A DNA stretch of 64,000 bases, from assembly GCA_910574865.1 (NCBI GenBank), contig CAJTDN010000001.1, positions 186,001 to 250,000 on the forward strand, given 5' to 3'. The number at the start of each line of letters is the position of its first letter. Positions within the stretch are counted from its first letter, which is position 1. This DNA is from Lachnospiraceae bacterium. GTDB lineage: Bacteria; Bacillota; Clostridia; Lachnospirales; Lachnospiraceae. Shown piece by piece: positions 1-64,000 of the stretch. Both the position numbers and the translations under genes were made by a program. The notes beneath the pieces are model-generated. The model had not been told where the DNA came from, did not search any database, and was given only the letters and a program-made list of their open reading frames with translations.

Positions 1-1391
1 CGTAAAAACATAATCATAGAGTTGTCATAGTATTTCCATCCCCGCTTTTGTAAGTCATTATAATTCACAATCCATTCATCTTCCATTCCCAACGTCTTAA
101 TATTGGAAGACAAAATTTTAGGCGTATTTCTAAATAGCTTTTCATTAATTTCTTTTGCATATTCATACTTAACTTCGTTACCAAAAAACAACCAATCATA
201 CTCATAATCAGAGAGAATAGAATTTATTCCTACTACGATAACGTCGTTATTGTCTATATATTTTTTTATCACGTCAACATACTGAACAGCAGATTTTCCC
301 GGCAAAATCGTGACTATCCTTTTCCCCTCAAATATCTCTTTCAACCCTTCCCTTGCCTTTGAATCGTCCACTTTTTTGTTTTGATAACTCGCATATACCG
401 CTTCCAACTTATCATAATCATACTGTACCCGCATATTTTTATCCAATGATTCGAAAATCATCCGCATGTCTTTACTCTTCGTGCGATGTGTTTTTGTGAG
501 ATATGCAACATTATTTACATGGCATCCATACATTCCCGCAATTGAATACGGGATGGAATATCCCCAAGAACCACTTTCCATAAACTGTGTCATATAAACA
601 TCTATTGTATCCATAATGGTATTTAAATCATAGTCCGTTCCATGTGAATCATTCAAATAATTTACCAGTAATTCCGTGCACGCATTTCCAGCGCCTCTAC
701 CCATTCCGCACAAACTGCTATCCACAATTAACAAGCGGCCCGACATTGCCAGCAAATTTTCCACAAATTGCATGGAAAGTGAAAACGACAATTGCAAATT
801 GTTGTGAGAATGGAAGCCCAATTTAATATTTTTATCTAAATTATTATTTATCAATGATGCTATACGCAGTAAATCGGATGGATACATTGCACCAAACGTA
901 TCCACTATCGACAAGCCCTCCGGCTTCACCTCGTTCACGGCTTGTATCAATTCTAATATTTCTTTATCTGAATATCCCAATGTATTTGCCGCCTGCAGAA
1001 AAACCCTATACCCCTTTTCGCGAATTTTTTTTACAATCTCAATCCCCTCTTTAGCTTTTCCCCTGGGGAACACTACGCGTATGGCATCTATCGTTTCACC
1101 GTCGCACATTGGTAATTGCCTACAATCGTATCTATCATAATCAATCATCGCCACATATGTGGCATATTCACTTTTAGGGCTTATCATATACTGTTTTATG
1201 TCACCTGGCACATGAAAAAAACTAGTTCCATGCTTGTGCGGCGCATCTTTCAACCATCCACATTCAATAATATCTACATTTGCATTCTGAAGATTCTTAA
1301 TGATTCCTCCTATCGTGTTTGCTCCAAATTCAGCGTTTACAACATATGCTCCATCTCTTAATGTACAATCCAACAATTCTATCCGTTTCAT
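1..1391 (-). CDS. HMGL/DRE-TIM aldolase-like protein, 3' end off window
   Basis: The reading frame opens at an ATG that overlaps the preceding gene's stop as ATGA and continues past the window edge, so the C-terminus is missing. The N-terminus carries the DCTLRDGAY signature of the HMGL-like (DRE-TIM) aldolase family. HSHNN near residues 194-198 gives the metal-binding histidines, and GMGRGAGN near 229-236 is the usual glycine-rich loop. These proteins resemble 4-hydroxy-2-oxovalerate aldolases. Relatives in polysaccharide clusters sit beside CMP-sugar synthetases, as here. After about residue 300 the protein continues into a Rossmann-like extension (KRIVTILPG), so it is longer than a minimal aldolase. 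I infer a role in making or modifying a sugar-acid precursor for the surface polysaccharide; the substrate cannot be read from sequence. Confidence 0.8.
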   Translation of the reverse strand, partial: MKRIELLDCTLRDGAYVVNAEFGANTIGGIIKNLQNANVDIIECGWLKDAPHKHGTSFFHVPGDIKQYMISPKSEYATYVAMIDYDRYDCRQLPMCDGETIDAIRVVFPRGKAKEGIEIVKKIREKGYRVFLQAANTLGYSDKEILELIQAVNEVKPEGLSIVDTFGAMYPSDLLRIASLINNNLDKNIKLGFHSHNNLQLSFSLSMQFVENLLAMSGRLLIVDSSLCGMGRGAGNACTELLVNYLNDSHGTDYDLNTIMDTIDVYMTQFMESGSWGYSIPYSIAGMYGCHVNNVAYLTKTHRTKSKDMRMIFESLDKNMRVQYDYDKLEAVYASYQNKKVDDSKAREGLKEIFEGKRIVTILPGKSAVQYVDVIKKYIDNNDVIVVGINSILSDYEYDWLFFGNEVKYEYAKEINEKLFRNTPKILSSNIKTLGMEDEWIVNYNDLQKRGWKYYDNSMIMFL

Positions 1392-2074
1392 CCCATTTCC
1401 TCCCTGCCGTTTATGCAGTTATAGGCAAATTCTGCCATCTCAAAATCATACTCATCATCAATATCAATTGCCTCGAATTTGTTTACCTCAATCAAGTACG
1501 GATTCAGACCATATACAAATCCCCACTTAGACATATTTATTGTTTTGGCAATAAAAAACCCGTTTGTAATATAATGCCAATTTGGCAGGTATTGACTCGT
1601 CACATGATGCGCAACGCTAAAATTTAACGGCCCCTTTTCATCGAAAAGATACTCTTTAAACAATGCCGCCGTAGCCACTGAATCATTTTTAATCGTCTTC
1701 TTTTCTATTTGATGATAAACATGTATTCCTTCCTCAATCCTTTCACATGAAACCAAAGGACATACACATGGAACCCACATCATCGTTTCCGTATCAACCT
1801 CATTATCTGCAATATAACGAACCACCTCGTTAAACGAACGAGATTTTTCGTCGCAATACTCATCCGGTCTCCTTTTGGCAACGACATCATGTTCTCTTGC
1901 GATTTGTATCATTTTTTCACTATCCGTGGATACAATTATCCGATCCACTCCCCTGGTGTTCTTAAGCTGTTCAATTTTAATTTCCAACAAACTACTGTTC
2001 GCAAACTTTTTGATATTTTTATTCTTCACCCTTGTACTTCCAGCCCTGACCGGAATAACCGCCGTAAGCGCCAT
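1388..2074 (-). CDS. acylneuraminate cytidylyltransferase-like protein
   Basis: The protein has 228 residues, typical for CMP-acylneuraminate or CMP-KDO synthetases. The N-terminal nucleotide-binding motif is clear: IPVRAGSTRVKNKNIK at residues 7-22, followed by STDSEK. Such enzymes activate a nonulosonic acid with CTP in the cytoplasm to give the CMP-sugar donor. A good ribosome site (AGGAGGGG, seven bases upstream) supports the start. The stop overlaps the aldolase-like gene by four bases, suggesting translational coupling. The polysialyltransferase-like gene two positions upstream is the natural user of a CMP-sialic-acid-type donor. I see no NeuB or NeuC here; they may lie beyond the left edge. 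Confidence 0.85.
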   Translation of the reverse strand: MALTAVIPVRAGSTRVKNKNIKKFANSSLLEIKIEQLKNTRGVDRIIVSTDSEKMIQIAREHDVVAKRRPDEYCDEKSRSFNEVVRYIADNEVDTETMMWVPCVCPLVSCERIEEGIHVYHQIEKKTIKNDSVATAALFKEYLFDEKGPLNFSVAHHVTSQYLPNWHYITNGFFIAKTINMSKWGFVYGLNPYLIEVNKFEAIDIDDEYDFEMAEFAYNCINGREEMG

Positions 2075-2085
2075 GTAATCCCCTC

Positions 2086-2904
2086 CTACATTTTATATAT
2101 CAATTCTCTTTTTCCTGAAATAGAATTTATTTTCGTTACTGTTTGTTTTTTAGTATCAAACTCAAATTTATCAGACACATATTTAGGAAATCCCCCGGAT
2201 ATTCGTTTCTCCAATTCATCAATACATTCATATGGATTCGCAATATCCAAGCCTTTCAGCACATTCGGGCCGTACTCCCACCATTTAGATTCAAGTAATC
2301 TATCCGTCAGTTCATCTGAAAACCTCTTTCTTATCGTTTTTGTCACTCCTCCTACAATCGTATATGGCGGCACGTCTTTTGTAATAATCGAACCCGCCGC
2401 AATAATCGCACCATCCCCAATATCAACTCCATTCATAATAATAGCATTTGCACCTATCCAGACATCATTTCCTATCACTGTTTCCCCCCTTCTCTTGGGT
2501 TCTCTTTCGAAATTTGCTCTTTTATTCTGCTCGACCCACTCCGAATCATATTCCCAAAATGGTTCTGCCCAGACTTGTCGCCTTTCAAAAATCTGATGGT
2601 GAGATAACGCGGTTGTACTATGTCCCGCGATTCCCGCAATGACATTTTGTCCTATTGAACAAAACCTTCCGATACTCGCCACATTACGAATTTCTGGATT
2701 ATAATTGAAATAAGTAAAAGCGCCAATTTTATTTGCTGACACTTCTCCACCAGCTGGATTATTTGAATAAAAAAGTACCGGAGTTTCCAATACAATTATA
2801 CTTTTATTTTTTATTAAACCTATATTTGTAAAATATCTATTCGCCAATGCAACAACTCCATTTCGATTATCCGTCATACATTTCATAGAACTGTCATATC
2901 TCAT
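2086..2904 (-). CDS. CatB-related hexapeptide O-acetyltransferase
   Basis: The 272-residue protein has the hexapeptide-repeat left-handed beta helix of the xenobiotic/CatB-type acyltransferases. [18 protein letters not shown], then [23 protein letters not shown], show the isoleucine-patch repeats, and [13 protein letters not shown] starts the helix. The catalytic histidine is probably in the [10 protein letters not shown] segment. It likely transfers an acetyl group from acetyl-CoA to a sugar of the exported polysaccharide, since it lies between the sialyltransferase-like gene and the CMP-sugar synthetase gene. The first 60 residues are atypical for the family. The ribosome site for the chosen ATG is weak, and MKCMTD six codons later is an alternative start. 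Confidence 0.82.
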
Positions 2905-2913
2905 GATTTCATC

Positions 2914-4518
2914 TCACTTTCTAATTTTAAGTAACTCTTCTTGCTCTTTACAAATTTTCATATAATAAAGCAATCTCTGCTCTGTTGCTTCCAACATTCC
3001 TTGCAAAACCGAAATTTGCATTTGCTCTTCTGTTTTGAATCCGTCTACATGCAGCTCAACTTTTAAATTATCCAATTGCTTACTTTGGGAAAAATTCATT
3101 GCCATCTGTCTCACCCCCCTTTCTTTCGATAATACATAAATAGTTTCGTCCGTAAAATCATCATACATTTCATAGTCCCTGTTCGAATCAAGGTTCCTCT
3201 TTTTAATAACAATCGGAACAATATTTTCACTAAAACTTTTGTCCCTTGGACTATAAAACAAATAATCCTTATCTGAATTTATAAATACGATGTTTTGGGC
3301 GGGACATTTTTTAACAAAATACTCTGCCATCTCTTCCCTCGACATCCCCGCAAAAAGTTCCTCCGCCATCCGATCCACCAGTAAAATCGATTTTGCCCCA
3401 ATGTCTGATAACGAGTCTATTTTCTTCAATGCCACATCAAAACCATTGCCGATCGCATATCTGCATAAATTGTCAAGCACTTTCGTATTAACTCCAACAT
3501 AAGATATCGTCCTTGCTTTTCCTATTGTCAAAGAAAAAACCAATGCAAAATAAATCCTATGGATAGATTCAAAACTATCCTCGAAATCAAAATCAAACTC
3601 CATACTTTTTTCAAAAACACTTCTCAACGCATTAATCCCGGTTGACGAAATCGTTCCTACCATTTGTGGTATTGGAGTCATAATAAACGGTATAAATTCC
3701 GATAAAAACGATTCTCTTATCACTTGCACATCCGGATAAACGGCCTCGTATGCCATAAAATCTGCCGGATGCTTTTTTATTAAAATATTTTTATCCGCAA
3801 AAAAATAATCAAACACCAATCCATATAAAAGGGCTTGTCTTTCATAACTCATCATATTCAAATTTGCATAATGTTGTGATAAAAATATTACGCTGTTTTT
3901 CGGAACCGCTACCCTCTCGACTGTTCCGAATATTTTCATTATGTTTTGTATTGTCCTTACATCAAGGTTCTTCATTTGTTGTAACGTGTCAAAATGTATC
4001 ATTTTAGGGTTCGTATAATCCATTCTTTGCTCGTTTACATTACAAATTATACCTATGATATTAGGATTCGTGCCATCGTAAAGCCCCAATCCGTCTATGA
4101 CATCCACCTCTGCACGATTATTCCGATCTATATTTTTCACATGTTCTGCATCTGAGAGCAGGCCGCATGCCTCTTCGATATAATAAAAGGGTAATTGTTT
4201 TGCTGATAGATAAACGCCAAAATTATAATGTGACCCGCCTGAATAAATCACTGTTTTTTCATCAATAACAATTTCATTTTTTTCTAAAACAGAATCAAAA
4301 TAGTTTGTCACCGACTCTTGATATTTTTCCAGATTTTCAAACCCTTTCCTAATATCAATATAGATTACTTTGGAGAAAAATTTTTCTAATTCTCTTGTAT
4401 CAACATTTTCCTTAATTGATGTCGTAAAGAACAAAATTTTCTCACTTTCTTCTTGAATACAACTGTGCACGGTGCATACTAATGTTTGGTAAAAGCTTAT
4501 CGCATGATAAATAATCAA
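2914..4518 (-). CDS. polysialyltransferase-like glycosyltransferase (TTG start)
   Basis: I start this at a TTG (residues LIIYHAISFY, 534 residues) because AGGGGGAG sits four bases upstream and just beyond the preceding stop. An earlier ATG at 4680 would overlap the upstream gene by about 150 bases. The C-terminal half has KKHPAD (the HP motif of bacterial sialyltransferases) followed about 40 residues later by GTISSTG (the paired S/T motif), and YYIEEACG upstream recalls the acidic motif of that fold. This pattern fits the polysialyltransferase/GT52-like families using CMP-sugars. The neighbouring CMP-sugar synthetase supports that. After the glycosyltransferase region the protein ends with about 200 residues I cannot assign (SILLVDRMAEELFAG onward). 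Confidence 0.7.
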   Translation of the reverse strand: MIIYHAISFYQTLVCTVHSCIQEESEKILFFTTSIKENVDTRELEKFFSKVIYIDIRKGFENLEKYQESVTNYFDSVLEKNEIVIDEKTVIYSGGSHYNFGVYLSAKQLPFYYIEEACGLLSDAEHVKNIDRNNRAEVDVIDGLGLYDGTNPNIIGIICNVNEQRMDYTNPKMIHFDTLQQMKNLDVRTIQNIMKIFGTVERVAVPKNSVIFLSQHYANLNMMSYERQALLYGLVFDYFFADKNILIKKHPADFMAYEAVYPDVQVIRESFLSEFIPFIMTPIPQMVGTISSTGINALRSVFEKSMEFDFDFEDSFESIHRIYFALVFSLTIGKARTISYVGVNTKVLDNLCRYAIGNGFDVALKKIDSLSDIGAKSILLVDRMAEELFAGMSREEMAEYFVKKCPAQNIVFINSDKDYLFYSPRDKSFSENIVPIVIKKRNLDSNRDYEMYDDFTDETIYVLSKERGVRQMAMNFSQSKQLDNLKVELHVDGFKTEEQMQISVLQGMLEATEQRLLYYMKICKEQEELLKIRK

Positions 4519-4528
4519 TTTTCTCCCC

Positions 4529-6670
4529 CTATATTCCTTTATTAGACATGATGTTTCCAATCGTTTCCATTGACTGCGTTTCCTTATCAGAAAACATTGA
4601 CACGGAAAAAGCCATATTTGAAAAATATTTTTTAAAATATGCCAAATCCCTAAACACTTTCCTAAACGGCATATAAGCATCGTACCCTGAGATATTCATC
4701 ATAATCGGATATTCTCCAAATAGTCGTATATATTCTTTTGCGAAATCTAAAATTCCCTTATGTATTTCTTTTATCATTTGATAGTTTTCCACTTCCGGAA
4801 CATCAAATTTAAATTCATCATTTTCTCCTATTTCCTTAAAAGACGGCGTTGGAGATTGCGTAAAAATCTCAAACAAAGTCGTTCCTAAATGGTTGTTGCT
4901 TAAAACAAAGCTATCAAATTCCGCTCGATTATAACTACGGCTAAAAAGATAAGGTTGTATTGTGGCATTCTGGTCATACGCCGTCGTAATATTTTTATTC
5001 CACCCATTGCTTGCGGCTAAAATTCCTACTGCATAATCACAGATTTTCCAGTCCTTTGTTAACTTTTTTGACAACCCTTCTACATTACTTCCCGTCCACC
5101 CAACGTCGACAATGGCAATTCTTTTAGAGTCACCCACTACTTTTCTATAATAATCTCTCAATTTGCTTTCTTTTTTTGCATATATTTCAGCTATCTCATC
5201 ATAATGATCCAATAACATATCTTGTAATATCAAAGCATTGTTCTTTGACAAGAACTCATTTTGATTAACTCTATAGTTTTTTAAATAAACCAACAAACTT
5301 TCTAAACCAGAAGATTTTAATAGTGCCGAAATAGTAATTGAAATATTATTTGCAACCTTCCCGTCCAACAGACGATTGATAAAGGAATAGCGGTCTTGTG
5401 AAATAGTTGCCACGGCATTCGCCATTCTTGACCAATATGTATATTCGTAGTTTATGTCTGAATTGATTTTCTTGAACACCTTACTATAAACATCACCGTC
5501 CCTTGCCAAAAATAAAATCTTGTCTATTTGATTTGCCCTTGCGTAATTCAATATATAATTGCAAAAGCCTAAAACATAGATTCCTCCATACACATATCCA
5601 TACTCATAATAAATAGGATATCTTTTTAATCCACAGTGCAATCGCGCATTTACAATTCCGGCATATCCAGACCCTATCAGCTCCGACATTCCATCCGCTC
5701 GATATTGTTCTCCAACCGCATTAACCCCTTTATAATAATGTGTCTGCAATCCATATTTCTCAGCCATTACAATATCCGCACGCCAATTATCCCCAACGTG
5801 AATTACACTTTTTCCTCTCAATTGTTTAACGAAAATCTTGTATAACATACCTTGCTCATTTTTATTACAATTGTAATCACAAGAAACAATGACATCCTTA
5901 AAGCCCTTTAATCCGCACGCTTCCATTAATTCAGCCATCATGTTTTTAGGATAATACATGTCGGAAATCACATATATCTCTTTCCCGTAACTCTTTAATA
6001 TATCTAACACACGCTTCATATACGGATTTGCAAAACATAGTTTTTTTTCTAATTCAAATTCTTTTCTTATTCCTTCTTCCTTTTTTATTCCCGTAACCCG
6101 CTCAATTTCATAATAGACGTCATCAATGGTGACCTCCCTATTTCCCCTAATCACCATTGCCCTTTCTCTCGCTTTATTTTCACATTCTATTCGAATTTTG
6201 TGAAAATCACGCTGTTCAAACAACTTCTCCAACAAAAAGAACAAATCCGTTGGATTTGCAAATGGACGTAAAACCAACGTGTCAAACGCATCAAAAGAGA
6301 CGACATCGTATTTTAAATATCTCTTTACTATATGATGTACATACGTTCTTTTAAAAGCCTCTGACTCTGCCCCATCAACATACGCCAACAATTTGTCACG
6401 TTCCTTTTTTACTTTCCCGTTGTTTTTTACCAGTGTCTTATTCTTTATGGATGATGGTCGCGTTTCATCCAAACCGTCCCAGAATATAAGTGGTGTACTA
6501 TTCTTTCTTATACGATAATGCCAATTTAACTTCCACAAAATTTTCCAATGTTTTGCATGACTTTCATAATGTTCCTGAATGTTTTCCATTACGTACCGTT
6601 CATACTCATATTGCACATTTTCATTCTTTCTTACCAAGAAATTATAAATTTGACTCTTCAACTTTCCCAT
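4529..6670 (-). CDS. HAD-domain COG5610-type polysaccharide cluster protein
   Basis: The 713-residue protein has a HAD phosphatase-like domain at about residues 105-310: SFDAFDTLV is motif I, YVISDMYY motif II, and HVGDNWRAD motif IV. A second domain follows, marked by ILFLARDGDVYSK, YTYWSRMANA and IAIVDVGWTGSN. This two-domain layout is the COG5610 type found in surface polysaccharide clusters; its exact reaction is not established to my knowledge. The ATG at 6670 has GGAG nine bases upstream, better than the GTG five codons earlier. It is followed within 10 bases by the sialyltransferase-like gene and preceded by a paralogue, so the operon carries two full-length copies. Confidence 0.8.
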   Translation of the reverse strand: MGKLKSQIYNFLVRKNENVQYEYERYVMENIQEHYESHAKHWKILWKLNWHYRIRKNSTPLIFWDGLDETRPSSIKNKTLVKNNGKVKKERDKLLAYVDGAESEAFKRTYVHHIVKRYLKYDVVSFDAFDTLVLRPFANPTDLFFLLEKLFEQRDFHKIRIECENKARERAMVIRGNREVTIDDVYYEIERVTGIKKEEGIRKEFELEKKLCFANPYMKRVLDILKSYGKEIYVISDMYYPKNMMAELMEACGLKGFKDVIVSCDYNCNKNEQGMLYKIFVKQLRGKSVIHVGDNWRADIVMAEKYGLQTHYYKGVNAVGEQYRADGMSELIGSGYAGIVNARLHCGLKRYPIYYEYGYVYGGIYVLGFCNYILNYARANQIDKILFLARDGDVYSKVFKKINSDINYEYTYWSRMANAVATISQDRYSFINRLLDGKVANNISITISALLKSSGLESLLVYLKNYRVNQNEFLSKNNALILQDMLLDHYDEIAEIYAKKESKLRDYYRKVVGDSKRIAIVDVGWTGSNVEGLSKKLTKDWKICDYAVGILAASNGWNKNITTAYDQNATIQPYLFSRSYNRAEFDSFVLSNNHLGTTLFEIFTQSPTPSFKEIGENDEFKFDVPEVENYQMIKEIHKGILDFAKEYIRLFGEYPIMMNISGYDAYMPFRKVFRDLAYFKKYFSNMAFSVSMFSDKETQSMETIGNIMSNKGI

Positions 6671-6729
6671 TGATACCTGCTCCACTCGTAATTTCTTATT
6701 TTGTTTTCATCCTCTTTTTTGCTCTTCCT

Positions 6730-8853
6730 TCATCCCACTCCTACCTCGTCCATCATCCCTGTCATCACTTCCACAAACTCTCGATTCATCTCCCCCTCCA
6801 CGTTCACCATCGGCGCATACGCGTCCCGCCCGCTTATCCTCGCAAGTTCCGGCACCTTCTTCTGAATCCTTTTGTATTCCTTAACAAAATCCAGTATCCC
6901 CCTCTGGATTTCCTCGACCTTCTCCACGTCCGCCGTCGGCTTCTTGAACCTGCACTCGCATTCGCCATTTTTATCCAAATAAAACCCTTTCAAGCTCCCC
7001 GCCGGCGCGTCAAGCAACAATTCCCAGTACAAGTTATGGTTCTTTCCCGCATCATGCAGCTTCCAAATGTCACGGTTCTCCCGTTGCGAATAAAGATAAC
7101 TCACCAGCTTTCCGCTCTGCAAAAACGTCTCGCTGCTGTCTGGTTCCGCGTTGTGGCAGGTGTTCGTCCCGGCAATGATTCCAACGATTTCGCAATCCAT
7201 TTTCCAAACCTGGTTGACCATATAGTCCAAGGTAATCGCCCCGCTTCCGGCCCAGCCAATGTCCACCGCCACGCACTTTTTGTATCCTTGCAGAACTTTC
7301 CCATAGTACTTACCGCACGCGTCCACTTGTTCCCGGTAGCTTTCCAACACCTCGTCCCAGCATTCCAACAAAAATGCCTTTATGGTTTCCACGTTCTTGT
7401 TGGTCAGGCAGGCATCCATCTTCACCCTCGTCCGGGTCTGGCACCTTCGAAGCAACGCCCCCAACTCCATTGATTCAAATATTTGACGGATGGTGTATTG
7501 CTGGTCTACCTTGTGGTACAAAAAGCGCCGGAAATAATCATATTTGAAACGTCCTGCCGTCAACTTGGCCGCCGCCAGCCGTGACCAATAAACGTACTCC
7601 GTCTCTATCCGCTTTACGGCATCCTCATACAGAAGCCGATACGCTTTTTGCAGAACATCGCCGTCCCTCGCCAGAAACAAGATTTTCTCCACGCCATGCA
7701 TCTGCACATACTCATAAATGAACTGGCAGTACCCCGTCACGAACAGCCCGCCGTATATATAGCCGTATTCATATTCCCGGCTAAATCGGTGCAATCCATT
7801 GTGAATATGCGCGTTGACCAATCCCCGGTAAATACTTCCCGTGATGGCCGACATGTCCTCCGGCCTATAAGGCATCCCGACCGCGTTGACATTCACGTAA
7901 TGGAACGGCGCGAACCCATGCTTTCCCGCCTGCTCCACGTCGGAAATATAATTGTCCCCCACATGCGCGTAAGTTCTGGATTCCGACTTTGCACGTCCCC
8001 CATCCGCACCTTTCGTCCTCACATGCCTTACATCCACGCCCTCCACATTCACGTTCTCCGGCTTTTCTCGTCCCGCGTTTTTTTCCTCCATCCTCCTGAC
8101 ATATTCATACAAATCCCCTTTGCTTTTCGAACGCCGCAATCCGCATGACACATAATATGCGTCAAACTCGGGATATCCGCATGCCCGCAAAATCCGCTTT
8201 ATTCTCTCCATGTTCAAGTACATGTCCGAGGTAATGACAAGACGTTTCCCTTGGCATCGCAATTCCTCCACGACCGCTTTCATGAACGGATTGGCAAAGC
8301 AAAATGTTTCCTCCAATTGCACTTCCCGCTCCGCCACACTCCCGGCAAGCCCCGTTTCCAGTGACAATAAACGGTAAATTTCTTCCAGTGTCACCTCGTA
8401 ATGCTTTTCCCTTTTAAACTTTTTCTCCCTCGCCTTCCACTCCGCTTCCTCCCGAATCCGCTTGAAATCCGGGTAACCAAGTTCATGCCCCAGCACGTGG
8501 AACAAATCCGTCGGGCAAGAGAACGGGCGAAGCACCAACGTGTCAAACACGTCGAACGAAACCACGTCGTACATGCCTAAATCCGCCGCAAATTTCTTCG
8601 GCGTCGTCTTGCAGGAAATGGACGACTCGCTCTCTTTCACGTACAACAACTTCTCCTCATAATACGGAAATTTTTCTGGTTGCGCCAGTCGCCTGTCGTG
8701 AAAAATGTAATAGGCAACGTTCCAATATAACAAGCTCACCCAGGCCGAAAGGCGATCACCGCCTGATACATGGTTTCGCTTTCTTCGATAACGATCTTGT
8801 ATCCCCGGAACCTTGTTCACCAACGAACCATATACCTTGTCCGTCAGATTCAT
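6730..8853 (-). CDS. HAD-domain COG5610-type protein, second copy
   Basis: This is a 707-residue paralogue of the next gene in the operon, with the same order: SFDVFDTLV (HAD motif I), LVITSDMYLN (motif II), YAHVGDNYISD (motif IV), then ILFLARDGDVLQK, YVYWSRLAAA and CVAVDIGWAGSGA. The start is the ATG with GGAGG six bases upstream, giving MNLTDKVYGS; the longer frame to 8922 has no such site. Between the motif III region and motif IV it carries an extra low-complexity stretch of about 35 residues (rich in K, E, G, R; around NVEGVDVRHVRTKG) that the paralogue lacks. The base composition is more GC-rich than its paralogue, so the two copies may have different histories. Confidence 0.8.
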   Translation of the reverse strand: MNLTDKVYGSLVNKVPGIQDRYRRKRNHVSGGDRLSAWVSLLYWNVAYYIFHDRRLAQPEKFPYYEEKLLYVKESESSISCKTTPKKFAADLGMYDVVSFDVFDTLVLRPFSCPTDLFHVLGHELGYPDFKRIREEAEWKAREKKFKREKHYEVTLEEIYRLLSLETGLAGSVAEREVQLEETFCFANPFMKAVVEELRCQGKRLVITSDMYLNMERIKRILRACGYPEFDAYYVSCGLRRSKSKGDLYEYVRRMEEKNAGREKPENVNVEGVDVRHVRTKGADGGRAKSESRTYAHVGDNYISDVEQAGKHGFAPFHYVNVNAVGMPYRPEDMSAITGSIYRGLVNAHIHNGLHRFSREYEYGYIYGGLFVTGYCQFIYEYVQMHGVEKILFLARDGDVLQKAYRLLYEDAVKRIETEYVYWSRLAAAKLTAGRFKYDYFRRFLYHKVDQQYTIRQIFESMELGALLRRCQTRTRVKMDACLTNKNVETIKAFLLECWDEVLESYREQVDACGKYYGKVLQGYKKCVAVDIGWAGSGAITLDYMVNQVWKMDCEIVGIIAGTNTCHNAEPDSSETFLQSGKLVSYLYSQRENRDIWKLHDAGKNHNLYWELLLDAPAGSLKGFYLDKNGECECRFKKPTADVEKVEEIQRGILDFVKEYKRIQKKVPELARISGRDAYAPMVNVEGEMNREFVEVMTGMMDEVGVG

Positions 8854-8964
8854 AGTACCTCCATCCCCTTTCTTCCACCTTAATCCGTCATAAACCAACG
8901 TCCTCCTGACATCTATGGCCACGCGATAGATGCCGTCGCCGTTGGCGAGATTCTTTTGAGCTTA

Positions 8965-11040
8965 TTAGACGGCTTCGTTCATCTTCTCATATGCATCGCA
9001 CACCTCTCCCGGCTCGCCAATCGCCCTTAAAATCCCCTTTTCTATCCAAACGACCTTCGTGCAATTGTTACGGATGACGGAGGTGGAATGCGACACGATC
9101 AGCACGGTGGATCCGCCGTGTATCATTTCCTGGATTCGCTTCTCGCTCTTCTGGCGGAAGAACATGTCGCCAACGCTTAGCACCTCGTCCAATATGAGGA
9201 TTTCCGGCGTGTCCCGCACGGTCGCGATGGCGAATCCAAGCCTGGACACCATGCCGGAAGAATAGTTTCTCACCTTTTCTTCCATAAATCCTTCCAGTTC
9301 CGCAAACTTCACGATGTCGTCGTATTTCTCGTCAATGTACTCCTTCGTGTAGCCGATGATGGAACCATTCAGGTACACGTTTTCCCTTCCTGTCAGTTCA
9401 AAGTCGAAACCCGTTCCCAACGTCAGCAGTTGAATCTTGTTCCGATTCACGATGATTTTCCCCGCCGTCGGGATGAGCGCGCCGGAAATGATTTTCAAGA
9501 TGGTGCTCTTTCCTGAACCGTTCGTCCCGATAATGCCGATTACCTCCCCCTTGCGAACCGTGAAACTGACATCGTCAAGTGCCTTGAACCGCTCCACCTT
9601 GCGCTGACCCTTGACCGTGCGAATCAACATTTCCTTTATGCTGGTCGCTTCGTCGCTCTCGTGCTTGAACTCCATGGTCACATTCTCAACCATGATTTCT
9701 ATTTCCGCCTCCTCAGCCAAGGTCTGACCCGCGTCCATCCCTTGCTGATTCTCTTTCAAGTCAAAGGTTTGAAACTCCTTGTGTCCTACCCGCGACTTGT
9801 GCCGCCCTTGACGTGGTTCCCCTCCACGGCGATTTCCTTGCCCCAGGATCTCCCCTTGGCTCGGACGACTCCCCTTCGCCCGCCGCCTCTCCCTTCGTAA
9901 CCCGCGTCGCCGTTCGCGCCTCTTCTTTTCTCTCCACAATAGGAACACCGTGGAGATAGCAAGCAGTACAACCGTGACCATCATCACGATTAACAAGATT
10001 TTCTCATAACCCATGTCGCAAAGACCGCTGTTCGCCAAATTCGAATCACCGTCCACGTTTCCCTTTTGGGAATTTCCATCCCCTACGTTTCCTTCCGAAT
10101 TTCCACTACCATTTCCTGAATTTCCATCATCTTCATTACTACCATTCCCACCCACCGCGTCTTGTGGATTTTCCGGCTTTGTCACGCTCAACGCGTACCT
10201 GGCCCGCTCGCCAGAAACATTCTGCGTCATGACGTGGACAACGTTCTCCCCATCCTCCAAGGGAATCCGATACGTGCCGCCCGAAGCCTCGACCGTCTGC
10301 CAGTTCCAAACGTTTTGTAGCGTACCGACCTCCACCGTGATTTGAGTCTCTTCACCATCCGGATTGACTTCCAATTCAATTTGCTTATCTTGCGCCGCCA
10401 CTTCCATGGCATAGAACGTCACCTCCGTAGAAAAACCATCCACCGGCGTACCGTTCACCCGCATTTCCTCCAACGCGCATCCCCCGGCCAGTGGGATTTC
10501 CACATTTACCACAGCCTGCAAATTTGACACGCCCCCGCCATCCGCGGCAACCACTGACGCATTCCCGATACGGATTTGCGTACTGCCCGACACGCGTGGA
10601 ACAAACTGCAGCATCTGCATGTAGCTGTTGCCGTTGATTCCCGACGCGGACACACGCACTACGCCCGGCTCCACCAATTCCCCGCCGGAAACATATTCCA
10701 GCACAGACGCATCATAATAGACATTCCATTCCACCGATTCAAGCGACGTATCGGCACCGGCATACACGCCAATAGGCGAAATCGTACCCAGATTCCAACG
10801 GTACCCCTCCGAGCCGAAATACACCCGCTCCCCGACAGCTTGCACCGAAAAACCCACCGTAAGTACCATAAGCGCCACGATTGCCAAGGACGCCGCCACA
10901 TAAAACGCCTTGCGAAACGAGGCGTAACCCGCGCATGTCCGCCAAAAATCCATCCGGCATTTCTCTATTTTCTTTTCTACCTTGTAACTTCTTGTTCTCG
11001 TCATAACCTCTTTATTTTGTCCCCCGCCAGTCCCCGTCAT
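8965..11040 (-). CDS. ABC polysaccharide-export ATPase fused to extracellular cohesin/cadherin-like module
   Basis: Using the ATG that overlaps the permease stop (ATGA), the protein has 691 residues. Residues about 45-70 form a membrane segment (FYVAASLAIVALMVLTVGFS). About 75-185 resemble a cohesin-like beta sandwich, and about 188-290 a cadherin-like beta-sandwich domain (ALEEMRVNG start). A G/N/S/D-rich linker follows (295-340), then a second membrane segment (347-369) and a strongly basic stretch (KKRRERRRGLRRERRR). The C-terminal 250 residues are a Wzt/TagH-type ATPase: GTNGSGKST Walker A, NYSSGMVSRLGFA signature, ILILDEVLSVGD Walker B, IVSHS switch. Positive-inside topology puts the sandwiches outside and the ATPase inside. 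Polysaccharide ABC ATPases normally lack such an N-terminal ectodomain; B. subtilis TagH has an extra domain at the opposite end. A start at 11004 is also possible. Confidence 0.85.
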   Translation of the reverse strand: MTGTGGGQNKEVMTRTRSYKVEKKIEKCRMDFWRTCAGYASFRKAFYVAASLAIVALMVLTVGFSVQAVGERVYFGSEGYRWNLGTISPIGVYAGADTSLESVEWNVYYDASVLEYVSGGELVEPGVVRVSASGINGNSYMQMLQFVPRVSGSTQIRIGNASVVAADGGGVSNLQAVVNVEIPLAGGCALEEMRVNGTPVDGFSTEVTFYAMEVAAQDKQIELEVNPDGEETQITVEVGTLQNVWNWQTVEASGGTYRIPLEDGENVVHVMTQNVSGERARYALSVTKPENPQDAVGGNGSNEDDGNSGNGSGNSEGNVGDGNSQKGNVDGDSNLANSGLCDMGYEKILLIVMMVTVVLLAISTVFLLWREKKRRERRRGLRRERRRAKGSRPSQGEILGQGNRRGGEPRQGRHKSRVGHKEFQTFDLKENQQGMDAGQTLAEEAEIEIMVENVTMEFKHESDEATSIKEMLIRTVKGQRKVERFKALDDVSFTVRKGEVIGIIGTNGSGKSTILKIISGALIPTAGKIIVNRNKIQLLTLGTGFDFELTGRENVYLNGSIIGYTKEYIDEKYDDIVKFAELEGFMEEKVRNYSSGMVSRLGFAIATVRDTPEILILDEVLSVGDMFFRQKSEKRIQEMIHGGSTVLIVSHSTSVIRNNCTKVVWIEKGILRAIGEPGEVCDAYEKMNEAV

Positions 11041-11819
11041 AACTTCTTCATGATGTCGTTCCGATGTCTGTTGAACACGACGAACCCGACGAGGTACATC
11101 ACGATTCCCCATGCCGCGATGTAAATCATTTGCGTCACGTCAGGCAACCGCCCTTTCATCACGATGATCCGCATGCAGTCGATATAGTTGAATACCGGAT
11201 TTATTTGTATTACCATCCTGACGATTCCTTTCAGCTGGTCAACCGGATAAAACAAGGCCGACATGTACATCCATAACGTCAACAAGACAGAGTAAAGGTG
11301 CTTCACGTCCCCAAAAAACACGTACGCGGTGGCCAATACATGGGCAATTCCCAGCGAGAACAAAAGCAAAAACAACACGATGACGGGTGCCAATGCCATC
11401 GTCCAGCACGGGGGTACACGAAATACCACCAACATGATCACGTAAGCTATCAGAGAGTACAAGAAGTTCACCAGCGACGTATACACCCTTGATAAAATGA
11501 AGATGTCCATCGGAAATTTCACCTTGATAAGCAGCATCTTGTTGTCCACCAGCGAGGTCATCGCCGCATTGGTCGCCCCGGTAAACAACTGCCAGACAAC
11601 CGAACCCGTCAAATAATAAATCGGGAAGTTCTCTATGGAACGGTGGAACAATTGCGTAAATATCAAGGAAATCACACACATGGACAGCAACGGGTTTAAC
11701 ACGCTCCAAACGATGCCCAAATAGGAACGGGAATATTTGCGCTTGATTTCGCGTGACGTCAGTTCCTTTATCACGAACCAATATTGTTTCCGTTGTTCCT
11801 TTTGTTCCTGTTTCGTCAT
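11037..11819 (-). CDS. ABC-2 type polysaccharide export permease
   Basis: About 260 residues with six predicted membrane segments and the N-terminal ELTSREIKRKYSRSYLG motif of TagG/Wzm-family ABC-2 permeases. It should form the membrane channel that exports the lipid-linked polymer, powered by the ATPase encoded immediately downstream; the two genes overlap by four bases (ATGA). I chose the ATG at 11819 because GGAGG lies five bases upstream; an ATG four codons earlier (11831) is possible. The C-terminus ends in the short cytoplasmic tail RHRNDIMKKL. Confidence 0.9.
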   Translation of the reverse strand: MTKQEQKEQRKQYWFVIKELTSREIKRKYSRSYLGIVWSVLNPLLSMCVISLIFTQLFHRSIENFPIYYLTGSVVWQLFTGATNAAMTSLVDNKMLLIKVKFPMDIFILSRVYTSLVNFLYSLIAYVIMLVVFRVPPCWTMALAPVIVLFLLLFSLGIAHVLATAYVFFGDVKHLYSVLLTLWMYMSALFYPVDQLKGIVRMVIQINPVFNYIDCMRIIVMKGRLPDVTQMIYIAAWGIVMYLVGFVVFNRHRNDIMKKL

Positions 11820-11865
11820 CTTCCCCTCCATACTTCTCTTCCACCGGCGTTTTCGCCTTCCCGCC

Positions 11866-13641
11866 TCAACGCCTCTTCCACCCTGCCTGCCTCACGTACA
11901 GCAAATATTTGTAGGCCGCGTACATCCTCCAGTGATATCCGTTACGTCGCCCCAGCCTTGCCACGCTCCCTTCGTACCACGCGCTTTCCTTCACGAGTCC
12001 TTTTCGAATGCCCAGCATCACCAGCGCCTTGTTCCAGACGTGGTTTTTCACCAGTTCCTCCTCCGTCAGCTTCGCCGCCGTCCTATATAGGGCGTTTTCC
12101 AACACGTCGTCGGAAAATTTCAGGTCGCCGAACGTTTCCGCCTCCACCCTCGTCGGGCTTCCCATGAACGCCTTGAAAAGGCGGCGGGTCACGTCGCGAA
12201 ACTCGTGCACGTCCAGACCAAGGAATGCCTCTCGCAATTCGCTTTTGTCTCCCATTCGCGCGCCGTTTCGATCCTTGGCACACGCCTTGATGTTGTTCGC
12301 CAGCTTTTCCCCGTACACCGTGACGCACAATTCCATCCACTTTGCGAACCTGCACCGCTCCTCCAAACATTCAGCTAGAATCGGGACGTATGTTTGTCCC
12401 GGCGCTTGCCCTTGTCTCGTCCCGTACCCTTGTTCCGTCCCAAGCCCCCGCCTTGTCTCGCGCCCCTCGCCGTCACGACTCCTTTGATATCCCACCGTCA
12501 TCCCATGTGGGGCGCTGAACACGCTCTCAAAAAGGCAGTTGCTGAAATGCACCTTGGCTCTCAAGCCATCCTTCGGTCCAAAATAATAGGCCGCATAGTC
12601 GTCACGTTCCACTCCCTTCGGCAATTCGTAAAGCCCGAAATAGTATCCCTTCAGCGGTTCCTTCCTGCCAAGGTGCATAAGCACCTCTCCCAACGTCTTT
12701 TGCATCGATCCCGTCCAGCCACTGTCCACCAACGCGTAATCGCTTCCGTCGGTTGACGCCGCCTTCGCCGGCCCAGCCTCTTCCACGGCAGGCCGTTCGT
12801 CTTGCTCCCCCCCGCCCCTTTCTCCTACGTGTGGCGCGTCTCCCGCCGTCTCGGCATTCGCCCCGTCAAGCAATCCTTCCTGCCGCAAGTATCCCGCCAG
12901 TTCGGGCATCCGACGCCTCGAATTTCTCTCCACGCATGCCAAAAAATATTCGCATTCGCCCAGCAGCCGCCTCACTTCCTTCAATCTTGCGTAGGGTATC
13001 ACCTCGTCCCCCGCATAGGGCAACCGCAACATCCGCAAAACTTTCCGCTTGTCCTTGCCTCCAATGCCGGAACGGTTCAATATTTTTTCCATGGTCACGT
13101 CTATCCCGCCCCGGCAGATGAAGTCAAGCGCGCCTTCCATGTCCAGATGAAAGGCGGGAATCCGCAGGGAATAACGGGAGCAGTACAAATACCTGCATTC
13201 CACGGGAAGTCCGAGCGTCCGGCAAAGGATTTGTGCCAGACGATACATCAGGTAGCCGTCCCTCGCCACGAAATAGAGCCGCCCCCTTCCTTCCTCCATC
13301 GCCCGCCTAAGCGCCCAGACGACGAACCCGCATAAGGACGGCGCCAGCACGCAGATGGCGTCCTGCGTCACCGTGTCGAAAGAGGACAGCCACCTATCCA
13401 ACGCCTTGCCATTTTGGCCAATCGAGCCCCTCATCGCGCGGCCATTTTGCACGGCCGCCCCTTCCGCCGCCCGACCATTCTGCACGGCCGCTCCTCCCAA
13501 TGTCCATCCGTCGTAATTGGCCATTTCCGCCAACGTCCCATACATAAGAGGACTCCTTTTCAAGCCTGCCAGATATGTCGCCCGCTGCTTTTGCTGGCTT
13601 TTCCCCGCTTGATTTCTTTCTGGTTTCCTTATTCCCGACAT
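11866..13641 (-). CDS. stand-alone COG5610 C-terminal-domain protein without HAD domain
   Basis: The 591-residue protein lacks the HAD motifs but keeps the second-domain landmarks of the two COG5610 paralogues: RLYFVARDGYLMYRLAQ, YLYCSRYSLR and YALVDSGWTGSMQ. It therefore looks like that domain alone, with a new N-terminus. Residues about 45-80 contain an 11-residue repeat (AAVQNGRA twice, then IGQNGKA). Two other low-complexity inserts appear: one acidic and glycine-rich (GERGGGEQDERPAVEEAG) just before the DSGWTGS motif, and one G/T/R/Q-rich (GLGTEQGYGTRQGQAPG). It sits between the GT2 and permease genes. Function is unknown; I infer a polysaccharide-assembly role by context. Confidence 0.7.
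   Translation of the reverse strand: MSGIRKPERNQAGKSQQKQRATYLAGLKRSPLMYGTLAEMANYDGWTLGGAAVQNGRAAEGAAVQNGRAMRGSIGQNGKALDRWLSSFDTVTQDAICVLAPSLCGFVVWALRRAMEEGRGRLYFVARDGYLMYRLAQILCRTLGLPVECRYLYCSRYSLRIPAFHLDMEGALDFICRGGIDVTMEKILNRSGIGGKDKRKVLRMLRLPYAGDEVIPYARLKEVRRLLGECEYFLACVERNSRRRMPELAGYLRQEGLLDGANAETAGDAPHVGERGGGEQDERPAVEEAGPAKAASTDGSDYALVDSGWTGSMQKTLGEVLMHLGRKEPLKGYYFGLYELPKGVERDDYAAYYFGPKDGLRAKVHFSNCLFESVFSAPHGMTVGYQRSRDGEGRETRRGLGTEQGYGTRQGQAPGQTYVPILAECLEERCRFAKWMELCVTVYGEKLANNIKACAKDRNGARMGDKSELREAFLGLDVHEFRDVTRRLFKAFMGSPTRVEAETFGDLKFSDDVLENALYRTAAKLTEEELVKNHVWNKALVMLGIRKGLVKESAWYEGSVARLGRRNGYHWRMYAAYKYLLYVRQAGWKRR
13405..13506 (-). repeat. 33-bp in-frame tandem repeat within coding sequence
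   Basis: Two close 33-bp units and one diverged unit encode AAVQNGRA-type peptides near the N-terminus of the stand-alone COG5610-like protein. The unit is a multiple of three, so copy number could change without breaking the frame. Confidence 0.75.
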
Positions 13642-13678
13642 CTTACTTCCTGACTTCCTTCATTACCACGCGACATCG

Positions 13679-14743
13679 TCACGACATTTTTCCCCTCGTC
13701 AGCGGCAATCCCAAGCGTCCGGCCGCAATCTTCCCTCGCGTCCCGTTTCCACGCGCCTCATTTGCATGCGCCTTGTTCCCGCGCCCGACCCCTCTCGCGT
13801 ATTGCAGGATTGCCGTCGGCATGACTCCCGCGACCAGGGGGCGCAGCACGTAATGAAACGTGTCCGGCCGCAAAATCCCCAGCCTTCGAAACCCCTCTAA
13901 CCGTACCGCGGCTTCCCTCCCCCGTGTCTTCGCCGTCCGCTTCCGATAAGACGTTTCGCCCTCCCGGTAGGCAAGCAGGCTTTCTTGTATGTTATAGCCC
14001 CGCGCGCCTTGGCCATGCAGGCGCATGAACAGCTCGTAGTCCTCGCAACGCCTCGTCAGTTCCGTCGTCTGGTAACCGCCGCATTCCACGAGGAACCGCC
14101 TCCTGAACATGACCGACGGGTGGATGTAAGGCGAATACCGCAGAAAATCTTCCGCCCGGGGACGCTTGGGTACGTAATCCGTCCCCCACGTCCCGTCCGC
14201 ATCAAACAGCTCGGCGTTGGAACCCACCCATTCGTACTGCGGATGCCGTTCTAAAAACGCGTATTCCTTCTCCAGTCGCTCTTCCTTGGAAATGTCGTCG
14301 TCATCCATCCTGGCTATATATTTTCCCACCGCCTGACAAAGGCAACGGTTGAGCGAGTATCCGAGTCCCATGTTTTGCTCGTTGCGTAAAAGTATGATGC
14401 GTTTATCCATTTTCGCCAGTCGGCGGATCATGGCCGAACGGGAAGCATCCGACCCGTCATCGCAAAGAATCATTTCCCAATCCCGCAAGGTCTGCCGCCG
14501 GATGGAGTCCACCGCCTGGCGAAGCCTCTCTTCCGAGACCGGATTGTAGACCCCCATGATGACACTGACCTTGACCGACAGTTCCTTCATTGGTGTCACC
14601 ATGCCTTCTCCCGAAACGGCCGCATCATTCATCAGCAACCCCGCGTCATTTCCCGCGATGGCCGACCTCTTCATCGGCGATGCCACGATTCGCATTTCTT
14701 CCATTGGCAACTTGTCGTTTCGTGCATCTTTTTTTTGCGGCAT
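13679..14743 (-). CDS. family 2 glycosyltransferase
   Basis: A 354-residue GT-A fold enzyme: VSVIMGVYNP opens the domain, ILCDDGSDA is the nucleotide-binding aspartate motif, ARMDDDDIS is the DxD metal site, and CEDYELFMRL is the ED catalytic region. It likely adds a sugar to the lipid-linked repeat unit at the inner membrane face. The start has a perfect AGGAGG seven bases upstream of ATG, although it lies 73 bases inside the upstream GT4 gene. The frame is open further upstream (to 15223) but only as an antisense-free shadow of the GT4 gene. The last 40 residues are basic and low in complexity (GKAHANEARGNGTRGK). Confidence 0.88.
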   Translation of the reverse strand: MPQKKDARNDKLPMEEMRIVASPMKRSAIAGNDAGLLMNDAAVSGEGMVTPMKELSVKVSVIMGVYNPVSEERLRQAVDSIRRQTLRDWEMILCDDGSDASRSAMIRRLAKMDKRIILLRNEQNMGLGYSLNRCLCQAVGKYIARMDDDDISKEERLEKEYAFLERHPQYEWVGSNAELFDADGTWGTDYVPKRPRAEDFLRYSPYIHPSVMFRRRFLVECGGYQTTELTRRCEDYELFMRLHGQGARGYNIQESLLAYREGETSYRKRTAKTRGREAAVRLEGFRRLGILRPDTFHYVLRPLVAGVMPTAILQYARGVGRGNKAHANEARGNGTRGKIAAGRLGLPLTRGKMS

Positions 14744-15960
14744 TTTGCTTCCTCCTCTTGCCCTGACGGCCGCATGGCGGCCCGCGCCTCCTCGACCGCC
14801 GCGTCCAGTTCCCAGTACACTTTCCGCATCACCGCCTCTGTCCGTTCCCTGGCGAAGGGCAGCACGGACTTGCGGCAGTTCCCCGCCATTTTTTCCCGTT
14901 GCGCGGTGGTCAGGCACATTATTTTTTGCAAGCCGGCCGCCCAATTTTTCTCGTCCCTGGCGTTGCAAAAATACCCGTTGATTCCATTGTGCAAATATTC
15001 CCGCGTGCCACGATTTCGCGAGGCCAGCAGCGGAATCCCCATCGCCAGCGCCTCGAGTCCCGCCATGCCAAGGCCCTCGCGCACGGTCGGAAACACCGAA
15101 AAATCCGCGCAGCCGATGACATTTTCCACGTCCCGCCGATACCCGTACAGTTTCACGTTGTCCTCGAGCCTCCGTATGTAAATCTCCCGCTGGATTTTTT
15201 CCTCGTAAAATCCGTCCCCGCAAATGCCATAGTGGACACGTGAAATGTCCTTCCCCGATTCCCGCAAATAAGAAAGCGCCTTCAAAATTACCATCTGGTT
15301 TTTATTTTCATTCAGTTCTCCGACCGACACGAAGAACACGTCACCCTCGGGTATCCCCAGTTCCTTGCGCCGCGCCCTGCGCTCCTCCTCATGCATCGGG
15401 GTGAAGCGATTCAAATCCACCCCCACGCCGGGAATCTCGAACACCCGCTTCGGGTTCTTCAGCGGAAGGTCGAGGGCGTTTCTAAAATCCTCCCGGTTAA
15501 TCGTCACGAGAACGTCCGTGTACCTGGCCATCACCCATTCCGCAAGATAATAGGCCGTGTTGTTCACGAGCGGGGCACCCTTGTAAAAGTGGAACCCATG
15601 CGCGGTGTAAACGACCTTCAACCCTCGTCCCGCGAACTTCCTGCCCATCATGCGCCCCAGCATGCCTCCCACCGGGGTGTGGCAATGGATGGCCAGGATG
15701 TCGTTTTCCAAAATAATGCGGCACAGTTGCTTGAAAGCGGCCACGTTGTAACGAACCATGTACGGCGACCGGGCGACGTCTATATGGTGGACGCGCACGC
15801 CCAGCGCAATGATTTCCCGCTCGTCGTACTGGTAGTGCGGCTCCCGCAGGTTCGCGGCGTAATGCACGGTATAGCCCATCTCCTGCAGGATTTTCACGTT
15901 TCCCCGCTCGAACTTGTCCAGGAACCCCCCGACCGTCGCCAGTATCAATATGTTTTTCAT
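14671..15960 (-). CDS. family 4 glycosyltransferase, EpsD-like
   Basis: The 429-residue protein begins MKNILILATVGGFLDKFERGN, the typical start of EpsD-like GT4 enzymes. HCHTPVGGMLGRM and YTAHGFHFYKGAP belong to the N-terminal domain. PGVGVDLNRF, VSVGELNENKNQ and SVFPTVREGLGMAGLEAL carry the GT-B nucleotide-sugar binding residues (E-x7-E). It is the first gene of the polysaccharide operon, 145 bases downstream of the left inverted recombination site. AAGGAAG nine bases before the ATG supports the start. The final 24 residues overlap the GT2 gene in another frame. Confidence 0.9.
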   Translation of the reverse strand: MKNILILATVGGFLDKFERGNVKILQEMGYTVHYAANLREPHYQYDEREIIALGVRVHHIDVARSPYMVRYNVAAFKQLCRIILENDILAIHCHTPVGGMLGRMMGRKFAGRGLKVVYTAHGFHFYKGAPLVNNTAYYLAEWVMARYTDVLVTINREDFRNALDLPLKNPKRVFEIPGVGVDLNRFTPMHEEERRARRKELGIPEGDVFFVSVGELNENKNQMVILKALSYLRESGKDISRVHYGICGDGFYEEKIQREIYIRRLEDNVKLYGYRRDVENVIGCADFSVFPTVREGLGMAGLEALAMGIPLLASRNRGTREYLHNGINGYFCNARDEKNWAAGLQKIMCLTTAQREKMAGNCRKSVLPFARERTEAVMRKVYWELDAAVEEARAAMRPSGQEEEAKCRKKKMHETTSCQWKKCESWHRR

Positions 15961-16104
15961 CTGTGCATGCTTCCTTGTAAAAACAGATTTTATGTATTAT
16001 CATTTCCCATATGTTAGCCATACGCCAATATTCCATTCCCAAATTACACGACCGTGCGATTGTCAATCCACGGCCGGAAAATTTATAATGGCTAATGTAT
16101 ATAT

Positions 16105-16129
16105 TTCGCAGAATTGGCCATTCTGCGAA
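16105..16129. repeat. left inverted recombination site of invertible segment
   Basis: A 25-bp dyad: arms TTCGCAGAAT and its complement flank a 5-bp asymmetric spacer TGGCC. The arms extend by two more bases on each side (12-bp arms at 16103-16131). The same 25 bp occurs at 17582-17606 in inverted orientation with no mismatch. This is the layout of a tyrosine-recombinase core site. Confidence 0.88.
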
Positions 16130-16169
16130 ATCATCCGCGAATCCCGCATGAGTCCTCATAAATTTGCCT

Positions 16170-17294
16170 CTATCTTTCAGATTGACCAACAAATTGACCA
16201 TAAATGGATGAGAGCTTGTTCATCTGCTGGCGCTTCAAGGCGATTGACGGGTGAACATAACGGTTCAGCGTAATCTGCACGTTGGCGTGTCCCAATATTT
16301 CGCTGAGGCTTTTGGCATCCATTCCGCTTTCGATACAATTTGTCGCAAATGTGTGGCGAAGCGCGTGAAAACTTTTATTTCCTATTTCCGCCTGCCGCAA
16401 ATACGATTTCAACTTGTTCTGGTAGGTTCTCGGCTCCATGGGCGCGTCTCTCTTGATAAGGTATTCGCCCTCCATGGGAAAAGATCGCAATAGCTGCACC
16501 ACGTCTTCGGACAGCGGGATTTCACGCATGGAGTAAATACTCTTGGGTTTGTTTTCATAAAGAATCGTTTTCGTTCCACACCCATCGACGGCGATTCTCT
16601 GCACCGTGGAACTAACACGAAGCGTTTCCGTGTGCAAATCAATGTCCGAGCACTTCAAGGCACAAATTTCCCCCAACCTGAGGCCGGTCGACAGGCATAA
16701 CAAAATTCCCATTTTAAAAACATCCATTTCCGAGCACAAGACGTGAAAGAGCCGTGATTGTTCCATCTGGCTAAATGTCGCCACGTTTTGTTTCCGTTCG
16801 CATCCCAGTTCCATTTGAAACGTGTCCGTATGCACATGGTATTTTTTGGCGGCATATTTCATGATCTGGTTAAATACCGCATAAACCGTCCTTTTGAGCG
16901 CCACGGATTCCTGCATGTCAAGCAATGTCAATTTTTTGTCTATCGTGCCAACATCCACACTTGTCAATGGAACTTTTGCCAATTCCGATAAATATTTTTC
17001 GTAAATTTTTTTATATTTCACGTAAGTCGGGTACTTTCGATTCTTCTCGATATATTGAAGCCATTCTTCGGCCATGACGCCGAACGTCTTTCGTCCCGCC
17101 CTCCCGCTTTCCGCGTCAATAGCAAAGGACTCCTTTTTCGCGGTTTCCTTGGCAACCGCCAGTTTTTCCTTGACCTTCGCGTATGTCTTTGCATACACGG
17201 AACGCTGTTTTCTTCCCGTGGGAGTCGACAACATGTAACGCCCCTCCCACCTTCCGTCCGTCCGCTTGTGAATGTTTTCTCCTCTTCTTGCCAT
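16170..17294 (-). CDS. tyrosine recombinase within the invertible segment
   Basis: A 374-residue integrase-family recombinase. The N-terminus has an AP2-like arm-binding region (RTDGRWEGRYMLSTPTGRKQ), followed by a core-binding domain and the catalytic domain. The catalytic residues can be followed: R in STGLRLGEICALKC, HALRHTFATN (H-x-x-R), LGHANVQITLNRY (H and the Y nucleophile). The ATG at 17294 has AAAGGAG with six-base spacing; the longer frame starts at 17327. It ends 40 bp from the left inverted site and is the only gene between the two sites, so it is the obvious candidate to invert its own segment. It otherwise resembles Tn916/ICE integrases, but no other transfer genes lie beside it. 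Confidence 0.92.
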   Translation of the reverse strand: MARRGENIHKRTDGRWEGRYMLSTPTGRKQRSVYAKTYAKVKEKLAVAKETAKKESFAIDAESGRAGRKTFGVMAEEWLQYIEKNRKYPTYVKYKKIYEKYLSELAKVPLTSVDVGTIDKKLTLLDMQESVALKRTVYAVFNQIMKYAAKKYHVHTDTFQMELGCERKQNVATFSQMEQSRLFHVLCSEMDVFKMGILLCLSTGLRLGEICALKCSDIDLHTETLRVSSTVQRIAVDGCGTKTILYENKPKSIYSMREIPLSEDVVQLLRSFPMEGEYLIKRDAPMEPRTYQNKLKSYLRQAEIGNKSFHALRHTFATNCIESGMDAKSLSEILGHANVQITLNRYVHPSIALKRQQMNKLSSIYGQFVGQSER

Positions 17295-17376
17295 AACGTT
17301 CTCCTTTTCTACCATCTTTTTGACCACTTATGGCGTGGGAATAAAAAATGACATTTCGTCAAGCCCCTCATAAAAC

Positions 17377-17395
17377 CATGCCGGACAACGGCATG
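17377..17395. promoter_or_regulatory. 7-bp dyad with 5-bp spacer upstream of recombinase
   Basis: CATGCCG and its complement flank GACAA, 80 bp upstream of the recombinase start. It could be an operator or accessory recombinase site; its arms are unrelated to the 25-bp sites. Confidence 0.4.
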
Positions 17396-17483
17396 AATTT
17401 CATTTTCCTCCATCGAACAACGAGTTGCACTTGCGAAAAACCGCGATGAACCGCAAGAAACGACAGAAATTTCATGTGTTTTC

Positions 17484-17512
17484 TTGACAAAGAAGAGCCG
17501 ACGTGATAGAAT
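17484..17512 (+). promoter_or_regulatory. outward-facing sigma-70-type promoter in invertible segment
   Basis: TTGACA (17484-17489), a 17-bp spacer and TAGAAT (17507-17512) form a near-consensus promoter on the plus strand. It reads through the right inverted site 70 bp downstream. The leader contains a short GGGAC/GTCCC stem followed by a T run (17537-17566), which could act as a weak attenuator. Nothing is encoded on the plus strand before the terminator at 17756. Confidence 0.8.
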
Positions 17513-17581
17513 TCTCTCGTATTAAGGAAAGACTGAGGGACAAAAAGACAGAAAGTCCCCTTTTTTATGAAAATTCCCACA

Positions 17582-17606
17582 TTCGCAGAATGGCCAATTC
17601 TGCGAA
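17582..17606. repeat. right inverted recombination site
   Basis: Exact reverse complement of 16105-16129: 10-bp arms TTCGCAGAAT around spacer GGCCA. The inverted spacer orientation predicts inversion, not excision, by recombination between the two sites. Confidence 0.88.
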
Positions 17607-17755
17607 TTTTTTTACCACTATACAGTATAAATGATTTTGAACGGCAGAACGGGCAATTTCAAATAATAGGGGTTAAATTTTACGAGACCACATGAAGTCC
17701 TGATTGATTCAACAGAATTTACAAGGAAAAGAAATACTCATTGGATAATACTGAT

Positions 17756-17789
17756 AAAGGTGAGTTTCCCCGAAAGAAAACTCACCTTT
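17756..17789. terminator. bidirectional intrinsic terminator
   Basis: Perfect 12-bp arms (AAAGGTGAGTTT) around a 10-base loop, with T tracts on both strands. It ends the antiporter gene and would also stop transcripts leaving the invertible segment in its present orientation. Confidence 0.88.
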
Positions 17790-17823
17790 TCATTTTATAC
17801 GGACGTCACCACAAACCCACGGA

Positions 17824-18765
17824 CTACCCTATCACGAACTGTGAGACCACGTAGCATGCGTAAATCGCCAGCAGTGCCCCGCCCTGCAGCCTCGACGACT
17901 TCTGCCGGATGACCAGCGGCACCGTCAAAACTGCCATAACCAGTATGCACAGCGGCGCGTCCACCCGCAACGCGCTCTCGCTCACAGATATTCCCGTAAC
18001 CGTGCCCGGGATTCCGATTACCAGGAGAAGGTTCAGGATGTTCGCGCCCACGATGTTACCAAGCCCCACGTTCCCGTAACCTTTGATAATCGAAGTCAGC
18101 GACGTCACCAGCTCGGGCAAGGACGTCCCCAACGCGATGAACGTCACTGCAATCACGCGCTCCGGCACGCCCAGCATCTCGGCCAGCGTGATTCCGTTGT
18201 CCACCAGCAGCTTGGAACCGACGTACAAAAGTGCCGCGCAAATTGCCAACGTCACCAAATCCTTAACCAGGGAACCGTCCTTTTTCTCCTCTTCCTGCTC
18301 GTCTTCCTCCTCGTCGCCCGGGTACTTGACGTTCATGAACGCATAGAACACGAAGCAGAGAAGGAGGGCGACGCCCACCGGCCTTTGGAATCCCCCCGTC
18401 AGATTTCCCGTAACCATCATGACCACGATTACGCTAAAGAACAAGATAACCCGCCAAAGAATGGACGACCTCGCCACTTTCTTGGCCGGGGCAATCAACT
18501 GTGTCACTCCGGCAATCAATGCCGTGTTACAGATAATCGACCCAAGGGCATTGCCCACGCTGATGTCAGCCGAACCCTGGAATGCCGCCGTCGTGGAAAC
18601 CAGGACTTCCGGCAGGGTGGTTCCCAGGCTCACGATTGTCGCCCCCACCACGATTTCCGGAATCTTCAGCCGCCTCGCGATGGACACGGCCGCGTCCACC
18701 AAACGGTCGCCCCCCAGGCAAATCAGTACCAGTCCCAAAACAAACAGTCCAATCGTTGCAATCAT
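17824..18765 (-). CDS. calcium/sodium antiporter, CaCA family
   Basis: The 313-residue membrane protein has two homologous halves, each with the CaCA alpha-repeat signature: VVGATIVSLGTTLPEVLVS in the first and AVTFIALGTSLPELVTSL in the second. About ten membrane segments are visible, with an acidic cytoplasmic loop (GDEEEDEQEEEKKD) between the halves. It should exchange Ca2+ for Na+ across the membrane. AGGAG upstream of the ATG supports the start. The 5' region contains two long hairpins and a short copy of the leader repeat seen before the GH3 and GH78 genes. Confidence 0.9.
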   Translation of the reverse strand: MIATIGLFVLGLVLICLGGDRLVDAAVSIARRLKIPEIVVGATIVSLGTTLPEVLVSTTAAFQGSADISVGNALGSIICNTALIAGVTQLIAPAKKVARSSILWRVILFFSVIVVMMVTGNLTGGFQRPVGVALLLCFVFYAFMNVKYPGDEEEDEQEEEKKDGSLVKDLVTLAICAALLYVGSKLLVDNGITLAEMLGVPERVIAVTFIALGTSLPELVTSLTSIIKGYGNVGLGNIVGANILNLLLVIGIPGTVTGISVSESALRVDAPLCILVMAVLTVPLVIRQKSSRLQGGALLAIYACYVVSQFVIG

Positions 18766-18853
18766 TTCATTTCTCCTCTCGTATTTTACTTGCTCTTAGG
18801 AACGAAACAATCTCCACATGAATCCGTCCCTTACGTGGGTAGCGACCGCGTGT

Positions 18854-18910
18854 GCATCCCCCCGGGAGGGTTTTTATATATTGGGAAACGAAGTTCCAAA
18901 TATATAAAAA
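18854..18910 (-). repeat. short copy of leader repeat with hairpin
   Basis: On the minus strand an AT-rich hairpin (arms TTTTTATATATT, 18871-18910) is followed by AAACCCTCCCGGGGGGATGC. The latter matches the conserved block at 22186-22258 and 56772-56844 but lacks about 46 bases of it. Confidence 0.5.
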
Positions 18911-18961
18911 GAGACTTTTACCGCATCGCACAAATACATCATGCAATACAGTAAAAGTCTC
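18911..18961 (-). terminator. terminator-like hairpin downstream of GH3 gene
   Basis: Perfect 11-bp arms GAGACTTTTAC at both ends of a 29-base loop, followed on the minus strand by a T run. It lies between the GH3 stop and the antiporter start; the remaining bases 18962-19137 show no gene. Confidence 0.7.
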
Positions 18962-19137
18962 GCTATTTCATCACTTTCCGGGTCGTCTTGAAAACCGTAT
19001 TGACGAAAAGTGAACCCGCCGGCCAGCTACTCCCTTTTGCTTTTGTCATCATACCATGCCAATGGAATAATTGCAAGCAAATTTTAAATTTTCATCCTTT
19101 CATTTTCATACTCGCTTCCCCATTTGCTTATGATTTC

Positions 19138-22101
19138 CTATTTTTTGTTTTTCTTCCTCATGATGCTCCTTACCAGCATCACGATGCAGAGTAGCGTAAG
19201 CGCGCCCACCGCGATATCAGCCGCCATCAGGGCCGTCTTCCACCACGGCGTGATGGTCTCGATCTTCGCGCTTGACGAGATTCCGTTCATCGCGTTGCTG
19301 TTCGCCACCGTATAGAGGATCCTGTGCGCGGACTCGCGAAGCGCCGACACGATTGCCGGATCGTCCGCGTAGAGCTTGAGCAAGTCGTCCGTCCACTGGT
19401 CCGCGGAGCTGTCCCAAGAGTTCGTCCCGGCCAGGACGCCCCATGCCACGTCATACGTTTTCAGGTAAATGCCTGCCGCCGAAAATGCCGAGTTACCGGA
19501 AAAGTCAGTCAGCACAAAGCCTTTCATGCCCCATTCGTCCCGCAGCACGGTCTTCATCAATCCTTCATGCGCGCCGCTCCATCTCACGCCGACACGGGCA
19601 AAGGAGTTCATCACGTTCATCGCGCCGCCTTCCACGATGGACATCTCGAACGGCACCAGGAACACCTCGCGCGCCGCCTGCTCATTGAAGAAGGTGGAGA
19701 TACAACGGCAGGCCGTCTCCTCGTCATTGAACGCGTAATGCTTTACGTACACGTACACGCCCTTGGACTGGATGCCTTTTACCTCGGCAGCCGCAATCTT
19801 GCCGGCGAGGAAACCGTCTTCCGAATAATACTCGAAATCACGTCCGCAGTACGCGTTCCTATGCGTGTTCATGGCCGGGCCGTACAGGCCGGACGCGCCC
19901 AGGTCGAGCATGTCGTTGCCGATGCATTTTCCAACCTCTTCCATCAATTCCACGTTCCACGTCGCCGCCATGATATTTTCATCGGAATACGCGCAATGGC
20001 ACGTCGTCACGCCCGTCAGGGTCTGGGTAAAGCCCTGCGGTCCGTTGTCGTCGGTCGTGGCCGGTTTTCCGACGGATTCCGCCGCGGCCGTGTTGTGATA
20101 GCCCTTGCCGGTCATGGTGGCCATCTCCTCCAGCGTCAACTGGTCAAGCAAGTCCTCCCATGACGGGTCGTCATAATCCATGCCGATAAACATCGCCAGC
20201 GTCAGGCCGTTGTCGGCATTCATCGTCGGCATCTCCACGCCCTCGGAAGCCTCGCCCGCATACGTCTGCCACAAATACAATCCCTCGTCAATCATTTCCT
20301 GGGTCGCTTCCAGCTCCGTGACCGCCACCGGCCAGGTTCCCTGCCAGTCGCTCCTGGAAAGATACGTGTAGTCCGTTCCCCAATGATTCAGGTCCGCGTC
20401 GTCAAACTGGTTCGTAATCGGATTTCCAGTCGCGGAAGACACCGCGTATGTCTCGTCGTCAAACTTGTCGTTCGTGTAAGTGTAAACGAAATCCTTGTCG
20501 CCGTCCGCGTCCATGCCGTCGGCCGTCGTGTAATCTTTTGCCGCCAAAATGTTGTTTACGGCCGTGTGGGCGTTCGTCGCCGCCGTCACATAATAATCAC
20601 CGTCGTCCAAAACATAGGTCTTCGCGTTCTTCGCGTCATACGCCTTAAATTCTTCCCTCGGAACCGTGATGGTCACGGTCTCCGACTCGCCCGGCTGCAA
20701 AAGCTTCGTCTTGGCAAAGCCGCACAACTCGACGGAAGCCTTCTCGATTCCATTTTCCACGTCATACTGCGTGTACGGGGACTGGAAGTACGCTTCCACG
20801 ACATCCTTGCCCGCCGCGTCGCCGTCGTTCGTGACCATCACCTTCATCTCGAACTCGTCCTTTTCCTTGTCGAACGACACCTCATAGTCGCTCCACGTAA
20901 AGTCGGTGTAGGAAAGCCCATAGCCAAACGGGTAGGCCACGTCGGCGGAATAGTCATACCCTGCCGTGTTTCCCTGGCCCATCACCGTGTCCTCGTACCT
21001 CGTCTCGTAGTAGCGATATCCGATATAAATGCCCTCGCCGTATACGATGTAGTTCGTGTTGCGGTCCAGCTGTCCGGCGATCTGGTAGAACACGTCCTCG
21101 TCGCTCTCGTAATTCGAGAACGTGTTGCCATAAAAGCCGACCATGGACGGAGCCGTCGTATTGTCATTACAGTACGTGTCAACCAGACGTCCGGACGGAT
21201 TCACTTCACCTGCCAGGATGTCGGCCACCGCGTTCAGGCCCCACGTTCCCGTATAACCAATCCACAACGCGGCATCCACGCCGTACGCGCCTTCCGTGAG
21301 GAAGTCGCACTCCATCGCGTTCGTCGAGTTAATCAGCACGATGATCTTTTCAAATCCCGCCGCCTCGATCATGGCCAGCATGTCCTTTTCGTCCTGGTTC
21401 AAGGCCAGGATGTTCGTGCCGTCCACGTAATCCGCATCCTGCATGTCGTACATCTCGCCGCCCGCGCGGGAAATGACGACGATGGCCGCGTCCTTGTAAT
21501 TGTCAAAGGAGGCCTTCACGTCCGCCGTATACTCGCTTGCCGGAATCTCGTTCACCTCGAACTTCGTCCTGTCCGCGCCCGGAAGCCCGTTCATGCCCTT
21601 TTCCGGGACACGCACGTAATCGGCTTTTTTGCCCTCGTAGAAATCCCACAATGTCTGGTTCACGGAAAATCCCGCCTCTTCCATCGCCTCCTTCAAGGTC
21701 GGGGCGTTGCTCGTGTCAATGTCCGCCGAACCGGTTCCGCAGGTCACGATGTCCACGGAAGAGCGGGAGAACAAGCTTACGTTCTTCCCCGTAAGCGGAA
21801 GCGCGCCGTCATTGTTCATAAGCAGCACCGAACCTTCGCCGGTCAACTGCTCCGCGACTTCCTTGTCGTGCGCCTCAAGCTCCTCCACACTGTTAAAATC
21901 GCTTTTGAAGTATTCCGTATCCTCGTTGCCGTCGCTGGTATCCACGATTCTCGTGGTCTCCACCTTCAACGCGATGTTAATCGCCTGCTCGCTGCCATAC
22001 GCGACATACGTGCCAATCAATACCGCCGCCAACAAGATGGCGAAAATGGCCGTCAACACGGACCACAACACCACGCCACTGCCTTTCCTTTTCTTTTCCA
22101 T
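19138..22101 (-). CDS. membrane-anchored GH3 glycosidase with reversed domain order
   Basis: The 987-residue protein begins with a membrane anchor (VLWSVLTAIFAILLAAVLIG) and ends with another (KTALMAADIAVGALTLLCIV) plus a lysine-rich tail. The GH3 C-terminal alpha/beta domain comes first (residues about 80-370), then a fibronectin III-like domain. The TIM-barrel GH3 N-domain is last: KHYAFNDEE and the nucleophile region KGFVLTDFSG are near residues 790-870. This order is permuted relative to most GH3 enzymes but is known from some Ruminococcus and Butyrivibrio beta-glucosidases. It probably hydrolyses beta-glucosides outside the membrane. The GPH symporter gene lies upstream, as if in one sugar-use operon. 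Confidence 0.88.
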   Translation of the reverse strand: MEKKRKGSGVVLWSVLTAIFAILLAAVLIGTYVAYGSEQAINIALKVETTRIVDTSDGNEDTEYFKSDFNSVEELEAHDKEVAEQLTGEGSVLLMNNDGALPLTGKNVSLFSRSSVDIVTCGTGSADIDTSNAPTLKEAMEEAGFSVNQTLWDFYEGKKADYVRVPEKGMNGLPGADRTKFEVNEIPASEYTADVKASFDNYKDAAIVVISRAGGEMYDMQDADYVDGTNILALNQDEKDMLAMIEAAGFEKIIVLINSTNAMECDFLTEGAYGVDAALWIGYTGTWGLNAVADILAGEVNPSGRLVDTYCNDNTTAPSMVGFYGNTFSNYESDEDVFYQIAGQLDRNTNYIVYGEGIYIGYRYYETRYEDTVMGQGNTAGYDYSADVAYPFGYGLSYTDFTWSDYEVSFDKEKDEFEMKVMVTNDGDAAGKDVVEAYFQSPYTQYDVENGIEKASVELCGFAKTKLLQPGESETVTITVPREEFKAYDAKNAKTYVLDDGDYYVTAATNAHTAVNNILAAKDYTTADGMDADGDKDFVYTYTNDKFDDETYAVSSATGNPITNQFDDADLNHWGTDYTYLSRSDWQGTWPVAVTELEATQEMIDEGLYLWQTYAGEASEGVEMPTMNADNGLTLAMFIGMDYDDPSWEDLLDQLTLEEMATMTGKGYHNTAAAESVGKPATTDDNGPQGFTQTLTGVTTCHCAYSDENIMAATWNVELMEEVGKCIGNDMLDLGASGLYGPAMNTHRNAYCGRDFEYYSEDGFLAGKIAAAEVKGIQSKGVYVYVKHYAFNDEETACRCISTFFNEQAAREVFLVPFEMSIVEGGAMNVMNSFARVGVRWSGAHEGLMKTVLRDEWGMKGFVLTDFSGNSAFSAAGIYLKTYDVAWGVLAGTNSWDSSADQWTDDLLKLYADDPAIVSALRESAHRILYTVANSNAMNGISSSAKIETITPWWKTALMAADIAVGALTLLCIVMLVRSIMRKKNKK

Positions 22102-22185
22102 TCCGCTTTTCCTCCTTCATTCTTGAGACTTGAAATAATGCTTTCTTTGTATTGCAAGGGCTTGGACATAGAGTCCGGCAAGCCT

Positions 22186-22258
22186 CGCGCCGGGGCGCGG
22201 CCGCGTCAGCAGCCATTTTCCTTAGGCGCGAAATGTGCGTCCCCCGTAGGGTTTTATG
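22186..22258 (-). repeat. 73-bp leader repeat, copy upstream of GH3 gene
   Basis: Matches 56772-56844 over 73 bases with 9 differences by my count and no gaps. It lies 85 bases before the GH3 start, the same distance as the other copy before the GH78 start. The shared core includes GCAGCCATTTTCC (plus strand) and ends in GGGTTTTATG at the edge of a hairpin. Confidence 0.8.
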
Positions 22259-22289
22259 CCATGGGGAACAAAGTTTCCCATGGCATAAA
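22253..22289 (-). terminator. hairpin between GPH symporter and GH3 genes
   Basis: Perfect 13-bp arms (TTTATGCCATGGG) around an 11-base loop, 15 bp after the symporter stop. It may act as a partial terminator or as part of the adjoining leader repeat. Confidence 0.6.
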
Positions 22290-22304
22290 CAGGCCTCACG
22301 CTAC

Positions 22305-23840
22305 CTACTTCCCACCAGGCCATTCCCGCATCGCTTGCTCCAGGCTCATGCCGGAGGCGATTGCCTCCTTACGCTTGGCGTTCACGGCCTGGATTTCCTT
22401 CATCCGCTCGCCGGTCAGGCTGTATCCCCTCATGGCAATCAGCGTCGCCGCCCACGCCACCATCGGGATGACGCAGAACAAGATGATGACCACCATGTTC
22501 ATGCCGTCCGAATACGGGGTGTCCGCGGTGGGTAAATTGGCCAGCCCGATCATGCTGACGGCCATGCCGACCACCGTCGCCGACAAGGAAGACACCAGCT
22601 TGTCCACGAGCGAGAACAACGTCCCCATGATGCCCGGGATATATTTCCCGGATCGGTACGTCTCATAATCCGAGCAGTCCGCCACCATCGGAATCGGCAT
22701 GTCGGCCGTCGAATAATATGCGCCATAGCCAATGCCGAAGAAGACGATGAACAAAACCGTATATAGGTTGATGCCGCCCCCGCCCATGATGGAAAGGTTG
22801 AACGCCGGGTTCTTCCCCCACAAGAGAAGCAAGGCCAGCACGCCGACGTAGCAGACCAGGGCCACCGAGACGAAACGGACCAGCGACGCCTTCTGTCCCT
22901 TCTTCTGGGACGTGCGCACCGTCAACAGGAAGAATGGGACGGAGCACACGTAGCCAATCACCATCATCGGCAAGTACAAGCCGTCGTAATTGCCCATCAT
23001 GCACCCGTACAGCATGCACAAGACCGTCGTGTTGGTGGCGATGGAAAGTGCCAGCTTGCATCCCGCGCCCGCTATCATCAAACGCTGCATCGGATTGTTG
23101 TTTTTAATGATTTCGATATACTCGGAAACCTTGACCTTCTCCTGCTTCTCCCCGCCGACGCCAAAATACTTGGGCTGATCCTTCTCCCAAATGCCGATGA
23201 CCGCCAGAACCGTCAGCAAGACGGAAACCGCGATACCAATCGGCGTCAGCACGCGGTAAAATGCCGCGCTGGAATAATCCGCCACGTTCGCCCGAAGGAT
23301 TGGCGCCAGGAACTGCATCGCGCCCATGCCAAGCAAACTCCCCACCGTGTTAAAAATCGTGAATAACGGCCGCTGGTTCGGGTCGTTCGTCAACACCGTC
23401 TGCCCGCTCCTCGTGCAGGAAGTCTGGAACGTGTAACCAATCACCCAGACAAAGTACAAAAGGATGAACAATGCGTACCGAAGCCACATCATCGTGTCCG
23501 GTATGAACGGAGTGAAAATATACAGCAAAATGATGCTGACCGCCATGACGGCATTTCCCAAAATCATGAACGGGCGGAATTTCCCGAACTTTCCGTTGGT
23601 ACGGTCAATCAACGCCCCGATAATCGGGTCGGTAACCGCGTCGCACAGACGCATGCCCGTCACCATCACGGAGGCGAACATCACGCCCAGGGCCAGCACG
23701 TTGGAACCGAACGTCGCGATGTAGGAAAGCACCAGGACATAGTACACGTTCGTGGCGCCGTTGTTCAACGGAAACAAAACCAGCTGGTAAGTCTTCGCCC
23801 GGTTCACGCCGGAAGGTACTGCTTGCGTTTCATTACTCAT
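22305..23840 (-). CDS. GPH-family glycoside:cation symporter
   Basis: A 511-residue, 12-segment major facilitator protein of the glycoside-pentoside-hexuronide family: the N-terminal LLFPLNNGATNVYYVLVLSY region, DAVTDPIIGALIDRTNGKFGKFRP loop and DYETYRSGKYIPGIMGTLFS are characteristic. It likely imports a beta-glycoside or oligosaccharide with H+ or Na+. GAGG seven bases before MSNETQ decides the start (the longer frame begins with GTG at 23849). It lies between the GH2 and GH3 enzymes, consistent with a small glycoside utilisation operon. Confidence 0.92.
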   Translation of the reverse strand: MSNETQAVPSGVNRAKTYQLVLFPLNNGATNVYYVLVLSYIATFGSNVLALGVMFASVMVTGMRLCDAVTDPIIGALIDRTNGKFGKFRPFMILGNAVMAVSIILLYIFTPFIPDTMMWLRYALFILLYFVWVIGYTFQTSCTRSGQTVLTNDPNQRPLFTIFNTVGSLLGMGAMQFLAPILRANVADYSSAAFYRVLTPIGIAVSVLLTVLAVIGIWEKDQPKYFGVGGEKQEKVKVSEYIEIIKNNNPMQRLMIAGAGCKLALSIATNTTVLCMLYGCMMGNYDGLYLPMMVIGYVCSVPFFLLTVRTSQKKGQKASLVRFVSVALVCYVGVLALLLLWGKNPAFNLSIMGGGGINLYTVLFIVFFGIGYGAYYSTADMPIPMVADCSDYETYRSGKYIPGIMGTLFSLVDKLVSSLSATVVGMAVSMIGLANLPTADTPYSDGMNMVVIILFCVIPMVAWAATLIAMRGYSLTGERMKEIQAVNAKRKEAIASGMSLEQAMREWPGGK

Positions 23841-23868
23841 AGGAATCACCTCGTTATTTTTTATCTAC

Positions 23869-24030
23869 TGAAAACACCTCGCCAAGCGTCCAGGTGTAGG
23901 TTCGCACTAGAATCGTGAAACACCTCGCCAAGTGTCTTTGGCAACACCATGGTCGCTAGGCTCGTGAAAACACCTCGCCAAGCGTCCAGGTGTAGGTTCG
24001 CACTAGGCTCGTGAAACACCTCGCCAAGTG
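23869..24030. repeat. 96-bp-period intergenic direct repeat
   Basis: Two units of about 96 bp. Each contains a long form (CACCTCGCCAAGCGTCCAGG, then a 20-base extension) and a short form (CACCTCGCCAAGTG). The repeat fills the gap between the GH2 stop and the symporter start. It is not a CRISPR: only two units, no spacers. Confidence 0.8.
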
Positions 24031-24036
24031 CTCACT

Positions 24037-25962
24037 CTATACCCAGTTCGCGCTGTTGGAACTTTTTTTCTCCAGCTTGTAGCTCTTGGGATTTTTGCAT
24101 TTCTTAAAGAACGCGTCGTCCTTCACTTCCCCGGCCACGGCCTCAATCCGATTCTCCGCCTCCAGCGTCACGTCGAAGGTAAACACCTTCCCGCCATACT
24201 TCGTCCCCAACTGCCTGCCATTCTGGTATAGTGTCACCTGCGGCTGGTTGGAATATACCTTGACCGTAATCTTGTCCACCCCGCGCTCCTCGAAACGCTT
24301 GCTGCAGATGTGGACCATCGGCTCGTCCGTCCAATACGCCTGGTAGAGGTAGAAGCTGTCTTTCTTCGTCTTGCGGTCGAACGTCACCAAGCCCTTGTGG
24401 TTCATGCCCGGCTCGCCGCCCTGGTCCCTCGCGTCCGCCGCGAAGTCAAACATGTTCCACACATGGGTGGCCCACATAAACGGGTGGCGCTCAAAACACT
24501 TCAACATGTACTCGTGGTAAATGGCCTGGTACTCTTCCGTGTGGTCGCCCCTTCTCGGCTTCTCGCCATGGAGATTGGGCATCCCTTCCGCGCCATACTC
24601 CGAATAACCAATGCACCGCTTTGGATAACGCAGGTGGAACAGCTTCAAAAACACGTCGTTCAGGAACAATCCCGGCACGTACCATCCCAGGTACAAATTA
24701 TAGCTGACGACGTCCGTAACATGCACCACTTTGCCAAACGGGTTGCACATCGCGTAGCAGGCCAGCGTCGTCACCCGGGTCGGATCCATCTTGTGGCACA
24801 AGTCGTTCAGCACGCGGTGGTTTTCAAGCATGTCCTTCTTGTCCCTGGTGGAAATGGTAATCTCGTTGGACACGCCCCAGGTCACGATGCACGGATGGTT
24901 GTAATTCTGGATGATCAATTCTTTCATCTGCTCAACCGTGTTTTCCCGCCCGTTCGGCATATGCTCGGAAATATAGGGAATCTCCGCCCACACGACCATG
25001 CCGTACTCGTCGCACAAGTCATAAAAATACTGGTCGTGCTGGTAATGCGCCAATCTGACGGTGTTGCACCCCATCTCGCGAATCAGCCGCATGTCATTGT
25101 CATGATGCTCCTTCGTAATCGCGTTACCCAGACCCTTGAAGTCCTGGTGCCGCGACACCCCATGCAACGGGAAGGGCTTTCCGTTCAAAATGAATCCCTT
25201 GTTCGGGTCAACCGAAAAGCTCCTCATGCCAAAACGGGTGGAAACCTCGTCCACCACTTCTTCCCCGTCAACCAGCCGTGCCGTCATCGTGTAAAGATAA
25301 GGATCTTCCACCCCGTGCCACAGATGCACGTCCTCAATCACGAGAACCGCCCTCCAATCATCGGACACGGCCTTCGCGACCTCGCGGCCATCCTTGTCCG
25401 CGATAGTAAAACATACCTGCACGCCATCCGCCTTGCCGTAGGCCTCCACCTCGACGATGCCCTTTGTCCCTTCCGGCTTCGGCGTCACCTTGATGCCCGG
25501 CGTTCCGTAGTACTCCAGTTCAAAATGTTTCTTGTTTACAATTAACAGATTCACGTCACGGTAAATGCCGCCGTAAAACGTGAAATCGGCCTTCTGCGGG
25601 TACACCTTGTCGTTCACGCCATTGTCAACCACGACCTTGAGTTCATTTTCCTCACGCAAATATTTCGTGACATCAACCCGAAACGTCGAATAACCGCCGT
25701 CATGGGACGTTGCCTTTTCCCCATTGACATACGCCTCACAGGAAGCGTTCACGCCCTGGAATTCCAGATACGCCTCCTCCGACTCCAAGTCAAACTCCGG
25801 CATGTCAAACGTTTTCTCGTACACGCCCTTTCCCCGGAAATAGTCATTGCCGCCGTCCTGGCCGTCCAGGGCGTTCCACGTATGTGGGACGTCCACCGCC
25901 ACGGTTTCCCTTCCGGCAATCGTGAACTTCCACCCCTTGTTCATTAAAATCCTTCTCCTCAT
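24037..25962 (-). CDS. family 2 glycoside hydrolase
   Basis: The 641-residue protein has the GH2 layout: sugar-binding jelly roll (1-170), Ig-like domain, and TIM barrel from about residue 270. TWGVSNEI holds the acid/base glutamate and IGYSEYGAEG the nucleophile. Family members are beta-galactosidases, beta-glucuronidases or related enzymes; the sequence does not settle the substrate. No signal peptide is visible, so it should act in the cytoplasm on sugar imported by the symporter. AGGAGG five bases before MRRRIL fixes the start. Direct repeats resembling LytTR sites lie upstream of its promoter region. Confidence 0.88.
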   Translation of the reverse strand: MRRRILMNKGWKFTIAGRETVAVDVPHTWNALDGQDGGNDYFRGKGVYEKTFDMPEFDLESEEAYLEFQGVNASCEAYVNGEKATSHDGGYSTFRVDVTKYLREENELKVVVDNGVNDKVYPQKADFTFYGGIYRDVNLLIVNKKHFELEYYGTPGIKVTPKPEGTKGIVEVEAYGKADGVQVCFTIADKDGREVAKAVSDDWRAVLVIEDVHLWHGVEDPYLYTMTARLVDGEEVVDEVSTRFGMRSFSVDPNKGFILNGKPFPLHGVSRHQDFKGLGNAITKEHHDNDMRLIREMGCNTVRLAHYQHDQYFYDLCDEYGMVVWAEIPYISEHMPNGRENTVEQMKELIIQNYNHPCIVTWGVSNEITISTRDKKDMLENHRVLNDLCHKMDPTRVTTLACYAMCNPFGKVVHVTDVVSYNLYLGWYVPGLFLNDVFLKLFHLRYPKRCIGYSEYGAEGMPNLHGEKPRRGDHTEEYQAIYHEYMLKCFERHPFMWATHVWNMFDFAADARDQGGEPGMNHKGLVTFDRKTKKDSFYLYQAYWTDEPMVHICSKRFEERGVDKITVKVYSNQPQVTLYQNGRQLGTKYGGKVFTFDVTLEAENRIEAVAGEVKDDAFFKKCKNPKSYKLEKKSSNSANWV

Positions 25963-26150
25963 GGTTCCCTCCTTCATGCCACTTCAAACCGCCCGAACAC
26001 GTTCGCCCCTGTTCCATTCTAGGCGCAGCCACGCCCGGTTGCCCCGCCCTGCAGTTCAATTTCAACATTTTTTAGCAAAATCGCACAAATTCTTCACATT
26101 CTCGGCATTCACAATTGTATATAATGATACATCACGATTCAGATATACAC

Positions 26151-26193
26151 AAGTAGTTTTTCCTAAGTGGTTTCCAAAATTGCCCAAGTGGTT
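26151..26193. promoter_or_regulatory. candidate LytTR-type direct-repeat operator
   Basis: AAGTAGTT, AAGTGGTT and AAGTGGTT start at 26151, 26165 and 26186. The last two are 21 bp apart, the spacing typical of LytTR-family regulators, and lie 190-230 bp upstream of the GH2 start. A LytTR regulator is encoded 1.5 kb away. Confidence 0.5.
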
Positions 26194-26209
26194 GAATCAT
26201 AAAGCGAAA

Positions 26210-26237
26210 AACGGGTGAACCCTGACCGTCACCCGTT
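26210..26237 (-). terminator. terminator of the LytTR operon
   Basis: Perfect 9-bp arms AACGGGTGA around a 10-base loop, followed on the minus strand by a T run. It ends transcripts coming from the kinase gene. Confidence 0.75.
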
Positions 26238-26381
26238 CCCTTTCTCTTCTCGTATTTAAAAATGATAATGCCAAGGTCAAAAGGACATGTATGACATGCC
26301 TGCATGTCAACACATGACTTCGTGCATCATGGGGTCAAAATACATGTTGCCCCTGGTATCTCTTGCATAAAGTCTCTCGCA

Positions 26382-27662
26382 TTAAGTCTCCCGCACCGGA
26401 ATCAGCATTTTCAACGAAAAACAACCGTCCTCCGTACCAACCGACACGAACCCGTCGTATTTTTTCACCGTGCGGCGGATGCTTTTCAGCCCATACCCGT
26501 GGTAATCCTTGTCCTTCTTCGTCGTCACCGGCAAATCCCCCACGAACCGCGGCGTCCCGGCCATCGGGTTGACGATGTGTATAATCAAAAATTTCTGCCG
26601 CTTATACACCATCACGTCTATCTGGCGTTTCTCCGCCTGTTCGAGCTGCTCCACGCTCTCCACGGCATTGTCAATCGCGTTGCCGAAAATCGTGTACAAA
26701 TCAATGGGATCCAGAAACGAAAGCACTTTCCCGTCCGCCACGCAATTGACGGAAATATTCCGTTTGACGCACCGCAGGCTCTTCTCGGTCAGGAGCGTGT
26801 CAAGTACCTCGTTCCCCGTATTGACAATGGCCGAGTAAATCTGGATGGAGTCTTCCACTTCCTTCAAATACTCCTCCCGCTCTTCCTCGCCCACGACATG
26901 GCGCACCGCCTCAATCTGGTGCTTCAGGTCATGGCACTTCCGATTAATCAGGTCCACGTTTTCCTTAGAAATGGCGTACTGTTCCGCCTGCTGCCGATAC
27001 AGAAGATTTAACGTCCGCAGTTCTTCCCGCATCGCGCTTTTTTTAAACAGCTCGTTTTGCATGTAAAGAATCGTCAGGCAGTAAATCTGGGCGAAAATGA
27101 TGCCAAGCCGCTCAAAGGTAAAGCCGGTATCATCCAATCCCGCGTCCAGGATTCGCATCAGCATTTCAAAAATCACCAAAAGCAGAAGCGCGGAACTAAG
27201 CTGCCTGGGTCCCACATGATATCCTCCTTGTTCCGGCATCCAACGGGCGATGGTAAAGCCGACCACCAAAATCCCCGACAAGAAAAATCCAACCACCGCC
27301 GAGGCCCGGCTAATCCCCGACAGCCCCAACGTCTCCTCCCGCAGGACGAACCACCATATCTCCAGCAAAATTTGCGGCGTCAGCAGAATCCACACGCCAC
27401 AATAAAATGCCGCCGGCGGGTCGATTTTCGTACACCAAAGCAAAAACACGACAATCAAAAAATAGAAAACAAGGAACAACCACGTCCCGCCGCCCAATTC
27501 ACGCCACGCCACCATCACCCACGTGCCAATCGCATGCCCCACCAGCAATCCGAGTGCGGCTCTTTTGACAAATCCGGTTCGCCTTGGCCGCAACGGAAGC
27601 AAATACAATATTGCCGAACACCAGAAGAAGGAGACGAGCCCCATGGCCTTTAACCGCTCCAT
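26382..27662 (-). CDS. LytTR-system sensor histidine kinase, GHKL type
   Basis: A 426-residue kinase: six or seven membrane segments (residues about 5-215), a coiled linker, then RKCHDLKHQIEAV with the phospho-accepting histidine and a GHKL ATPase domain with FGNAIDNAVES (N box) and GYGLKSIRRTV (G box). It is the AgrC-like partner of the LytTR regulator encoded just upstream. The ATG (MERLK) has GGAGG nine bases upstream and overlaps the regulator's end by 13 bases, indicating coupled translation. The longer frame to 27812 is a shadow of the regulator gene. The ligand is unknown. Confidence 0.88.
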   Translation of the reverse strand: MERLKAMGLVSFFWCSAILYLLPLRPRRTGFVKRAALGLLVGHAIGTWVMVAWRELGGGTWLFLVFYFLIVVFLLWCTKIDPPAAFYCGVWILLTPQILLEIWWFVLREETLGLSGISRASAVVGFFLSGILVVGFTIARWMPEQGGYHVGPRQLSSALLLLVIFEMLMRILDAGLDDTGFTFERLGIIFAQIYCLTILYMQNELFKKSAMREELRTLNLLYRQQAEQYAISKENVDLINRKCHDLKHQIEAVRHVVGEEEREEYLKEVEDSIQIYSAIVNTGNEVLDTLLTEKSLRCVKRNISVNCVADGKVLSFLDPIDLYTIFGNAIDNAVESVEQLEQAEKRQIDVMVYKRQKFLIIHIVNPMAGTPRFVGDLPVTTKKDKDYHGYGLKSIRRTVKKYDGFVSVGTEDGCFSLKMLIPVRET

Positions 27663-28369
27663 CCCTGGCCACCTCCCATGTATTCCGTCAACGCGGCCAA
27701 AAAGGCCGTCTTGTTGCGGCGACTGACGGCAAGTTCCTCCCCGGCCACGACGACCGTGTCCTTTTTCACCTCCGACACGTGCATCAAGTTGACGACATAC
27801 CAATAATTGCAACGCACGAAATGATGTCTTCCCAACTCTGACAGCGCGCCCTGCATCGTCCCCCGCAGGACGTACTCACCCTCGTCGGTGTGGTAGTGCA
27901 GCATCTTGTTTTGCACCTCCACATAATAGATGTGCCGCACCCCGATTCGTTTGACACTCCCCCCGACGCTGAGCAGGATCTGTTCGTCACTTCGTTTTCT
28001 GGCCCGCCCGATTGCCCGGCCAAGGCGCATGGAAAAGAGCGGATACGTGATGGGCTTGACCATGAAATCCAACGCCCCGACCTCGTAGCCGCGCACGGCA
28101 TATTGCGGCATGTTGGTGATGAACACGATGACCACGTCCTCGTCCAGTTCGCGGATACGGCCCGCCGCCGCCATCCCGTCCACCCGCGGCATGGCAATGT
28201 CAAAAAGGATGATGTCATAGACATTCTGGTAATCCTTGACAATCTCCGCGCCGTCACCAAAAACAATGGTGGAAATCTCCACCCGGTTCTCCCGTCCGTA
28301 CCTTTCGACATATTCCCCTATTTGCTTCACATACAGTTCTTCATCTTCCACTATGGCAATCCGCAGCAT
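27650..28369 (-). CDS. LytTR-family response regulator
   Basis: A 239-residue regulator with a receiver domain (IVEDEELY acidic pocket; phospho-acceptor D in ILFDIAMPRVDG; K in FMVKPI) and a C-terminal LytTR DNA-binding domain (RHIYYVEVQNKMLHYHT, VRCNYWYVVNLMHV). It pairs with the kinase gene it overlaps. A probable target is the direct repeat at 26151-26193 upstream of the GH2 gene; this is inference from spacing and proximity. Confidence 0.9.
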   Translation of the reverse strand: MLRIAIVEDEELYVKQIGEYVERYGRENRVEISTIVFGDGAEIVKDYQNVYDIILFDIAMPRVDGMAAAGRIRELDEDVVIVFITNMPQYAVRGYEVGALDFMVKPITYPLFSMRLGRAIGRARKRSDEQILLSVGGSVKRIGVRHIYYVEVQNKMLHYHTDEGEYVLRGTMQGALSELGRHHFVRCNYWYVVNLMHVSEVKKDTVVVAGEELAVSRRNKTAFLAALTEYMGGGQGWSG

Positions 28370-28477
28370 CCACGTTCCCCCGGCTCATTCCTCGTCCGTG
28401 CCGCGCGCGTGCCCGCCATTCGTCCGGGCACGTGCGCATGGCCGTACGTTTCCTTGTCCTCTTATGCTTCTCACTTC

Positions 28478-28486
28478 AGTATAGCA
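28478..28486 (-). promoter_or_regulatory. extended -10 promoter for LytTR operon
   Basis: TGCTATACT on the minus strand (TG-N-TATACT) lies 110 bp upstream of the regulator start. No good -35 is visible, as expected for an extended -10 promoter. Confidence 0.5.
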
Positions 28487-28605
28487 CATTTTCCAGGGAT
28501 TCCCACTACTTTTTTTGATTTGCCCTTATTTTCTTTCACCACAACCGTATTTTCCCGTAACCGCCCGGTCAATCGGCATAAATTGCCGGCCGGCGCGAAA
28601 AGGAA

Positions 28606-30197
<1,592 letters not shown>

Positions 30198-30929
30198 TCA
30201 ATGGAACCAGTGGTCGCCGATTTTCGTCCCGTAATCCCCGCAACCGAAATATAAACATCCGCCAATCGGGTTGCTTCCCGCAAGCGCGTCTGCCGCCGCC
30301 TGGCGGGCGGTGTCCGTATAGCCGCCGCTCGAAAGAACCCGGTCAAGCCACCCGCTTCCGGCCGGTCCAAACTGCCCGGACTGGTAAATCACCTCCCGGA
30401 TGCTGTTCGGGTAAGAACCGCTACGCACGCGGTTTAAAACGACCGCGCCGACCGCCACCTGGCCCTCGTAAGGTTGGTTTCCGGCCTCGCAGTAAATGAG
30501 GGCCGCCAAAAGTTCCTGCTCGCTGTAGTCCGCCGAAACCGCGGCCTCCTGCGTCCACGTGACGTTTGACGACGAAGCCTGCCTTGCCGCCTCTTCCGCG
30601 GCCTTCCTTTGTGCCTCTTCCGCCGCCTTTCGCTCCGCCTCCGCGCGAAGCGCAGCCTCGATTGCCCGTTGCTCCTCTTCCGCCTTCTTCGCCAAATATC
30701 TCGCTTCCGCCATCAGCGCCGCGACCTGCGTGGCGTCGACCTCCCTGTCGGCGGCCGCCAAAAGCTCCGCGCTGACCGTGAAAATCTGCTCGTTCTTCCT
30801 CACCTCTTCGCCCGCATGGTAATCATTGGCCAGTCCCGCCGCGTGGCTGGTAAAGCCGTACGTCATGACTGCCACAAGCACGATGGCGATTAATCCTTTT
30901 GTAAACCTATTGTAACTATTTGAAATCAC
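30198..30929 (-). CDS. SleB-type cell wall hydrolase
   Basis: The 243-residue protein has a signal peptide (GLIAIVLVAVMTYGFTSHAAG), an alanine/glutamate-rich coiled coil (residues 60-120, KKAEEEQRAIEAALRAEAE), and a C-terminal Hydrolase_2 (SleB) domain: LLAALIYCEAGNQPYEGQ with the catalytic glutamate, and GAVVLNRVRSGSYP. It should cleave peptidoglycan, probably as a lytic transglycosylase, outside the cell. The GTG start is favoured by GGGAGG nine bases upstream. It could act in spore germination or vegetative wall turnover; the sequence does not decide. Confidence 0.9.
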   Translation of the reverse strand: MISNSYNRFTKGLIAIVLVAVMTYGFTSHAAGLANDYHAGEEVRKNEQIFTVSAELLAAADREVDATQVAALMAEARYLAKKAEEEQRAIEAALRAEAERKAAEEAQRKAAEEAARQASSSNVTWTQEAAVSADYSEQELLAALIYCEAGNQPYEGQVAVGAVVLNRVRSGSYPNSIREVIYQSGQFGPAGSGWLDRVLSSGGYTDTARQAAADALAGSNPIGGCLYFGCGDYGTKIGDHWFH

Positions 30930-31075
30930 TCCTTGTTACCTCCCTTGATACGTCCTTCTGATTTCAGCATGTCATACATGGACTTTTGACCCTGGTATCA
31001 TCATTATATGCCTACTCTCATCCATTGACACTTTGTCCTGTCTGTAAAGTATATGGCGGACGTTCTGCATTTATT

Positions 31076-31094
31076 ACAATTGTTAAGTAATTGT
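31076..31094. promoter_or_regulatory. 6-bp dyad upstream of SleB gene
   Basis: ACAATT and AATTGT flank a 7-base centre in the 318-bp gap between the SleB and RibU genes. Otherwise the gap shows no gene, only the palindrome at 31210-31246. Confidence 0.35.
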
Positions 31095-31209
31095 TACAAA
31101 ACGGCATTTTACTATACTTTTACAGATTTGTCAACTTTTTTGTTTCCGGGAAGTAATTCGACACCTTATTCAGTTACTATTCCAGGGCAATTTCAAATGG
31201 CCGGACACC

Positions 31210-31246
31210 GTTGCCATTCGCGGCCGGCCAGGCCGTGAATCGTAAC
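31210..31246. repeat. 37-bp palindromic intergenic repeat, copy 1
   Basis: 16-bp imperfect arms (GTTGCCATTCGCGGCC) around a 5-bp centre GGCCA, directly behind the ribU stop. A close relative lies at 60742-60778. Confidence 0.7.
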
Positions 31247-31247
31247 C

Positions 31248-31901
31248 TTATTTCATCTTTAAAACCGGGCTTATCTTCTTATATATGAGCATGACGATGA
31301 CAGACACCAGCACGCCCTTTAACAAGTTGAACGGGGCCACCGCCAAGATGACGAACGAGCCCAGGCTGGTAATGTGCGGGTTTACCGCCGTCCCCATGCC
31401 GACGAGTGCTTCAATCGGCATCTCGAACGCTCTCCCGTATGCCGGAAGCAGCACGAACGCGTTGATAAAACAACCAAGCACGACCATCAGGACCGTCCCC
31501 GCGACCATGCCGACAAGCGCGCCCTTCCTCGTGTGGTTGCGCCTATAAATGATACCCGCCGGCACGACGAACGAACAACCGATGACAAAATTCGCCATCT
31601 CCCCGACTCCGGCCGTAGCCGTCCCGTTAATTACAAAATTCAACAAAATCTTTACCAGCTCGATAGCCACGCCCGCCCCCGGCCCCATGGCAAAGCACCC
31701 AACCATCACCGGTACCTCGCTGAAGTCAATCTCATAAAAGGATGGCGCGAAAGGCAGCGGAATCTCGAACAGCATCAATACGACCGAGATGGCCGCCAAC
31801 ATGCCAACCTGCACCAGCATGCGGACCGATACCCTCGGCCTTGCTCCCGCCGCCTGCGCCGCCAGCTGGTTCTTCTTGTTTGCCTGTGTTTGTGTACTCA
31901 T
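31248..31901 (-). CDS. ribU: riboflavin ECF transporter S component RibU
   Basis: The 217-residue membrane protein has the RibU hallmark LPFAPSFYEIDFSEVPVMVG in its first third and six membrane segments. It binds riboflavin and works with the shared EcfAAT energising module, not encoded here. AGGAG nine bases upstream supports MSTQTQ as start. An FMN riboswitch lies about 270 bp upstream on the same strand, separated by a 39-bp direct repeat, so FMN feedback is expected. Confidence 0.93.
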   Translation of the reverse strand: MSTQTQANKKNQLAAQAAGARPRVSVRMLVQVGMLAAISVVLMLFEIPLPFAPSFYEIDFSEVPVMVGCFAMGPGAGVAIELVKILLNFVINGTATAGVGEMANFVIGCSFVVPAGIIYRRNHTRKGALVGMVAGTVLMVVLGCFINAFVLLPAYGRAFEMPIEALVGMGTAVNPHITSLGSFVILAVAPFNLLKGVLVSVIVMLIYKKISPVLKMK

Positions 31902-31920
31902 TTTTCTTCTCTCCTTTACT

Positions 31921-32062
31921 ATGAGCACTTAGCGTCCGTATTTGGGACGCTTACGTGCGAATGTAGTTGTGGGACACTTAGCGAGGTCTTTTCGAGCTTA
32001 GTGACAGCACAACTTCCTTGGTTATGAGCACTTAGCGTCCGTATTTGGGACGCTTACGTGCG
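31921..32062. repeat. 39-bp direct repeat in ribU leader
   Basis: Identical 39-bp copies at 31921-31959 and 32024-32062 (period 103). Each contains a stem AGCGTCC/GGACGCT. They lie between the FMN riboswitch and the ribU start. Confidence 0.85.
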
Positions 32063-32172
32063 TCTGTTTTAAAATCTTCCGGTTTTTCGACAAAAAGAAA
32101 ACCTCCAGAAATTCTCCAGAGGTCTTAATTCGTCATCCACGGCATGCCACATATACACATGCCATGCTCACT

Positions 32173-32352
32173 CTTCTCTCATCCAGACTTTACTGTCGGT
32201 ACCGGAATTCATGCCAATCCCGCGCGGGAAATGCGTAATCACGCCGACCCCTAAAACGTGGGCTTTTATGTCACCGGTTCGGCCGCTTGGGATACACGCC
32301 AAGCAGTTCGCGGACTATACCGCCGGTTGGGAATTCTGACATGCGAACGAGT
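32173..32352 (-). ncRNA. FMN riboswitch, divergent 5' part
   Basis: On the minus strand the conserved blocks ACCGGCGGTATAGTCCGCG, GGAATTCCGGTACCGAC and AGTCTGGATGAGAGAAG are present in the right order. The usual GGGTGAAATTCCC near the 5' end is replaced by a segment where the 5' GGG is missing (ATGTCAGAATTCCC). GTTCGC and GCGAAC could instead form a 6-bp stem around this part. It precedes ribU. Confidence 0.85.
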
Positions 32353-32501
32353 ACCATCCACACTTACCAAGTACACGCCTCGCGCCGCCAGTCACCCGAC
32401 CCCGAAGATTTTTCAATTACAATTGACATTATAACGCCGACGGAGGCAGAATGCAACTATTTTTTCTTGCCAGTTCGATTTTCCCCTGCCATTACGTATT
32501 T

Positions 32502-33869
32502 TTAATATTCCTCCCGCGTGATGTCGTTCAGCCACTTGTCACTACGGTAATGCCTGATTACGAATGGCCATTTCACGAACTCGTCCGTACACAGCAAAAA
32601 ATACACGGCCAATACCGGAAGCTTGAACACGAACGCGGCCACGAACCCTAGCGGCACCCCGTACCCCCACATGGTAAACAAGTCGCAAAAGAACCCGAAC
32701 CTGCTGTCGCCGCCCGCGCGGAACACCCCGGCAATCAGCGTCGTATTGACCGCCGCACCCATCACGTAATAGGTGTTGATGAGCAACATGTATTTCAAAT
32801 AATGGCGCGCCAGGTCCGTCACGTCGGCCACCCGCAGCACGAACGGGGTCACGAGCAGCACCAAAAGGCCGCCCACCGCCCCGCTGATGACCGTCAGCTT
32901 CATGATTCTCCTTGCGTCCACGCGTGCCTTCTCAAGTTTCCCCTCCCCGATTTCATTTCCCAGCAGGATTCCCCCCGCGCTCGCCATGCCGAAGCACAGC
33001 ACCGTGCCGAAATTACGCACCACCGCGACGAAGGAATTGGCCGCCACCGCGTCATTTCCCAAATGCCCGAGAATGACCGAGTACATGGAAAAGCCCACGC
33101 CCCAGACGATGTCGTTACCCAATGCGGGCAGTGACATTTTCACAAAATCCGAGAACAACGCCTTGTTTCTCATGAACATGTAGGAAAGCTTCATTTTTAC
33201 TTCTTTATTATATAAGGACACGATGACGCAGCCAACCAGTTCAACCACCCGCGAGGCGGAAGTGGCGATGGCCACGCCGACTACGCCCAACCTGGGTGCG
33301 CCGAACAATCCGAAGATGAACACCGCGTTCAAAATGATGTTCAACACGAACGCCAGCGCGTTGAGGGCGGTGCTAACCGCCACCTGCCCGATGCTGCGAA
33401 GCACCGCCAGGTAAATTTCAATCACGCCCCAGCACAGATAGCAGACGGACAAAATGCGCAAGTAGGAGGCGCCGATGGCAATCAGCTCCATGTCATTCGT
33501 GAACACCTTCATCAGAAGCTCCGGTATCGTGACCGCCAACAAGGCGAAAGCGCAGGAAGCCGCCACCGAAAAGCGCAGGGCGACGCCCTCCACCATGCGG
33601 ATGGCCTTGAAGTCCTTCTTTCCATAATACTGTGCGCAAAGCATCGTCGCCCCCGTCCCCAGCCCGTAATAGAACATGAACAGAATCGTGGCGTACTGCG
33701 CGGCCAGCGAGACCGCAGAGATTGCCGATTGTCCGACATAATTGAGCATCACGACGTCGGTCGAGTTGACCGTCGCGCTCAGCAGGTTCTGGATGACGAT
33801 GGGGATGACCAGTTTTTTTATTTGCCTATAAAATGGATCACTAAAGTCCGGCTTCTTCCATGATATCAT
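32502..33869 (-). CDS. MATE-family efflux transporter
   Basis: The 455-residue protein has twelve membrane segments in two related halves. YVGQSAISAVSLAAQYATILFMF and GTGATMLCAQYYGKKD are typical of the MATE N-half; GGILLGNEIGEGK and AGVFRAGGDSRFGF of the C-half. It should export a drug, metabolite or peptide with Na+ or H+. GGGAG upstream supports the ATG. It is divergent from a small ORF at 34224; a fragment of a second MATE gene lies next to the second copy of that small ORF. Confidence 0.92.
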   Translation of the reverse strand: MISWKKPDFSDPFYRQIKKLVIPIVIQNLLSATVNSTDVVMLNYVGQSAISAVSLAAQYATILFMFYYGLGTGATMLCAQYYGKKDFKAIRMVEGVALRFSVAASCAFALLAVTIPELLMKVFTNDMELIAIGASYLRILSVCYLCWGVIEIYLAVLRSIGQVAVSTALNALAFVLNIILNAVFIFGLFGAPRLGVVGVAIATSASRVVELVGCVIVSLYNKEVKMKLSYMFMRNKALFSDFVKMSLPALGNDIVWGVGFSMYSVILGHLGNDAVAANSFVAVVRNFGTVLCFGMASAGGILLGNEIGEGKLEKARVDARRIMKLTVISGAVGGLLVLLVTPFVLRVADVTDLARHYLKYMLLINTYYVMGAAVNTTLIAGVFRAGGDSRFGFFCDLFTMWGYGVPLGFVAAFVFKLPVLAVYFLLCTDEFVKWPFVIRHYRSDKWLNDITREEY

Positions 33870-33949
33870 GATTTTCGCACTCCCGCTTTCTTTTTCACGT
33901 ACTTGAAATTATAGTACATGACCCCAAAAATTTCAACATAAGGTTTCAA

Positions 33950-34054
33950 AAAGGTCGAAAAGACCCGAAAATAGTCGAGATAGGTCGAAAAAGGTCGAAA
34001 AAAGTCGAAAAAAGTCGGAAATAGTGGGAAATTGTCGATAAAGGTCGAAAATCC
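33950..34054. repeat. phased A-tract/TTCGAC repeat array
   Basis: About ten imperfect GTCGAAAAA-type units follow each other with a period near 10 bp. A tracts repeated once per helical turn imply intrinsically curved DNA. It lies between the divergent MATE and small-ORF promoters. Confidence 0.75.
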
Positions 34055-34114
34055 CCCATGACACGCGATGTCAATATCACCCTGTTTTTTAGTCAAAATA
34101 TCATCTAAACATTC

Positions 34115-34137
34115 CTATCAAGTCATGATAGTATAAT
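34115..34137 (+). promoter_or_regulatory. promoter of small ORF 1 with overlapping dyad
   Basis: TATAAT at 34132-34137 directly follows a dyad CTATCA-5-TGATAG. The -35 region (CATTCC) is poor, suggesting an activator. About 36 bases from TCAAGTCATGATAG onward are shared with the second locus (38057-38092). Confidence 0.7.
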
Positions 34138-34223
34138 ACATGTCAACAGACAAGAGCACTCGACGATGTCTGGATGGCATAAAACAAATCAAAATTAAAT
34201 GTGTTTGAAAGGAGATTATTATT

Positions 34224-34397
34224 ATGATGACGACTATGAACATGGACTTTGAGGCTTGTATGGCAATGATGGAGGTATCCAGCAGACTGTTAGACAAAAT
34301 CGCGGCTTACTTCAAGGAGAATCACCAGCAGATTTTGCAGGCTCTCGCTTCCGTAAACGCGATGAACGGCGGCTACGTTCCGGCGTACGCCATGTAA
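34224..34397 (+). CDS. small protein of unknown function, copy 1 (57 aa)
   Basis: The ORF begins with two ATGs after GAAAGGAG (9 and 12 bases upstream) and encodes a 57-residue protein starting MMTTMNMDFEACMAMMEV and ending in YVPAYAM. It aligns with a 54-residue protein at 38174-38338; the shared centre is YFKEN followed by ALAS. The middle looks like an amphipathic helix. It has no signal peptide, double-glycine leader or cysteine pattern that would place it in a known peptide class. It has its own promoter and terminator, and lies divergent to a MATE exporter gene. I do not recognise the family. Confidence 0.8.
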   Translation: MMTTMNMDFEACMAMMEVSSRLLDKIAAYFKENHQQILQALASVNAMNGGYVPAYAM

Positions 34398-34449
34398 GGC
34401 GCGCGCCATGCGGGAGACAAAAGCAAAAACAGAACACGGTTGGAAATGA
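34398..34449 (+). other. conserved 3' UTR segment with possible 13-codon ORF
   Basis: The 50 bases after small ORF 1 are highly similar to those after small ORF 2 (GACAAAAGCAAAAACAGAA-like core). An ATG at 34408 opens 13 codons in both copies (34408-34449, 38349-38390), but most differences change the residue, so an RNA role is as likely as coding. Confidence 0.4.
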
Positions 34450-34484
34450 AGCGGCAGGACGTACACGTACGAATCCTGCCGCTT
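34449..34484 (+). terminator. terminator of small ORF 1
   Basis: Perfect 11-bp arms AAGCGGCAGGA around a 14-base loop, followed by TTTTCATTTTTT. Confidence 0.88.
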
Positions 34485-34604
34485 TTCATTTTTTATTTTT
34501 TAACAAGTCCGGTCGCGAAACACCCGCGCCATGCGTGGCCACCCTGACGGCATGCCTTTTCCCGCTCCGGGCGGCGACCCTATGGCAACGAAAGGCTGGA
34601 CGGC

Positions 34605-35552
34605 TCAGCCCCGCCTTTCAGATTCCTTGATGATTGGCGGAATCTGCGCCATCATGTTGTCAATATCCTCGAACATGGCACTTTTCGTGGTTCCTAATCC
34701 CACGGCCTGCTTGATGTGCCGTACCACGTCCTGGTAGCGGTTCCTGATTTGGTCAAAGAACCCGCACAACATCTGCAATGCCGACGTGGCCTCTCCAATC
34801 ACCCTTGAAATCTCCACGTGTACCGTCGTGGCTCCCTCCGCCGACCGCGTAATCTCGTCAAACATCTCGTACGTGGCGTCCACTTTCTCCAGGCTCTCCC
34901 CCAGCGCCTCCTGCGAAGTGTCGATGCTGTTGTTCAATTTCTCCGCGTTACGCTCCACGTCCCCGACGCCGGAATCCACTGCTTCCGTCAGCCCTTTGAT
35001 TTCCTCGGCAAGCTTCTTCACTTCCACGGCCACGACCGCGAATCCTTTTCCCTGCTCGCCCGCCCGCGCCGCCTCGATGGACGCGTTCAACGCCAGGATG
35101 TTCGTCTGCTCCGCTATGGAAGCAATCTTTCCCGTGCACTGCTTGATTTCCTCCACCGCGTTCTGCAGGCTTTCAAAAGTGCTTTCCATCTCCGCGAAAT
35201 ACGTTTCCACCCGCATGGAACTGTTCTTCAAGTCCTCCACCCCGCTTTGCGCGCGGGACACCGACTGGGCGATGGTCTCCTTCACGGCCACGAACTGCCC
35301 CGATGCCTGCTCGATGCTGGAAAAATTTTCACCGAAGTCCTGCAACCGTTCCTGGAACCGCTCCGTCTCCGCAAGGACGTTGCCAAAGGACGCTCCAATC
35401 TCATCCAGTTCCCGGAGTGATGCCACCTCCTTTTGTACCAATTCCGTGTGGTAATCTTTCAGGCTGTCCATCACGTGCAGCACCGGCCCAAGTCCGGCCC
35501 CGTTTTCCTGCATTTTGTCATTTCCTTGTCCATTTTTTCTTCGAAACAGCAT
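34605..35552 (-). CDS. soluble methyl-accepting chemotaxis-like signalling protein
   Basis: The 315-residue protein has no membrane segment. Residues about 100-290 form the MCP coiled-coil signalling domain, with the conserved hairpin tip [33 protein letters not shown] region. It should dock to CheA/CheW-type partners or act as a stand-alone coiled-coil adaptor. It follows the FIST-domain gene by 16 bases in one operon, which suggests that the FIST protein provides the sensory input. GGGAG eight bases upstream supports the MLFRRK start over the longer frame. Confidence 0.88.
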
Positions 35553-35568
35553 GCTTTTCACTCCCCCC

Positions 35569-36621
35569 CTACTCAAACACCACGCAAGTCATGGATTGGT
35601 TGACGAACCGGTTATTATAATGTTCCCCATAGCCCACGAAGCCCGCATGTCCACCTAATTTCCCCATTTCCATCAAATATTCCTGCATGTAATGATTTTC
35701 ATTAAACAACAAATAACGGAACAGGCAGTTCACGGAAAACACCGCCGAAACCCTCGGGAAGTCCTGCCGTATCATGTCGATGGTATTTTTTACAATTGCC
35801 CGGTAATCGCCCAGCTCCAATAAGACAAGCACGTCGGAATCATTCACCTGCCGGAAACAAGCCAGGGCGTCACCGTCCACTTCCTTTATGGAAATGATGC
35901 AGGTATCGTCGCCATTCAGCTTCCCGAACGGGTTCTGGAACGTCCTGGTCTGGATTTCCTGCTCCGATATATGTAAAATCTCCTGATATACCTGCTTCGC
36001 GGGGCGGCCGTTCAAGGCTCCGATGACATATCTGGACTTATCCGTCTTGGACGCGATAAAGCGGTGCTGCTCAAGCTGGTGGTATATGTTCTCCTTATAC
36101 GCCTTCACGCGGCCGCTCTGGTTCTTGACCAAGGCATAGGCCACGGCGTCCTCGTAAATCCTGCCGTTGGCGGACACCTTGCCCGCATCCCCGGTTCCCC
36201 CCACGAGGGAAATGCCCATGCGCTTTAACACGGTGTAAATCGTAGTCAGCACACACGCATCATTCCCCGCGCAAAAATCAATGCAAATGGTGTTCTCCCG
36301 TGAGGCGTTCACCTTGTTCAAATCACGTTTGAGACGGTCAATATACTTGACCGGCATGACGGACACCTCCTCCAACACGTCGGCCGCGGCACTGACACCG
36401 AAAAACGCGATGACGCCAACCCCTTTTTCCACAATCCTCGTGTCATAGCTCATCCCGATGCATCCAATGCTGGGAACCCCGGGATAAAGGCTTTCAAGTT
36501 CCCTCACGTGCCCCTCGAACTGATCGGCATTTGAAAAAAGCATAACAAACTGGGGCGCGGACAACCCACGTACCGCCTCGTTCAAATCGCCTCGCTGGCT
36601 CATTCCAAAAAACTGTTTCAT
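35569..36621 (-). CDS. FIST-domain sensory protein
   Basis: A 350-residue soluble protein with FIST N ([24 protein letters not shown]) and FIST C ([19 protein letters not shown]) regions. FIST domains are sensors thought to bind small ligands and occur fused or adjacent to signalling modules. Here it is the first gene before the soluble MCP, with a consensus promoter about 110 bp upstream. AAAGGA upstream supports the start. The ligand is unknown. Confidence 0.88.
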
Positions 36622-36723
36622 GATACGATTCCTTTCTTATCCATGTTATTTCCTTCCAGACTGCCTACGCGTCGCGGCGGCAACCATGTGAAATCACGTC
36701 AATGGTAAAATTTTGTCAGTATT

Positions 36724-36752
36724 ATTATATTGCATGAACATACTCTGGTCAA
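36724..36752 (-). promoter_or_regulatory. promoter of FIST-MCP operon
   Basis: TTGACC, 17-bp spacer, TATAAT on the minus strand, about 100 bp upstream of the FIST start. The rest of the 36622-36991 gap shows no gene. Confidence 0.75.
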
Positions 36753-36991
36753 CATTTTTTTAACTTTACCCGAGACAAAAATCAAGTTTTTTGTGCCCCC
36801 CGTGCCACGATTCCCACTCCGTCATGTCCTTGTTTCACTTATATCCCTGCCGGTAAATGTGGTAATCTTTCTCTTTTTGGAGTAAACTAACGAATGGGCA
36901 TTGCATCCCGTAAACCGCAGTGTCAATGTATGGGTGGCAGCACGCCGCTCTACGTCGACGCTATCAAATGCCAACAACGAAGGAGTCCGTC

Positions 36992-37705
36992 ATGCAAGTT
37001 TTTCATCCCTTTGGAAATTTCATAAATTCAACCACGCCCATGCTTCGCCGTTTCCTGCACCTTTGCGGTCCTTTGATGGGCACAAGCGAACTTTGGAAAC
37101 AGTGGGTTTTGACCTTCATCGTAAATAACGGAAACTATGACTGGTGGTACTTTCCTTTCCAGCTTTGTAGCATTCCCATGTACTTACTGCTACTGTTGCC
37201 CGTCTGCGAGACGTTCTTTCCTAAATTCCAAACTCCAATCCTGACCTTCCTCGCCACCTACGGGCTGCTCGGAGGGCTCGCCGTGTTTGCCGATACCAGC
37301 GGACTTAATTACCCCGTCCTGCCGCTGACCGTCCATGCCTACACATGGCACGTCCTCATGATTGCCATCGGCATCGCGTCCGCCATTTTGCAAATGCAGG
37401 GTAAATGCCAATGTCACGCTTTTCGAGGCGCCACTGCCATTTATCTTTGCTGCTGCCTCGTCGCCTCTGCCATAAATGCCGTCCTAGGCATCACCGACTC
37501 CGTCAACATGTTTTACATTAACCCGAAAATCCCCATGGTACAAGTGGTGTTTTGCGACCTGGTTACCCAAATCGGCAATGTGCCGACGATTCTTTTATAT
37601 GTCACCGCGACCATGCTGGGGGCACGGCTGATATATGCATTTTGGCAAACGATGACGCGTTCCCTTGCACGACGACAAGCTGACGATATTAGAAAAAAAC
37701 AATAG
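36992..37705 (+). CDS. YwaF/TMEM164-like integral membrane protein
   Basis: The 237-residue protein has six to seven membrane segments and the family pattern FQLCSIPMYLLLLLPV and HVLMIAIGIAS. YwaF-type proteins are uncharacterised in bacteria and distantly resemble TMEM164 acyltransferases. GAAGGAG with six-base spacing supports the ATG at 36992; the frame extends 24 codons upstream without a ribosome site. It stands alone between divergent FIST and the MATE remnant. Confidence 0.8.
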   Translation: MQVFHPFGNFINSTTPMLRRFLHLCGPLMGTSELWKQWVLTFIVNNGNYDWWYFPFQLCSIPMYLLLLLPVCETFFPKFQTPILTFLATYGLLGGLAVFADTSGLNYPVLPLTVHAYTWHVLMIAIGIASAILQMQGKCQCHAFRGATAIYLCCCLVASAINAVLGITDSVNMFYINPKIPMVQVVFCDLVTQIGNVPTILLYVTATMLGARLIYAFWQTMTRSLARRQADDIRKKQ

Positions 37706-37723
37706 CGACGGTGTACAGAAGGC
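37706..37723 (+). repeat. short dispersed motif GCGACGGTGTACAGAAGG
   Basis: Found just behind the ywaF stop; near-identical motifs occur inside a broken gene at 48464 and behind the carbamate kinase gene at 61834, where it forms one arm of a hairpin. Confidence 0.5.
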
Positions 37724-37759
37724 AAACATGCTCCCACATTCTTAAATCCGATATCAAAT

Positions 37760-37940
37760 TTAATATTCCTCCCGTGTAATGTTTTTCGGCCATTTATCAC
37801 CGCGATAGTGTTTGAGCACCCACGGACATTTCACGAACTCGTCCGTGCACAGCAGGAAATCGCACAAGAACCCGAACCGGCTGTCGCCTCCGGCGCGGAA
37901 CACGCCGGCAATCAATGTCGTGTTGACCACCGCCCATAGA
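37760..37940 (-). pseudogene. 3' remnant of a MATE transporter gene
   Basis: Translated on the minus strand this gives VNTTLIAGVFRAGGDSRFGF, then LLCTDEFVKCPWVLKHYR and the C-terminus NITREEY. It matches the last part of the intact MATE at 32502 but lacks about 25 residues in the middle and everything upstream. It therefore is a deleted duplicate. Together with the adjoining small ORF it shows that the MATE/small-ORF pair was duplicated as a block. Confidence 0.85.
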
Positions 37941-38070
37941 GGCGGGAGTCATTCCACATCTGATATAAATTTCATCGCCATGCATCATCTGTTTTCTCCC
38001 ACCCTCATGTCAATATCGCCCTATTTTTTGGTCAAAAACCCATCTAAACTTTCCCTTCAAGTCATGATAG

Positions 38071-38076
38071 TATAAT
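38071..38076 (+). promoter_or_regulatory. -10 element of small ORF 2 promoter
   Basis: TATAAT within the segment shared with the copy-1 promoter. The dyad seen in copy 1 is incomplete here (CTTCA instead of CTATCA). Confidence 0.65.
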
Positions 38077-38173
38077 ACATGTCAACAGACAAAAGCAACT
38101 GCAAACGTAGGAAGCAGAGTCTGGATGACAAAACACTTACTTATGTTTTTAAATTTGAAAGGAGACATTTATT

Positions 38174-38338
38174 ATGATGACATCTATGAATCTGGATTAT
38201 GAAACGGCAAACGCGGTGATGGAGATTTCCAACAAGCTGGCTGAGAAACTTGCCAATTACTTCAAAGAGAATTATGAACAGATCGTGATGGCGCTTGCAT
38301 CCATGAATCCGACTTGCGTTCCTGCATTCGCAAGATAA
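38174..38338 (+). CDS. small protein of unknown function, copy 2 (54 aa)
   Basis: A 54-residue protein starting MMTSMNLDYETANAVMEI and ending CVPAFAR, after GAAAGGAG. It is about half identical to the copy at 34224, with YFKEN and ALAS conserved. Promoter, ribosome site, 3' UTR and terminator are also alike in both loci, so the duplication included a complete transcription unit. Downstream on the other strand lies a decayed sensor kinase. Function is unknown. Confidence 0.8.
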   Translation: MMTSMNLDYETANAVMEISNKLAEKLANYFKENYEQIVMALASMNPTCVPAFAR

Positions 38339-38387
38339 GGCGTGCGTCATGCAGAAGACGAAAGCAAAAACAGAATATCGATGGGAA

Positions 38388-38427
38388 TAAAGCGTCAGGG
38401 TCAAGAACTTTGAACCCCTGCCGCTTT
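38388..38427 (+). terminator. terminator-like hairpin behind small ORF 2
   Basis: AAGCG and CGCTT outer pairs with an imperfect CAGGG/CCCTG stem, followed by TTTTCATTT. It is a less perfect relative of 34449-34484. Confidence 0.65.
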
Positions 38428-38515
38428 TCATTTATATCAGGAACAACCGAACAGTTCACACGCCCGTCATTTATGGTTTTGAACATGCTTTTATCATGCA
38501 GTATCATTCATTTCC

Positions 38516-39139
38516 CTAATTCGGTATCAGTATCTGCAGCATGAAAATCCCGTCCTGGGCGTCAACGGTAATCGTGCCATTATATTTCTCGGCGATATGG
38601 CGAATACTTTTCATGCCAAACCCGTGATTTCTCCTATCCTTGCGCGTCTGCGGCAGCCCCCCAAAAAACTCCAGCTTCGCGTCATAATAATTCTGAACCT
38701 GTATCACGGAAATATGATTTTGCGTGATGATTTTCACGCCGATAATCCGCTTTCCCGTGTCCTCCAATTGCAGCACCACGTCCAACGCCTTGTTTCCCGT
38801 CTTCACCGCCGTGTCATAAATCATGATGTCATTTTCAATTTCCTTGAAAAAAGCGTCCCGCCGCTCCCCGTCCGTCATTTCCTGCACGGCGTGAATCTGG
38901 TGTTTCAAATCGTGGCACTTGCGGTTGATGCTGTCAATGGCTTCCCGCGTCACCTCGTACTGCTTCTTCTGCCGGTTCCATGCGTTATGAATCCCGTCCA
39001 GTTCCCGCTGCAGTTCCACCCGCTCCTTCTCGTAAACCTGGCACCAAAGCACGTAAAAGCAACAGAGGCCGTCTATAATCCAATAAAGAATCCTGCTGCC
39101 GACATTTGCCGCAAAACATGCCGCCCCCGACGCTTCCAT
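38516..39139 (-). pseudogene. decayed LytTR-type sensor kinase
   Basis: The protein keeps one membrane segment, the RKCHDLKHQIHAV histidine region and a GFGMKSIRHIAEKY G box. It lacks the N-terminal sensor segments. Compared with the kinase at 26382 it also lacks about 40 residues between DVVL and LQLEDTGKR, exactly the part that carries the N box (NAIDNA). It cannot bind ATP normally. No response regulator gene is adjacent. Confidence 0.75.
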
Positions 39140-39212
39140 TTCTGAATCATGCGCACCGCGCTTCGCATTTTCATTGAAAAGGAATACATAAACATGGAAC
39201 GAAAAAAACTTC

Positions 39213-39241
39213 TTGACAAATCCCCCACTCCATGATAGCAT
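39213..39241 (+). promoter_or_regulatory. promoter of marR-degV operon
   Basis: TTGACA, 17-bp spacer, TAGCAT, 45 bp before the MarR-type start. Confidence 0.75.
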
Positions 39242-39285
39242 ACATTGCGAACAGTTCACTTTGTATACTATCGGGAGGTTTTTTG

Positions 39286-39726
39286 ATGAACCCTTTGAAT
39301 GAAGACTTACTGCAGGCATGGCTAGGCGTTTCCATGGCGATTAACAACGACCGCATTTCCCTTGATTTGCCGTATAACGAATCCCTGATTTGCCACCTGC
39401 TCTACCGCCGGCACTTGCAGCATGGCGAACGACCGCTGACCGCCACGGATCTTTGCCGCATGACGAGGATGCAGAAGTCGCAGATGAACCGCACGCTGAC
39501 CGGCATGGAGGAAAAAGGCCTCGTCTCACGCGAGCGTTCTGCTTCCGACAAACGGCAAATTCACGTGATGCTGCGGCTTGAGCAGCTGGACGCTTATGAG
39601 AAGCAGCACAAAAAAATCCTGGGCATCATTGACGAACTGGTCACCATCATGGGAAAGGAAAAGGCAGAAGAAGCACTCGCGATTTTTCGCCTGATTGCCG
39701 ACGCTGCCAGAAAAGTCATAGAATGA
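39286..39726 (+). CDS. MarR-family transcriptional regulator
   Basis: A 146-residue winged-helix protein: TATDLCRMTRMQKSQMNRTLTGMEEKGLV is the helix-turn-helix, and RERSASDKRQIHVML the wing. GGGAGG seven bases upstream fixes the start at MNPLNED; the frame extends upstream through the promoter. Its stop overlaps the degV start (ATGA), so the two are co-transcribed, and it probably regulates its own operon. Confidence 0.9.
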   Translation: MNPLNEDLLQAWLGVSMAINNDRISLDLPYNESLICHLLYRRHLQHGERPLTATDLCRMTRMQKSQMNRTLTGMEEKGLVSRERSASDKRQIHVMLRLEQLDAYEKQHKKILGIIDELVTIMGKEKAEEALAIFRLIADAARKVIE

Positions 39727-40559
39727 TTCGCATACTTGTCGACTCCTCCTCGGATTACCTAATGGAGGAAATCAAAGAAAAAAACTTGGAAATCGCGCCG
39801 ATTGGCATCGTCATCGGGGACGAGACGTATTTTGACGGACAGAACCTGGAACGCGACCATTTTTACGAGATGCTGGCGGAAAGCAAGACGTTTCCCCAGA
39901 CCTCGCAGCCGTCGCCGCAGGAATTTCTTGACATTTTCAAGGACGTTAAGGAAAGGCAGGACGACCTGGTCTGCATCCTCCTCTCGTCGGCCTTGAGCGG
40001 TACATACCAAAGCGCGGTGCTGGCGAAGCAGATGGTGGATTACGAGCGTATTTTCCTCATCGACTCCCTGACCGCCACCTTCAACATCAAAATCCTCGCG
40101 GATCACGCGCTGGACTTGGTTGCACAAGGGAAAACCACCGAAGAAATCGTCGCCGCCGTCGAAGGGATGAAGTCAAAGGTCAAGGTTTATGCGGCCCTCG
40201 ACACGTTGGAGTACCTCGCCCGCGGCGGGCGCATCAGCAAGGCGACGGCCGCCATCGGACAACTGGCCAACATCAAGCCCATCATCACCGTCAGCGAGCA
40301 GGGAGAGGTCTCGCTCCTTGGCAAGGCCCTGGGCAAGAACAAGGCCATCTCCCAGATGCTGCAATACCTGGACGAACTGGAGATTGACACCCGCTTCCCG
40401 GCATACACGCTCTATTCCTACGGCGTGGAAAACTGTGAACATTTCCAGGAGAAGCTCACGCAGGCCGGCATCCACGTCGAAAGACAAATGCAAATCGGGC
40501 CGACCATCGGCACGCACATAGGGCCGGGGGCATTCGGGGTGGTGTTCGTAAGCAAGTGA
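39723..40559 (+). CDS. DegV-family fatty-acid-binding protein
   Basis: The 278-residue protein has the DegV layout: VDSSSDYL at the N-terminus, LLSSALSGTYQSA in the first domain, and LEYLARGGRISKATAAIGQLANIKPII in the second. DegV/FakB proteins bind fatty acids and present them to a kinase; no FakA gene is in the window. It overlaps the MarR-type gene by four bases. Confidence 0.92.
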   Translation: MIRILVDSSSDYLMEEIKEKNLEIAPIGIVIGDETYFDGQNLERDHFYEMLAESKTFPQTSQPSPQEFLDIFKDVKERQDDLVCILLSSALSGTYQSAVLAKQMVDYERIFLIDSLTATFNIKILADHALDLVAQGKTTEEIVAAVEGMKSKVKVYAALDTLEYLARGGRISKATAAIGQLANIKPIITVSEQGEVSLLGKALGKNKAISQMLQYLDELEIDTRFPAYTLYSYGVENCEHFQEKLTQAGIHVERQMQIGPTIGTHIGPGAFGVVFVSK

Positions 40560-40683
40560 ACTTTTCAAATCCAACACACTAATTATACATATTCTAATTC
40601 TATAAAAAATGCGGAAAATGAGCGGATTTGAGGTGTTTTAGAGTTGCGGGAGCACGTAGTGCGGAGCAACTCGTGGGTATCAT

Positions 40684-40707
40684 GGGGTCAAAATGTATTT
40701 TGACCCC
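40684..40707 (+). terminator. palindromic terminator behind degV
   Basis: 11-bp arms GGGGTCAAAAT around GT, followed by an AT-rich tail. GGGTCAAAA also occurs in other intergenic regions (26334, 30980), so it may belong to a dispersed repeat. Confidence 0.65.
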
Positions 40708-40773
40708 AACAATATTTTTATTGTTTATAGTATAGACAATTAAATGAGGCATAGTTATTTATGCGGAGGAGAG

Positions 40774-41443
40774 ATGACTTATTTATACAATTCTTGTACT
40801 TGAAGATGATTTAGAATTAAATCAAACGATTTGCACAGCCTTGCAAAAAGAAAATTATCGTGTATATAATGCTTATACTTGTAAAGACGGACAAGCTATC
40901 GCAATCAATCATACCTTCGATTTAGCAATATTAGATATAAATTTGCCTGATGGCGACGGATTTCATTTTTGTAAATGGATAAAAGCACGAAATAATGTTT
41001 CGATATTGTTTCTTTCTGCACGAGATTTAGAAGAAGATATTCTAAATGGTTATGAAATAGGAGCAGATGACTATGTGACAAAGCCCTTCTCCATGAAAAT
41101 TTTGTTAAAGAAAATATCCATTATATTGTCAAGGGGAGTAAAAAAAACAAACATCTACGATGACGGTTTTCTGAAGATTGATTTTGAATTAGGAGTTGTA
41201 CAGATTGAAGAAAAAAGTTGTCCTATTACACCTACCGAATATCGTATTTTAAAAAAATTGATTGATAATAAAGGACAATTACTAACTTATTCTGTTTTGT
41301 TGGATTCTTTATGGGAAGAAGGAATTGAATTTATGGATAAGCATACTCTTGCAGTCAACATTAACCGTTTGCGAAAGAAAATTGAAACAGACAAACATAG
41401 TTATATTTCAAACATATACGGAATGGGATATATATGGAAATAA
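40774..41443 (+). CDS. OmpR-family response regulator, frameshifted at start
   Basis: The receiver and winged-helix domains are intact from ILVLEDDLELNQ onward: D in AILDINLPDGDG is the phospho-acceptor, K in VTKPFSMK is conserved, and the C-terminal half has the OmpR wing (LAVNINRLRKKIE). GGAGGAG precedes an ATG at 40774, but that ATG is one base out of frame and hits a stop after nine codons. In the correct frame no ATG, GTG or TTG lies upstream of the acidic EDD pocket. A TTG at 40841 would give a protein lacking it. Either there is a one-base frameshift or a rare start such as ATT at 40781 is used. The gene is AT-rich, unlike the flanks. Confidence 0.75.
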
Positions 41444-42354
41444 TTTACATTCTTATCATTGTGTTGTTTATAGGGATTATTATAAGTCTATTATGGAAGA
41501 ATCGCTGCCTGAAACACGATATTTATGACTTTACAAGAAAATTAGAAAATAGTTTAAATGAGTTATTAAACAGCAGAAATTTAAACAAAACAATCTATGA
41601 ACAAGATGACTTGTGGGGCATGGTTTATGAAAAGCTATGTCGTATTTCTGATATGTATACGCATAAAAATCAAGAACTGTTCAAAGAAAAAGAAAATTTA
41701 AAAGAGTTAGTTTCTGACATATCCCATCAAACAAAAACACCTCTTGCGAATATTAAATTATATCAAGAAATGCTTTTCGACGAAGTAAATACATCAGAAA
41801 GCACAGAGCATTTAATAAAAATGAGTAAGCAAGTGGATAAATTGGATTTTCTTCTTCAAAATATGATAAAAATATCACGATTGGAAACTGGAACAATCAA
41901 AATACAGAAATCGAAACAGTTTATAGCAGAAACTCTTGCATTAGCGATTGGAGCAGTTGTTCCAAAAGCAGATAAGAAAAACATTCAGATTCATGTTACA
42001 TATGATGAAACACTTCAACTTGAGCATGACAAAAAGTGGACAGCAGAAGCAATTTTTAATATTCTTGATAATGCAGTTAAATATACGAGCGTAAATGGCA
42101 GTATCAACATAGTCGTAAACAAAGAAACCATTTTTACAAAAATTAGTATTACCGATACAGGAAAAGGGATTCCTTTGGAAAGACAGGGAATGATATTCAA
42201 CCGTTTTTACCGTGAGCCAGATGTTCATAATACAGAGGGTGTAGGTATTGGATTATATCTGGCACGAGAAATTATCTGTATGCAAAAAGGATATATTGAA
42301 GTTGAATCAGAATCAGGAAAAGGAAGTACTTTTCACTTATATTTCCCTAATTAG
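41434..42354 (+). CDS. sensor histidine kinase of acquired island
   Basis: A 306-residue kinase with a single N-terminal membrane segment (IIYILIIVLFIGIIISLLW), then HisKA with SDISHQTKTPLANI (phospho-histidine), and HATPase_c with NILDNAVKY (N box), DTGKGIP (G1) and GVGIGLYLAREI (G2). It has almost no extracellular part, as in intramembrane-sensing kinases tied to FtsX-type exporters. It overlaps the regulator gene by 10 bases. The exporter genes follow 97 bases downstream. Confidence 0.9.
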   Translation: MEIIYILIIVLFIGIIISLLWKNRCLKHDIYDFTRKLENSLNELLNSRNLNKTIYEQDDLWGMVYEKLCRISDMYTHKNQELFKEKENLKELVSDISHQTKTPLANIKLYQEMLFDEVNTSESTEHLIKMSKQVDKLDFLLQNMIKISRLETGTIKIQKSKQFIAETLALAIGAVVPKADKKNIQIHVTYDETLQLEHDKKWTAEAIFNILDNAVKYTSVNGSINIVVNKETIFTKISITDTGKGIPLERQGMIFNRFYREPDVHNTEGVGIGLYLAREIICMQKGYIEVESESGKGSTFHLYFPN

Positions 42355-42362
42355 ACCGCATG

Positions 42363-42390
42363 GAAAAATCACAGTTTTGTGATTTTTTCT
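42363..42390 (+). terminator. hairpin between kinase and ABC genes
   Basis: AAATCAC and GTGATTT around AGTTTT, followed by TTTTC. A separate promoter (TTGTGA, 17 bp, TATTCT) may follow at about 42394-42422, so the exporter could be transcribed on its own under regulator control. Confidence 0.55.
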
Positions 42391-42450
42391 TTTTGTGAAC
42401 AGTTTGTGATTTTTCTATTCTATGATAAAAACAGAAACGGAGGAATGACT

Positions 42451-43149
42451 ATGGAAAATATCATCGTAAAAACAAAGTCTTTAAAAAAGTATTATGAAGT
42501 CGGCACTCATACCGTAGTTGCTTTAAACGGAGTGGATTTTGAAGTAAAGGAACGGGAGTTTGTTTCTATTATAGGAAAATCCGGTTGTGGAAAAAGCACT
42601 CTTCTTCATATGTTGGGAGGTCTCGATTCTCCTACTTCTGGATCAGTAATTGTAGACGGCATAAATCTGTCAGAAATGAATCAGGAGCAACTTGCTCTTT
42701 TTAGAAGAAGAAAAATAGGTTTTATCTTTCAACAATATAATCTGATTCCAGATTTAAATGTGTATGATAATATATTGTTTCCATTGGAGCTTGACGGAGT
42801 TAAGGCTGATAAAGAATTTGTACAAGGATTGCTCAAAACACTTCACATTGTGGATAAAACAGAAATGTTTCCCTCTATGTTATCTGGCGGAGAGCAACAG
42901 AGAGTTGCTATCGCAAGAGCATTAGCGACTAAACCTGCCATTATCCTTGCAGATGAGCCAACTGGCAATCTTGACACATCTTCCAGCCATGATGTTATAG
43001 GACTTTTAAAAATTGTTGCAAGAGAATATCAGCAAACTCTAATTGTCATTACACATGATTTGGATATTGCACAAATGGCAGATAGAATAGTTAGATTACA
43101 AGATGGGAAATTAGTGGGAGGAAGTGATTCTGATGTTAGCAAACAATAA
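42451..43149 (+). CDS. ABC transporter ATPase, MacB/BceA type
   Basis: The 232-residue ATPase has [16 protein letters not shown] (Walker A), [15 protein letters not shown] (Q loop), [15 protein letters not shown] (signature) and [12 protein letters not shown] (Walker B). The [10 protein letters not shown] form belongs to the MacB/BceA/LolD class that works with FtsX-type permeases. GGAGG seven bases before MENIIV supports the start. It overlaps the permease gene by 17 bases. With the upstream two-component system it resembles antimicrobial-peptide detoxification modules. Confidence 0.92.
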
Positions 43150-45613
43150 TCGTCAAATAATAAACAAATTAGCTAAAAACACAGTGCGAACAAATAAACG
43201 TCAATTTTCCATTCTATTTGTTACGATTATGTTGTCCGCGTTTATGCTTTTTTCTGTTTTTACTGTAGGCTTAACTTATTTGGACTTAAGCAGATTACAA
43301 AATTCTCGTCTATATGGTTCAGAACAGGACATTGTTATTATGAACGGATTTACGACGAATCAGAAAGAAACTCTTATCAACAATTCCAAGATTGAAACGG
43401 TCGGCGTACTGTCGTATTGCGGAAGTGTAAAAAGCAGTGATATGGATAGTACTGTTAACGCCGCTTTCCTTTGGGGAGATGAAACATATTGGGAAAGTCA
43501 AAAAAGCCCCATAAGAACCGAAATGGACGGATACTATCCGCAGAAAGAAAATGAACTGTTAGCTACAGAAGAAGTTCTTGCCGAATGTGGAAAAAGTTCT
43601 TTGGAGGTTGGAGATAATCTTTCGATAACTTATGAAGATAATACAGGTATTCATACAAAAGTTTTTGTTATCAGCGGAATTTGGAAAGGCTACGGCACAG
43701 ATAAAGAAAACTTCTATGTTTCAGAAGATTTTTACAAGCAGACGGGTTATGATTTAGAATCAAGTGGAATTTTACAAGCGAAGTTTAAGAGTAACTATGT
43801 CACGGGAAAAACAATAGAAAACCTGAAAGACAGCCTCAAACTATCATCAGCACAAGTTTTTCAAGCTACCGATTATATTGAAAAATCTTTGACAATATTG
43901 CTTGCCGTATTCGGACTTGGTTTTATTATCTGTTTGAGTGCATATTTGCTGATTTACAATATTCTTTATCTGTCGGTTTCTGGGAAAATCAGATATTATG
44001 GATTGTTGCAAACATTAGGGATGACAAAAAGACAGTTGGTTCAACTTATCAAAAAGCAGATGGCAGTTGTAGGAGTGACAGGGATTATCGCAGGAATAAT
44101 TCTGGGTGTAACAATTTCCTTGACTCTTATTCCTCATGTAATAAAAGTTCTTGGAATTCCATTAGGAAATACGGGGTTGCATTTTTATCCAAAAACGTTG
44201 GTGCTAAGTGCGTTAGTATCAGGAATTGCAGTACTATGTGGTGTTAGAACTCCGATTCATATTGCTACGGATGTAACACCTGTTGAAGCCACCAAATACA
44301 GAGATAACATTGAAATCACCTATACAAAGAAAAATCGCAAGGATAATTTGTATTGGCACATGGCAATAAATCAGCTTGGAAAGAACAGAAAAAGAACTAT
44401 TGTTGTTTTTCTATCTCTTGCAACAAGTTTAATTGTATTTTTCTGCTTAACTACACTTATTGATAGTCAAGGCAAACGAACGGTATACCCCAACTATTGG
44501 AACGCTGATTTTATTGTATATAATGATACGCAGATAACAGATGATATATCCTCTTTACAATCCGCTATTGATGATAAATTTGTATCTGATATAAAAGAAA
44601 CAAAGGGATTAAAAGAGGTTCATACTGTGAAGGGAGTTCCTGTTACTTTCCCATATGCCAAGAATTCTTTTTCTGATTTTTGGATAAAAAGTTATACGGA
44701 ATTAAAACCATATTTGTCATATTCTGAAACAGCCTTGGAATATCAACAGAATCCTGAAAAATATTATGGTATGATAAAGGGAATTGACGAATCAGAGTTT
44801 GATTATTTGAATGGTACTCTTGGAAATATTATAGATAAGCAAGATTTTTTGAATGGGAAAACGGCAATTTTACAATATGCAGGATTTGAAATACCAGAAA
44901 AATGGATAGGCAGTACCATACCGTTTTCCATTGGTACGGAGAGGCAGGAAATTGTAATTGGAGCTGTCAATTATGGAGACTATTATGGAGCAACCGCGAA
45001 TATCGGAGCAAATCTGATTATCAGTGAAAAATATATGGAAAGTTTAACTGCGAATCCATATATTTTAAGTCTCAATATTAAATACGAACAATCCTACGAA
45101 GTGGAAACAGAAAATAAAATAAAAAACAGGATTGAATCAAGTTTATACAGTTCAGATTTGCTTTGCCTTTCAAAATATGACGACATGAAAATAATTCAGG
45201 ATTCGCAAAGTGGTATGTATGAAATAGGTACGGCAATTTCTCTTCTTTTGTTGTTGGTGGGTATGTTGAACTATATCAATACAATGGCAAGTAGTATGCA
45301 AAATAGAAAATTGACTTTTTCAATTATGGAAAGCGTAGGTATGTCAAGAAAACAAATAAGAAAATTACTGATTCGGGAAGGAATTTTATATGCAACCGGT
45401 TCAGTCTTTATCACGCTGACAATCGGAATAGGAATTACCTACTTTGTTTTTCAGTCTATGAATTACATGAAAATATCATTCACACTGCCTGTATTTCCAT
45501 TGATATATGCAATTTTGCTTGTAATGATAATATGTATTCTAACACCACTAATTACTTACAAAAAACTTGTGAGAAATCGTTCTATCGTTGAACGATTGCG
45601 GGAATTTGAATGA
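43133..45613 (+). CDS. FtsX-type ABC transporter permease
   Basis: An 826-residue permease with about eight membrane segments: one near residue 30, an extracellular MacB-like domain, a group of three near 255-365, one near 425, a second extracellular region, then three near 700-800. The final group carries the FtsX motif region SIMESVGMSRKQIRKLLIREG. It should export or extract an amphipathic compound with the preceding ATPase. The ATG at 43133 is preferred; a GTG at 43124 has GGAGG too close. AT-rich composition agrees with acquisition together with its neighbours. Confidence 0.88.
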   Translation: MLANNNRQIINKLAKNTVRTNKRQFSILFVTIMLSAFMLFSVFTVGLTYLDLSRLQNSRLYGSEQDIVIMNGFTTNQKETLINNSKIETVGVLSYCGSVKSSDMDSTVNAAFLWGDETYWESQKSPIRTEMDGYYPQKENELLATEEVLAECGKSSLEVGDNLSITYEDNTGIHTKVFVISGIWKGYGTDKENFYVSEDFYKQTGYDLESSGILQAKFKSNYVTGKTIENLKDSLKLSSAQVFQATDYIEKSLTILLAVFGLGFIICLSAYLLIYNILYLSVSGKIRYYGLLQTLGMTKRQLVQLIKKQMAVVGVTGIIAGIILGVTISLTLIPHVIKVLGIPLGNTGLHFYPKTLVLSALVSGIAVLCGVRTPIHIATDVTPVEATKYRDNIEITYTKKNRKDNLYWHMAINQLGKNRKRTIVVFLSLATSLIVFFCLTTLIDSQGKRTVYPNYWNADFIVYNDTQITDDISSLQSAIDDKFVSDIKETKGLKEVHTVKGVPVTFPYAKNSFSDFWIKSYTELKPYLSYSETALEYQQNPEKYYGMIKGIDESEFDYLNGTLGNIIDKQDFLNGKTAILQYAGFEIPEKWIGSTIPFSIGTERQEIVIGAVNYGDYYGATANIGANLIISEKYMESLTANPYILSLNIKYEQSYEVETENKIKNRIESSLYSSDLLCLSKYDDMKIIQDSQSGMYEIGTAISLLLLLVGMLNYINTMASSMQNRKLTFSIMESVGMSRKQIRKLLIREGILYATGSVFITLTIGIGITYFVFQSMNYMKISFTLPVFPLIYAILLVMIICILTPLITYKKLVRNRSIVERLREFE

Positions 45614-45817
45614 TGGTTTCGGTTGCCGCTGTTTCGGCGGCGTAAGCAGACGGAGCAGACCCGAAGCGTACAATGATTATCAACGGACTGGCAGAAGCGC
45701 TCCTGACCACTCCCGAATGGCTGGTTTCTTTTGTGGTAAAGGGCGAACCGCACCCACACCGGCACATGCTCAATCGAAACACTCCTTGGTAATTTTTAAC
45801 AAATTTTCCCAAACCTA
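45614..45817. other. unassigned region behind acquired island
   Basis: GC content rises abruptly. A short frame reading MIINGLAEALLTTPEW looks like the tail of some lost gene, but I cannot assign it. No convincing gene seen. Confidence 0.4.
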
Positions 45818-45846
45818 TTGTATTCCTTATACAAAAGTGGTAAAAT
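45818..45846 (+). promoter_or_regulatory. promoter of alcohol dehydrogenase gene
   Basis: TTGTAT, 17-bp spacer, TAAAAT, immediately followed by the Rex-like operator. Confidence 0.75.
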
Positions 45847-45850
45847 ATCC

Positions 45851-45868
45851 GTGTTAAAAAATTAACAC
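45851..45868. promoter_or_regulatory. probable Rex operator
   Basis: GTGTTAA and TTAACAC flank four A residues. This matches the clostridial Rex consensus TTGTTAA-4-TTAACAA except at the outermost base of each arm. It covers the predicted transcription start of an NAD(P)H-dependent alcohol dehydrogenase gene, a typical Rex target. Confidence 0.75.
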
Positions 45869-45893
45869 ATTCATGTCTAAGGAGGACAAAAAC

Positions 45894-47075
45894 ATGGGAA
45901 GATTTACATTACCAAGAGATTTGTACTACGGAAAAGACGCCCTGGAGAACTTAAAGAACCTTCCAGGTAAGAAGGCCATCGTCATATCTGGCGGTAGCTC
46001 CATGAGGAAGGGCGGCTTTTTGGACAAGACGGAAAGTTACTTGAAGGAAGCCGGCATGGAAGTCACGTTTTTCGAGGGTGTCGAGCCGGATCCGTCGGTA
46101 GAGACGGTCATGAAGGGCGCAAAGGCCATGACAGATTTCCAGCCGGATTGGATCGTGGCCATTGGCGGCGGTTCCCCGATTGACGCGGCCAAGGCCATGT
46201 GGGCGTTCTACGAGTATCCCGAGACGACGTTCGAGGATTTGTGCACGCCGTTCAATTTCCCGAAATTGAGGACGAAGGCCCGCTTCTGCGCCATCCCGTC
46301 CACGTCCGGCACGGCGACGGAAGTGACGGCATTTTCCGTCATCACGGACTACGCCAAGGGCATCAAGTATCCTCTGGCCGACTTTGAAATCACGCCGGAC
46401 GTGGCCATCGTCGACCCGGCATTGGTAGAGAGCCTTCCCATCAAGCAGGTTGCCTATACCGGCATGGACGCTCTGACGCACGCCATCGAGGCATACGTTT
46501 CCACCCTGAACAGCCCGTTCACGGACCCGCTGGCCATCAAGGCCATCGAGATGGTGTTTGATTACCTGCCGGCGTCCTACAATAAGGATTTGGACGCGAG
46601 GGAGCAGATGCATTACGCACAGTGTCTGGCCGGCCAGGCGTTCTCGAACGCGTTGCTCGGCATCGTGCACTCCATGGCGCACAAGACGGGAGCCGCCTTC
46701 TCGACCGGCCACATCCCGCACGGCTGCGCGAACGCCATTTACCTGCCGTACGTCATCAAGTACAACGCGCACGAGCCGGAGGCGATGAGAAGGTATGCCG
46801 ACATCGCGAGAAGGGTCGGACTTGGCGGGACTTCCGAGAAGGCCCAGGTCAACGCGCTGATTGAGAAAATCGAGTCCTTCAACCGCGCCATGAACATTCC
46901 GAAGACGATTCAGGAATTCGGCGTGAAGGAAGACGAGTTCCTTGAGAAACTGGACGCGATTGCGGCAAACGCCGTCGGCGACGCCTGCACGGGTTCCAAC
47001 CCGAGAAGCATCACGCCGGAACAGATGGCGAAGTTGTTCAAGTGCACCTTCTATGGCACGGAAGTAGACTTCTAA
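45894..47075 (+). CDS. iron-containing alcohol dehydrogenase
   Basis: The 393-residue group III dehydrogenase has GGGSPIDAAKAMW (nucleotide-binding), PSTSGTATEVTAFSVIT, and the metal-binding histidines in GMDALTHAIEAY, IVHSMAHKTGAAF and HIPHGCANAIY. It resembles clostridial butanol dehydrogenases and should reduce an aldehyde with NAD(P)H in fermentation. AAGGAGG before MGRFTL fixes the start. A Rex-like operator overlaps the promoter, suggesting induction at high NADH/NAD+. A strong terminator follows. Confidence 0.93.
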   Translation: MGRFTLPRDLYYGKDALENLKNLPGKKAIVISGGSSMRKGGFLDKTESYLKEAGMEVTFFEGVEPDPSVETVMKGAKAMTDFQPDWIVAIGGGSPIDAAKAMWAFYEYPETTFEDLCTPFNFPKLRTKARFCAIPSTSGTATEVTAFSVITDYAKGIKYPLADFEITPDVAIVDPALVESLPIKQVAYTGMDALTHAIEAYVSTLNSPFTDPLAIKAIEMVFDYLPASYNKDLDAREQMHYAQCLAGQAFSNALLGIVHSMAHKTGAAFSTGHIPHGCANAIYLPYVIKYNAHEPEAMRRYADIARRVGLGGTSEKAQVNALIEKIESFNRAMNIPKTIQEFGVKEDEFLEKLDAIAANAVGDACTGSNPRSITPEQMAKLFKCTFYGTEVDF

Positions 47076-47134
47076 GATACATAAACGACGGGACATGGAA
47101 ATTTCGGATAACGGAATTTTCAATCGAATTTCAT

Positions 47135-47177
47135 AAGGGGCATGGAAATTCCAAATCGGAGTTTCCATGCCCCTTTT
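47135..47177 (+). terminator. terminator of alcohol dehydrogenase gene
   Basis: Perfect 14-bp arms AAGGGGCATGGAAA around a 13-base loop, followed by TTTT. Confidence 0.9.
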
Positions 47178-47226
47178 ATTCTGTCATAGGAAACCCGCCA
47201 GGAACGCCACTAGCGTCCCATAAGCG

Positions 47227-47253
47227 GGCCGGAAGTCATAACGGCTTCCGGCC
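47227..47253. repeat. 9-bp hairpin without T tract
   Basis: GGCCGGAAG and CTTCCGGCC around nine bases, just behind the second RibU gene. It lacks a T run, so its role is unclear. Confidence 0.5.
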
Positions 47254-47270
47254 ATAAAAAACAATTCGTT

Positions 47271-47921
47271 TCATAACACGCCATTCAGAGAAAGGATCCA
47301 TAACGCGCAGGTCGCAATTACCATCACGGCAACCAATATGACCCCGACATTTGCCCGTGTTTTCCCCGTCCCGTTTCCAGATTCCAGCAAATTTGAACGG
47401 CGCAGGGCCATGACGACGGGTTTATATAAGAGTAACGTCAATGCCGCGTTTAATCCCCCCTTGATCAAGTTAAACGGCAAAAATGCCGGCAGCAACAATT
47501 CTACGACGGCTTCCCTGGGATACCCCATGTAAATTGGAGCAATCAAATAATTCCAAAGCATCATGACCGCGACCTGGCACCCCCAACCGCAAAGCAGTCC
47601 CGCGACGGCTCCGGATAGTTTGTGCCTCTTCTTATAAATAAATGCCGCCATACACGCGAAAGAACAACTCGAAATCACGTTCATCAAGCAGCCTAAGATT
47701 CCCGTCCCACTGATGGTGAACATTTGCACCACGGAAACAATCACCGTTACCGAGAGCGAGACAAGCGGTCCAAAAATCAACCCGCCAATCACGATGACGA
47801 CGTCCTTCGGGTCGTACTTCAAAAAAAGCACGATTGGAATACGCCCGACCATCACCGCCGCATAGGCGAGTGCGCACAACATGCCAATTGCCGTAAGTTT
47901 TTTTGTTCTTCTGATATTCAT
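47271..47921 (-). CDS. RibU-like ECF transporter S component, second copy
   Basis: The 216-residue membrane protein shows the RibU pattern: MLCALAYAAVMVGRIPIV followed by LKYDPKDVVIVIGGLIFGP, and FLPFNLIKGGLNAALTLLLY near the end. AAGGAGG upstream supports the start. A canonical FMN riboswitch lies about 150 bp upstream on the same strand. It is clearly diverged from the RibU at 31248, so the two may differ in affinity or flavin preference. EcfAAT genes are not in the window. Confidence 0.88.
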   Translation of the reverse strand: MNIRRTKKLTAIGMLCALAYAAVMVGRIPIVLFLKYDPKDVVIVIGGLIFGPLVSLSVTVIVSVVQMFTISGTGILGCLMNVISSCSFACMAAFIYKKRHKLSGAVAGLLCGWGCQVAVMMLWNYLIAPIYMGYPREAVVELLLPAFLPFNLIKGGLNAALTLLLYKPVVMALRRSNLLESGNGTGKTRANVGVILVAVMVIATCALWILSLNGVL

Positions 47922-48043
47922 TTGAATACCCTCCTTAATAAAAAATTAACACTTGAAAGTATCGAAATGCCTTTCAGGTGTTAATCTTTTCGGTGTATTG
48001 AACATGTCAACAAGGCAGTTTTTAAAAAAGTGTGCAAAAACAT

Positions 48044-48066
48044 CGTCAGACTTCCTCTGACAATCT
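48044..48066 (-). promoter_or_regulatory. expression-platform hairpin of FMN riboswitch
   Basis: GTCAGA and TCTGAC around GGAAG, directly behind the aptamer on the minus strand and followed by T-rich sequence: a likely terminator element. Confidence 0.6.
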
Positions 48067-48067
48067 C

Positions 48068-48184
48068 AATACACCTTCTTTAATCCGGACTATACCGTCG
48101 GTTTTGGAATTCCACCAAACCCCGCGCTTTCGCGCCCGCGGACTATGACCGCCGATCGGGAATTTCACCCTGCCCTGAAGACAT
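48068..48184 (-). ncRNA. FMN riboswitch, canonical
   Basis: On the minus strand it reads GGGCAGGGTGAAATTCCC, then GATCGGCGGTCATAGTCCGCG, GGTGGAATTCC, ACCGACGGTATAGTCCGGAT and AAGAAGG: all RFN-element blocks in order. It controls the RibU-like gene. Confidence 0.95.
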
Positions 48185-48434
48185 CGCCACTATTCAATTG
48201 TTTCAAAAATTATAGCACGGGACGAACGAACAGTCAACCTCGAATCATGCGGCAGGGTATATTAGCCTTATATCGTCCAGCCATAGGGAAAGTATATTCC
48301 TAAAAGAATGTTCCAAACATTTTTATGAGGTTCCCAAGTTTATTTTTTATGCATTAGGCTATGCAATAAATCGTGTCCTGGGCATGAGCCGACAAGTGTG
48401 GTACACTAATAAGAATAAAACGGGGAGGTGCTTT
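48185..48434. other. intergenic region
   Basis: AT-rich sequence between the riboswitch and the AAA-ATPase remnant; no gene or clear signal beyond GGGGAGG at 48423 before the remnant's ATG. Confidence 0.4.
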
Positions 48435-48972
48435 ATGGGCGTTTATCTAAATCCGGGAAATATAGCGTCGGTGTACAGAAGGTTTTAAAGAATCTATTCA
48501 TTCTGAAATATACGTGGATAAAACCGAGCTGATTGTCCGCATAAATAAATTACTGAACACAAAAGAAAAATTCATTTGTGTCAGCAGGCCGAGGCGGTTT
48601 GGAAAATCCATGGCGTTGGAAATGCTGGACGCCTATTATGGGCGCGGTTATGATTCCAGGGAATTGTTCGCGGGGTTGAAAATAGAGAATGACTCTTCTT
48701 TCGAGGAACATTTGAATCGATATGACGTAATTTATCTGAACATGCAGCAATTTTTAATCGGGGCGAAAAAAAGGAACTCACGGAATATTTAGAAGAGGAA
48801 GTTTTAGAGGAACTTCTGGAAGAATATGGACATTTATTAAAAAGACAAGACATGGGGCTTGCCGACACGCTGCGGAAAATTCACGCGAAAAGTGGAAAGC
48901 AATTTACAAGTTTGTACCCTTCACATAAAGAAGTGAAGGGTACAAGGGCAACGCTGTATCAAATTACGGTAT
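48435..48972 (+). pseudogene. AAA-ATPase-like gene, disrupted and truncated
   Basis: The frame opens MGVYLNPGN, the standard start of the AAA-ATPase_like (PF09820) family. It is interrupted by about 19 bases containing GCGTCGGTGTACAGAAGG, after which GFKESIHSEIYVDKTELI resumes in another frame. The P-loop region VSRPRRFGKSMALEML is intact. A one-base shift in an A run at about 48768 breaks it again; ELTEYLEEEVLEELLEEYG continues in the next frame. The similarity stops near 48905, where the mobile-element remnant begins. The gene cannot be functional. Confidence 0.8.
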
Positions 48973-48983
48973 AGTTTTAATGG

Positions 48984-49597
48984 CTATGCCGTTTTTTCTT
49001 TATCTGAATGCTTCTGTTTTAAGCGTTCTTGAAACATATCTTCATATTCTTCAGCAGATGGCGCATCAATAATACCGATACCACTATAATAAATATCAAT
49101 CGGATATACGGTCTTTCCGTCTATCATCTGTTTCTTAGATACCATAATGTAATCCATAAACTCATTGACGATGGCAGGTGTAAGTTCCCTGATTTCCGTA
49201 TAACGCCTGACTTTCTCCACAAATTCTGACACATTTGCGGTTTTGTCATTCTGCATTTCAATGTCTGCTTTTAATTGGACAAGAGATTCTTTTAAGGCTT
49301 TCTGCTCTGCTTCGTAGTTTGTCGACATTGTTGCAAAACGCTCATCGCTCAGTTTGCCGTACTCTTGCGGTAATTGGAACAAAAGAAATATGCCTGCTCC
49401 CTGCTATAATTGTTCGTCACACTATAATACAGCTTTTCCCCGCAGTCGGCACAATAGAGTAATCCAGAAAAAATACTGATTTCGCCTATGCGGTTTGGTC
49501 TGCGTTTATGGCTTCTAAGCTCCTGCACGAGTGCCCAAGTTTCGCTGTCAATGATAGTATGCCCGCAATATTCAAGCTGTTCCAGAATATCCGTCAT
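48984..49597 (-). pseudogene. C-terminal remnant of a large serine recombinase
   Basis: Two overlapping frames give a recombinase zinc-ribbon part (IFSGLLYCADCGEKLYY, with a second cysteine region AYFFCSNYR) and a coiled-coil plus C-terminal DUF4368-like part (LSDERFATMSTNYEAEQKAL, LTPAIVNEFMDYIMV). A frameshift at about 49349-49382 separates them. The N-terminal catalytic domain with its serine is absent. It resembles the recombinase of TnpX-type ICEs. Confidence 0.8.
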
Positions 49598-49658
49598 CCA
49601 CGAAAAATTGGGTGTTTGGAAATCCGTTTTCCGTTGCGTATTTTCTGACGATGGATTT

Positions 49659-49778
49659 TTAATTGGTAATGCTGTTGCTCTCCCCCTGAAGCATATCGTA
49701 AATGTTGTTGATTGCTTCTCGAATAGTGGTATCTTCGGTAAATTGCTCCTTTGTTCTTTCGTCTATATAGTTGTCCAT
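49659..49778 (-). CDS. small hypothetical ORF in element remnant (39 aa)
   Basis: MDNYIDERTKEQFTEDTT opens a 39-residue, acidic, probably helical peptide, preceded by a GGGGGG ribosome-site-like run. It lies between the recombinase remnant and the sigma-like remnant. I do not recognise it; it may be a truncated element gene. Confidence 0.45.
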   Translation of the reverse strand: MDNYIDERTKEQFTEDTTIREAINNIYDMLQGESNSITN

Positions 49779-49860
49779 ATGCAATAATCCCCCCATGAAG
49801 AATAGAGTGAGAAAAAATATCCCTCACCCTATAGTCCTTGAAAAAGTTGAAATTTGCCCT

Positions 49861-50290
49861 CTATTGCTTAAAATCTTTTAGTTTTTTCCGTAGATGCTGC
49901 ATCCTTGCATAGATAGCCCCTGCGGTTAAATGCACAAGTGGGGCAATCTCCTCTGTAGAATATCCCTACATTTTCAGCAGGACAATTTGTAATGTGCGCC
50001 TGTCCACCGTGATTAAGGCAAGGTACAGATTTTCACTTTCAGTCTCGTCCAGTAAATCAGAAACAGACCTTACTTCCGTCTGCTTCTCCCTGTCTGCCAT
50101 ACCTTCAAGGTATTCTCCGAAATCGCTCGCCCATCAGTAAAACCGCCTGTTGGAATTAAAATCTGCCCTATCGTCTGTACGGATTTTCTCAATAACCACT
50201 TCATCAATGCCACACTCACGCAAAATCTTTTCTTCGGCTTCTTTCCAGATGCGCCATTTTCTCTCCTCTCGTCCGTGGTTGTATGCCATC
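49861..50290 (-). pseudogene. sigma-70-region-like regulator, disrupted
   Basis: The start MAYNHGREERKWRIWKEAEE follows GGAGG and is typical of ICE-borne sigma-like proteins. A frameshift near 50135 and a TAG at about 49970 (between LQIVLLKM and GYSTEEIAPLV) break the reading frame. The C-terminal helix-turn-helix (GYSTEEIAPLVHLTAGAIYA) is still visible. Confidence 0.75.
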
Positions 50291-50380
50291 TTTATTTCCT
50301 CCAATCAAAACTGATTGAGAGGGCAGGCAAAAGCCCCCATTTTCCCAAAGGAAAAAACAAGGGGGCTGAGCGCCTTAAAT

Positions 50381-50662
50381 TTAAACCTCCATTATTTTTC
50401 TCAGTTTCGCAAGGATTTTAGTTTTGCGTTTATTGACAACGCTCTGTGTTATGCCTAACCGCGCCCCAACTTCCCGCTCGGGAAGTTCTTCAAAGAAGAT
50501 TGCCTTTACCAATGCCTGCTCACCATCCGACAATAAGGGCAGGGAGGCTTTCAGCTTGTCCACCATCGCCGCATGGACAACGGTTTCCGCAACGTCCACA
50601 GCTTCATCAACAATGAAATCAAGCACATTCCCCTCACTGTCCGTAAATCCCTCCAAACTCAA
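50381..50662 (-). CDS. small sigma-factor-like DNA-binding protein
   Basis: Up to 93 residues, with a C-terminal region-4-like helix-turn-helix (LPEREVGARLGITQSVVNKRKTKIL). The frame starts with TTG at 50662; a GTG near 50632 is another option. An AGCCCCC/GGGGGCT hairpin lies just downstream. It belongs to the integrative-element remnant and probably regulated its genes. Confidence 0.65.
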   Translation of the reverse strand: MSLEGFTDSEGNVLDFIVDEAVDVAETVVHAAMVDKLKASLPLLSDGEQALVKAIFFEELPEREVGARLGITQSVVNKRKTKILAKLRKIMEV

Positions 50663-50762
50663 ACAAGTCTGGAGGGTTAAACTATTTTCATTTGGACGTG
50701 AAGATACAGCCCACCAAAACGCTGTTTTTTTATTTGGTGGGCTATAACTTCAATTACAAGCC

Positions 50763-51314
50763 TTATCCCAAAGACTTCAAATTATTTCTATATTCCTGCA
50801 TCTCCCTTTCGTCCGTGTTATCTAAAACAAATTGCAGTTCGTTTGTTACCTTTTCACGGTCATAGGGAAGATACGCCGTTACGGGCGTGAAATTAGATAC
50901 CGTGTTCGCAAACAGGTGTGTGCGTATATTTAAGTTATTGATTAGGATTTGCAATTCACGGATACGCTCCTTTTCTTCGGCAGATACAAACAAGCCCTGC
51001 TGTGCCATCTGGTAAAGCTCTGTGCCCGGAAAAAGCGTGAGAGAGTCCCTTACCGTTAACGCCCGCAGTTTAAGATTTTCATAGCTCATTGCGAACGGGT
51101 TAGCTCCCGTCCAGAAAATCCTTCGGGCATTTGGCTGATAACTTTTTATCTCTGCTAAATCCTCCTCAAATTCCTCAATAGGCGACATTCGGAAGCACTC
51201 ATTTTTATACAGGCTACAAAACTTGCATTTATTATAGGTGCAGCCAGAGGTAGCCTGTATGATAACCGAGTGGGCTTCATACGGTGGTCGCCAAGTTCTG
51301 CCTGTAAAGTGCAT
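50763..51314 (-). CDS. radical SAM protein with large internal deletion
   Basis: The 183-residue product starts like the 299-residue neighbour (MHFTGRTWRPPYEA, SGCTYNKCKFCSLY cysteine cluster, RIFWTGANPFAMSYENL). It then jumps in frame to the C-terminal part (LTLFPGTELYQMAQQG). About 120 residues of the barrel are missing. The cluster could still form but the active-site barrel cannot, so it is probably inactive although the frame is open. Confidence 0.75.
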   Translation of the reverse strand: MHFTGRTWRPPYEAHSVIIQATSGCTYNKCKFCSLYKNECFRMSPIEEFEEDLAEIKSYQPNARRIFWTGANPFAMSYENLKLRALTVRDSLTLFPGTELYQMAQQGLFVSAEEKERIRELQILINNLNIRTHLFANTVSNFTPVTAYLPYDREKVTNELQFVLDNTDEREMQEYRNNLKSLG

Positions 51315-51383
51315 GATTGCCCCTCCTTTCCTTAATTATTGGCGTGTTTTTCGCCATAAAGGGATACCCGCAGGGTGTTTCAC

Positions 51384-52283
51384 TTACAGATGATGAACGC
51401 TTTTTCTATACCTCTGTAATTCTTCTTCGCTGACATTTCCTATGATTTCATCGAGAAACGCCAACAGCTTTTTCTTATTCTTAGGCAGTTGCCCATGAAA
51501 CTGGTACGCATTGGAAGCTCCCATTGCCGCAAAGATGGTCGGTATCTGCAAATTTTCAATGAGTGTCCGTACCTCTTTGTATTTTTCAAGTTCGCCTTCC
51601 TCTTGCCAGTTCCCACGCTGTATTTCAGCATAAAGCTCTGAATCGGGATAAATCGTAAGCATATTTGCCCCGATAAGCGTAGGGTGTATCTGGTTGCATA
51701 TATCAGCCGTCAATTTTGCTCCTATTTCTCCACGACCTGCTCCAGAGATACTCACCAAGTAAAAGAAACTGTAATGAATGCCTGCTGCATCTAATCTCTG
51801 GCATTGCTCTATGATGTCGGCAGAGATATATCCCTTGTTCATAAACCGCAGGGCTTCGTCATCACCTGTTTCTATTCCTATTGTCAGACCGTCATACCCA
51901 AAAGCCCGCAGTTTGGCAAGTTCCTCATCGGTTTTAGGGGTAACATCTGTAATTCTCGCAAACGAGCCAATAGATGTAACTGACGGGAGATATTTGCGGA
52001 TTAGCTCTGCAATCGCAGTTAATTTGTCATAAGACAAAACAAAAGGGTTAGCCCCCGTCAAAAATACTCTGTCAATACGCCCGCTGTTCCAACCTTTTGT
52101 TGCTCTTTTCACCTCCCGTAAATCACTCTCAATATCCTCCAGAGGGGACATTCTGAATTTGAACGGCAAATCATTATACAAGGTACAAAACTTGCATTTA
52201 TGATGCGTACAGCCTGCCGTTACCTCTAACAAAAGTGATGCCGCTTCATACGGCGGTCGCCAAATTGTTCCTGTGTAGTGCAT
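51384..52283 (-). CDS. radical SAM protein
   Basis: A 299-residue radical SAM enzyme with the cluster motif CTHHKCKFC (C-x4-C-x2-C) near residue 20, FLTGANPFVLSYDKL, and GIETGDDEALRFMNKGY of the barrel. Similar proteins occur next to small regulators in Clostridia; the reaction is unknown. GGAGAGG before MHYTGT decides the start. It is divergent from the HxlR gene, whose operator region it shares. Confidence 0.85.
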   Translation of the reverse strand: MHYTGTIWRPPYEAASLLLEVTAGCTHHKCKFCTLYNDLPFKFRMSPLEDIESDLREVKRATKGWNSGRIDRVFLTGANPFVLSYDKLTAIAELIRKYLPSVTSIGSFARITDVTPKTDEELAKLRAFGYDGLTIGIETGDDEALRFMNKGYISADIIEQCQRLDAAGIHYSFFYLVSISGAGRGEIGAKLTADICNQIHPTLIGANMLTIYPDSELYAEIQRGNWQEEGELEKYKEVRTLIENLQIPTIFAAMGASNAYQFHGQLPKNKKKLLAFLDEIIGNVSEEELQRYRKSVHHL

Positions 52284-52340
52284 AAACACCTCTCCTTTTC
52301 TATAGTCTATACTAATTATACTTGCGTACAATGTTTTTAC

Positions 52341-52370
52341 AAGTACTGTACTTTTTTATAGTACTTATAT
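52341..52370. promoter_or_regulatory. candidate HxlR operator
   Basis: AAGTACTGTACTT and a nearby AGTACT repeat form overlapping dyads between the divergent radical SAM and HxlR-type genes. Confidence 0.55.
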
Positions 52371-52433
52371 TAAAGCGGTACATTGATTTTCGAGAAAAGG
52401 TGTGTTATACTATTTCAGAAAGGAGTGGCAGGA

Positions 52434-52763
52434 ATGAAAAAAAGTACATTGGCTGTTGAACGCTGCAAAACAGTTTCTACCATACAGAAAATCTTGGGCG
52501 GTAAATGGAAAATTGAAATCATCTATTACATCGCCTTTCGGGATATACACCGCTTTGGAGAGCTTCGCAGGCATATCGGTGACATTACGGAATCAAGCCT
52601 GACAAAGCAGCTTCGGGAACTGGAAGCCGACGGCTTTATTACCCGTTATGACTATAAAGAAGTACCTCCCCGTGTGGAGTATAACCTTACTGACTTAGGC
52701 AAAAGTTTCATTCCCGTTTTTGAACACATAAAACAATGGGGAGATGAAAACCTCAGCGAGTAA
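52434..52763 (+). CDS. HxlR-family transcriptional regulator
   Basis: A 109-residue winged-helix protein with ILGGKWKIEIIYYIAF, RFGELRRHIGDITESSLTKQLRELEADGFI and the wing RYDYKEVPPRVEYNLT, all typical of HxlR. AAAGGAG before MKKSTL supports the start. It likely represses or activates the divergent radical SAM gene through the dyads in between. Confidence 0.92.
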   Translation: MKKSTLAVERCKTVSTIQKILGGKWKIEIIYYIAFRDIHRFGELRRHIGDITESSLTKQLRELEADGFITRYDYKEVPPRVEYNLTDLGKSFIPVFEHIKQWGDENLSE

Positions 52764-52898
52764 GAAAAATATCCTAAAGGATATTTTTCCCTCGCGGCAG
52801 TCGCCAAATGGACATACCAGTATGTCCGCTTGGCTCGTTGCTCACGAGAATAAAGCATAATATTTGGCAGGCACATAAATAGTTAGGAAATAATACTT

Positions 52899-54014
52899 AT
52901 GGCAGCAAACAGCATACGCTACATATACAATTCAAATATGGGCATGGAATTGATTTTCTGCGAAAATTCAACAATATCCTATCCCACACATAACCATGTT
53001 TCCGTGCTTACAATCGGTATTGTGTTAGATGGCTCTATTGTGCTTACTGCAAATAATAATGAAAAGGTTTATGAAAAAAATCAGACCTTTATCATTTGCC
53101 CATATATGCCGCATAGTATTTCAGCACATAGCAGCTATACTTTGCTAAGTTTATGTATTGATAAAAATATTGCCACACACTATACCGCCGATAAAATAAG
53201 GCATAACATAATGGCTCTGTTAATGAATGCTTTTAACACAGAAAGAATCAATCAATACCAGATATTACAATTATTGGACTGCTTAAACTCGCTTGCCGCT
53301 TATACAGATTGGCACTCTGAAAGCCAGAATCCATTTATCAATAATCTAAAAAAGCAGTTGGAATTATATCCCGAAGCCAAATTTAGTATTGAAGAAATGG
53401 CACAAAACGCATTTATCAGTAAATACCATTTTATCCGAAGTTTTAAGGCAGAAGTGGGGCTTACACCGCACCAGTTTCAACTTCAAAACCGTATCCGTAA
53501 GGCACAACGATTGATGCACAACGCTGAAACAATAACAGAAGTGGCTTTGACCACAGGTTTTTGCGACCAAAGCCACTTCATAAAGCAATTTGAAAAACAA
53601 GTAGGCTTACCTCCGCCGACTTACAAATTATCTTCCCAAACAATCCTAAAGGATACCTCTATGCCATTCGGCAATATTGAGGAAATTAAAACTGGGGAAA
53701 TCAAACTTTTCATCATCGAGCATTACCAAGACGTGACACTGGACATGCCGGCCTCGCATTTTGCCTTTTCTCCGTCCTATTTAAGTAGGCTCATCAAACG
53801 ATTCTTCGGTGTCAATTATTCACACCTGCTACAGTCCGTGCGTTTAGAAAAAGCAAAAGATTTGCTACGCAATACCGACATGCACGTTACCGATATCAGC
53901 GCGAATATCGGATATGAAAGCAATTCATATTTCATAAGCATTTTTAAACAAGCTTTTTCCATGACTCCCTCGCAATATAGGAACACGTATCAGAACCAAG
54001 ACAGATTATTATAG
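52899..54014 (+). CDS. chimeric AraC-type regulator with two DNA-binding domains
   Basis: The 371-residue protein has an N-terminal cupin-like part (THNHVSVLTIGIVLDGSI, PYMPHSISAHS), then a complete AraC helix-turn-helix pair (SIEEMAQNAFISKYHFIRSF to CDQSHFIKQFEKQVG, residues 165-245). Then, from about residue 270, a second AraC DNA-binding domain follows (DMPASHFAFSPSYLSRLIKR to GYESNSYFISIFKQ). The first 265 residues are AT-rich like the element remnant; the last 100 have the chromosomal composition. I infer an in-frame fusion at the element's right edge, near 53700. The GH78 gene lies next door on the opposite strand. Confidence 0.85.
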   Translation: MAANSIRYIYNSNMGMELIFCENSTISYPTHNHVSVLTIGIVLDGSIVLTANNNEKVYEKNQTFIICPYMPHSISAHSSYTLLSLCIDKNIATHYTADKIRHNIMALLMNAFNTERINQYQILQLLDCLNSLAAYTDWHSESQNPFINNLKKQLELYPEAKFSIEEMAQNAFISKYHFIRSFKAEVGLTPHQFQLQNRIRKAQRLMHNAETITEVALTTGFCDQSHFIKQFEKQVGLPPPTYKLSSQTILKDTSMPFGNIEEIKTGEIKLFIIEHYQDVTLDMPASHFAFSPSYLSRLIKRFFGVNYSHLLQSVRLEKAKDLLRNTDMHVTDISANIGYESNSYFISIFKQAFSMTPSQYRNTYQNQDRLL

Positions 54015-54065
54015 GAACCCCTAAATTTCCACGGGCGGCCAGCACGGCCGCCCGCTCATATTTTT

Positions 54066-56687
54066 TCAGAATTTATATTCATATTGCCCCGCGCCTACGT
54101 GCATGTTCCGCCCGTCGGGCAGTTCCACGGCCGCCGAACAGTTGGAGGGCACTTCTATTTCATATGTAAATGCCCCGCCATCCTTTTTCCACCCCGCGCG
54201 TACCGTCCCGTACGGGCTGTCCCATTTCGCCCGGGCAAACGTAAACGTCCCTCCCGGAACCGGCTTGAACAAGAATGCGCGCTCCCCGGCCGGCCTGATT
54301 CCTGCAACATATTCAAACAAGAAACTGCAGACCGCACCCGGCGAATAATGGTTAAACGACGTATCAAGCGGATGACCGTCCTTGTCGTAGCCGTTGTAAT
54401 GCTCCCACACCGTGGTCGCACCTTGTTTCACCATCGCGAGCCACCCCGGCTCCTCCTCATTTTCCAACATCTTGTAGGCGGTATCCGCATAGCCATGGTC
54501 GGCCAATACCGGCAAAATGAACGGTGTGGACAAGAACCCCGTGCCAATCTTATACTCACGTTCCTTCGCCGTCTCATTAAGGCGGGCGGCCACGTTTTCT
54601 TCCATCTTCTCATCCAGCAGCCCAAGTGCCAGCGGGCGCACCAGCTTCGCCTGCCTTTTGCTTTCGATATCCTGATTTTTCACGAAGTTGCACTGGTATG
54701 CTTTTTTCGCGCCATCCGAATATTTGCGGCATTCCGCGGCCTCGTCCGACTCTCCGACCGCTTCCATCATCTCGGCCAGCAAACCCATGGAATAGGAAAG
54801 GTACGCCGTGTTTTCCTCCTGCTTTGGCCGCACCAGTTCCGTGATACCGTCCCATTCCAAAACCCCGTCCGGTTCCGCCCATTCGCCCCAGTGCGTGCCG
54901 GACTCAATCACGTACTCGCCATAGGGAACATTCCCCAGCAAAAACGGCTCCATCATCTTCCGCATCGGATGCTCTTTTGGCAATTGGTAAACGCTCTTGT
55001 CAGCCGCCGCGTGCATCACGTACGCTTTCCAGCCCATCATCAAATCACAATTGTCGGTAATGAAAGACTCGTCCCCGTAATATTTCCACAGCTGGTAAGG
55101 AATGATGACCGCCGCGTCCGCCCAGCCGGTCGAACCATTCAAGACATCCGTCTGGCCGCCGCTGCGAATCCTCGGGCAAACATTGTCCACCCGGCCGTCC
55201 CCGCGCTGGCTGTCACGCACGTCGCGCAGCCACTTGCGGTAAAACGCCGCCGTCTCGCTAAAATACATTGCGGTCTTCTGAAACACCTGCGCGTCTCCGG
55301 TCCATCCGGCCTTTTCCCTCTGCGGGCAGTCCGTCGGGATATCCACGAAATTTCCCTTTTCGCTCCAAATGGTATTCTTTACAAACTGATTTACCCCCCC
55401 GTTGGAACATTCAAACTCGCCGCCATACGCAATGTCCGAGTAAATTGCCACCGCCGTAAAATCAGACGGCTTCACTTCCTCCAGCCCCTCGACCAGGGCA
55501 TAGCGGAATCCAGAATAAAAGAGCTTTGGATAATCCGGCACGTTTTTCCCGTCACAAATGATTTCCACTTTCTGGTCAATGCTTTTACCCCTTTGCGGCG
55601 CGCCATCCCCCGATTTCAAAGTCGCGAAATTTTCCTGCGTGAACTCGCCGTTGTCCAACGTTTCCCCCATGCGGACGACAATTTTTTGGCCCTTGTCCCC
55701 CACGGCATGGAAAATCACGTACCCGGCCATGTTCTGGCCAAAATCAAGCACGCACTTCCCCGACGGGGTCGTGAGCACTTCCGGCTCGAACCGTTCCATC
55801 TCCTTGACTGACGGCGCGTTGGAAACCGTCGGCCACACGTCGTGGCGTGTCACGACCGCCCTTTGTTCAAAACGAAGTTCCTTGTTCATGTCCATGACGA
55901 TACCGTCTTTTAAGTCCGAATACCGTACCGGCCCGTCATTCGTCCAGTCAAACGAATCATCGGTTGAAACCGTCTGCATCGTCCCGTCCTCAAACACGAT
56001 TTCCAACTGCGCCAACAACTTTGTCTGCGTGCCAAAGAAACACTCTTCCGCGTCACACCCCAACTTTCCCTTGAACCAACCGTCCCCGACGACGAAGGAT
56101 AATTCATTTTCCTCCTTTATCAGTTCCGTCACGTCATAGGTCTGATAATAAATCCGCTTCCCGTATTCCGTGCATCCCGGCGCCAGCACGCGGTCCCCGA
56201 CCTTGTCCCCGTTAAGGCGTGCTTCATAGATTCCGCAGGCCGTCGCATAAAGCCTGGCTCTTCTGACTTTCACACCGCCGTCCTTTTTCTCAAGGGAAAA
56301 ACGTTTGCGATAATAATCTGCCGGAAGCCGCTCTCCCTTATCCGTGCCATGCCCGCAAATCCACTTCGCACTCCAGTCGCCTTCCCTAAGCAGCCCGGTT
56401 TCAAAGCAAGCTTCCTCGCTCCACTCGCCCGCCGCTCCATTCTCATCATAGAGACGCACCTTCCATGTCACGATGTCACGGCTTTTGACCGTTCCTTCAT
56501 AAACGGCATGCATGGATGCGGTCTCGATTTTTCCGCTCTTCCAACCCTCCTCGCCGTTTTTGCCCGTGCAAATCTCATAAGCGGTTTGGCGCTTCCCTTC
56601 CATGGCGGTCCACGTCAGGCGCGGCCTGACGATGTCAATTCCCGTCGGATTCACCAAATAATGCGTTTTCAAATTCACAGCCTTCAT
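54066..56687 (-). CDS. alpha-L-rhamnosidase, GH78
   Basis: The 873-residue protein has the GH78 architecture: N-terminal beta domains (NPTGIDIVRPRLTW), the Bac_rhamnosid domain (ARLYATACGIYEARLNG, YYQTYDVTELI), and the catalytic alpha/alpha barrel with DIPTDCPQREKAGWTGDAQ, which carries acidic catalytic residues. SHFNHYSPGAV-type sequence (DTSFNHYSPGAVCSFLFEY) follows near the end. It has no signal peptide and should release rhamnose in the cytoplasm. GAGGAG upstream supports the start. Its leader contains the 73-bp repeat and a long hairpin. Confidence 0.93.
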   Translation of the reverse strand: MKAVNLKTHYLVNPTGIDIVRPRLTWTAMEGKRQTAYEICTGKNGEEGWKSGKIETASMHAVYEGTVKSRDIVTWKVRLYDENGAAGEWSEEACFETGLLREGDWSAKWICGHGTDKGERLPADYYRKRFSLEKKDGGVKVRRARLYATACGIYEARLNGDKVGDRVLAPGCTEYGKRIYYQTYDVTELIKEENELSFVVGDGWFKGKLGCDAEECFFGTQTKLLAQLEIVFEDGTMQTVSTDDSFDWTNDGPVRYSDLKDGIVMDMNKELRFEQRAVVTRHDVWPTVSNAPSVKEMERFEPEVLTTPSGKCVLDFGQNMAGYVIFHAVGDKGQKIVVRMGETLDNGEFTQENFATLKSGDGAPQRGKSIDQKVEIICDGKNVPDYPKLFYSGFRYALVEGLEEVKPSDFTAVAIYSDIAYGGEFECSNGGVNQFVKNTIWSEKGNFVDIPTDCPQREKAGWTGDAQVFQKTAMYFSETAAFYRKWLRDVRDSQRGDGRVDNVCPRIRSGGQTDVLNGSTGWADAAVIIPYQLWKYYGDESFITDNCDLMMGWKAYVMHAAADKSVYQLPKEHPMRKMMEPFLLGNVPYGEYVIESGTHWGEWAEPDGVLEWDGITELVRPKQEENTAYLSYSMGLLAEMMEAVGESDEAAECRKYSDGAKKAYQCNFVKNQDIESKRQAKLVRPLALGLLDEKMEENVAARLNETAKEREYKIGTGFLSTPFILPVLADHGYADTAYKMLENEEEPGWLAMVKQGATTVWEHYNGYDKDGHPLDTSFNHYSPGAVCSFLFEYVAGIRPAGERAFLFKPVPGGTFTFARAKWDSPYGTVRAGWKKDGGAFTYEIEVPSNCSAAVELPDGRNMHVGAGQYEYKF

Positions 56688-56771
56688 CGCTTCTCCTCCT
56701 CGTCATCTTGTCACGCATAAGAACGAAGTTTCCTATAACAATCGGGTAGGGGGGATTTTTCCCCTACTCGT

Positions 56772-56844
56772 CGCGCCGGAGCGCGGCTGCATCAGCAGCC
56801 ATTTTCCATAGGCGCGAAGTACGCATCCCCCGGAGGGTTTTATG
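56772..56844 (-). repeat. 73-bp leader repeat, copy upstream of GH78 gene
   Basis: Relative of 22186-22258 (64 of 73 identical by my count), again 85 bases before a start codon and in the same orientation. It includes a GGCTGC/GCAGCC hairpin and a CGCGC/GCGCG stem. Confidence 0.8.
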
Positions 56845-56948
56845 GGGCTGTCGGGTAATGACTGCAGGCCTACAATATATGCCGTGGCGCATCTAGATTT
56901 GCCACCATATATTGTGGGTTTTCCGCATTGCCCGACAGCCCCATAAAA
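56838..56948. repeat. long inverted-repeat hairpin adjoining leader repeat
   Basis: 23-bp arms (TTTTATGGGGCTGTCGGG plus five bases) with one mismatch, and an inner CAATATATG stem. The size and terminal repeats resemble a MITE or a large terminator. Confidence 0.75.
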
Positions 56949-57030
56949 ATAGACATCTATTACGATGCCTATTATAAATCCAAACATATAAAATTAGTAC
57001 CATGATTCCCCACACAAAAAATGCCGCATT

Positions 57031-58227
57031 TTAAACATCGACGGTCTCGAAGCGTCCGCTTGCACGAGTCACGTCAGGTGCGGGATGCCCGGATGGGCGA
57101 ACATGGAAGTTTTTCCGATACTGAAGCGGGGTCGTCTGCATTTCCTTGTAAAACCGCTCAATAAAATATGACGTGTTCTCATATCCCACGCAACCGGAAA
57201 TCTCCTCCACGGAAAACGGCGTTTCCTCCAGAAACCTGCACGCGCGCCCGATTTTCAGGCGTTGAATCTCTTTTAAGACCGTGGTTCCCATATATTTTTT
57301 CAATACCCGGTTGACATGTGTGGCGGAATAGTGAAAGGTATCTGCCACGCTTTGAAGCGATGCCGTCATATAATGTCTCTGCAAAAACCCGATGATGGAA
57401 ATTGCCAGTTTTCGTTCCGCCGACGCTTCCCCAAACAATTCCATCGTATCCGTGCAATACGGCAAAACGAGCAAAAGCCACACCCCCAGGAAATGCTCGC
57501 AAATCTGTTCGGAATACGGATGTTTTTGCACGTAATGAATCACCAAATCCGCCAGGACGTCCGCAATATCCGCATCCCCTTCCGTATGTAGCAGAATAAC
57601 GCCCAAATGCCTGCCTTCCCAAATCATCGCGCCAAAAAACTCAATCAACGCCGGGCTTCCCGTCAGATTCTGTAAAAACAACTCCCGAAACGTGGAGACC
57701 TCCACCATGATATTGAGCATTACACCATCATTGAAAACCTCCACCTTATGCCCCATTCCCGGAGGAATGATGACCAAGTCCCCTGGAAACATCTCGATTT
57801 CATGCCGCTCCTGCCCGGCCTGGAACACATGCCGGCAACTGCCGCTATGTACATAAGAGATTTCAATATATTCATGCTTATGGAAACCTCCTGGCAAATA
57901 ACGCAAATGTTTCATGATCTGAATGCTGCGGCCGCAATCGTCCAATTCCTCCCATTTAGAAATCCGCCCTTCCTGGTAATCCTCGTGCTTTCGCGCATCT
58001 TCAAGGGCTTTCTCCTTATTTTGCGATATTCGCTCTTCTGCCCTCGTCATCCTTGCAAGCAACGGATTCGGATGGTAATCTTTTTCCCATCTTTCCAACT
58101 GCGCCAAGTCACCCTCATCCATGACACCGTCCTCCTGGCATTTCCGCCCGCTCAGGTAAAGCTCCCGCAGCGCACGTTCGGTCGGCTCCAAACTTTCAAA
58201 AAAAGTATATACGTCCTCTCGCTTCAT
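57031..58227 (-). CDS. AraC-family regulator with cupin domain
   Basis: The 398-residue protein has a helical N-terminal region, a cupin (GGFHKHEYIEISYVHSGSCRHVF, FPGDLVIIPPGMGHKVEVF) at about residues 110-200, and a C-terminal AraC pair of helix-turn-helices (ATHVNRVLKKYMGTTVLKEI, GYENTSYFIERFYKEMQTTPLQYRK). It probably senses a sugar and controls nearby glycosidase genes such as GH78, whose gene lies 343 bp downstream on the same strand. The target is inference. Confidence 0.9.
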   Translation of the reverse strand: MKREDVYTFFESLEPTERALRELYLSGRKCQEDGVMDEGDLAQLERWEKDYHPNPLLARMTRAEERISQNKEKALEDARKHEDYQEGRISKWEELDDCGRSIQIMKHLRYLPGGFHKHEYIEISYVHSGSCRHVFQAGQERHEIEMFPGDLVIIPPGMGHKVEVFNDGVMLNIMVEVSTFRELFLQNLTGSPALIEFFGAMIWEGRHLGVILLHTEGDADIADVLADLVIHYVQKHPYSEQICEHFLGVWLLLVLPYCTDTMELFGEASAERKLAISIIGFLQRHYMTASLQSVADTFHYSATHVNRVLKKYMGTTVLKEIQRLKIGRACRFLEETPFSVEEISGCVGYENTSYFIERFYKEMQTTPLQYRKNFHVRPSGHPAPDVTRASGRFETVDV

Positions 58228-58314
58228 CTCTTTTATTCCTAACGATTCATGCGTGTGGAAAATCCCTCCACACGCACTCGGTACACATATGATGATTCAC
58301 ACCCCTTTGCCCCC

Positions 58315-58764
58315 TTAATTCAGAAAGCTTTTCAGCTCGTCCATGAACGTGTTCACGTCCTTGAATTCCCGGTAAACGGAGGCAAACCGCACGTAGGCGA
58401 CCGGGTCGAGTTCCTTTAACTTGTCCATGACAATCTCGCCAATCTGGCTGCTGGGAATCTCCTTCCCCTCGCTGTTAAAAATCTCCAGTTCCACCTCGTC
58501 CACGGTCTTTTTTATCGCTTCTGCCGGCACCGGCCGCTTATAGCACGCCCGCAACACGCCCTGCTCAATTTTCGACCGTTCGTACTGCTCGCGGTTGTCG
58601 TCCTTTTTGATGACAATCATGGGAATCGTCTCGACCTTCTCGTACGTCGTGAACCGTTTCCCGCACTCGTCACAAGAACGTCTGCGGCGAATCGCGTTGT
58701 TCTCCTCAATCGGCCTGGAATCAATCACCCGCGTGTCCGTGTTTCCACAATATGGACATTTCAT
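58315..58764 (-). CDS. nrdR: transcriptional repressor NrdR
   Basis: A 149-residue NrdR: zinc ribbon CPYCGNTDTRVIDSR and CDECGKRFTTYE at the N-terminus, then the ATP-cone (VIKKDDNREQYERSKIEQGVLRAC). It represses ribonucleotide reductase genes according to ATP/dATP. Length and start agree with the family. The nrd genes are not in the window. Confidence 0.97.
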   Translation of the reverse strand: MKCPYCGNTDTRVIDSRPIEENNAIRRRRSCDECGKRFTTYEKVETIPMIVIKKDDNREQYERSKIEQGVLRACYKRPVPAEAIKKTVDEVELEIFNSEGKEIPSSQIGEIVMDKLKELDPVAYVRFASVYREFKDVNTFMDELKSFLN

Positions 58765-58843
58765 AACACGTTCCTCCTTCTATTATGAAGATTTCATATG
58801 CACCTCATTTGTAAGAATGCCTTTCCGAACATCCCGCCCGCTT

Positions 58844-59251
58844 TCACACGCCTGCGCCCGCGGCATTCTGCTTTGCAATTTCTTGCATTTTTTCGTGTTC
58901 CTGCTTGATTTCCGCGAAACATTGCGAAGCAGTCCATAACTGGTTGGCCGGGGTGAGAACCGCCTTGTAGGGAAACGGCCCCGCGCCACACCTGCGCAAG
59001 GCGCGCAGCACCTGGTCCAACCGCGAACCATTCAAAGAGGAAAACACAAAAAATGAATCGGGCAGTTCTTCCCCCTCGTAAACCCCCGGCACGCCGGGCA
59101 AGTCCTTGTTGCCCGCAAGGACGCCCAAGGGCTGGTTATATTTCTCGTAACTTACATACTTCAAACGGACTTTTAACGGCAGTAACGCCATCTCGACCAT
59201 GCGGCGTTTGGCACGGTCCGGCAGATGAAACAACAAAACCATCTCTCGCAT
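58844..59251 (-). CDS. DUF3783-domain protein
   Basis: About 135 residues, starting MREMVLLFHLP with GGGG upstream. GPFPYKAVLTPANQLWT near the C-terminus is the DUF3783 core. Function is unknown. The frame is open to 59314 without a ribosome site. Confidence 0.75.
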   Translation of the reverse strand: MREMVLLFHLPDRAKRRMVEMALLPLKVRLKYVSYEKYNQPLGVLAGNKDLPGVPGVYEGEELPDSFFVFSSLNGSRLDQVLRALRRCGAGPFPYKAVLTPANQLWTASQCFAEIKQEHEKMQEIAKQNAAGAGV

Positions 59252-59439
59252 ACAAAGTGCCCCTTTCCTAATCATAACCACGTTCATCTTATCACAGGTA
59301 GTTGCCTTTCGCAAGCGGGGAACTTCAGAAAATACATATTTTCATATATTATATCCCAATGGAATACACTGTTTATAATTCATTTGGAAAGGAACCTTGT
59401 TCATTTTCATTTATGGCAAGGGGAAAGGGGTGACGAGTT

Positions 59440-59694
59440 TTGCGTTTATGCGAAATGCGGGACAAGGAGGTCATCAACATCTGTGACGGGAAACGGCTCG
59501 GGTGCGTCATGGACCTGGAGTTCGACGCCTGCAGCGGGAAAATTGAAAAAATCATCATACCGGGGCCGGGAAAAATCTGCGGGGTGTTCGGGACGGACAG
59601 CGAATACGTGATTCCGTTCGGCTGTATCAAAAAAATCGGCCCGGACATCATCCTGGTAGAAATCCAGGAGGAAAAGTTTTTGCAGAAATTTTAA
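59440..59694 (+). CDS. YlmC/YmxH family PRC-barrel protein (TTG start)
   Basis: The 84-residue protein RLCEMRDKEVINICDGKRLG onward matches YlmC/YmxH proteins of spore-forming Firmicutes, which begin MRLCE. That and GGGG upstream justify the TTG start. PGKICGVFGTDSEYVIPF is the PRC-barrel end. Its role, linked to sporulation by name and distribution, is not established. Confidence 0.9.
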   Translation: MRLCEMRDKEVINICDGKRLGCVMDLEFDACSGKIEKIIIPGPGKICGVFGTDSEYVIPFGCIKKIGPDIILVEIQEEKFLQKF

Positions 59695-59803
59695 GCGTGG
59701 CACCTGCCACGGCTTACGTTCATGTCACAAGCGCAAGTCGTGGCAAAACGGGCGGTGTATGGCCAGATTAACGTGTATCCTCCCGCGGCCGACCGCGGGG
59801 GAC

Positions 59804-60568
59804 TCATGGACGCGTCTTTCTAGCCACCACGCAATACCAGTCGCCCCCTTCGACCGCCACGCTTGTTACATACGCCGGAAAATTCATCACTTCGACATCC
59901 ACATACCCCATCCGCCTTAGCTTTTCCAGCAAGATTCCCCTTGAAACGGGGATGTAGTGCTCCTCGAACTGTTCTTTTTGGAATATCTGGTTTTCCCTTT
60001 CAAATGTATAAAGAAGGTGAAAGGTCATGCTGTCATCCACATGATAATCCCACACCTGCACCAAATTGATTCGCACGTCGCCGTCGAAAAAAGGATTGTA
60101 CAAATAAAAGCGGTTTCGGTCTTTCAAAATTTTATCCCAATTCCTCATGTCAAAATAGAGGTAGCCGCCGGGGGCGACCAGCTTGTCCATTTGTTCCAAC
60201 GTTTTCAAGACGTCCTCGTTATTTACGTGGGGCAATGAGTTTCCCGTGCTGGCAACGCAGTCAAAAGTATTCTGAAACTTCGTGTCCAATGCCCGGAAAT
60301 CGCAACATTCCAACACGACCTCCATCTGCCTGGCGGCGGCTTTTTTGCGGCAATTCGCCAACATGGACTCGCTTAAGTCGGAGCCGGTCAGCCGCACTCC
60401 CAAGTCCACCAACGGCAAGGTGACGCTCCCCGAACCGATGCTGACGTCTAACAAGGTCTTGACGTTTTTCCCGTCCAATACCGTCTCCCAATGTTTTTTA
60501 TAAGCGGCATAACGGTTCTCATCCTCCAACAAATCATAAATGTCCGCCCGGTCATACACACTCGCCAT
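59804..60568 (-). CDS. class I SAM-dependent methyltransferase
   Basis: The 254-residue protein has LLDVSIGSGSVTLPLVDLG (motif I) with LTGSDLSESML (motif II), and VASTGNSLPHV, YLYFDMRNW further on. The substrate is unknown. A ribosome site (AAGGAGG) precedes the ATG. It is monocistronic. Confidence 0.88.
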   Translation of the reverse strand: MASVYDRADIYDLLEDENRYAAYKKHWETVLDGKNVKTLLDVSIGSGSVTLPLVDLGVRLTGSDLSESMLANCRKKAAARQMEVVLECCDFRALDTKFQNTFDCVASTGNSLPHVNNEDVLKTLEQMDKLVAPGGYLYFDMRNWDKILKDRNRFYLYNPFFDGDVRINLVQVWDYHVDDSMTFHLLYTFERENQIFQKEQFEEHYIPVSRGILLEKLRRMGYVDVEVMNFPAYVTSVAVEGGDWYCVVARKTRP

Positions 60569-60741
60569 AAATCAATTCCTCCTTATATTGTGAAATAAAT
60601 AATGTCCACGTACCAGTGTAAGACGAGAAACATAAAATGTCAAGTTTCTGTTCAGCCCCCGGCCAGTCACCACGCCGACCGGCCCGGAGGATGCACATAA
60701 ACCTGGACAATGCATCACCCGCTTTGCTCGGATGGATGCCG

Positions 60742-60778
60742 GTTGCAATTCACGGCCGGTTAGGCCGCGAATTGTAAC
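60742..60778. repeat. 37-bp palindromic intergenic repeat, copy 2
   Basis: 16-bp near-perfect arms (GTTGCAATTCACGGCC) around GGTTA. Matches 31210-31246 and lies in the otherwise empty gap between the methyltransferase and carbamate kinase genes. Confidence 0.7.
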
Positions 60779-60897
60779 TTGAATCCTCATCCTGTTTGTA
60801 GTAAAATATGGATAGACGTGGAGTTGGCCGCCAACACGGCGAACGTCCATCACCAGTTTTATTCGAATGCATCATTTTAACGAACGGAGGATTTACC

Positions 60898-61827
60898 ATG
60901 AAAAAACGAGCAGTCATTGCTTTAGGACATCGTGCGCTCGGCACGACGTTGCCGGAACAAAAGGTCGCCGTTGCCAAGACGGCCAAGGTCATCGCGGATT
61001 TAATCGAGGAAGGATACCAGATTGCCATCACGCACAGCAACGCCCCCCAGGTCGGCATGATCCACACCGCCCTCAACGAATTTGCCAAAGTGCACGAGGA
61101 TTACACGGCCGCCCCCATGTCCGTCTGTTCCGCCATGAGCCAGGGCTATATCGGATACGATTTGCAGCAAGGCATTCGCGAGGAATTGTTAAACAGGGGA
61201 ATTTACCGCACGGTCAGCACGATTCTGACCATGGTCATCGTGGATCCTTATGACGAGGCGTTCTACACGCCGACCAAGGTACTCGGACGCTACATGTCCG
61301 CCGAGGAGGCCAACGATGAACGCAAGAAAGGCAACTACGTGGTCGAGGAGCCGGGGAAAGGATTCCGCCGGGTCGTCTCCGCGCCGAACCCGGTAAAAAT
61401 CGTGGAACTGGACGCCATCAAGGCACTTTTGGATGCCGACCAGGTGGTCATCGCCTGCGGCGGCGGCGGGATTCCAGTCATGGAGCAGGACAACCACTTG
61501 AAGGGTGCCAGCGCGGTCATCGAAAAAGACCTGGCGGCCGGAAAACTGGCCGAGGGCGTGAACGCCGACACCCTGATCATCCTCACCAGCGTGGAGCAGG
61601 TCTGCATCAACCTTGGCAAGCAGGACGAGGAAAAATTGGGCGTGATTTCCGTCTCCCAGGCAAGGGAGTACATGGAGCAAGGACATTTCGGAGTTTACAA
61701 CATGCTTCCGAAGTTCCGCGCGTCCGTGGACTTTATTGAAAAGGGAGAAAACCGTAAGGCGCTGATTACCTCTTTCGAAAAACTAAAAGACGGGCTTCAT
61801 GAAAAAACCGGAACGGTTATCAAGTGA
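60898..61827 (+). CDS. carbamate kinase-family protein
   Basis: A 309-residue amino-acid kinase. QVVIACGGGGIPVM, LIILTSVEQVCINLGK and SVDFIEKGENRKALITSFEKL are typical of carbamate kinases, which make ATP from carbamoyl phosphate. The N-terminal GGNAL motif of classical enzymes is replaced by IALGHRALGTTLPEQ. It therefore belongs to a variant subgroup and its substrate is uncertain. GGAGG seven bases upstream supports the start. No arginine deiminase genes are adjacent. Confidence 0.85.
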   Translation: MKKRAVIALGHRALGTTLPEQKVAVAKTAKVIADLIEEGYQIAITHSNAPQVGMIHTALNEFAKVHEDYTAAPMSVCSAMSQGYIGYDLQQGIREELLNRGIYRTVSTILTMVIVDPYDEAFYTPTKVLGRYMSAEEANDERKKGNYVVEEPGKGFRRVVSAPNPVKIVELDAIKALLDADQVVIACGGGGIPVMEQDNHLKGASAVIEKDLAAGKLAEGVNADTLIILTSVEQVCINLGKQDEEKLGVISVSQAREYMEQGHFGVYNMLPKFRASVDFIEKGENRKALITSFEKLKDGLHEKTGTVIK

Positions 61828-61835
61828 ACTTGGCG

Positions 61836-61872
61836 TCGGTGTATAGATGGTAACACGCCATCCGTACACCGA
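61836..61872. repeat. hairpin containing dispersed motif
   Basis: TCGGTGTA and TACACCGA enclose GATGG/CCATC. Its left arm matches the short motif at 37706 and 48464. Confidence 0.6.
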
Positions 61873-61903
61873 TGTTACGATTGCAGAAGCCAAGCTAATA
61901 CAC

Positions 61904-61948
61904 AAAGGGTGTCTTAAGAGTCCTTAAATGACTCAAAAGGCACTTTTT
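61904..61948 (+). terminator. terminator of carbamate kinase gene
   Basis: Imperfect stem GTGTCTTAAGAGTC against GACTCAAAAGGCAC, followed by TTTTTT. Confidence 0.65.
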
Positions 61949-61977
61949 TACTTTCTTTATTTTTTTCAAAATTCCTC

Positions 61978-62006
61978 TTGCATTCTTGTAATATTTGGTG
62001 TAATAT
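61978..62006 (+). promoter_or_regulatory. promoter of hemolysin III-family gene
   Basis: TTGCAT, 17-bp spacer, TAATAT, about 95 bp before the start codon. Confidence 0.6.
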
Positions 62007-62102
62007 TTGTATATATTAAATGTAGTATTCAATACCACTTGTCGTTGTTTTGTAATTTCACCATGTGTTTTCATGATTCATGTTTTGTAGGAGGTGCTTG
62101 AA

Positions 62103-62759
62103 GTGAAGGAAAAACATATTAAAGATCCCGGGAGCGCGATTACGCATTTTATTGGCATGTTGATGGCCATTTTTGCCGCCGTTCCGCTTTTGATCAAGGC
62201 CGCGCGGGAGCCGGGACACATTTACGTCATCTCGCTGGCAATTTATGCCCTGAGCCTGATTCTGCTCTATGCCGCCAGCACGACCTACCACACGTTCGAC
62301 ATTTCCGAGCGGGTAAACACGGTTTTGAAAAAAATCGACCACATGATGATTTCCGTCCTGATTGCCGGAAGCTACACCCCGATTTGCCTCCTGGTACTCA
62401 AAGACGGCATCGGGCTCATCCTGCTGGCCGTCGTCTGGGGCTTCGCGATTGCGGGCATCCTCATCAAGGCGTTCTGGGTATATTGCCCGAAATGGGTCTC
62501 CTCCGTCTTGTACATTGGCATGGGCTGGACATGCGTGCTGGCCTTCACCCAGATTCTAAACGGCATGAGCCCGGCGGCATTCGGCTGGCTCCTGGCGGGG
62601 GGCATCATTTACACGGCGGGCGGCGTGATTTACGCGCTGAAGCTGCCGATTTTCAACAACCGCCACAAGAACTTTGGCAGCCATGAGATTTTCCATCTCT
62701 TCGTGATGGGCGGGAGCGCCTGCCACTTCATCGTCATGTACGCGTACCTGCTTCCATGA
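62103..62759 (+). CDS. TrhA/hemolysin III family membrane protein
   Basis: A 218-residue, seven-segment protein of the PAQR-like TrhA family: DPGSAITHFIGMLMAI at the N-terminus, ASTTYHTFDIS, and HEIFHLFVMGGSACHFIVM with the conserved histidines. TrhA proteins influence membrane fluidity. The GTG at 62103 is preferred (TAGGAGG nine bases upstream); GTG at 62094 overlaps the ribosome site. Confidence 0.92.
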   Translation: MKEKHIKDPGSAITHFIGMLMAIFAAVPLLIKAAREPGHIYVISLAIYALSLILLYAASTTYHTFDISERVNTVLKKIDHMMISVLIAGSYTPICLLVLKDGIGLILLAVVWGFAIAGILIKAFWVYCPKWVSSVLYIGMGWTCVLAFTQILNGMSPAAFGWLLAGGIIYTAGGVIYALKLPIFNNRHKNFGSHEIFHLFVMGGSACHFIVMYAYLLP

Positions 62760-62763
62760 ACAT

Positions 62764-62787
62764 AAGAGTCCGGCTTGCCGGACTCTT
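62764..62787. terminator. bidirectional terminator between convergent genes
   Basis: Perfect 11-bp arms AAGAGTCCGGC around TT; serves the TrhA gene and the nucleotidyltransferase gene. Confidence 0.88.
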
Positions 62788-62798
62788 TGTTCTACAAA

Positions 62799-63362
62799 CT
62801 ATTCCAACCGATAGTGCAATTCCCGAATCCGCGCGTCAATCCCGTGGGTTTCCACATATTCCGCCACGGCCTTTGGAACGTGCTGGTGCCACGGCTGGTT
62901 CTTGGCAATCAGCCGGCGGATTTGGGTTCCGCTGACCCCCTTTTCCCCCGTCCTTCGAAACAACACTTCCACGTCCAGCCCCAAGCCTTGCAAAATCTGG
63001 TATTTCTCCTCGTCCCAGTCGCTGCAAATGCTCATATAATAGACCGCGTCCCTCGGCACGTACTGGGCAATCAAGTCCGGCTGGCTGATGGGAAACGGCA
63101 CGATTTCAAATTCTTTGCGCTTGATGCCAAAATCCAGAAGCGCCCCCCGGATCATTTCGCCGCGTTCAAAATACGTCATCGGGTTGTCCCGCCTGGTCGT
63201 CCCGTGTTCGTCGAGTGACGATGTCGCCGCGAATGCCACGATGTCCGAATGCGTAATGCCAATCAACAGCCGATTGCAGCGCATCTTTGCCGCCAACACA
63301 TACTCCATCTGTTTCAAATGAAAAATCTGGAACCTTCCAAATACGACTCCCGTCTCTACCAT
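62799..63362 (-). CDS. NadM-like nucleotidyltransferase
   Basis: A 187-residue protein of the HIGH-type nucleotidyltransferases. VVFGRFQIFHLKQ corresponds to the GRFQPFHxGH motif of NMN adenylyltransferases, with KQ where GH is expected; GVSGTQIRRLI is the ISGT-x-IR motif. The missing second histidine raises doubt about activity. It overlaps the Nudix gene, a pairing known from bifunctional NadM-Nudix proteins, so NAD metabolism is a fair guess. Confidence 0.78.
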   Translation of the reverse strand: MVETGVVFGRFQIFHLKQMEYVLAAKMRCNRLLIGITHSDIVAFAATSSLDEHGTTRRDNPMTYFERGEMIRGALLDFGIKRKEFEIVPFPISQPDLIAQYVPRDAVYYMSICSDWDEEKYQILQGLGLDVEVLFRRTGEKGVSGTQIRRLIAKNQPWHQHVPKAVAEYVETHGIDARIRELHYRLE

Positions 63363-63847
63363 AGTTCATTCTCCCCTTTTCGAATCTCGCGCCCGTCCAG
63401 CGCGACGTAATGTAACACGTCATTTTTATCATACACCAATTTAAGTGAAAAAAACGGGCAATTTTTCTCCAGAAGGCGGAAGAAAATCAAGTCGCCCTCC
63501 CACAATTCCAATTCCCGGATCCGCGCCTTGTCCACCCATTCCAGTTCGCCCTCGTCACACGCCACCCGTTCCCCGACAAAACCGTCCGCCGTGTAAAGCG
63601 ACATGTATTCTACCACGTCAGCCCCGTAAACAAACGTGACGATGCCCCGGTAACACCAGGATGTCAGCGTGTAACCCGTCTCCTCTCGCACCTCGCGCAG
63701 CAGGCACTCCTCCGGGCTCTCCCCTTCTTCAAAATGCCCGCCGACCCCGATCCACTTATCCTTGTTGACGTCATTTTCCTTCACCGTGCGATGCAGCATC
63801 AAATATTTTCCATCTTTCTCTATATAACATAATGTACTCAAACTCAT
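63356..63847 (-). CDS. Nudix hydrolase
   Basis: The 163-residue protein carries a full Nudix box, GGHFEEGESPEECLLREVREETGY at residues about 36-59 (G, RE, EE residues intact). MSLSTLCYIEKDG at the start resembles MutT/8-oxo-dGTPase relatives. GAGG ten bases upstream supports the start at 63847; the frame is open further upstream. It overlaps the nucleotidyltransferase gene by seven bases, so both proteins are made together. Confidence 0.9.
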   Translation of the reverse strand: MSLSTLCYIEKDGKYLMLHRTVKENDVNKDKWIGVGGHFEEGESPEECLLREVREETGYTLTSWCYRGIVTFVYGADVVEYMSLYTADGFVGERVACDEGELEWVDKARIRELELWEGDLIFFRLLEKNCPFFSLKLVYDKNDVLHYVALDGREIRKGENELW

Positions 63848-64000
63848 CTTCTTTATACCTCGCCCATATACCACCCGCGCCCGTTTTCTGCGCATCTGCC
63901 AACCCAAGCGGCTTCGCCGCCCGTTTTCGAAGGCGTTCGCCACCTACAAGCAAAACACTGCAACGTATAAGTTTTTCCCACTTGCCGCATGCCATATAGG
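63848..64000. other. right-end intergenic region
   Basis: No gene recognised; an AAGCGGC/GCCGCC stem near 63909 is the only structure seen. Confidence 0.4.

Follow-up and report, generated by a model that had tools for sequence, protein, structure and literature searches.

The window, which is the whole stretch of 64,000 nucleotides that was analysed, contains a segment of approximately 1.5 kb that is bounded by two recombination sites at positions 16105-16129 (left) and 17582-17606 (right), both listed on the + strand. The left site reads TTCGCAGAAT-TGGCC-ATTCTGCGAA, and the right site is its exact inverted copy, so that the two sites are 100% complementary over 25 bp. Each site is itself a dyad of 10 + 5 + 10 bp, and the arms of the left site can be extended to 12 bp. 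When the window is searched for this dyad pattern with up to three mismatches, the pattern is detected at these two sites only, and it is detected in none of 100 shuffled sequences. The segment encloses one gene, which encodes a tyrosine recombinase (16170-17327, - strand), and an outward promoter of the sigma70 type, TTGACA-17-TAGAAT (17484-17512, + strand), which is divergent from this gene. The promoter is nearly identical to the consensus, and none of 200 shuffled sequences scores as high. A short hairpin in the leader, GGGAC-N13-GTCCC followed by a T-tract (17537-17566, + strand; -6.9 kcal/mol), lies between the promoter and the right site and may act as an attenuator. The right site, with a fold of -14.7 kcal/mol, is immediately followed by T7 and thus resembles a terminator for + strand transcripts. 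The region to the right of the segment is free of genes until a convergent Ca/Na antiporter gene, which is preceded by a second hairpin with 12-bp arms (17756-17796, hairpin at 17756-17789, listed without strand). A first-pass annotation of this DNA had described two exact inverted 25-bp copies, each a dyad with 10-bp arms and a 5-bp centre, a single gene between them for a tyrosine recombinase with R, HxxR, H and Y residues, a TTGACA-17-TAGAAT promoter pointing out of the right site, and a gene-free stretch beyond it that is closed by a terminator. All of these features are present, and the terminator-like structure of the right site itself, ahead of the hairpin at 17756-17789, is an addition to them.

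The recombinase has 385 residues as listed, but the ATG at 17294 (374 residues), rather than the GTG at 17327, is probably its start codon, because AAAGGAG is seen upstream of the former by eye and the related proteins have a start of the MARRGEN type. The Pfam search assigns this protein to PF00589 (93.8 bits against a cut-off of 27.1) and to no other family, and R217, K262, H321-x-x-R324, H347 and Y357 are invariant in an alignment of 15 members, which places the protein in the tyrosine recombinase/phage integrase superfamily. The catalytic domain of the serine resolvases and invertases, the Hin family proper, is not detected in the Pfam search. The nearest relatives with a solved structure in a profile search are the "Int protein" chains of 6en0, 6emy and 6emz, which we take to be Tn1549 Int. 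A good promoter for the recombinase gene itself is not found when the promoter scan is compared with shuffled sequences. The + strand sequence TTGTCA-18-TATAAT at 16060-16089, which points from the left flank into the segment, was considered as a recombinase promoter of the flipped state and was rejected, because its -10 box is not kept, by eye, in G002, the only other genome in which the locus was found.

An operon encoded on the - strand starts beyond the left site. The first-pass annotation had counted ten genes starting at 145 bp from this site; the operon does lie there, but it comprises 11 or more genes in the same direction as far as the edge of the window, and 144 bp separate the left site from its first ATG at 15960. 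The genes encode, in order and all on the - strand, a GT4-type glycosyltransferase (14671-15960), a GT2-type glycosyltransferase (13679-14635, with the start chosen by us inside a longer open reading frame that reaches 15223), a protein (11866-13641) that is 74% identical in L037 of G002 and approximately 35% identical in L027 and L028, an ABC-2 type permease (11037-11831) with a putative role in polysaccharide export, a TagH/Wzt-like ABC ATPase with an N-terminal cadherin-like part (8965-11112), a large protein (6730-8922) that is 35% identical over 625 positions to the product of the next gene, this next product, which has a HAD-like part (4529-6685), a protein encoded at 2914-4680, a hexapeptide-repeat transferase (2086-2904), a cytidylyltransferase (1388-2074) for which PseF is the best model at 80.7 bits, below the cut-off of that model, and a protein whose gene extends past the edge of the window (1-1391) and which, named by eye, is presumably HMGL-aldolase-like. 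The assignments to glycosyltransferases, permease, ATPase and hexapeptide-repeat transferase come from family searches. The genes at 6730-8922 and 2914-4680 give no Pfam or NCBIfam match, and the gene at 11866-13641 gives no family match either. The operon is probably one for an ABC-exported polysaccharide. Control of the LoaP/UpxY type depends on a dedicated paralogue of NusG that is encoded near the operon it regulates. LoaP-type antitermination control was considered for this operon and was rejected, because the single NusG-domain match in the assembly, which is 96% complete, lies on another contig.

The operon leader (15961-16104, - strand), which extends from the left site to the first gene, contains no sigma70-like match on the - strand in our scans, in agreement with the earlier claim that the operon has no convincing promoter as oriented. 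The recombinase gene, however, is read in the same direction as the operon in the assembled orientation, and the OFF state may therefore be leaky. No terminator is found on the operon strand between the recombinase gene and the operon in the stricter scan, and a looser scan gives a weak match (score 16) at 54 nt past the left site. It is conceivable, but in our estimate unlikely, that the operon is transcribed as assembled, either because transcripts of the recombinase gene continue into it or from an unrecognised promoter within 15961-16104, and that inversion only changes the level of its expression. The shared direction of recombinase gene and operon, which are separated by no more than a weak terminator, would permit this, and the 65 nt directly upstream of the ATG have the same sequence, by eye, in G002. 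These points are outweighed by the lack of a sigma70-like match in the leader and of a good promoter for the recombinase gene in the scans, and by the conservation of the near-consensus outward promoter in G002, the closest relative.

We consider it very probable that the locus is instead a self-contained, phase-variable promoter switch, or inverton. The segment is an inverton in the sense of identical inverted sites that flank a promoter able to face a target gene, with the candidate promoter recognised by its consensus. In the proposed mechanism, the recombinase encoded in the segment would bind to the dyad arms of both 25-bp sites and exchange strands across the identical spacer, thereby inverting the segment with its own gene and its outward promoter. 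In the assembled orientation, the promoter would read into a dead end with terminators, among them the crossover site with its T-tract, and the operon would be OFF or at most leaky. The copy of the crossover stem on the operon side is followed by ATATATAC, whereas that on the right side is followed by T7, and therefore the promoter should read into the operon after inversion. Upon inversion, it would thus pass through the other site, whose flank has no T-tract, and turn the operon ON. The weak terminator match past the left site argues somewhat against free passage into the operon in this state. In G002, the sites, the promoter (in L009), the stem of the leader hairpin (in L009) and the reading frame of the recombinase are kept, and the right flank is diverged.

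To place the locus in a wider context, 41 recombinase loci were examined. Nineteen of them are all matches at E<=1e-60 in 98 genomes including that of the window (12 of the 98 genomes matched), 2 are further recombinases of the genome of the window, 14 are new loci at E<=1e-65 from 299 genomes of the family, again including that of the window (18 of the 299 matched), and 6 were taken from nine named loci, which are from Lachnospiraceae or Roseburia with one from Clostridia. L025 (the same record as L037), L027 (a near copy of L026 in another MAG, with the same site coordinates) and L033 (27% identity) were left out before counting. The orthologues L037, L044, L028 and L051 were dropped from the deduplicated set of 27 loci and from the comparison of spacers between loci, and were kept in the counts of 31 and 25 loci. 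A matched inverted site pair, identical at 20 or more of 25 positions, flanks the recombinase gene in 31 of the 41 loci, and the other ten score 16-18. The layout of a recombinase gene and a mostly divergent promoter between matched inverted sites is thus common to 31 of the 41 loci, which, together with the presence of every named part in the window, supports the earlier reading of the locus as an invertible promoter switch in the OFF state before a polysaccharide operon. The consensus of the sites is TTCGYAGAnT-N5-AnTCTRCGAA. Among the ten loci without sites, three (L048, L050 and L074) lie at contig ends and one (L045) has an in-frame stop in the recombinase gene, and six (L039, L053, L080, L030, L031 and L032) have neither a contig end nor a stop to account for it. 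In the recombinase tree, the group of the window has 17 rows, with sites in 16 and L045 as the exception (support 93/91, not starred). The presence of sites is only moderately clustered on this tree, with 7 changes against a mean of 9.8 upon shuffling, and 13 of 500 shuffles are as low.

In 21 of the 31 loci, the best outward promoter between the recombinase start and the site has p<=0.05, as judged from 200 shuffles per locus, and the best inward promoter has such a value in one locus, L034. When the loci are scanned with the consensus of the sigma28-type box, an outward box is found in 7 of the 31 loci, and its core CCGATA is found inward in none of them. The seven loci include the three switches L034, L036 and L042, each of which combines a tyrosine-recombinase inverton and a sigma28-type box with a csrA-like gene and, after it, a flagellin gene (L034:6647-9111, L036:11232-14268 and L042:1924-4763). 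The target side was assigned from runs of outward genes, with at least two such genes on one flank and no more than one on the opposite flank, in 25 of the 31 loci. The loci left unassigned include L036, L041 and L081. The assemblies are biased towards the OFF orientation, in that the promoter points away from the target in 20 of the 25 loci and towards it in five (L028, L051, L070, L071 and L078). Strong terminators (score of 18 or more) are present at 15 of 25 dead-end exits versus 2 of 25 target exits (P 2e-4, with the cut-off set after the scores were seen and with orthologues among the 25 loci). When any terminator match is counted, the numbers are 18 of 25 versus 9 of 25 (P 0.02), and the window is among those with a match, a weak one, at the target exit. 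The crossover site and its flanking T-tract are themselves the terminator match in the window and in L034, L036, L041, L042, L046, L081 and L026, and in L028, where the operon is on the swapped side, such a terminator lies on the other side. Against the dead-end rule, site-based terminators on the target side are seen in L076 and weakly in L046, and that of L034 is strong and overlaps the site; that of L073 cannot be assigned. A gene of the rRNA adenine dimethylase family (PF00398, 245 residues) is located outward of the inverton site of L081 at a distance of 449 bp (L081:11240-11977, + strand).

Two pairs of loci have the same operon on opposite sides. L041 and L051, whose recombinases are 79% identical, have the same 8-kb operon on the recombinase-3' side and on the promoter side, respectively, and L026 and L028 (69% identical) have approximately 3.3 kb of operon on opposite sides. 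The unswapped comparisons give no match for either pair. The dead-end flanks do not align, and it is therefore formally possible that these elements were inserted independently in opposite orientations. The case for inversion between species in these two pairs appears strong but not complete. L038 and L071 were considered as a third clean pair, with a homologous TnpB-like operon on opposite sides, and were rejected because their recombinases are only 42% identical and belong to different groups of the tree.

A further explanation, which we regard as improbable, is that the switch of the window is decayed or locked, having formerly inverted and now being fixed in the lineage with the operon silent or driven otherwise. 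The related genomes were searched for the other orientation, and the window locus has the same orientation in its own genome (G000) and in G002, which are the sole two holders found. This result, the promoter facing away in 20 of the 25 orientable loci, and the in-frame stops in the recombinase genes of the relatives L045, L048, L068 and L069 are what a locked switch would leave. L068 and L069 have site pairs, so that a site pair is no proof of a working switch. In contrast, the recombinase frame of the window is open and encodes all catalytic residues, and the sites, the promoter and the frame are kept in both species despite the divergence of the right flank.

The spacers argue further for inversion. 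Within loci, the two spacers differ at 0 of 155 positions, as opposed to 40 mismatches among 620 arm positions (P 1.5e-4). Each site pair had been chosen as the best match of 25-mers at its locus, a choice that favours identity, and the dyad of L040 had been read in a shifted register. Between the 27 deduplicated loci, only 1 of 351 pairs has a spacer in common, and the spacers differ at 69% of positions, versus 26% for the arms. The spacers of orthologues change in concert, with TTAGTTA at both sites of L026 and TTGGTTA at both sites of L028. This pattern fits a recombination that requires identity of the spacers, such that each switch would have a private address, and it points indirectly to past recombination at the sites. 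The spacer pattern and the two oppositely oriented orthologous elements thus point to real inversion. The outer halves of the arms have more mismatches than the inner halves (26 versus 14 in 31 loci; 24 versus 13 in the 27 deduplicated loci, P 0.05; both counts include L040, in which the register of the dyad is shifted), with more outer mismatches in 11 loci and more inner ones in 3. This excess is not predicted by plain inversion and might hint at past mobility of a unit bounded by the inner arms.

It is very improbable that the segment is a small mobile element, consisting of an integrase and its ends, because the Int chains as nearest solved relatives, the better match of the inner arm halves and the absence of both switch and operon beside the orthologous antiporter gene in G001 are countered by a segment with no cargo seen except the promoter and with its usual place before an outward operon, by spacers that are the same at both ends of each locus though different between loci, and by relatives in the same genome that are only approximately 36-50% identical to the recombinase of the window and therefore indicate no recent copying from its element. 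In G001, other genes are found beside the antiporter gene (L096; G001:C22), and an empty site is not found in the stretch examined there, where other genes lie. L098 of G005 gives matches to the antiporter gene only. Among viral contigs, the site pattern is found in one, L082, as a single site, and the promoter pattern in none. Searches of plasmid and phage proteins give only matches below 60% identity among the best 10 of 489 and the best 10 of 1659 matches, respectively, and a tRNA scan gives none.

The genome of the window contains at least four such switches, namely that of the window before the polysaccharide operon, L034 and L036 before csrA-like and flagellin genes, and L035 before FHA and PP2C genes. 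Four is a minimum, because sites were sought at only part of the recombinase matches in this genome (25 rows, from which five loci were taken). L007 and L008 of the same genome have no flanking site pair. The four switches have four different spacers and are all assembled with the promoter away from the target, that is, in the OFF orientation; L036 is so assigned by the side of its csrA-flagellin genes and is ambiguous by the rule of gene runs. Four independent switches would allow 16 surface states from approximately 6 kb of DNA.

At least 6 of the 31 switches have a TnpB-like gene (Cas12f1-like_TNB) as the first gene past the site (L029:7392-8711+, L038:10907-12322+, L049:11076-12428+, L068:9033-10406+, L071:11123-12562+ and L072:8182-9540-). 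L039 and L048, in which sites are not found, have such a gene as well. By eye, the three acidic RuvC positions seem to be replaced in all six proteins, with these positions placed where we assume the motifs to lie, and the zinc-finger cysteines are retained. The six proteins therefore appear to be nuclease-dead and TldR-like. Pfam matches are found for 3 of 10 scanned genes downstream of the TnpB-like genes (radical SAM; IspD-type cytidylyltransferase; cytidylyltransferase-like with GFO/IDH/MocA), and for this reason a role of these operons in surface glycans is only a guess.

Taken together, these loci may represent a kit of portable, autonomous switches that extends throughout the Lachnospiraceae, a family frequently found in the gut; to this generalisation we give even chances. 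Each switch would have its own tyrosine recombinase, a sigma70-like or sigma28-like promoter suited to the target, a private spacer of 5-7 bp that drifts in concert at both ends and so prevents cross-talk within one genome, and a crossover hairpin that is re-used as dead-end terminator. The targets would be surface glycans, flagellin with CsrA, FHA/PP2C, and operons headed by putatively nuclease-dead TnpB-like proteins. If this pattern holds, the spacer tells which sites can recombine, the dead-end terminator tells which orientation is OFF, and the -10 box hints at the sigma factor of the target.

Among known systems, Tn1549 Int (6emy, 6emz and 6en0) has the closest solved catalytic domain by profile search. 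It is the integrase of a conjugative transposon, and Tn916/Tn1549-type elements have linked excisionase, transfer or cargo genes within their ends. The locus differs from them in that no transfer genes are seen between its sites, where the recombinase gene is the only gene found, and in that its neighbours are the operon and the antiporter gene. No description of self-contained tyrosine-recombinase switches in Lachnospiraceae is present among the literature matches listed, which do not cover the 2019 Science survey of invertible promoters, so that absence from print is not claimed. The gene for RecV of C. difficile lies off its invertible segments. In the excerpts of PMC5903667, RecV/Cdi exemplifies the inversion of switches ahead of surface genes by a tyrosine recombinase from the clostridia, as is proposed here, but one recombinase serves several switches. 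Mpi of Bacteroides fragilis, according to excerpts of the same source, shares with the window locus the switching of surface polysaccharides by inversion, but it is one serine recombinase that acts in trans on at least 13 regions (PMC5903667). Inverton group 139 of PhaseFinderDC, 32 of whose 33 members with tyrosine invertase group 35 are from Clostridia, likewise links a tyrosine-type invertase to invertons in gut Clostridia, but the two examples given with coordinates, compared here by their description, have approximately 205-230 bp between the repeats and the invertase nearby (excerpts of PMC11892184). A self-contained switch of approximately 1.1-1.6 kb with an internal recombinase gene may escape surveys that are tuned to short promoter invertons. 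The csrA-tldR-fliC loci with hin of Oscillibacter/Flavonifractor, in which a FliA-dependent promoter region inverts before flagellin-linked csrA, are parallel to L034 and L036, but they have a hin-type invertase and inversions of approximately 120 bp, whereas the recombinase here is of the tyrosine type and is encoded inside the segment, and no tldR was noted in L034 and L036, which were viewed without a profile search (excerpts of PMC13418256). The putatively invertible fimbrial segment of Providencia stuartii is a larger segment that encloses a recombinase ORF, as does the segment of the window, but it has 844 bp and 14-bp imperfect repeats, controls fimbriae and belongs to a proteobacterium (excerpts of PMC5903667).

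As read from the DNA, the architecture of the locus is that of the Salmonella Hin switch, executed by a tyrosine recombinase. Hin is a serine recombinase whose gene lies with an outward promoter on the invertible segment, and the orientation of this promoter sets the ON and OFF states. The recombinase gene of the window likewise lies within the segment with an outward promoter whose orientation would set these states, and, unlike Hin, the locus has a recombinase of the tyrosine type and different sites, and its target is a polysaccharide operon. The combination of promoter and recombinase gene on one segment, which the first-pass annotation had emphasised, is therefore not new in itself, since the flagellar switch of Salmonella Hin, named in excerpts of both PMC5903667 and PMC13418256, is its classic example (PMC5903667).
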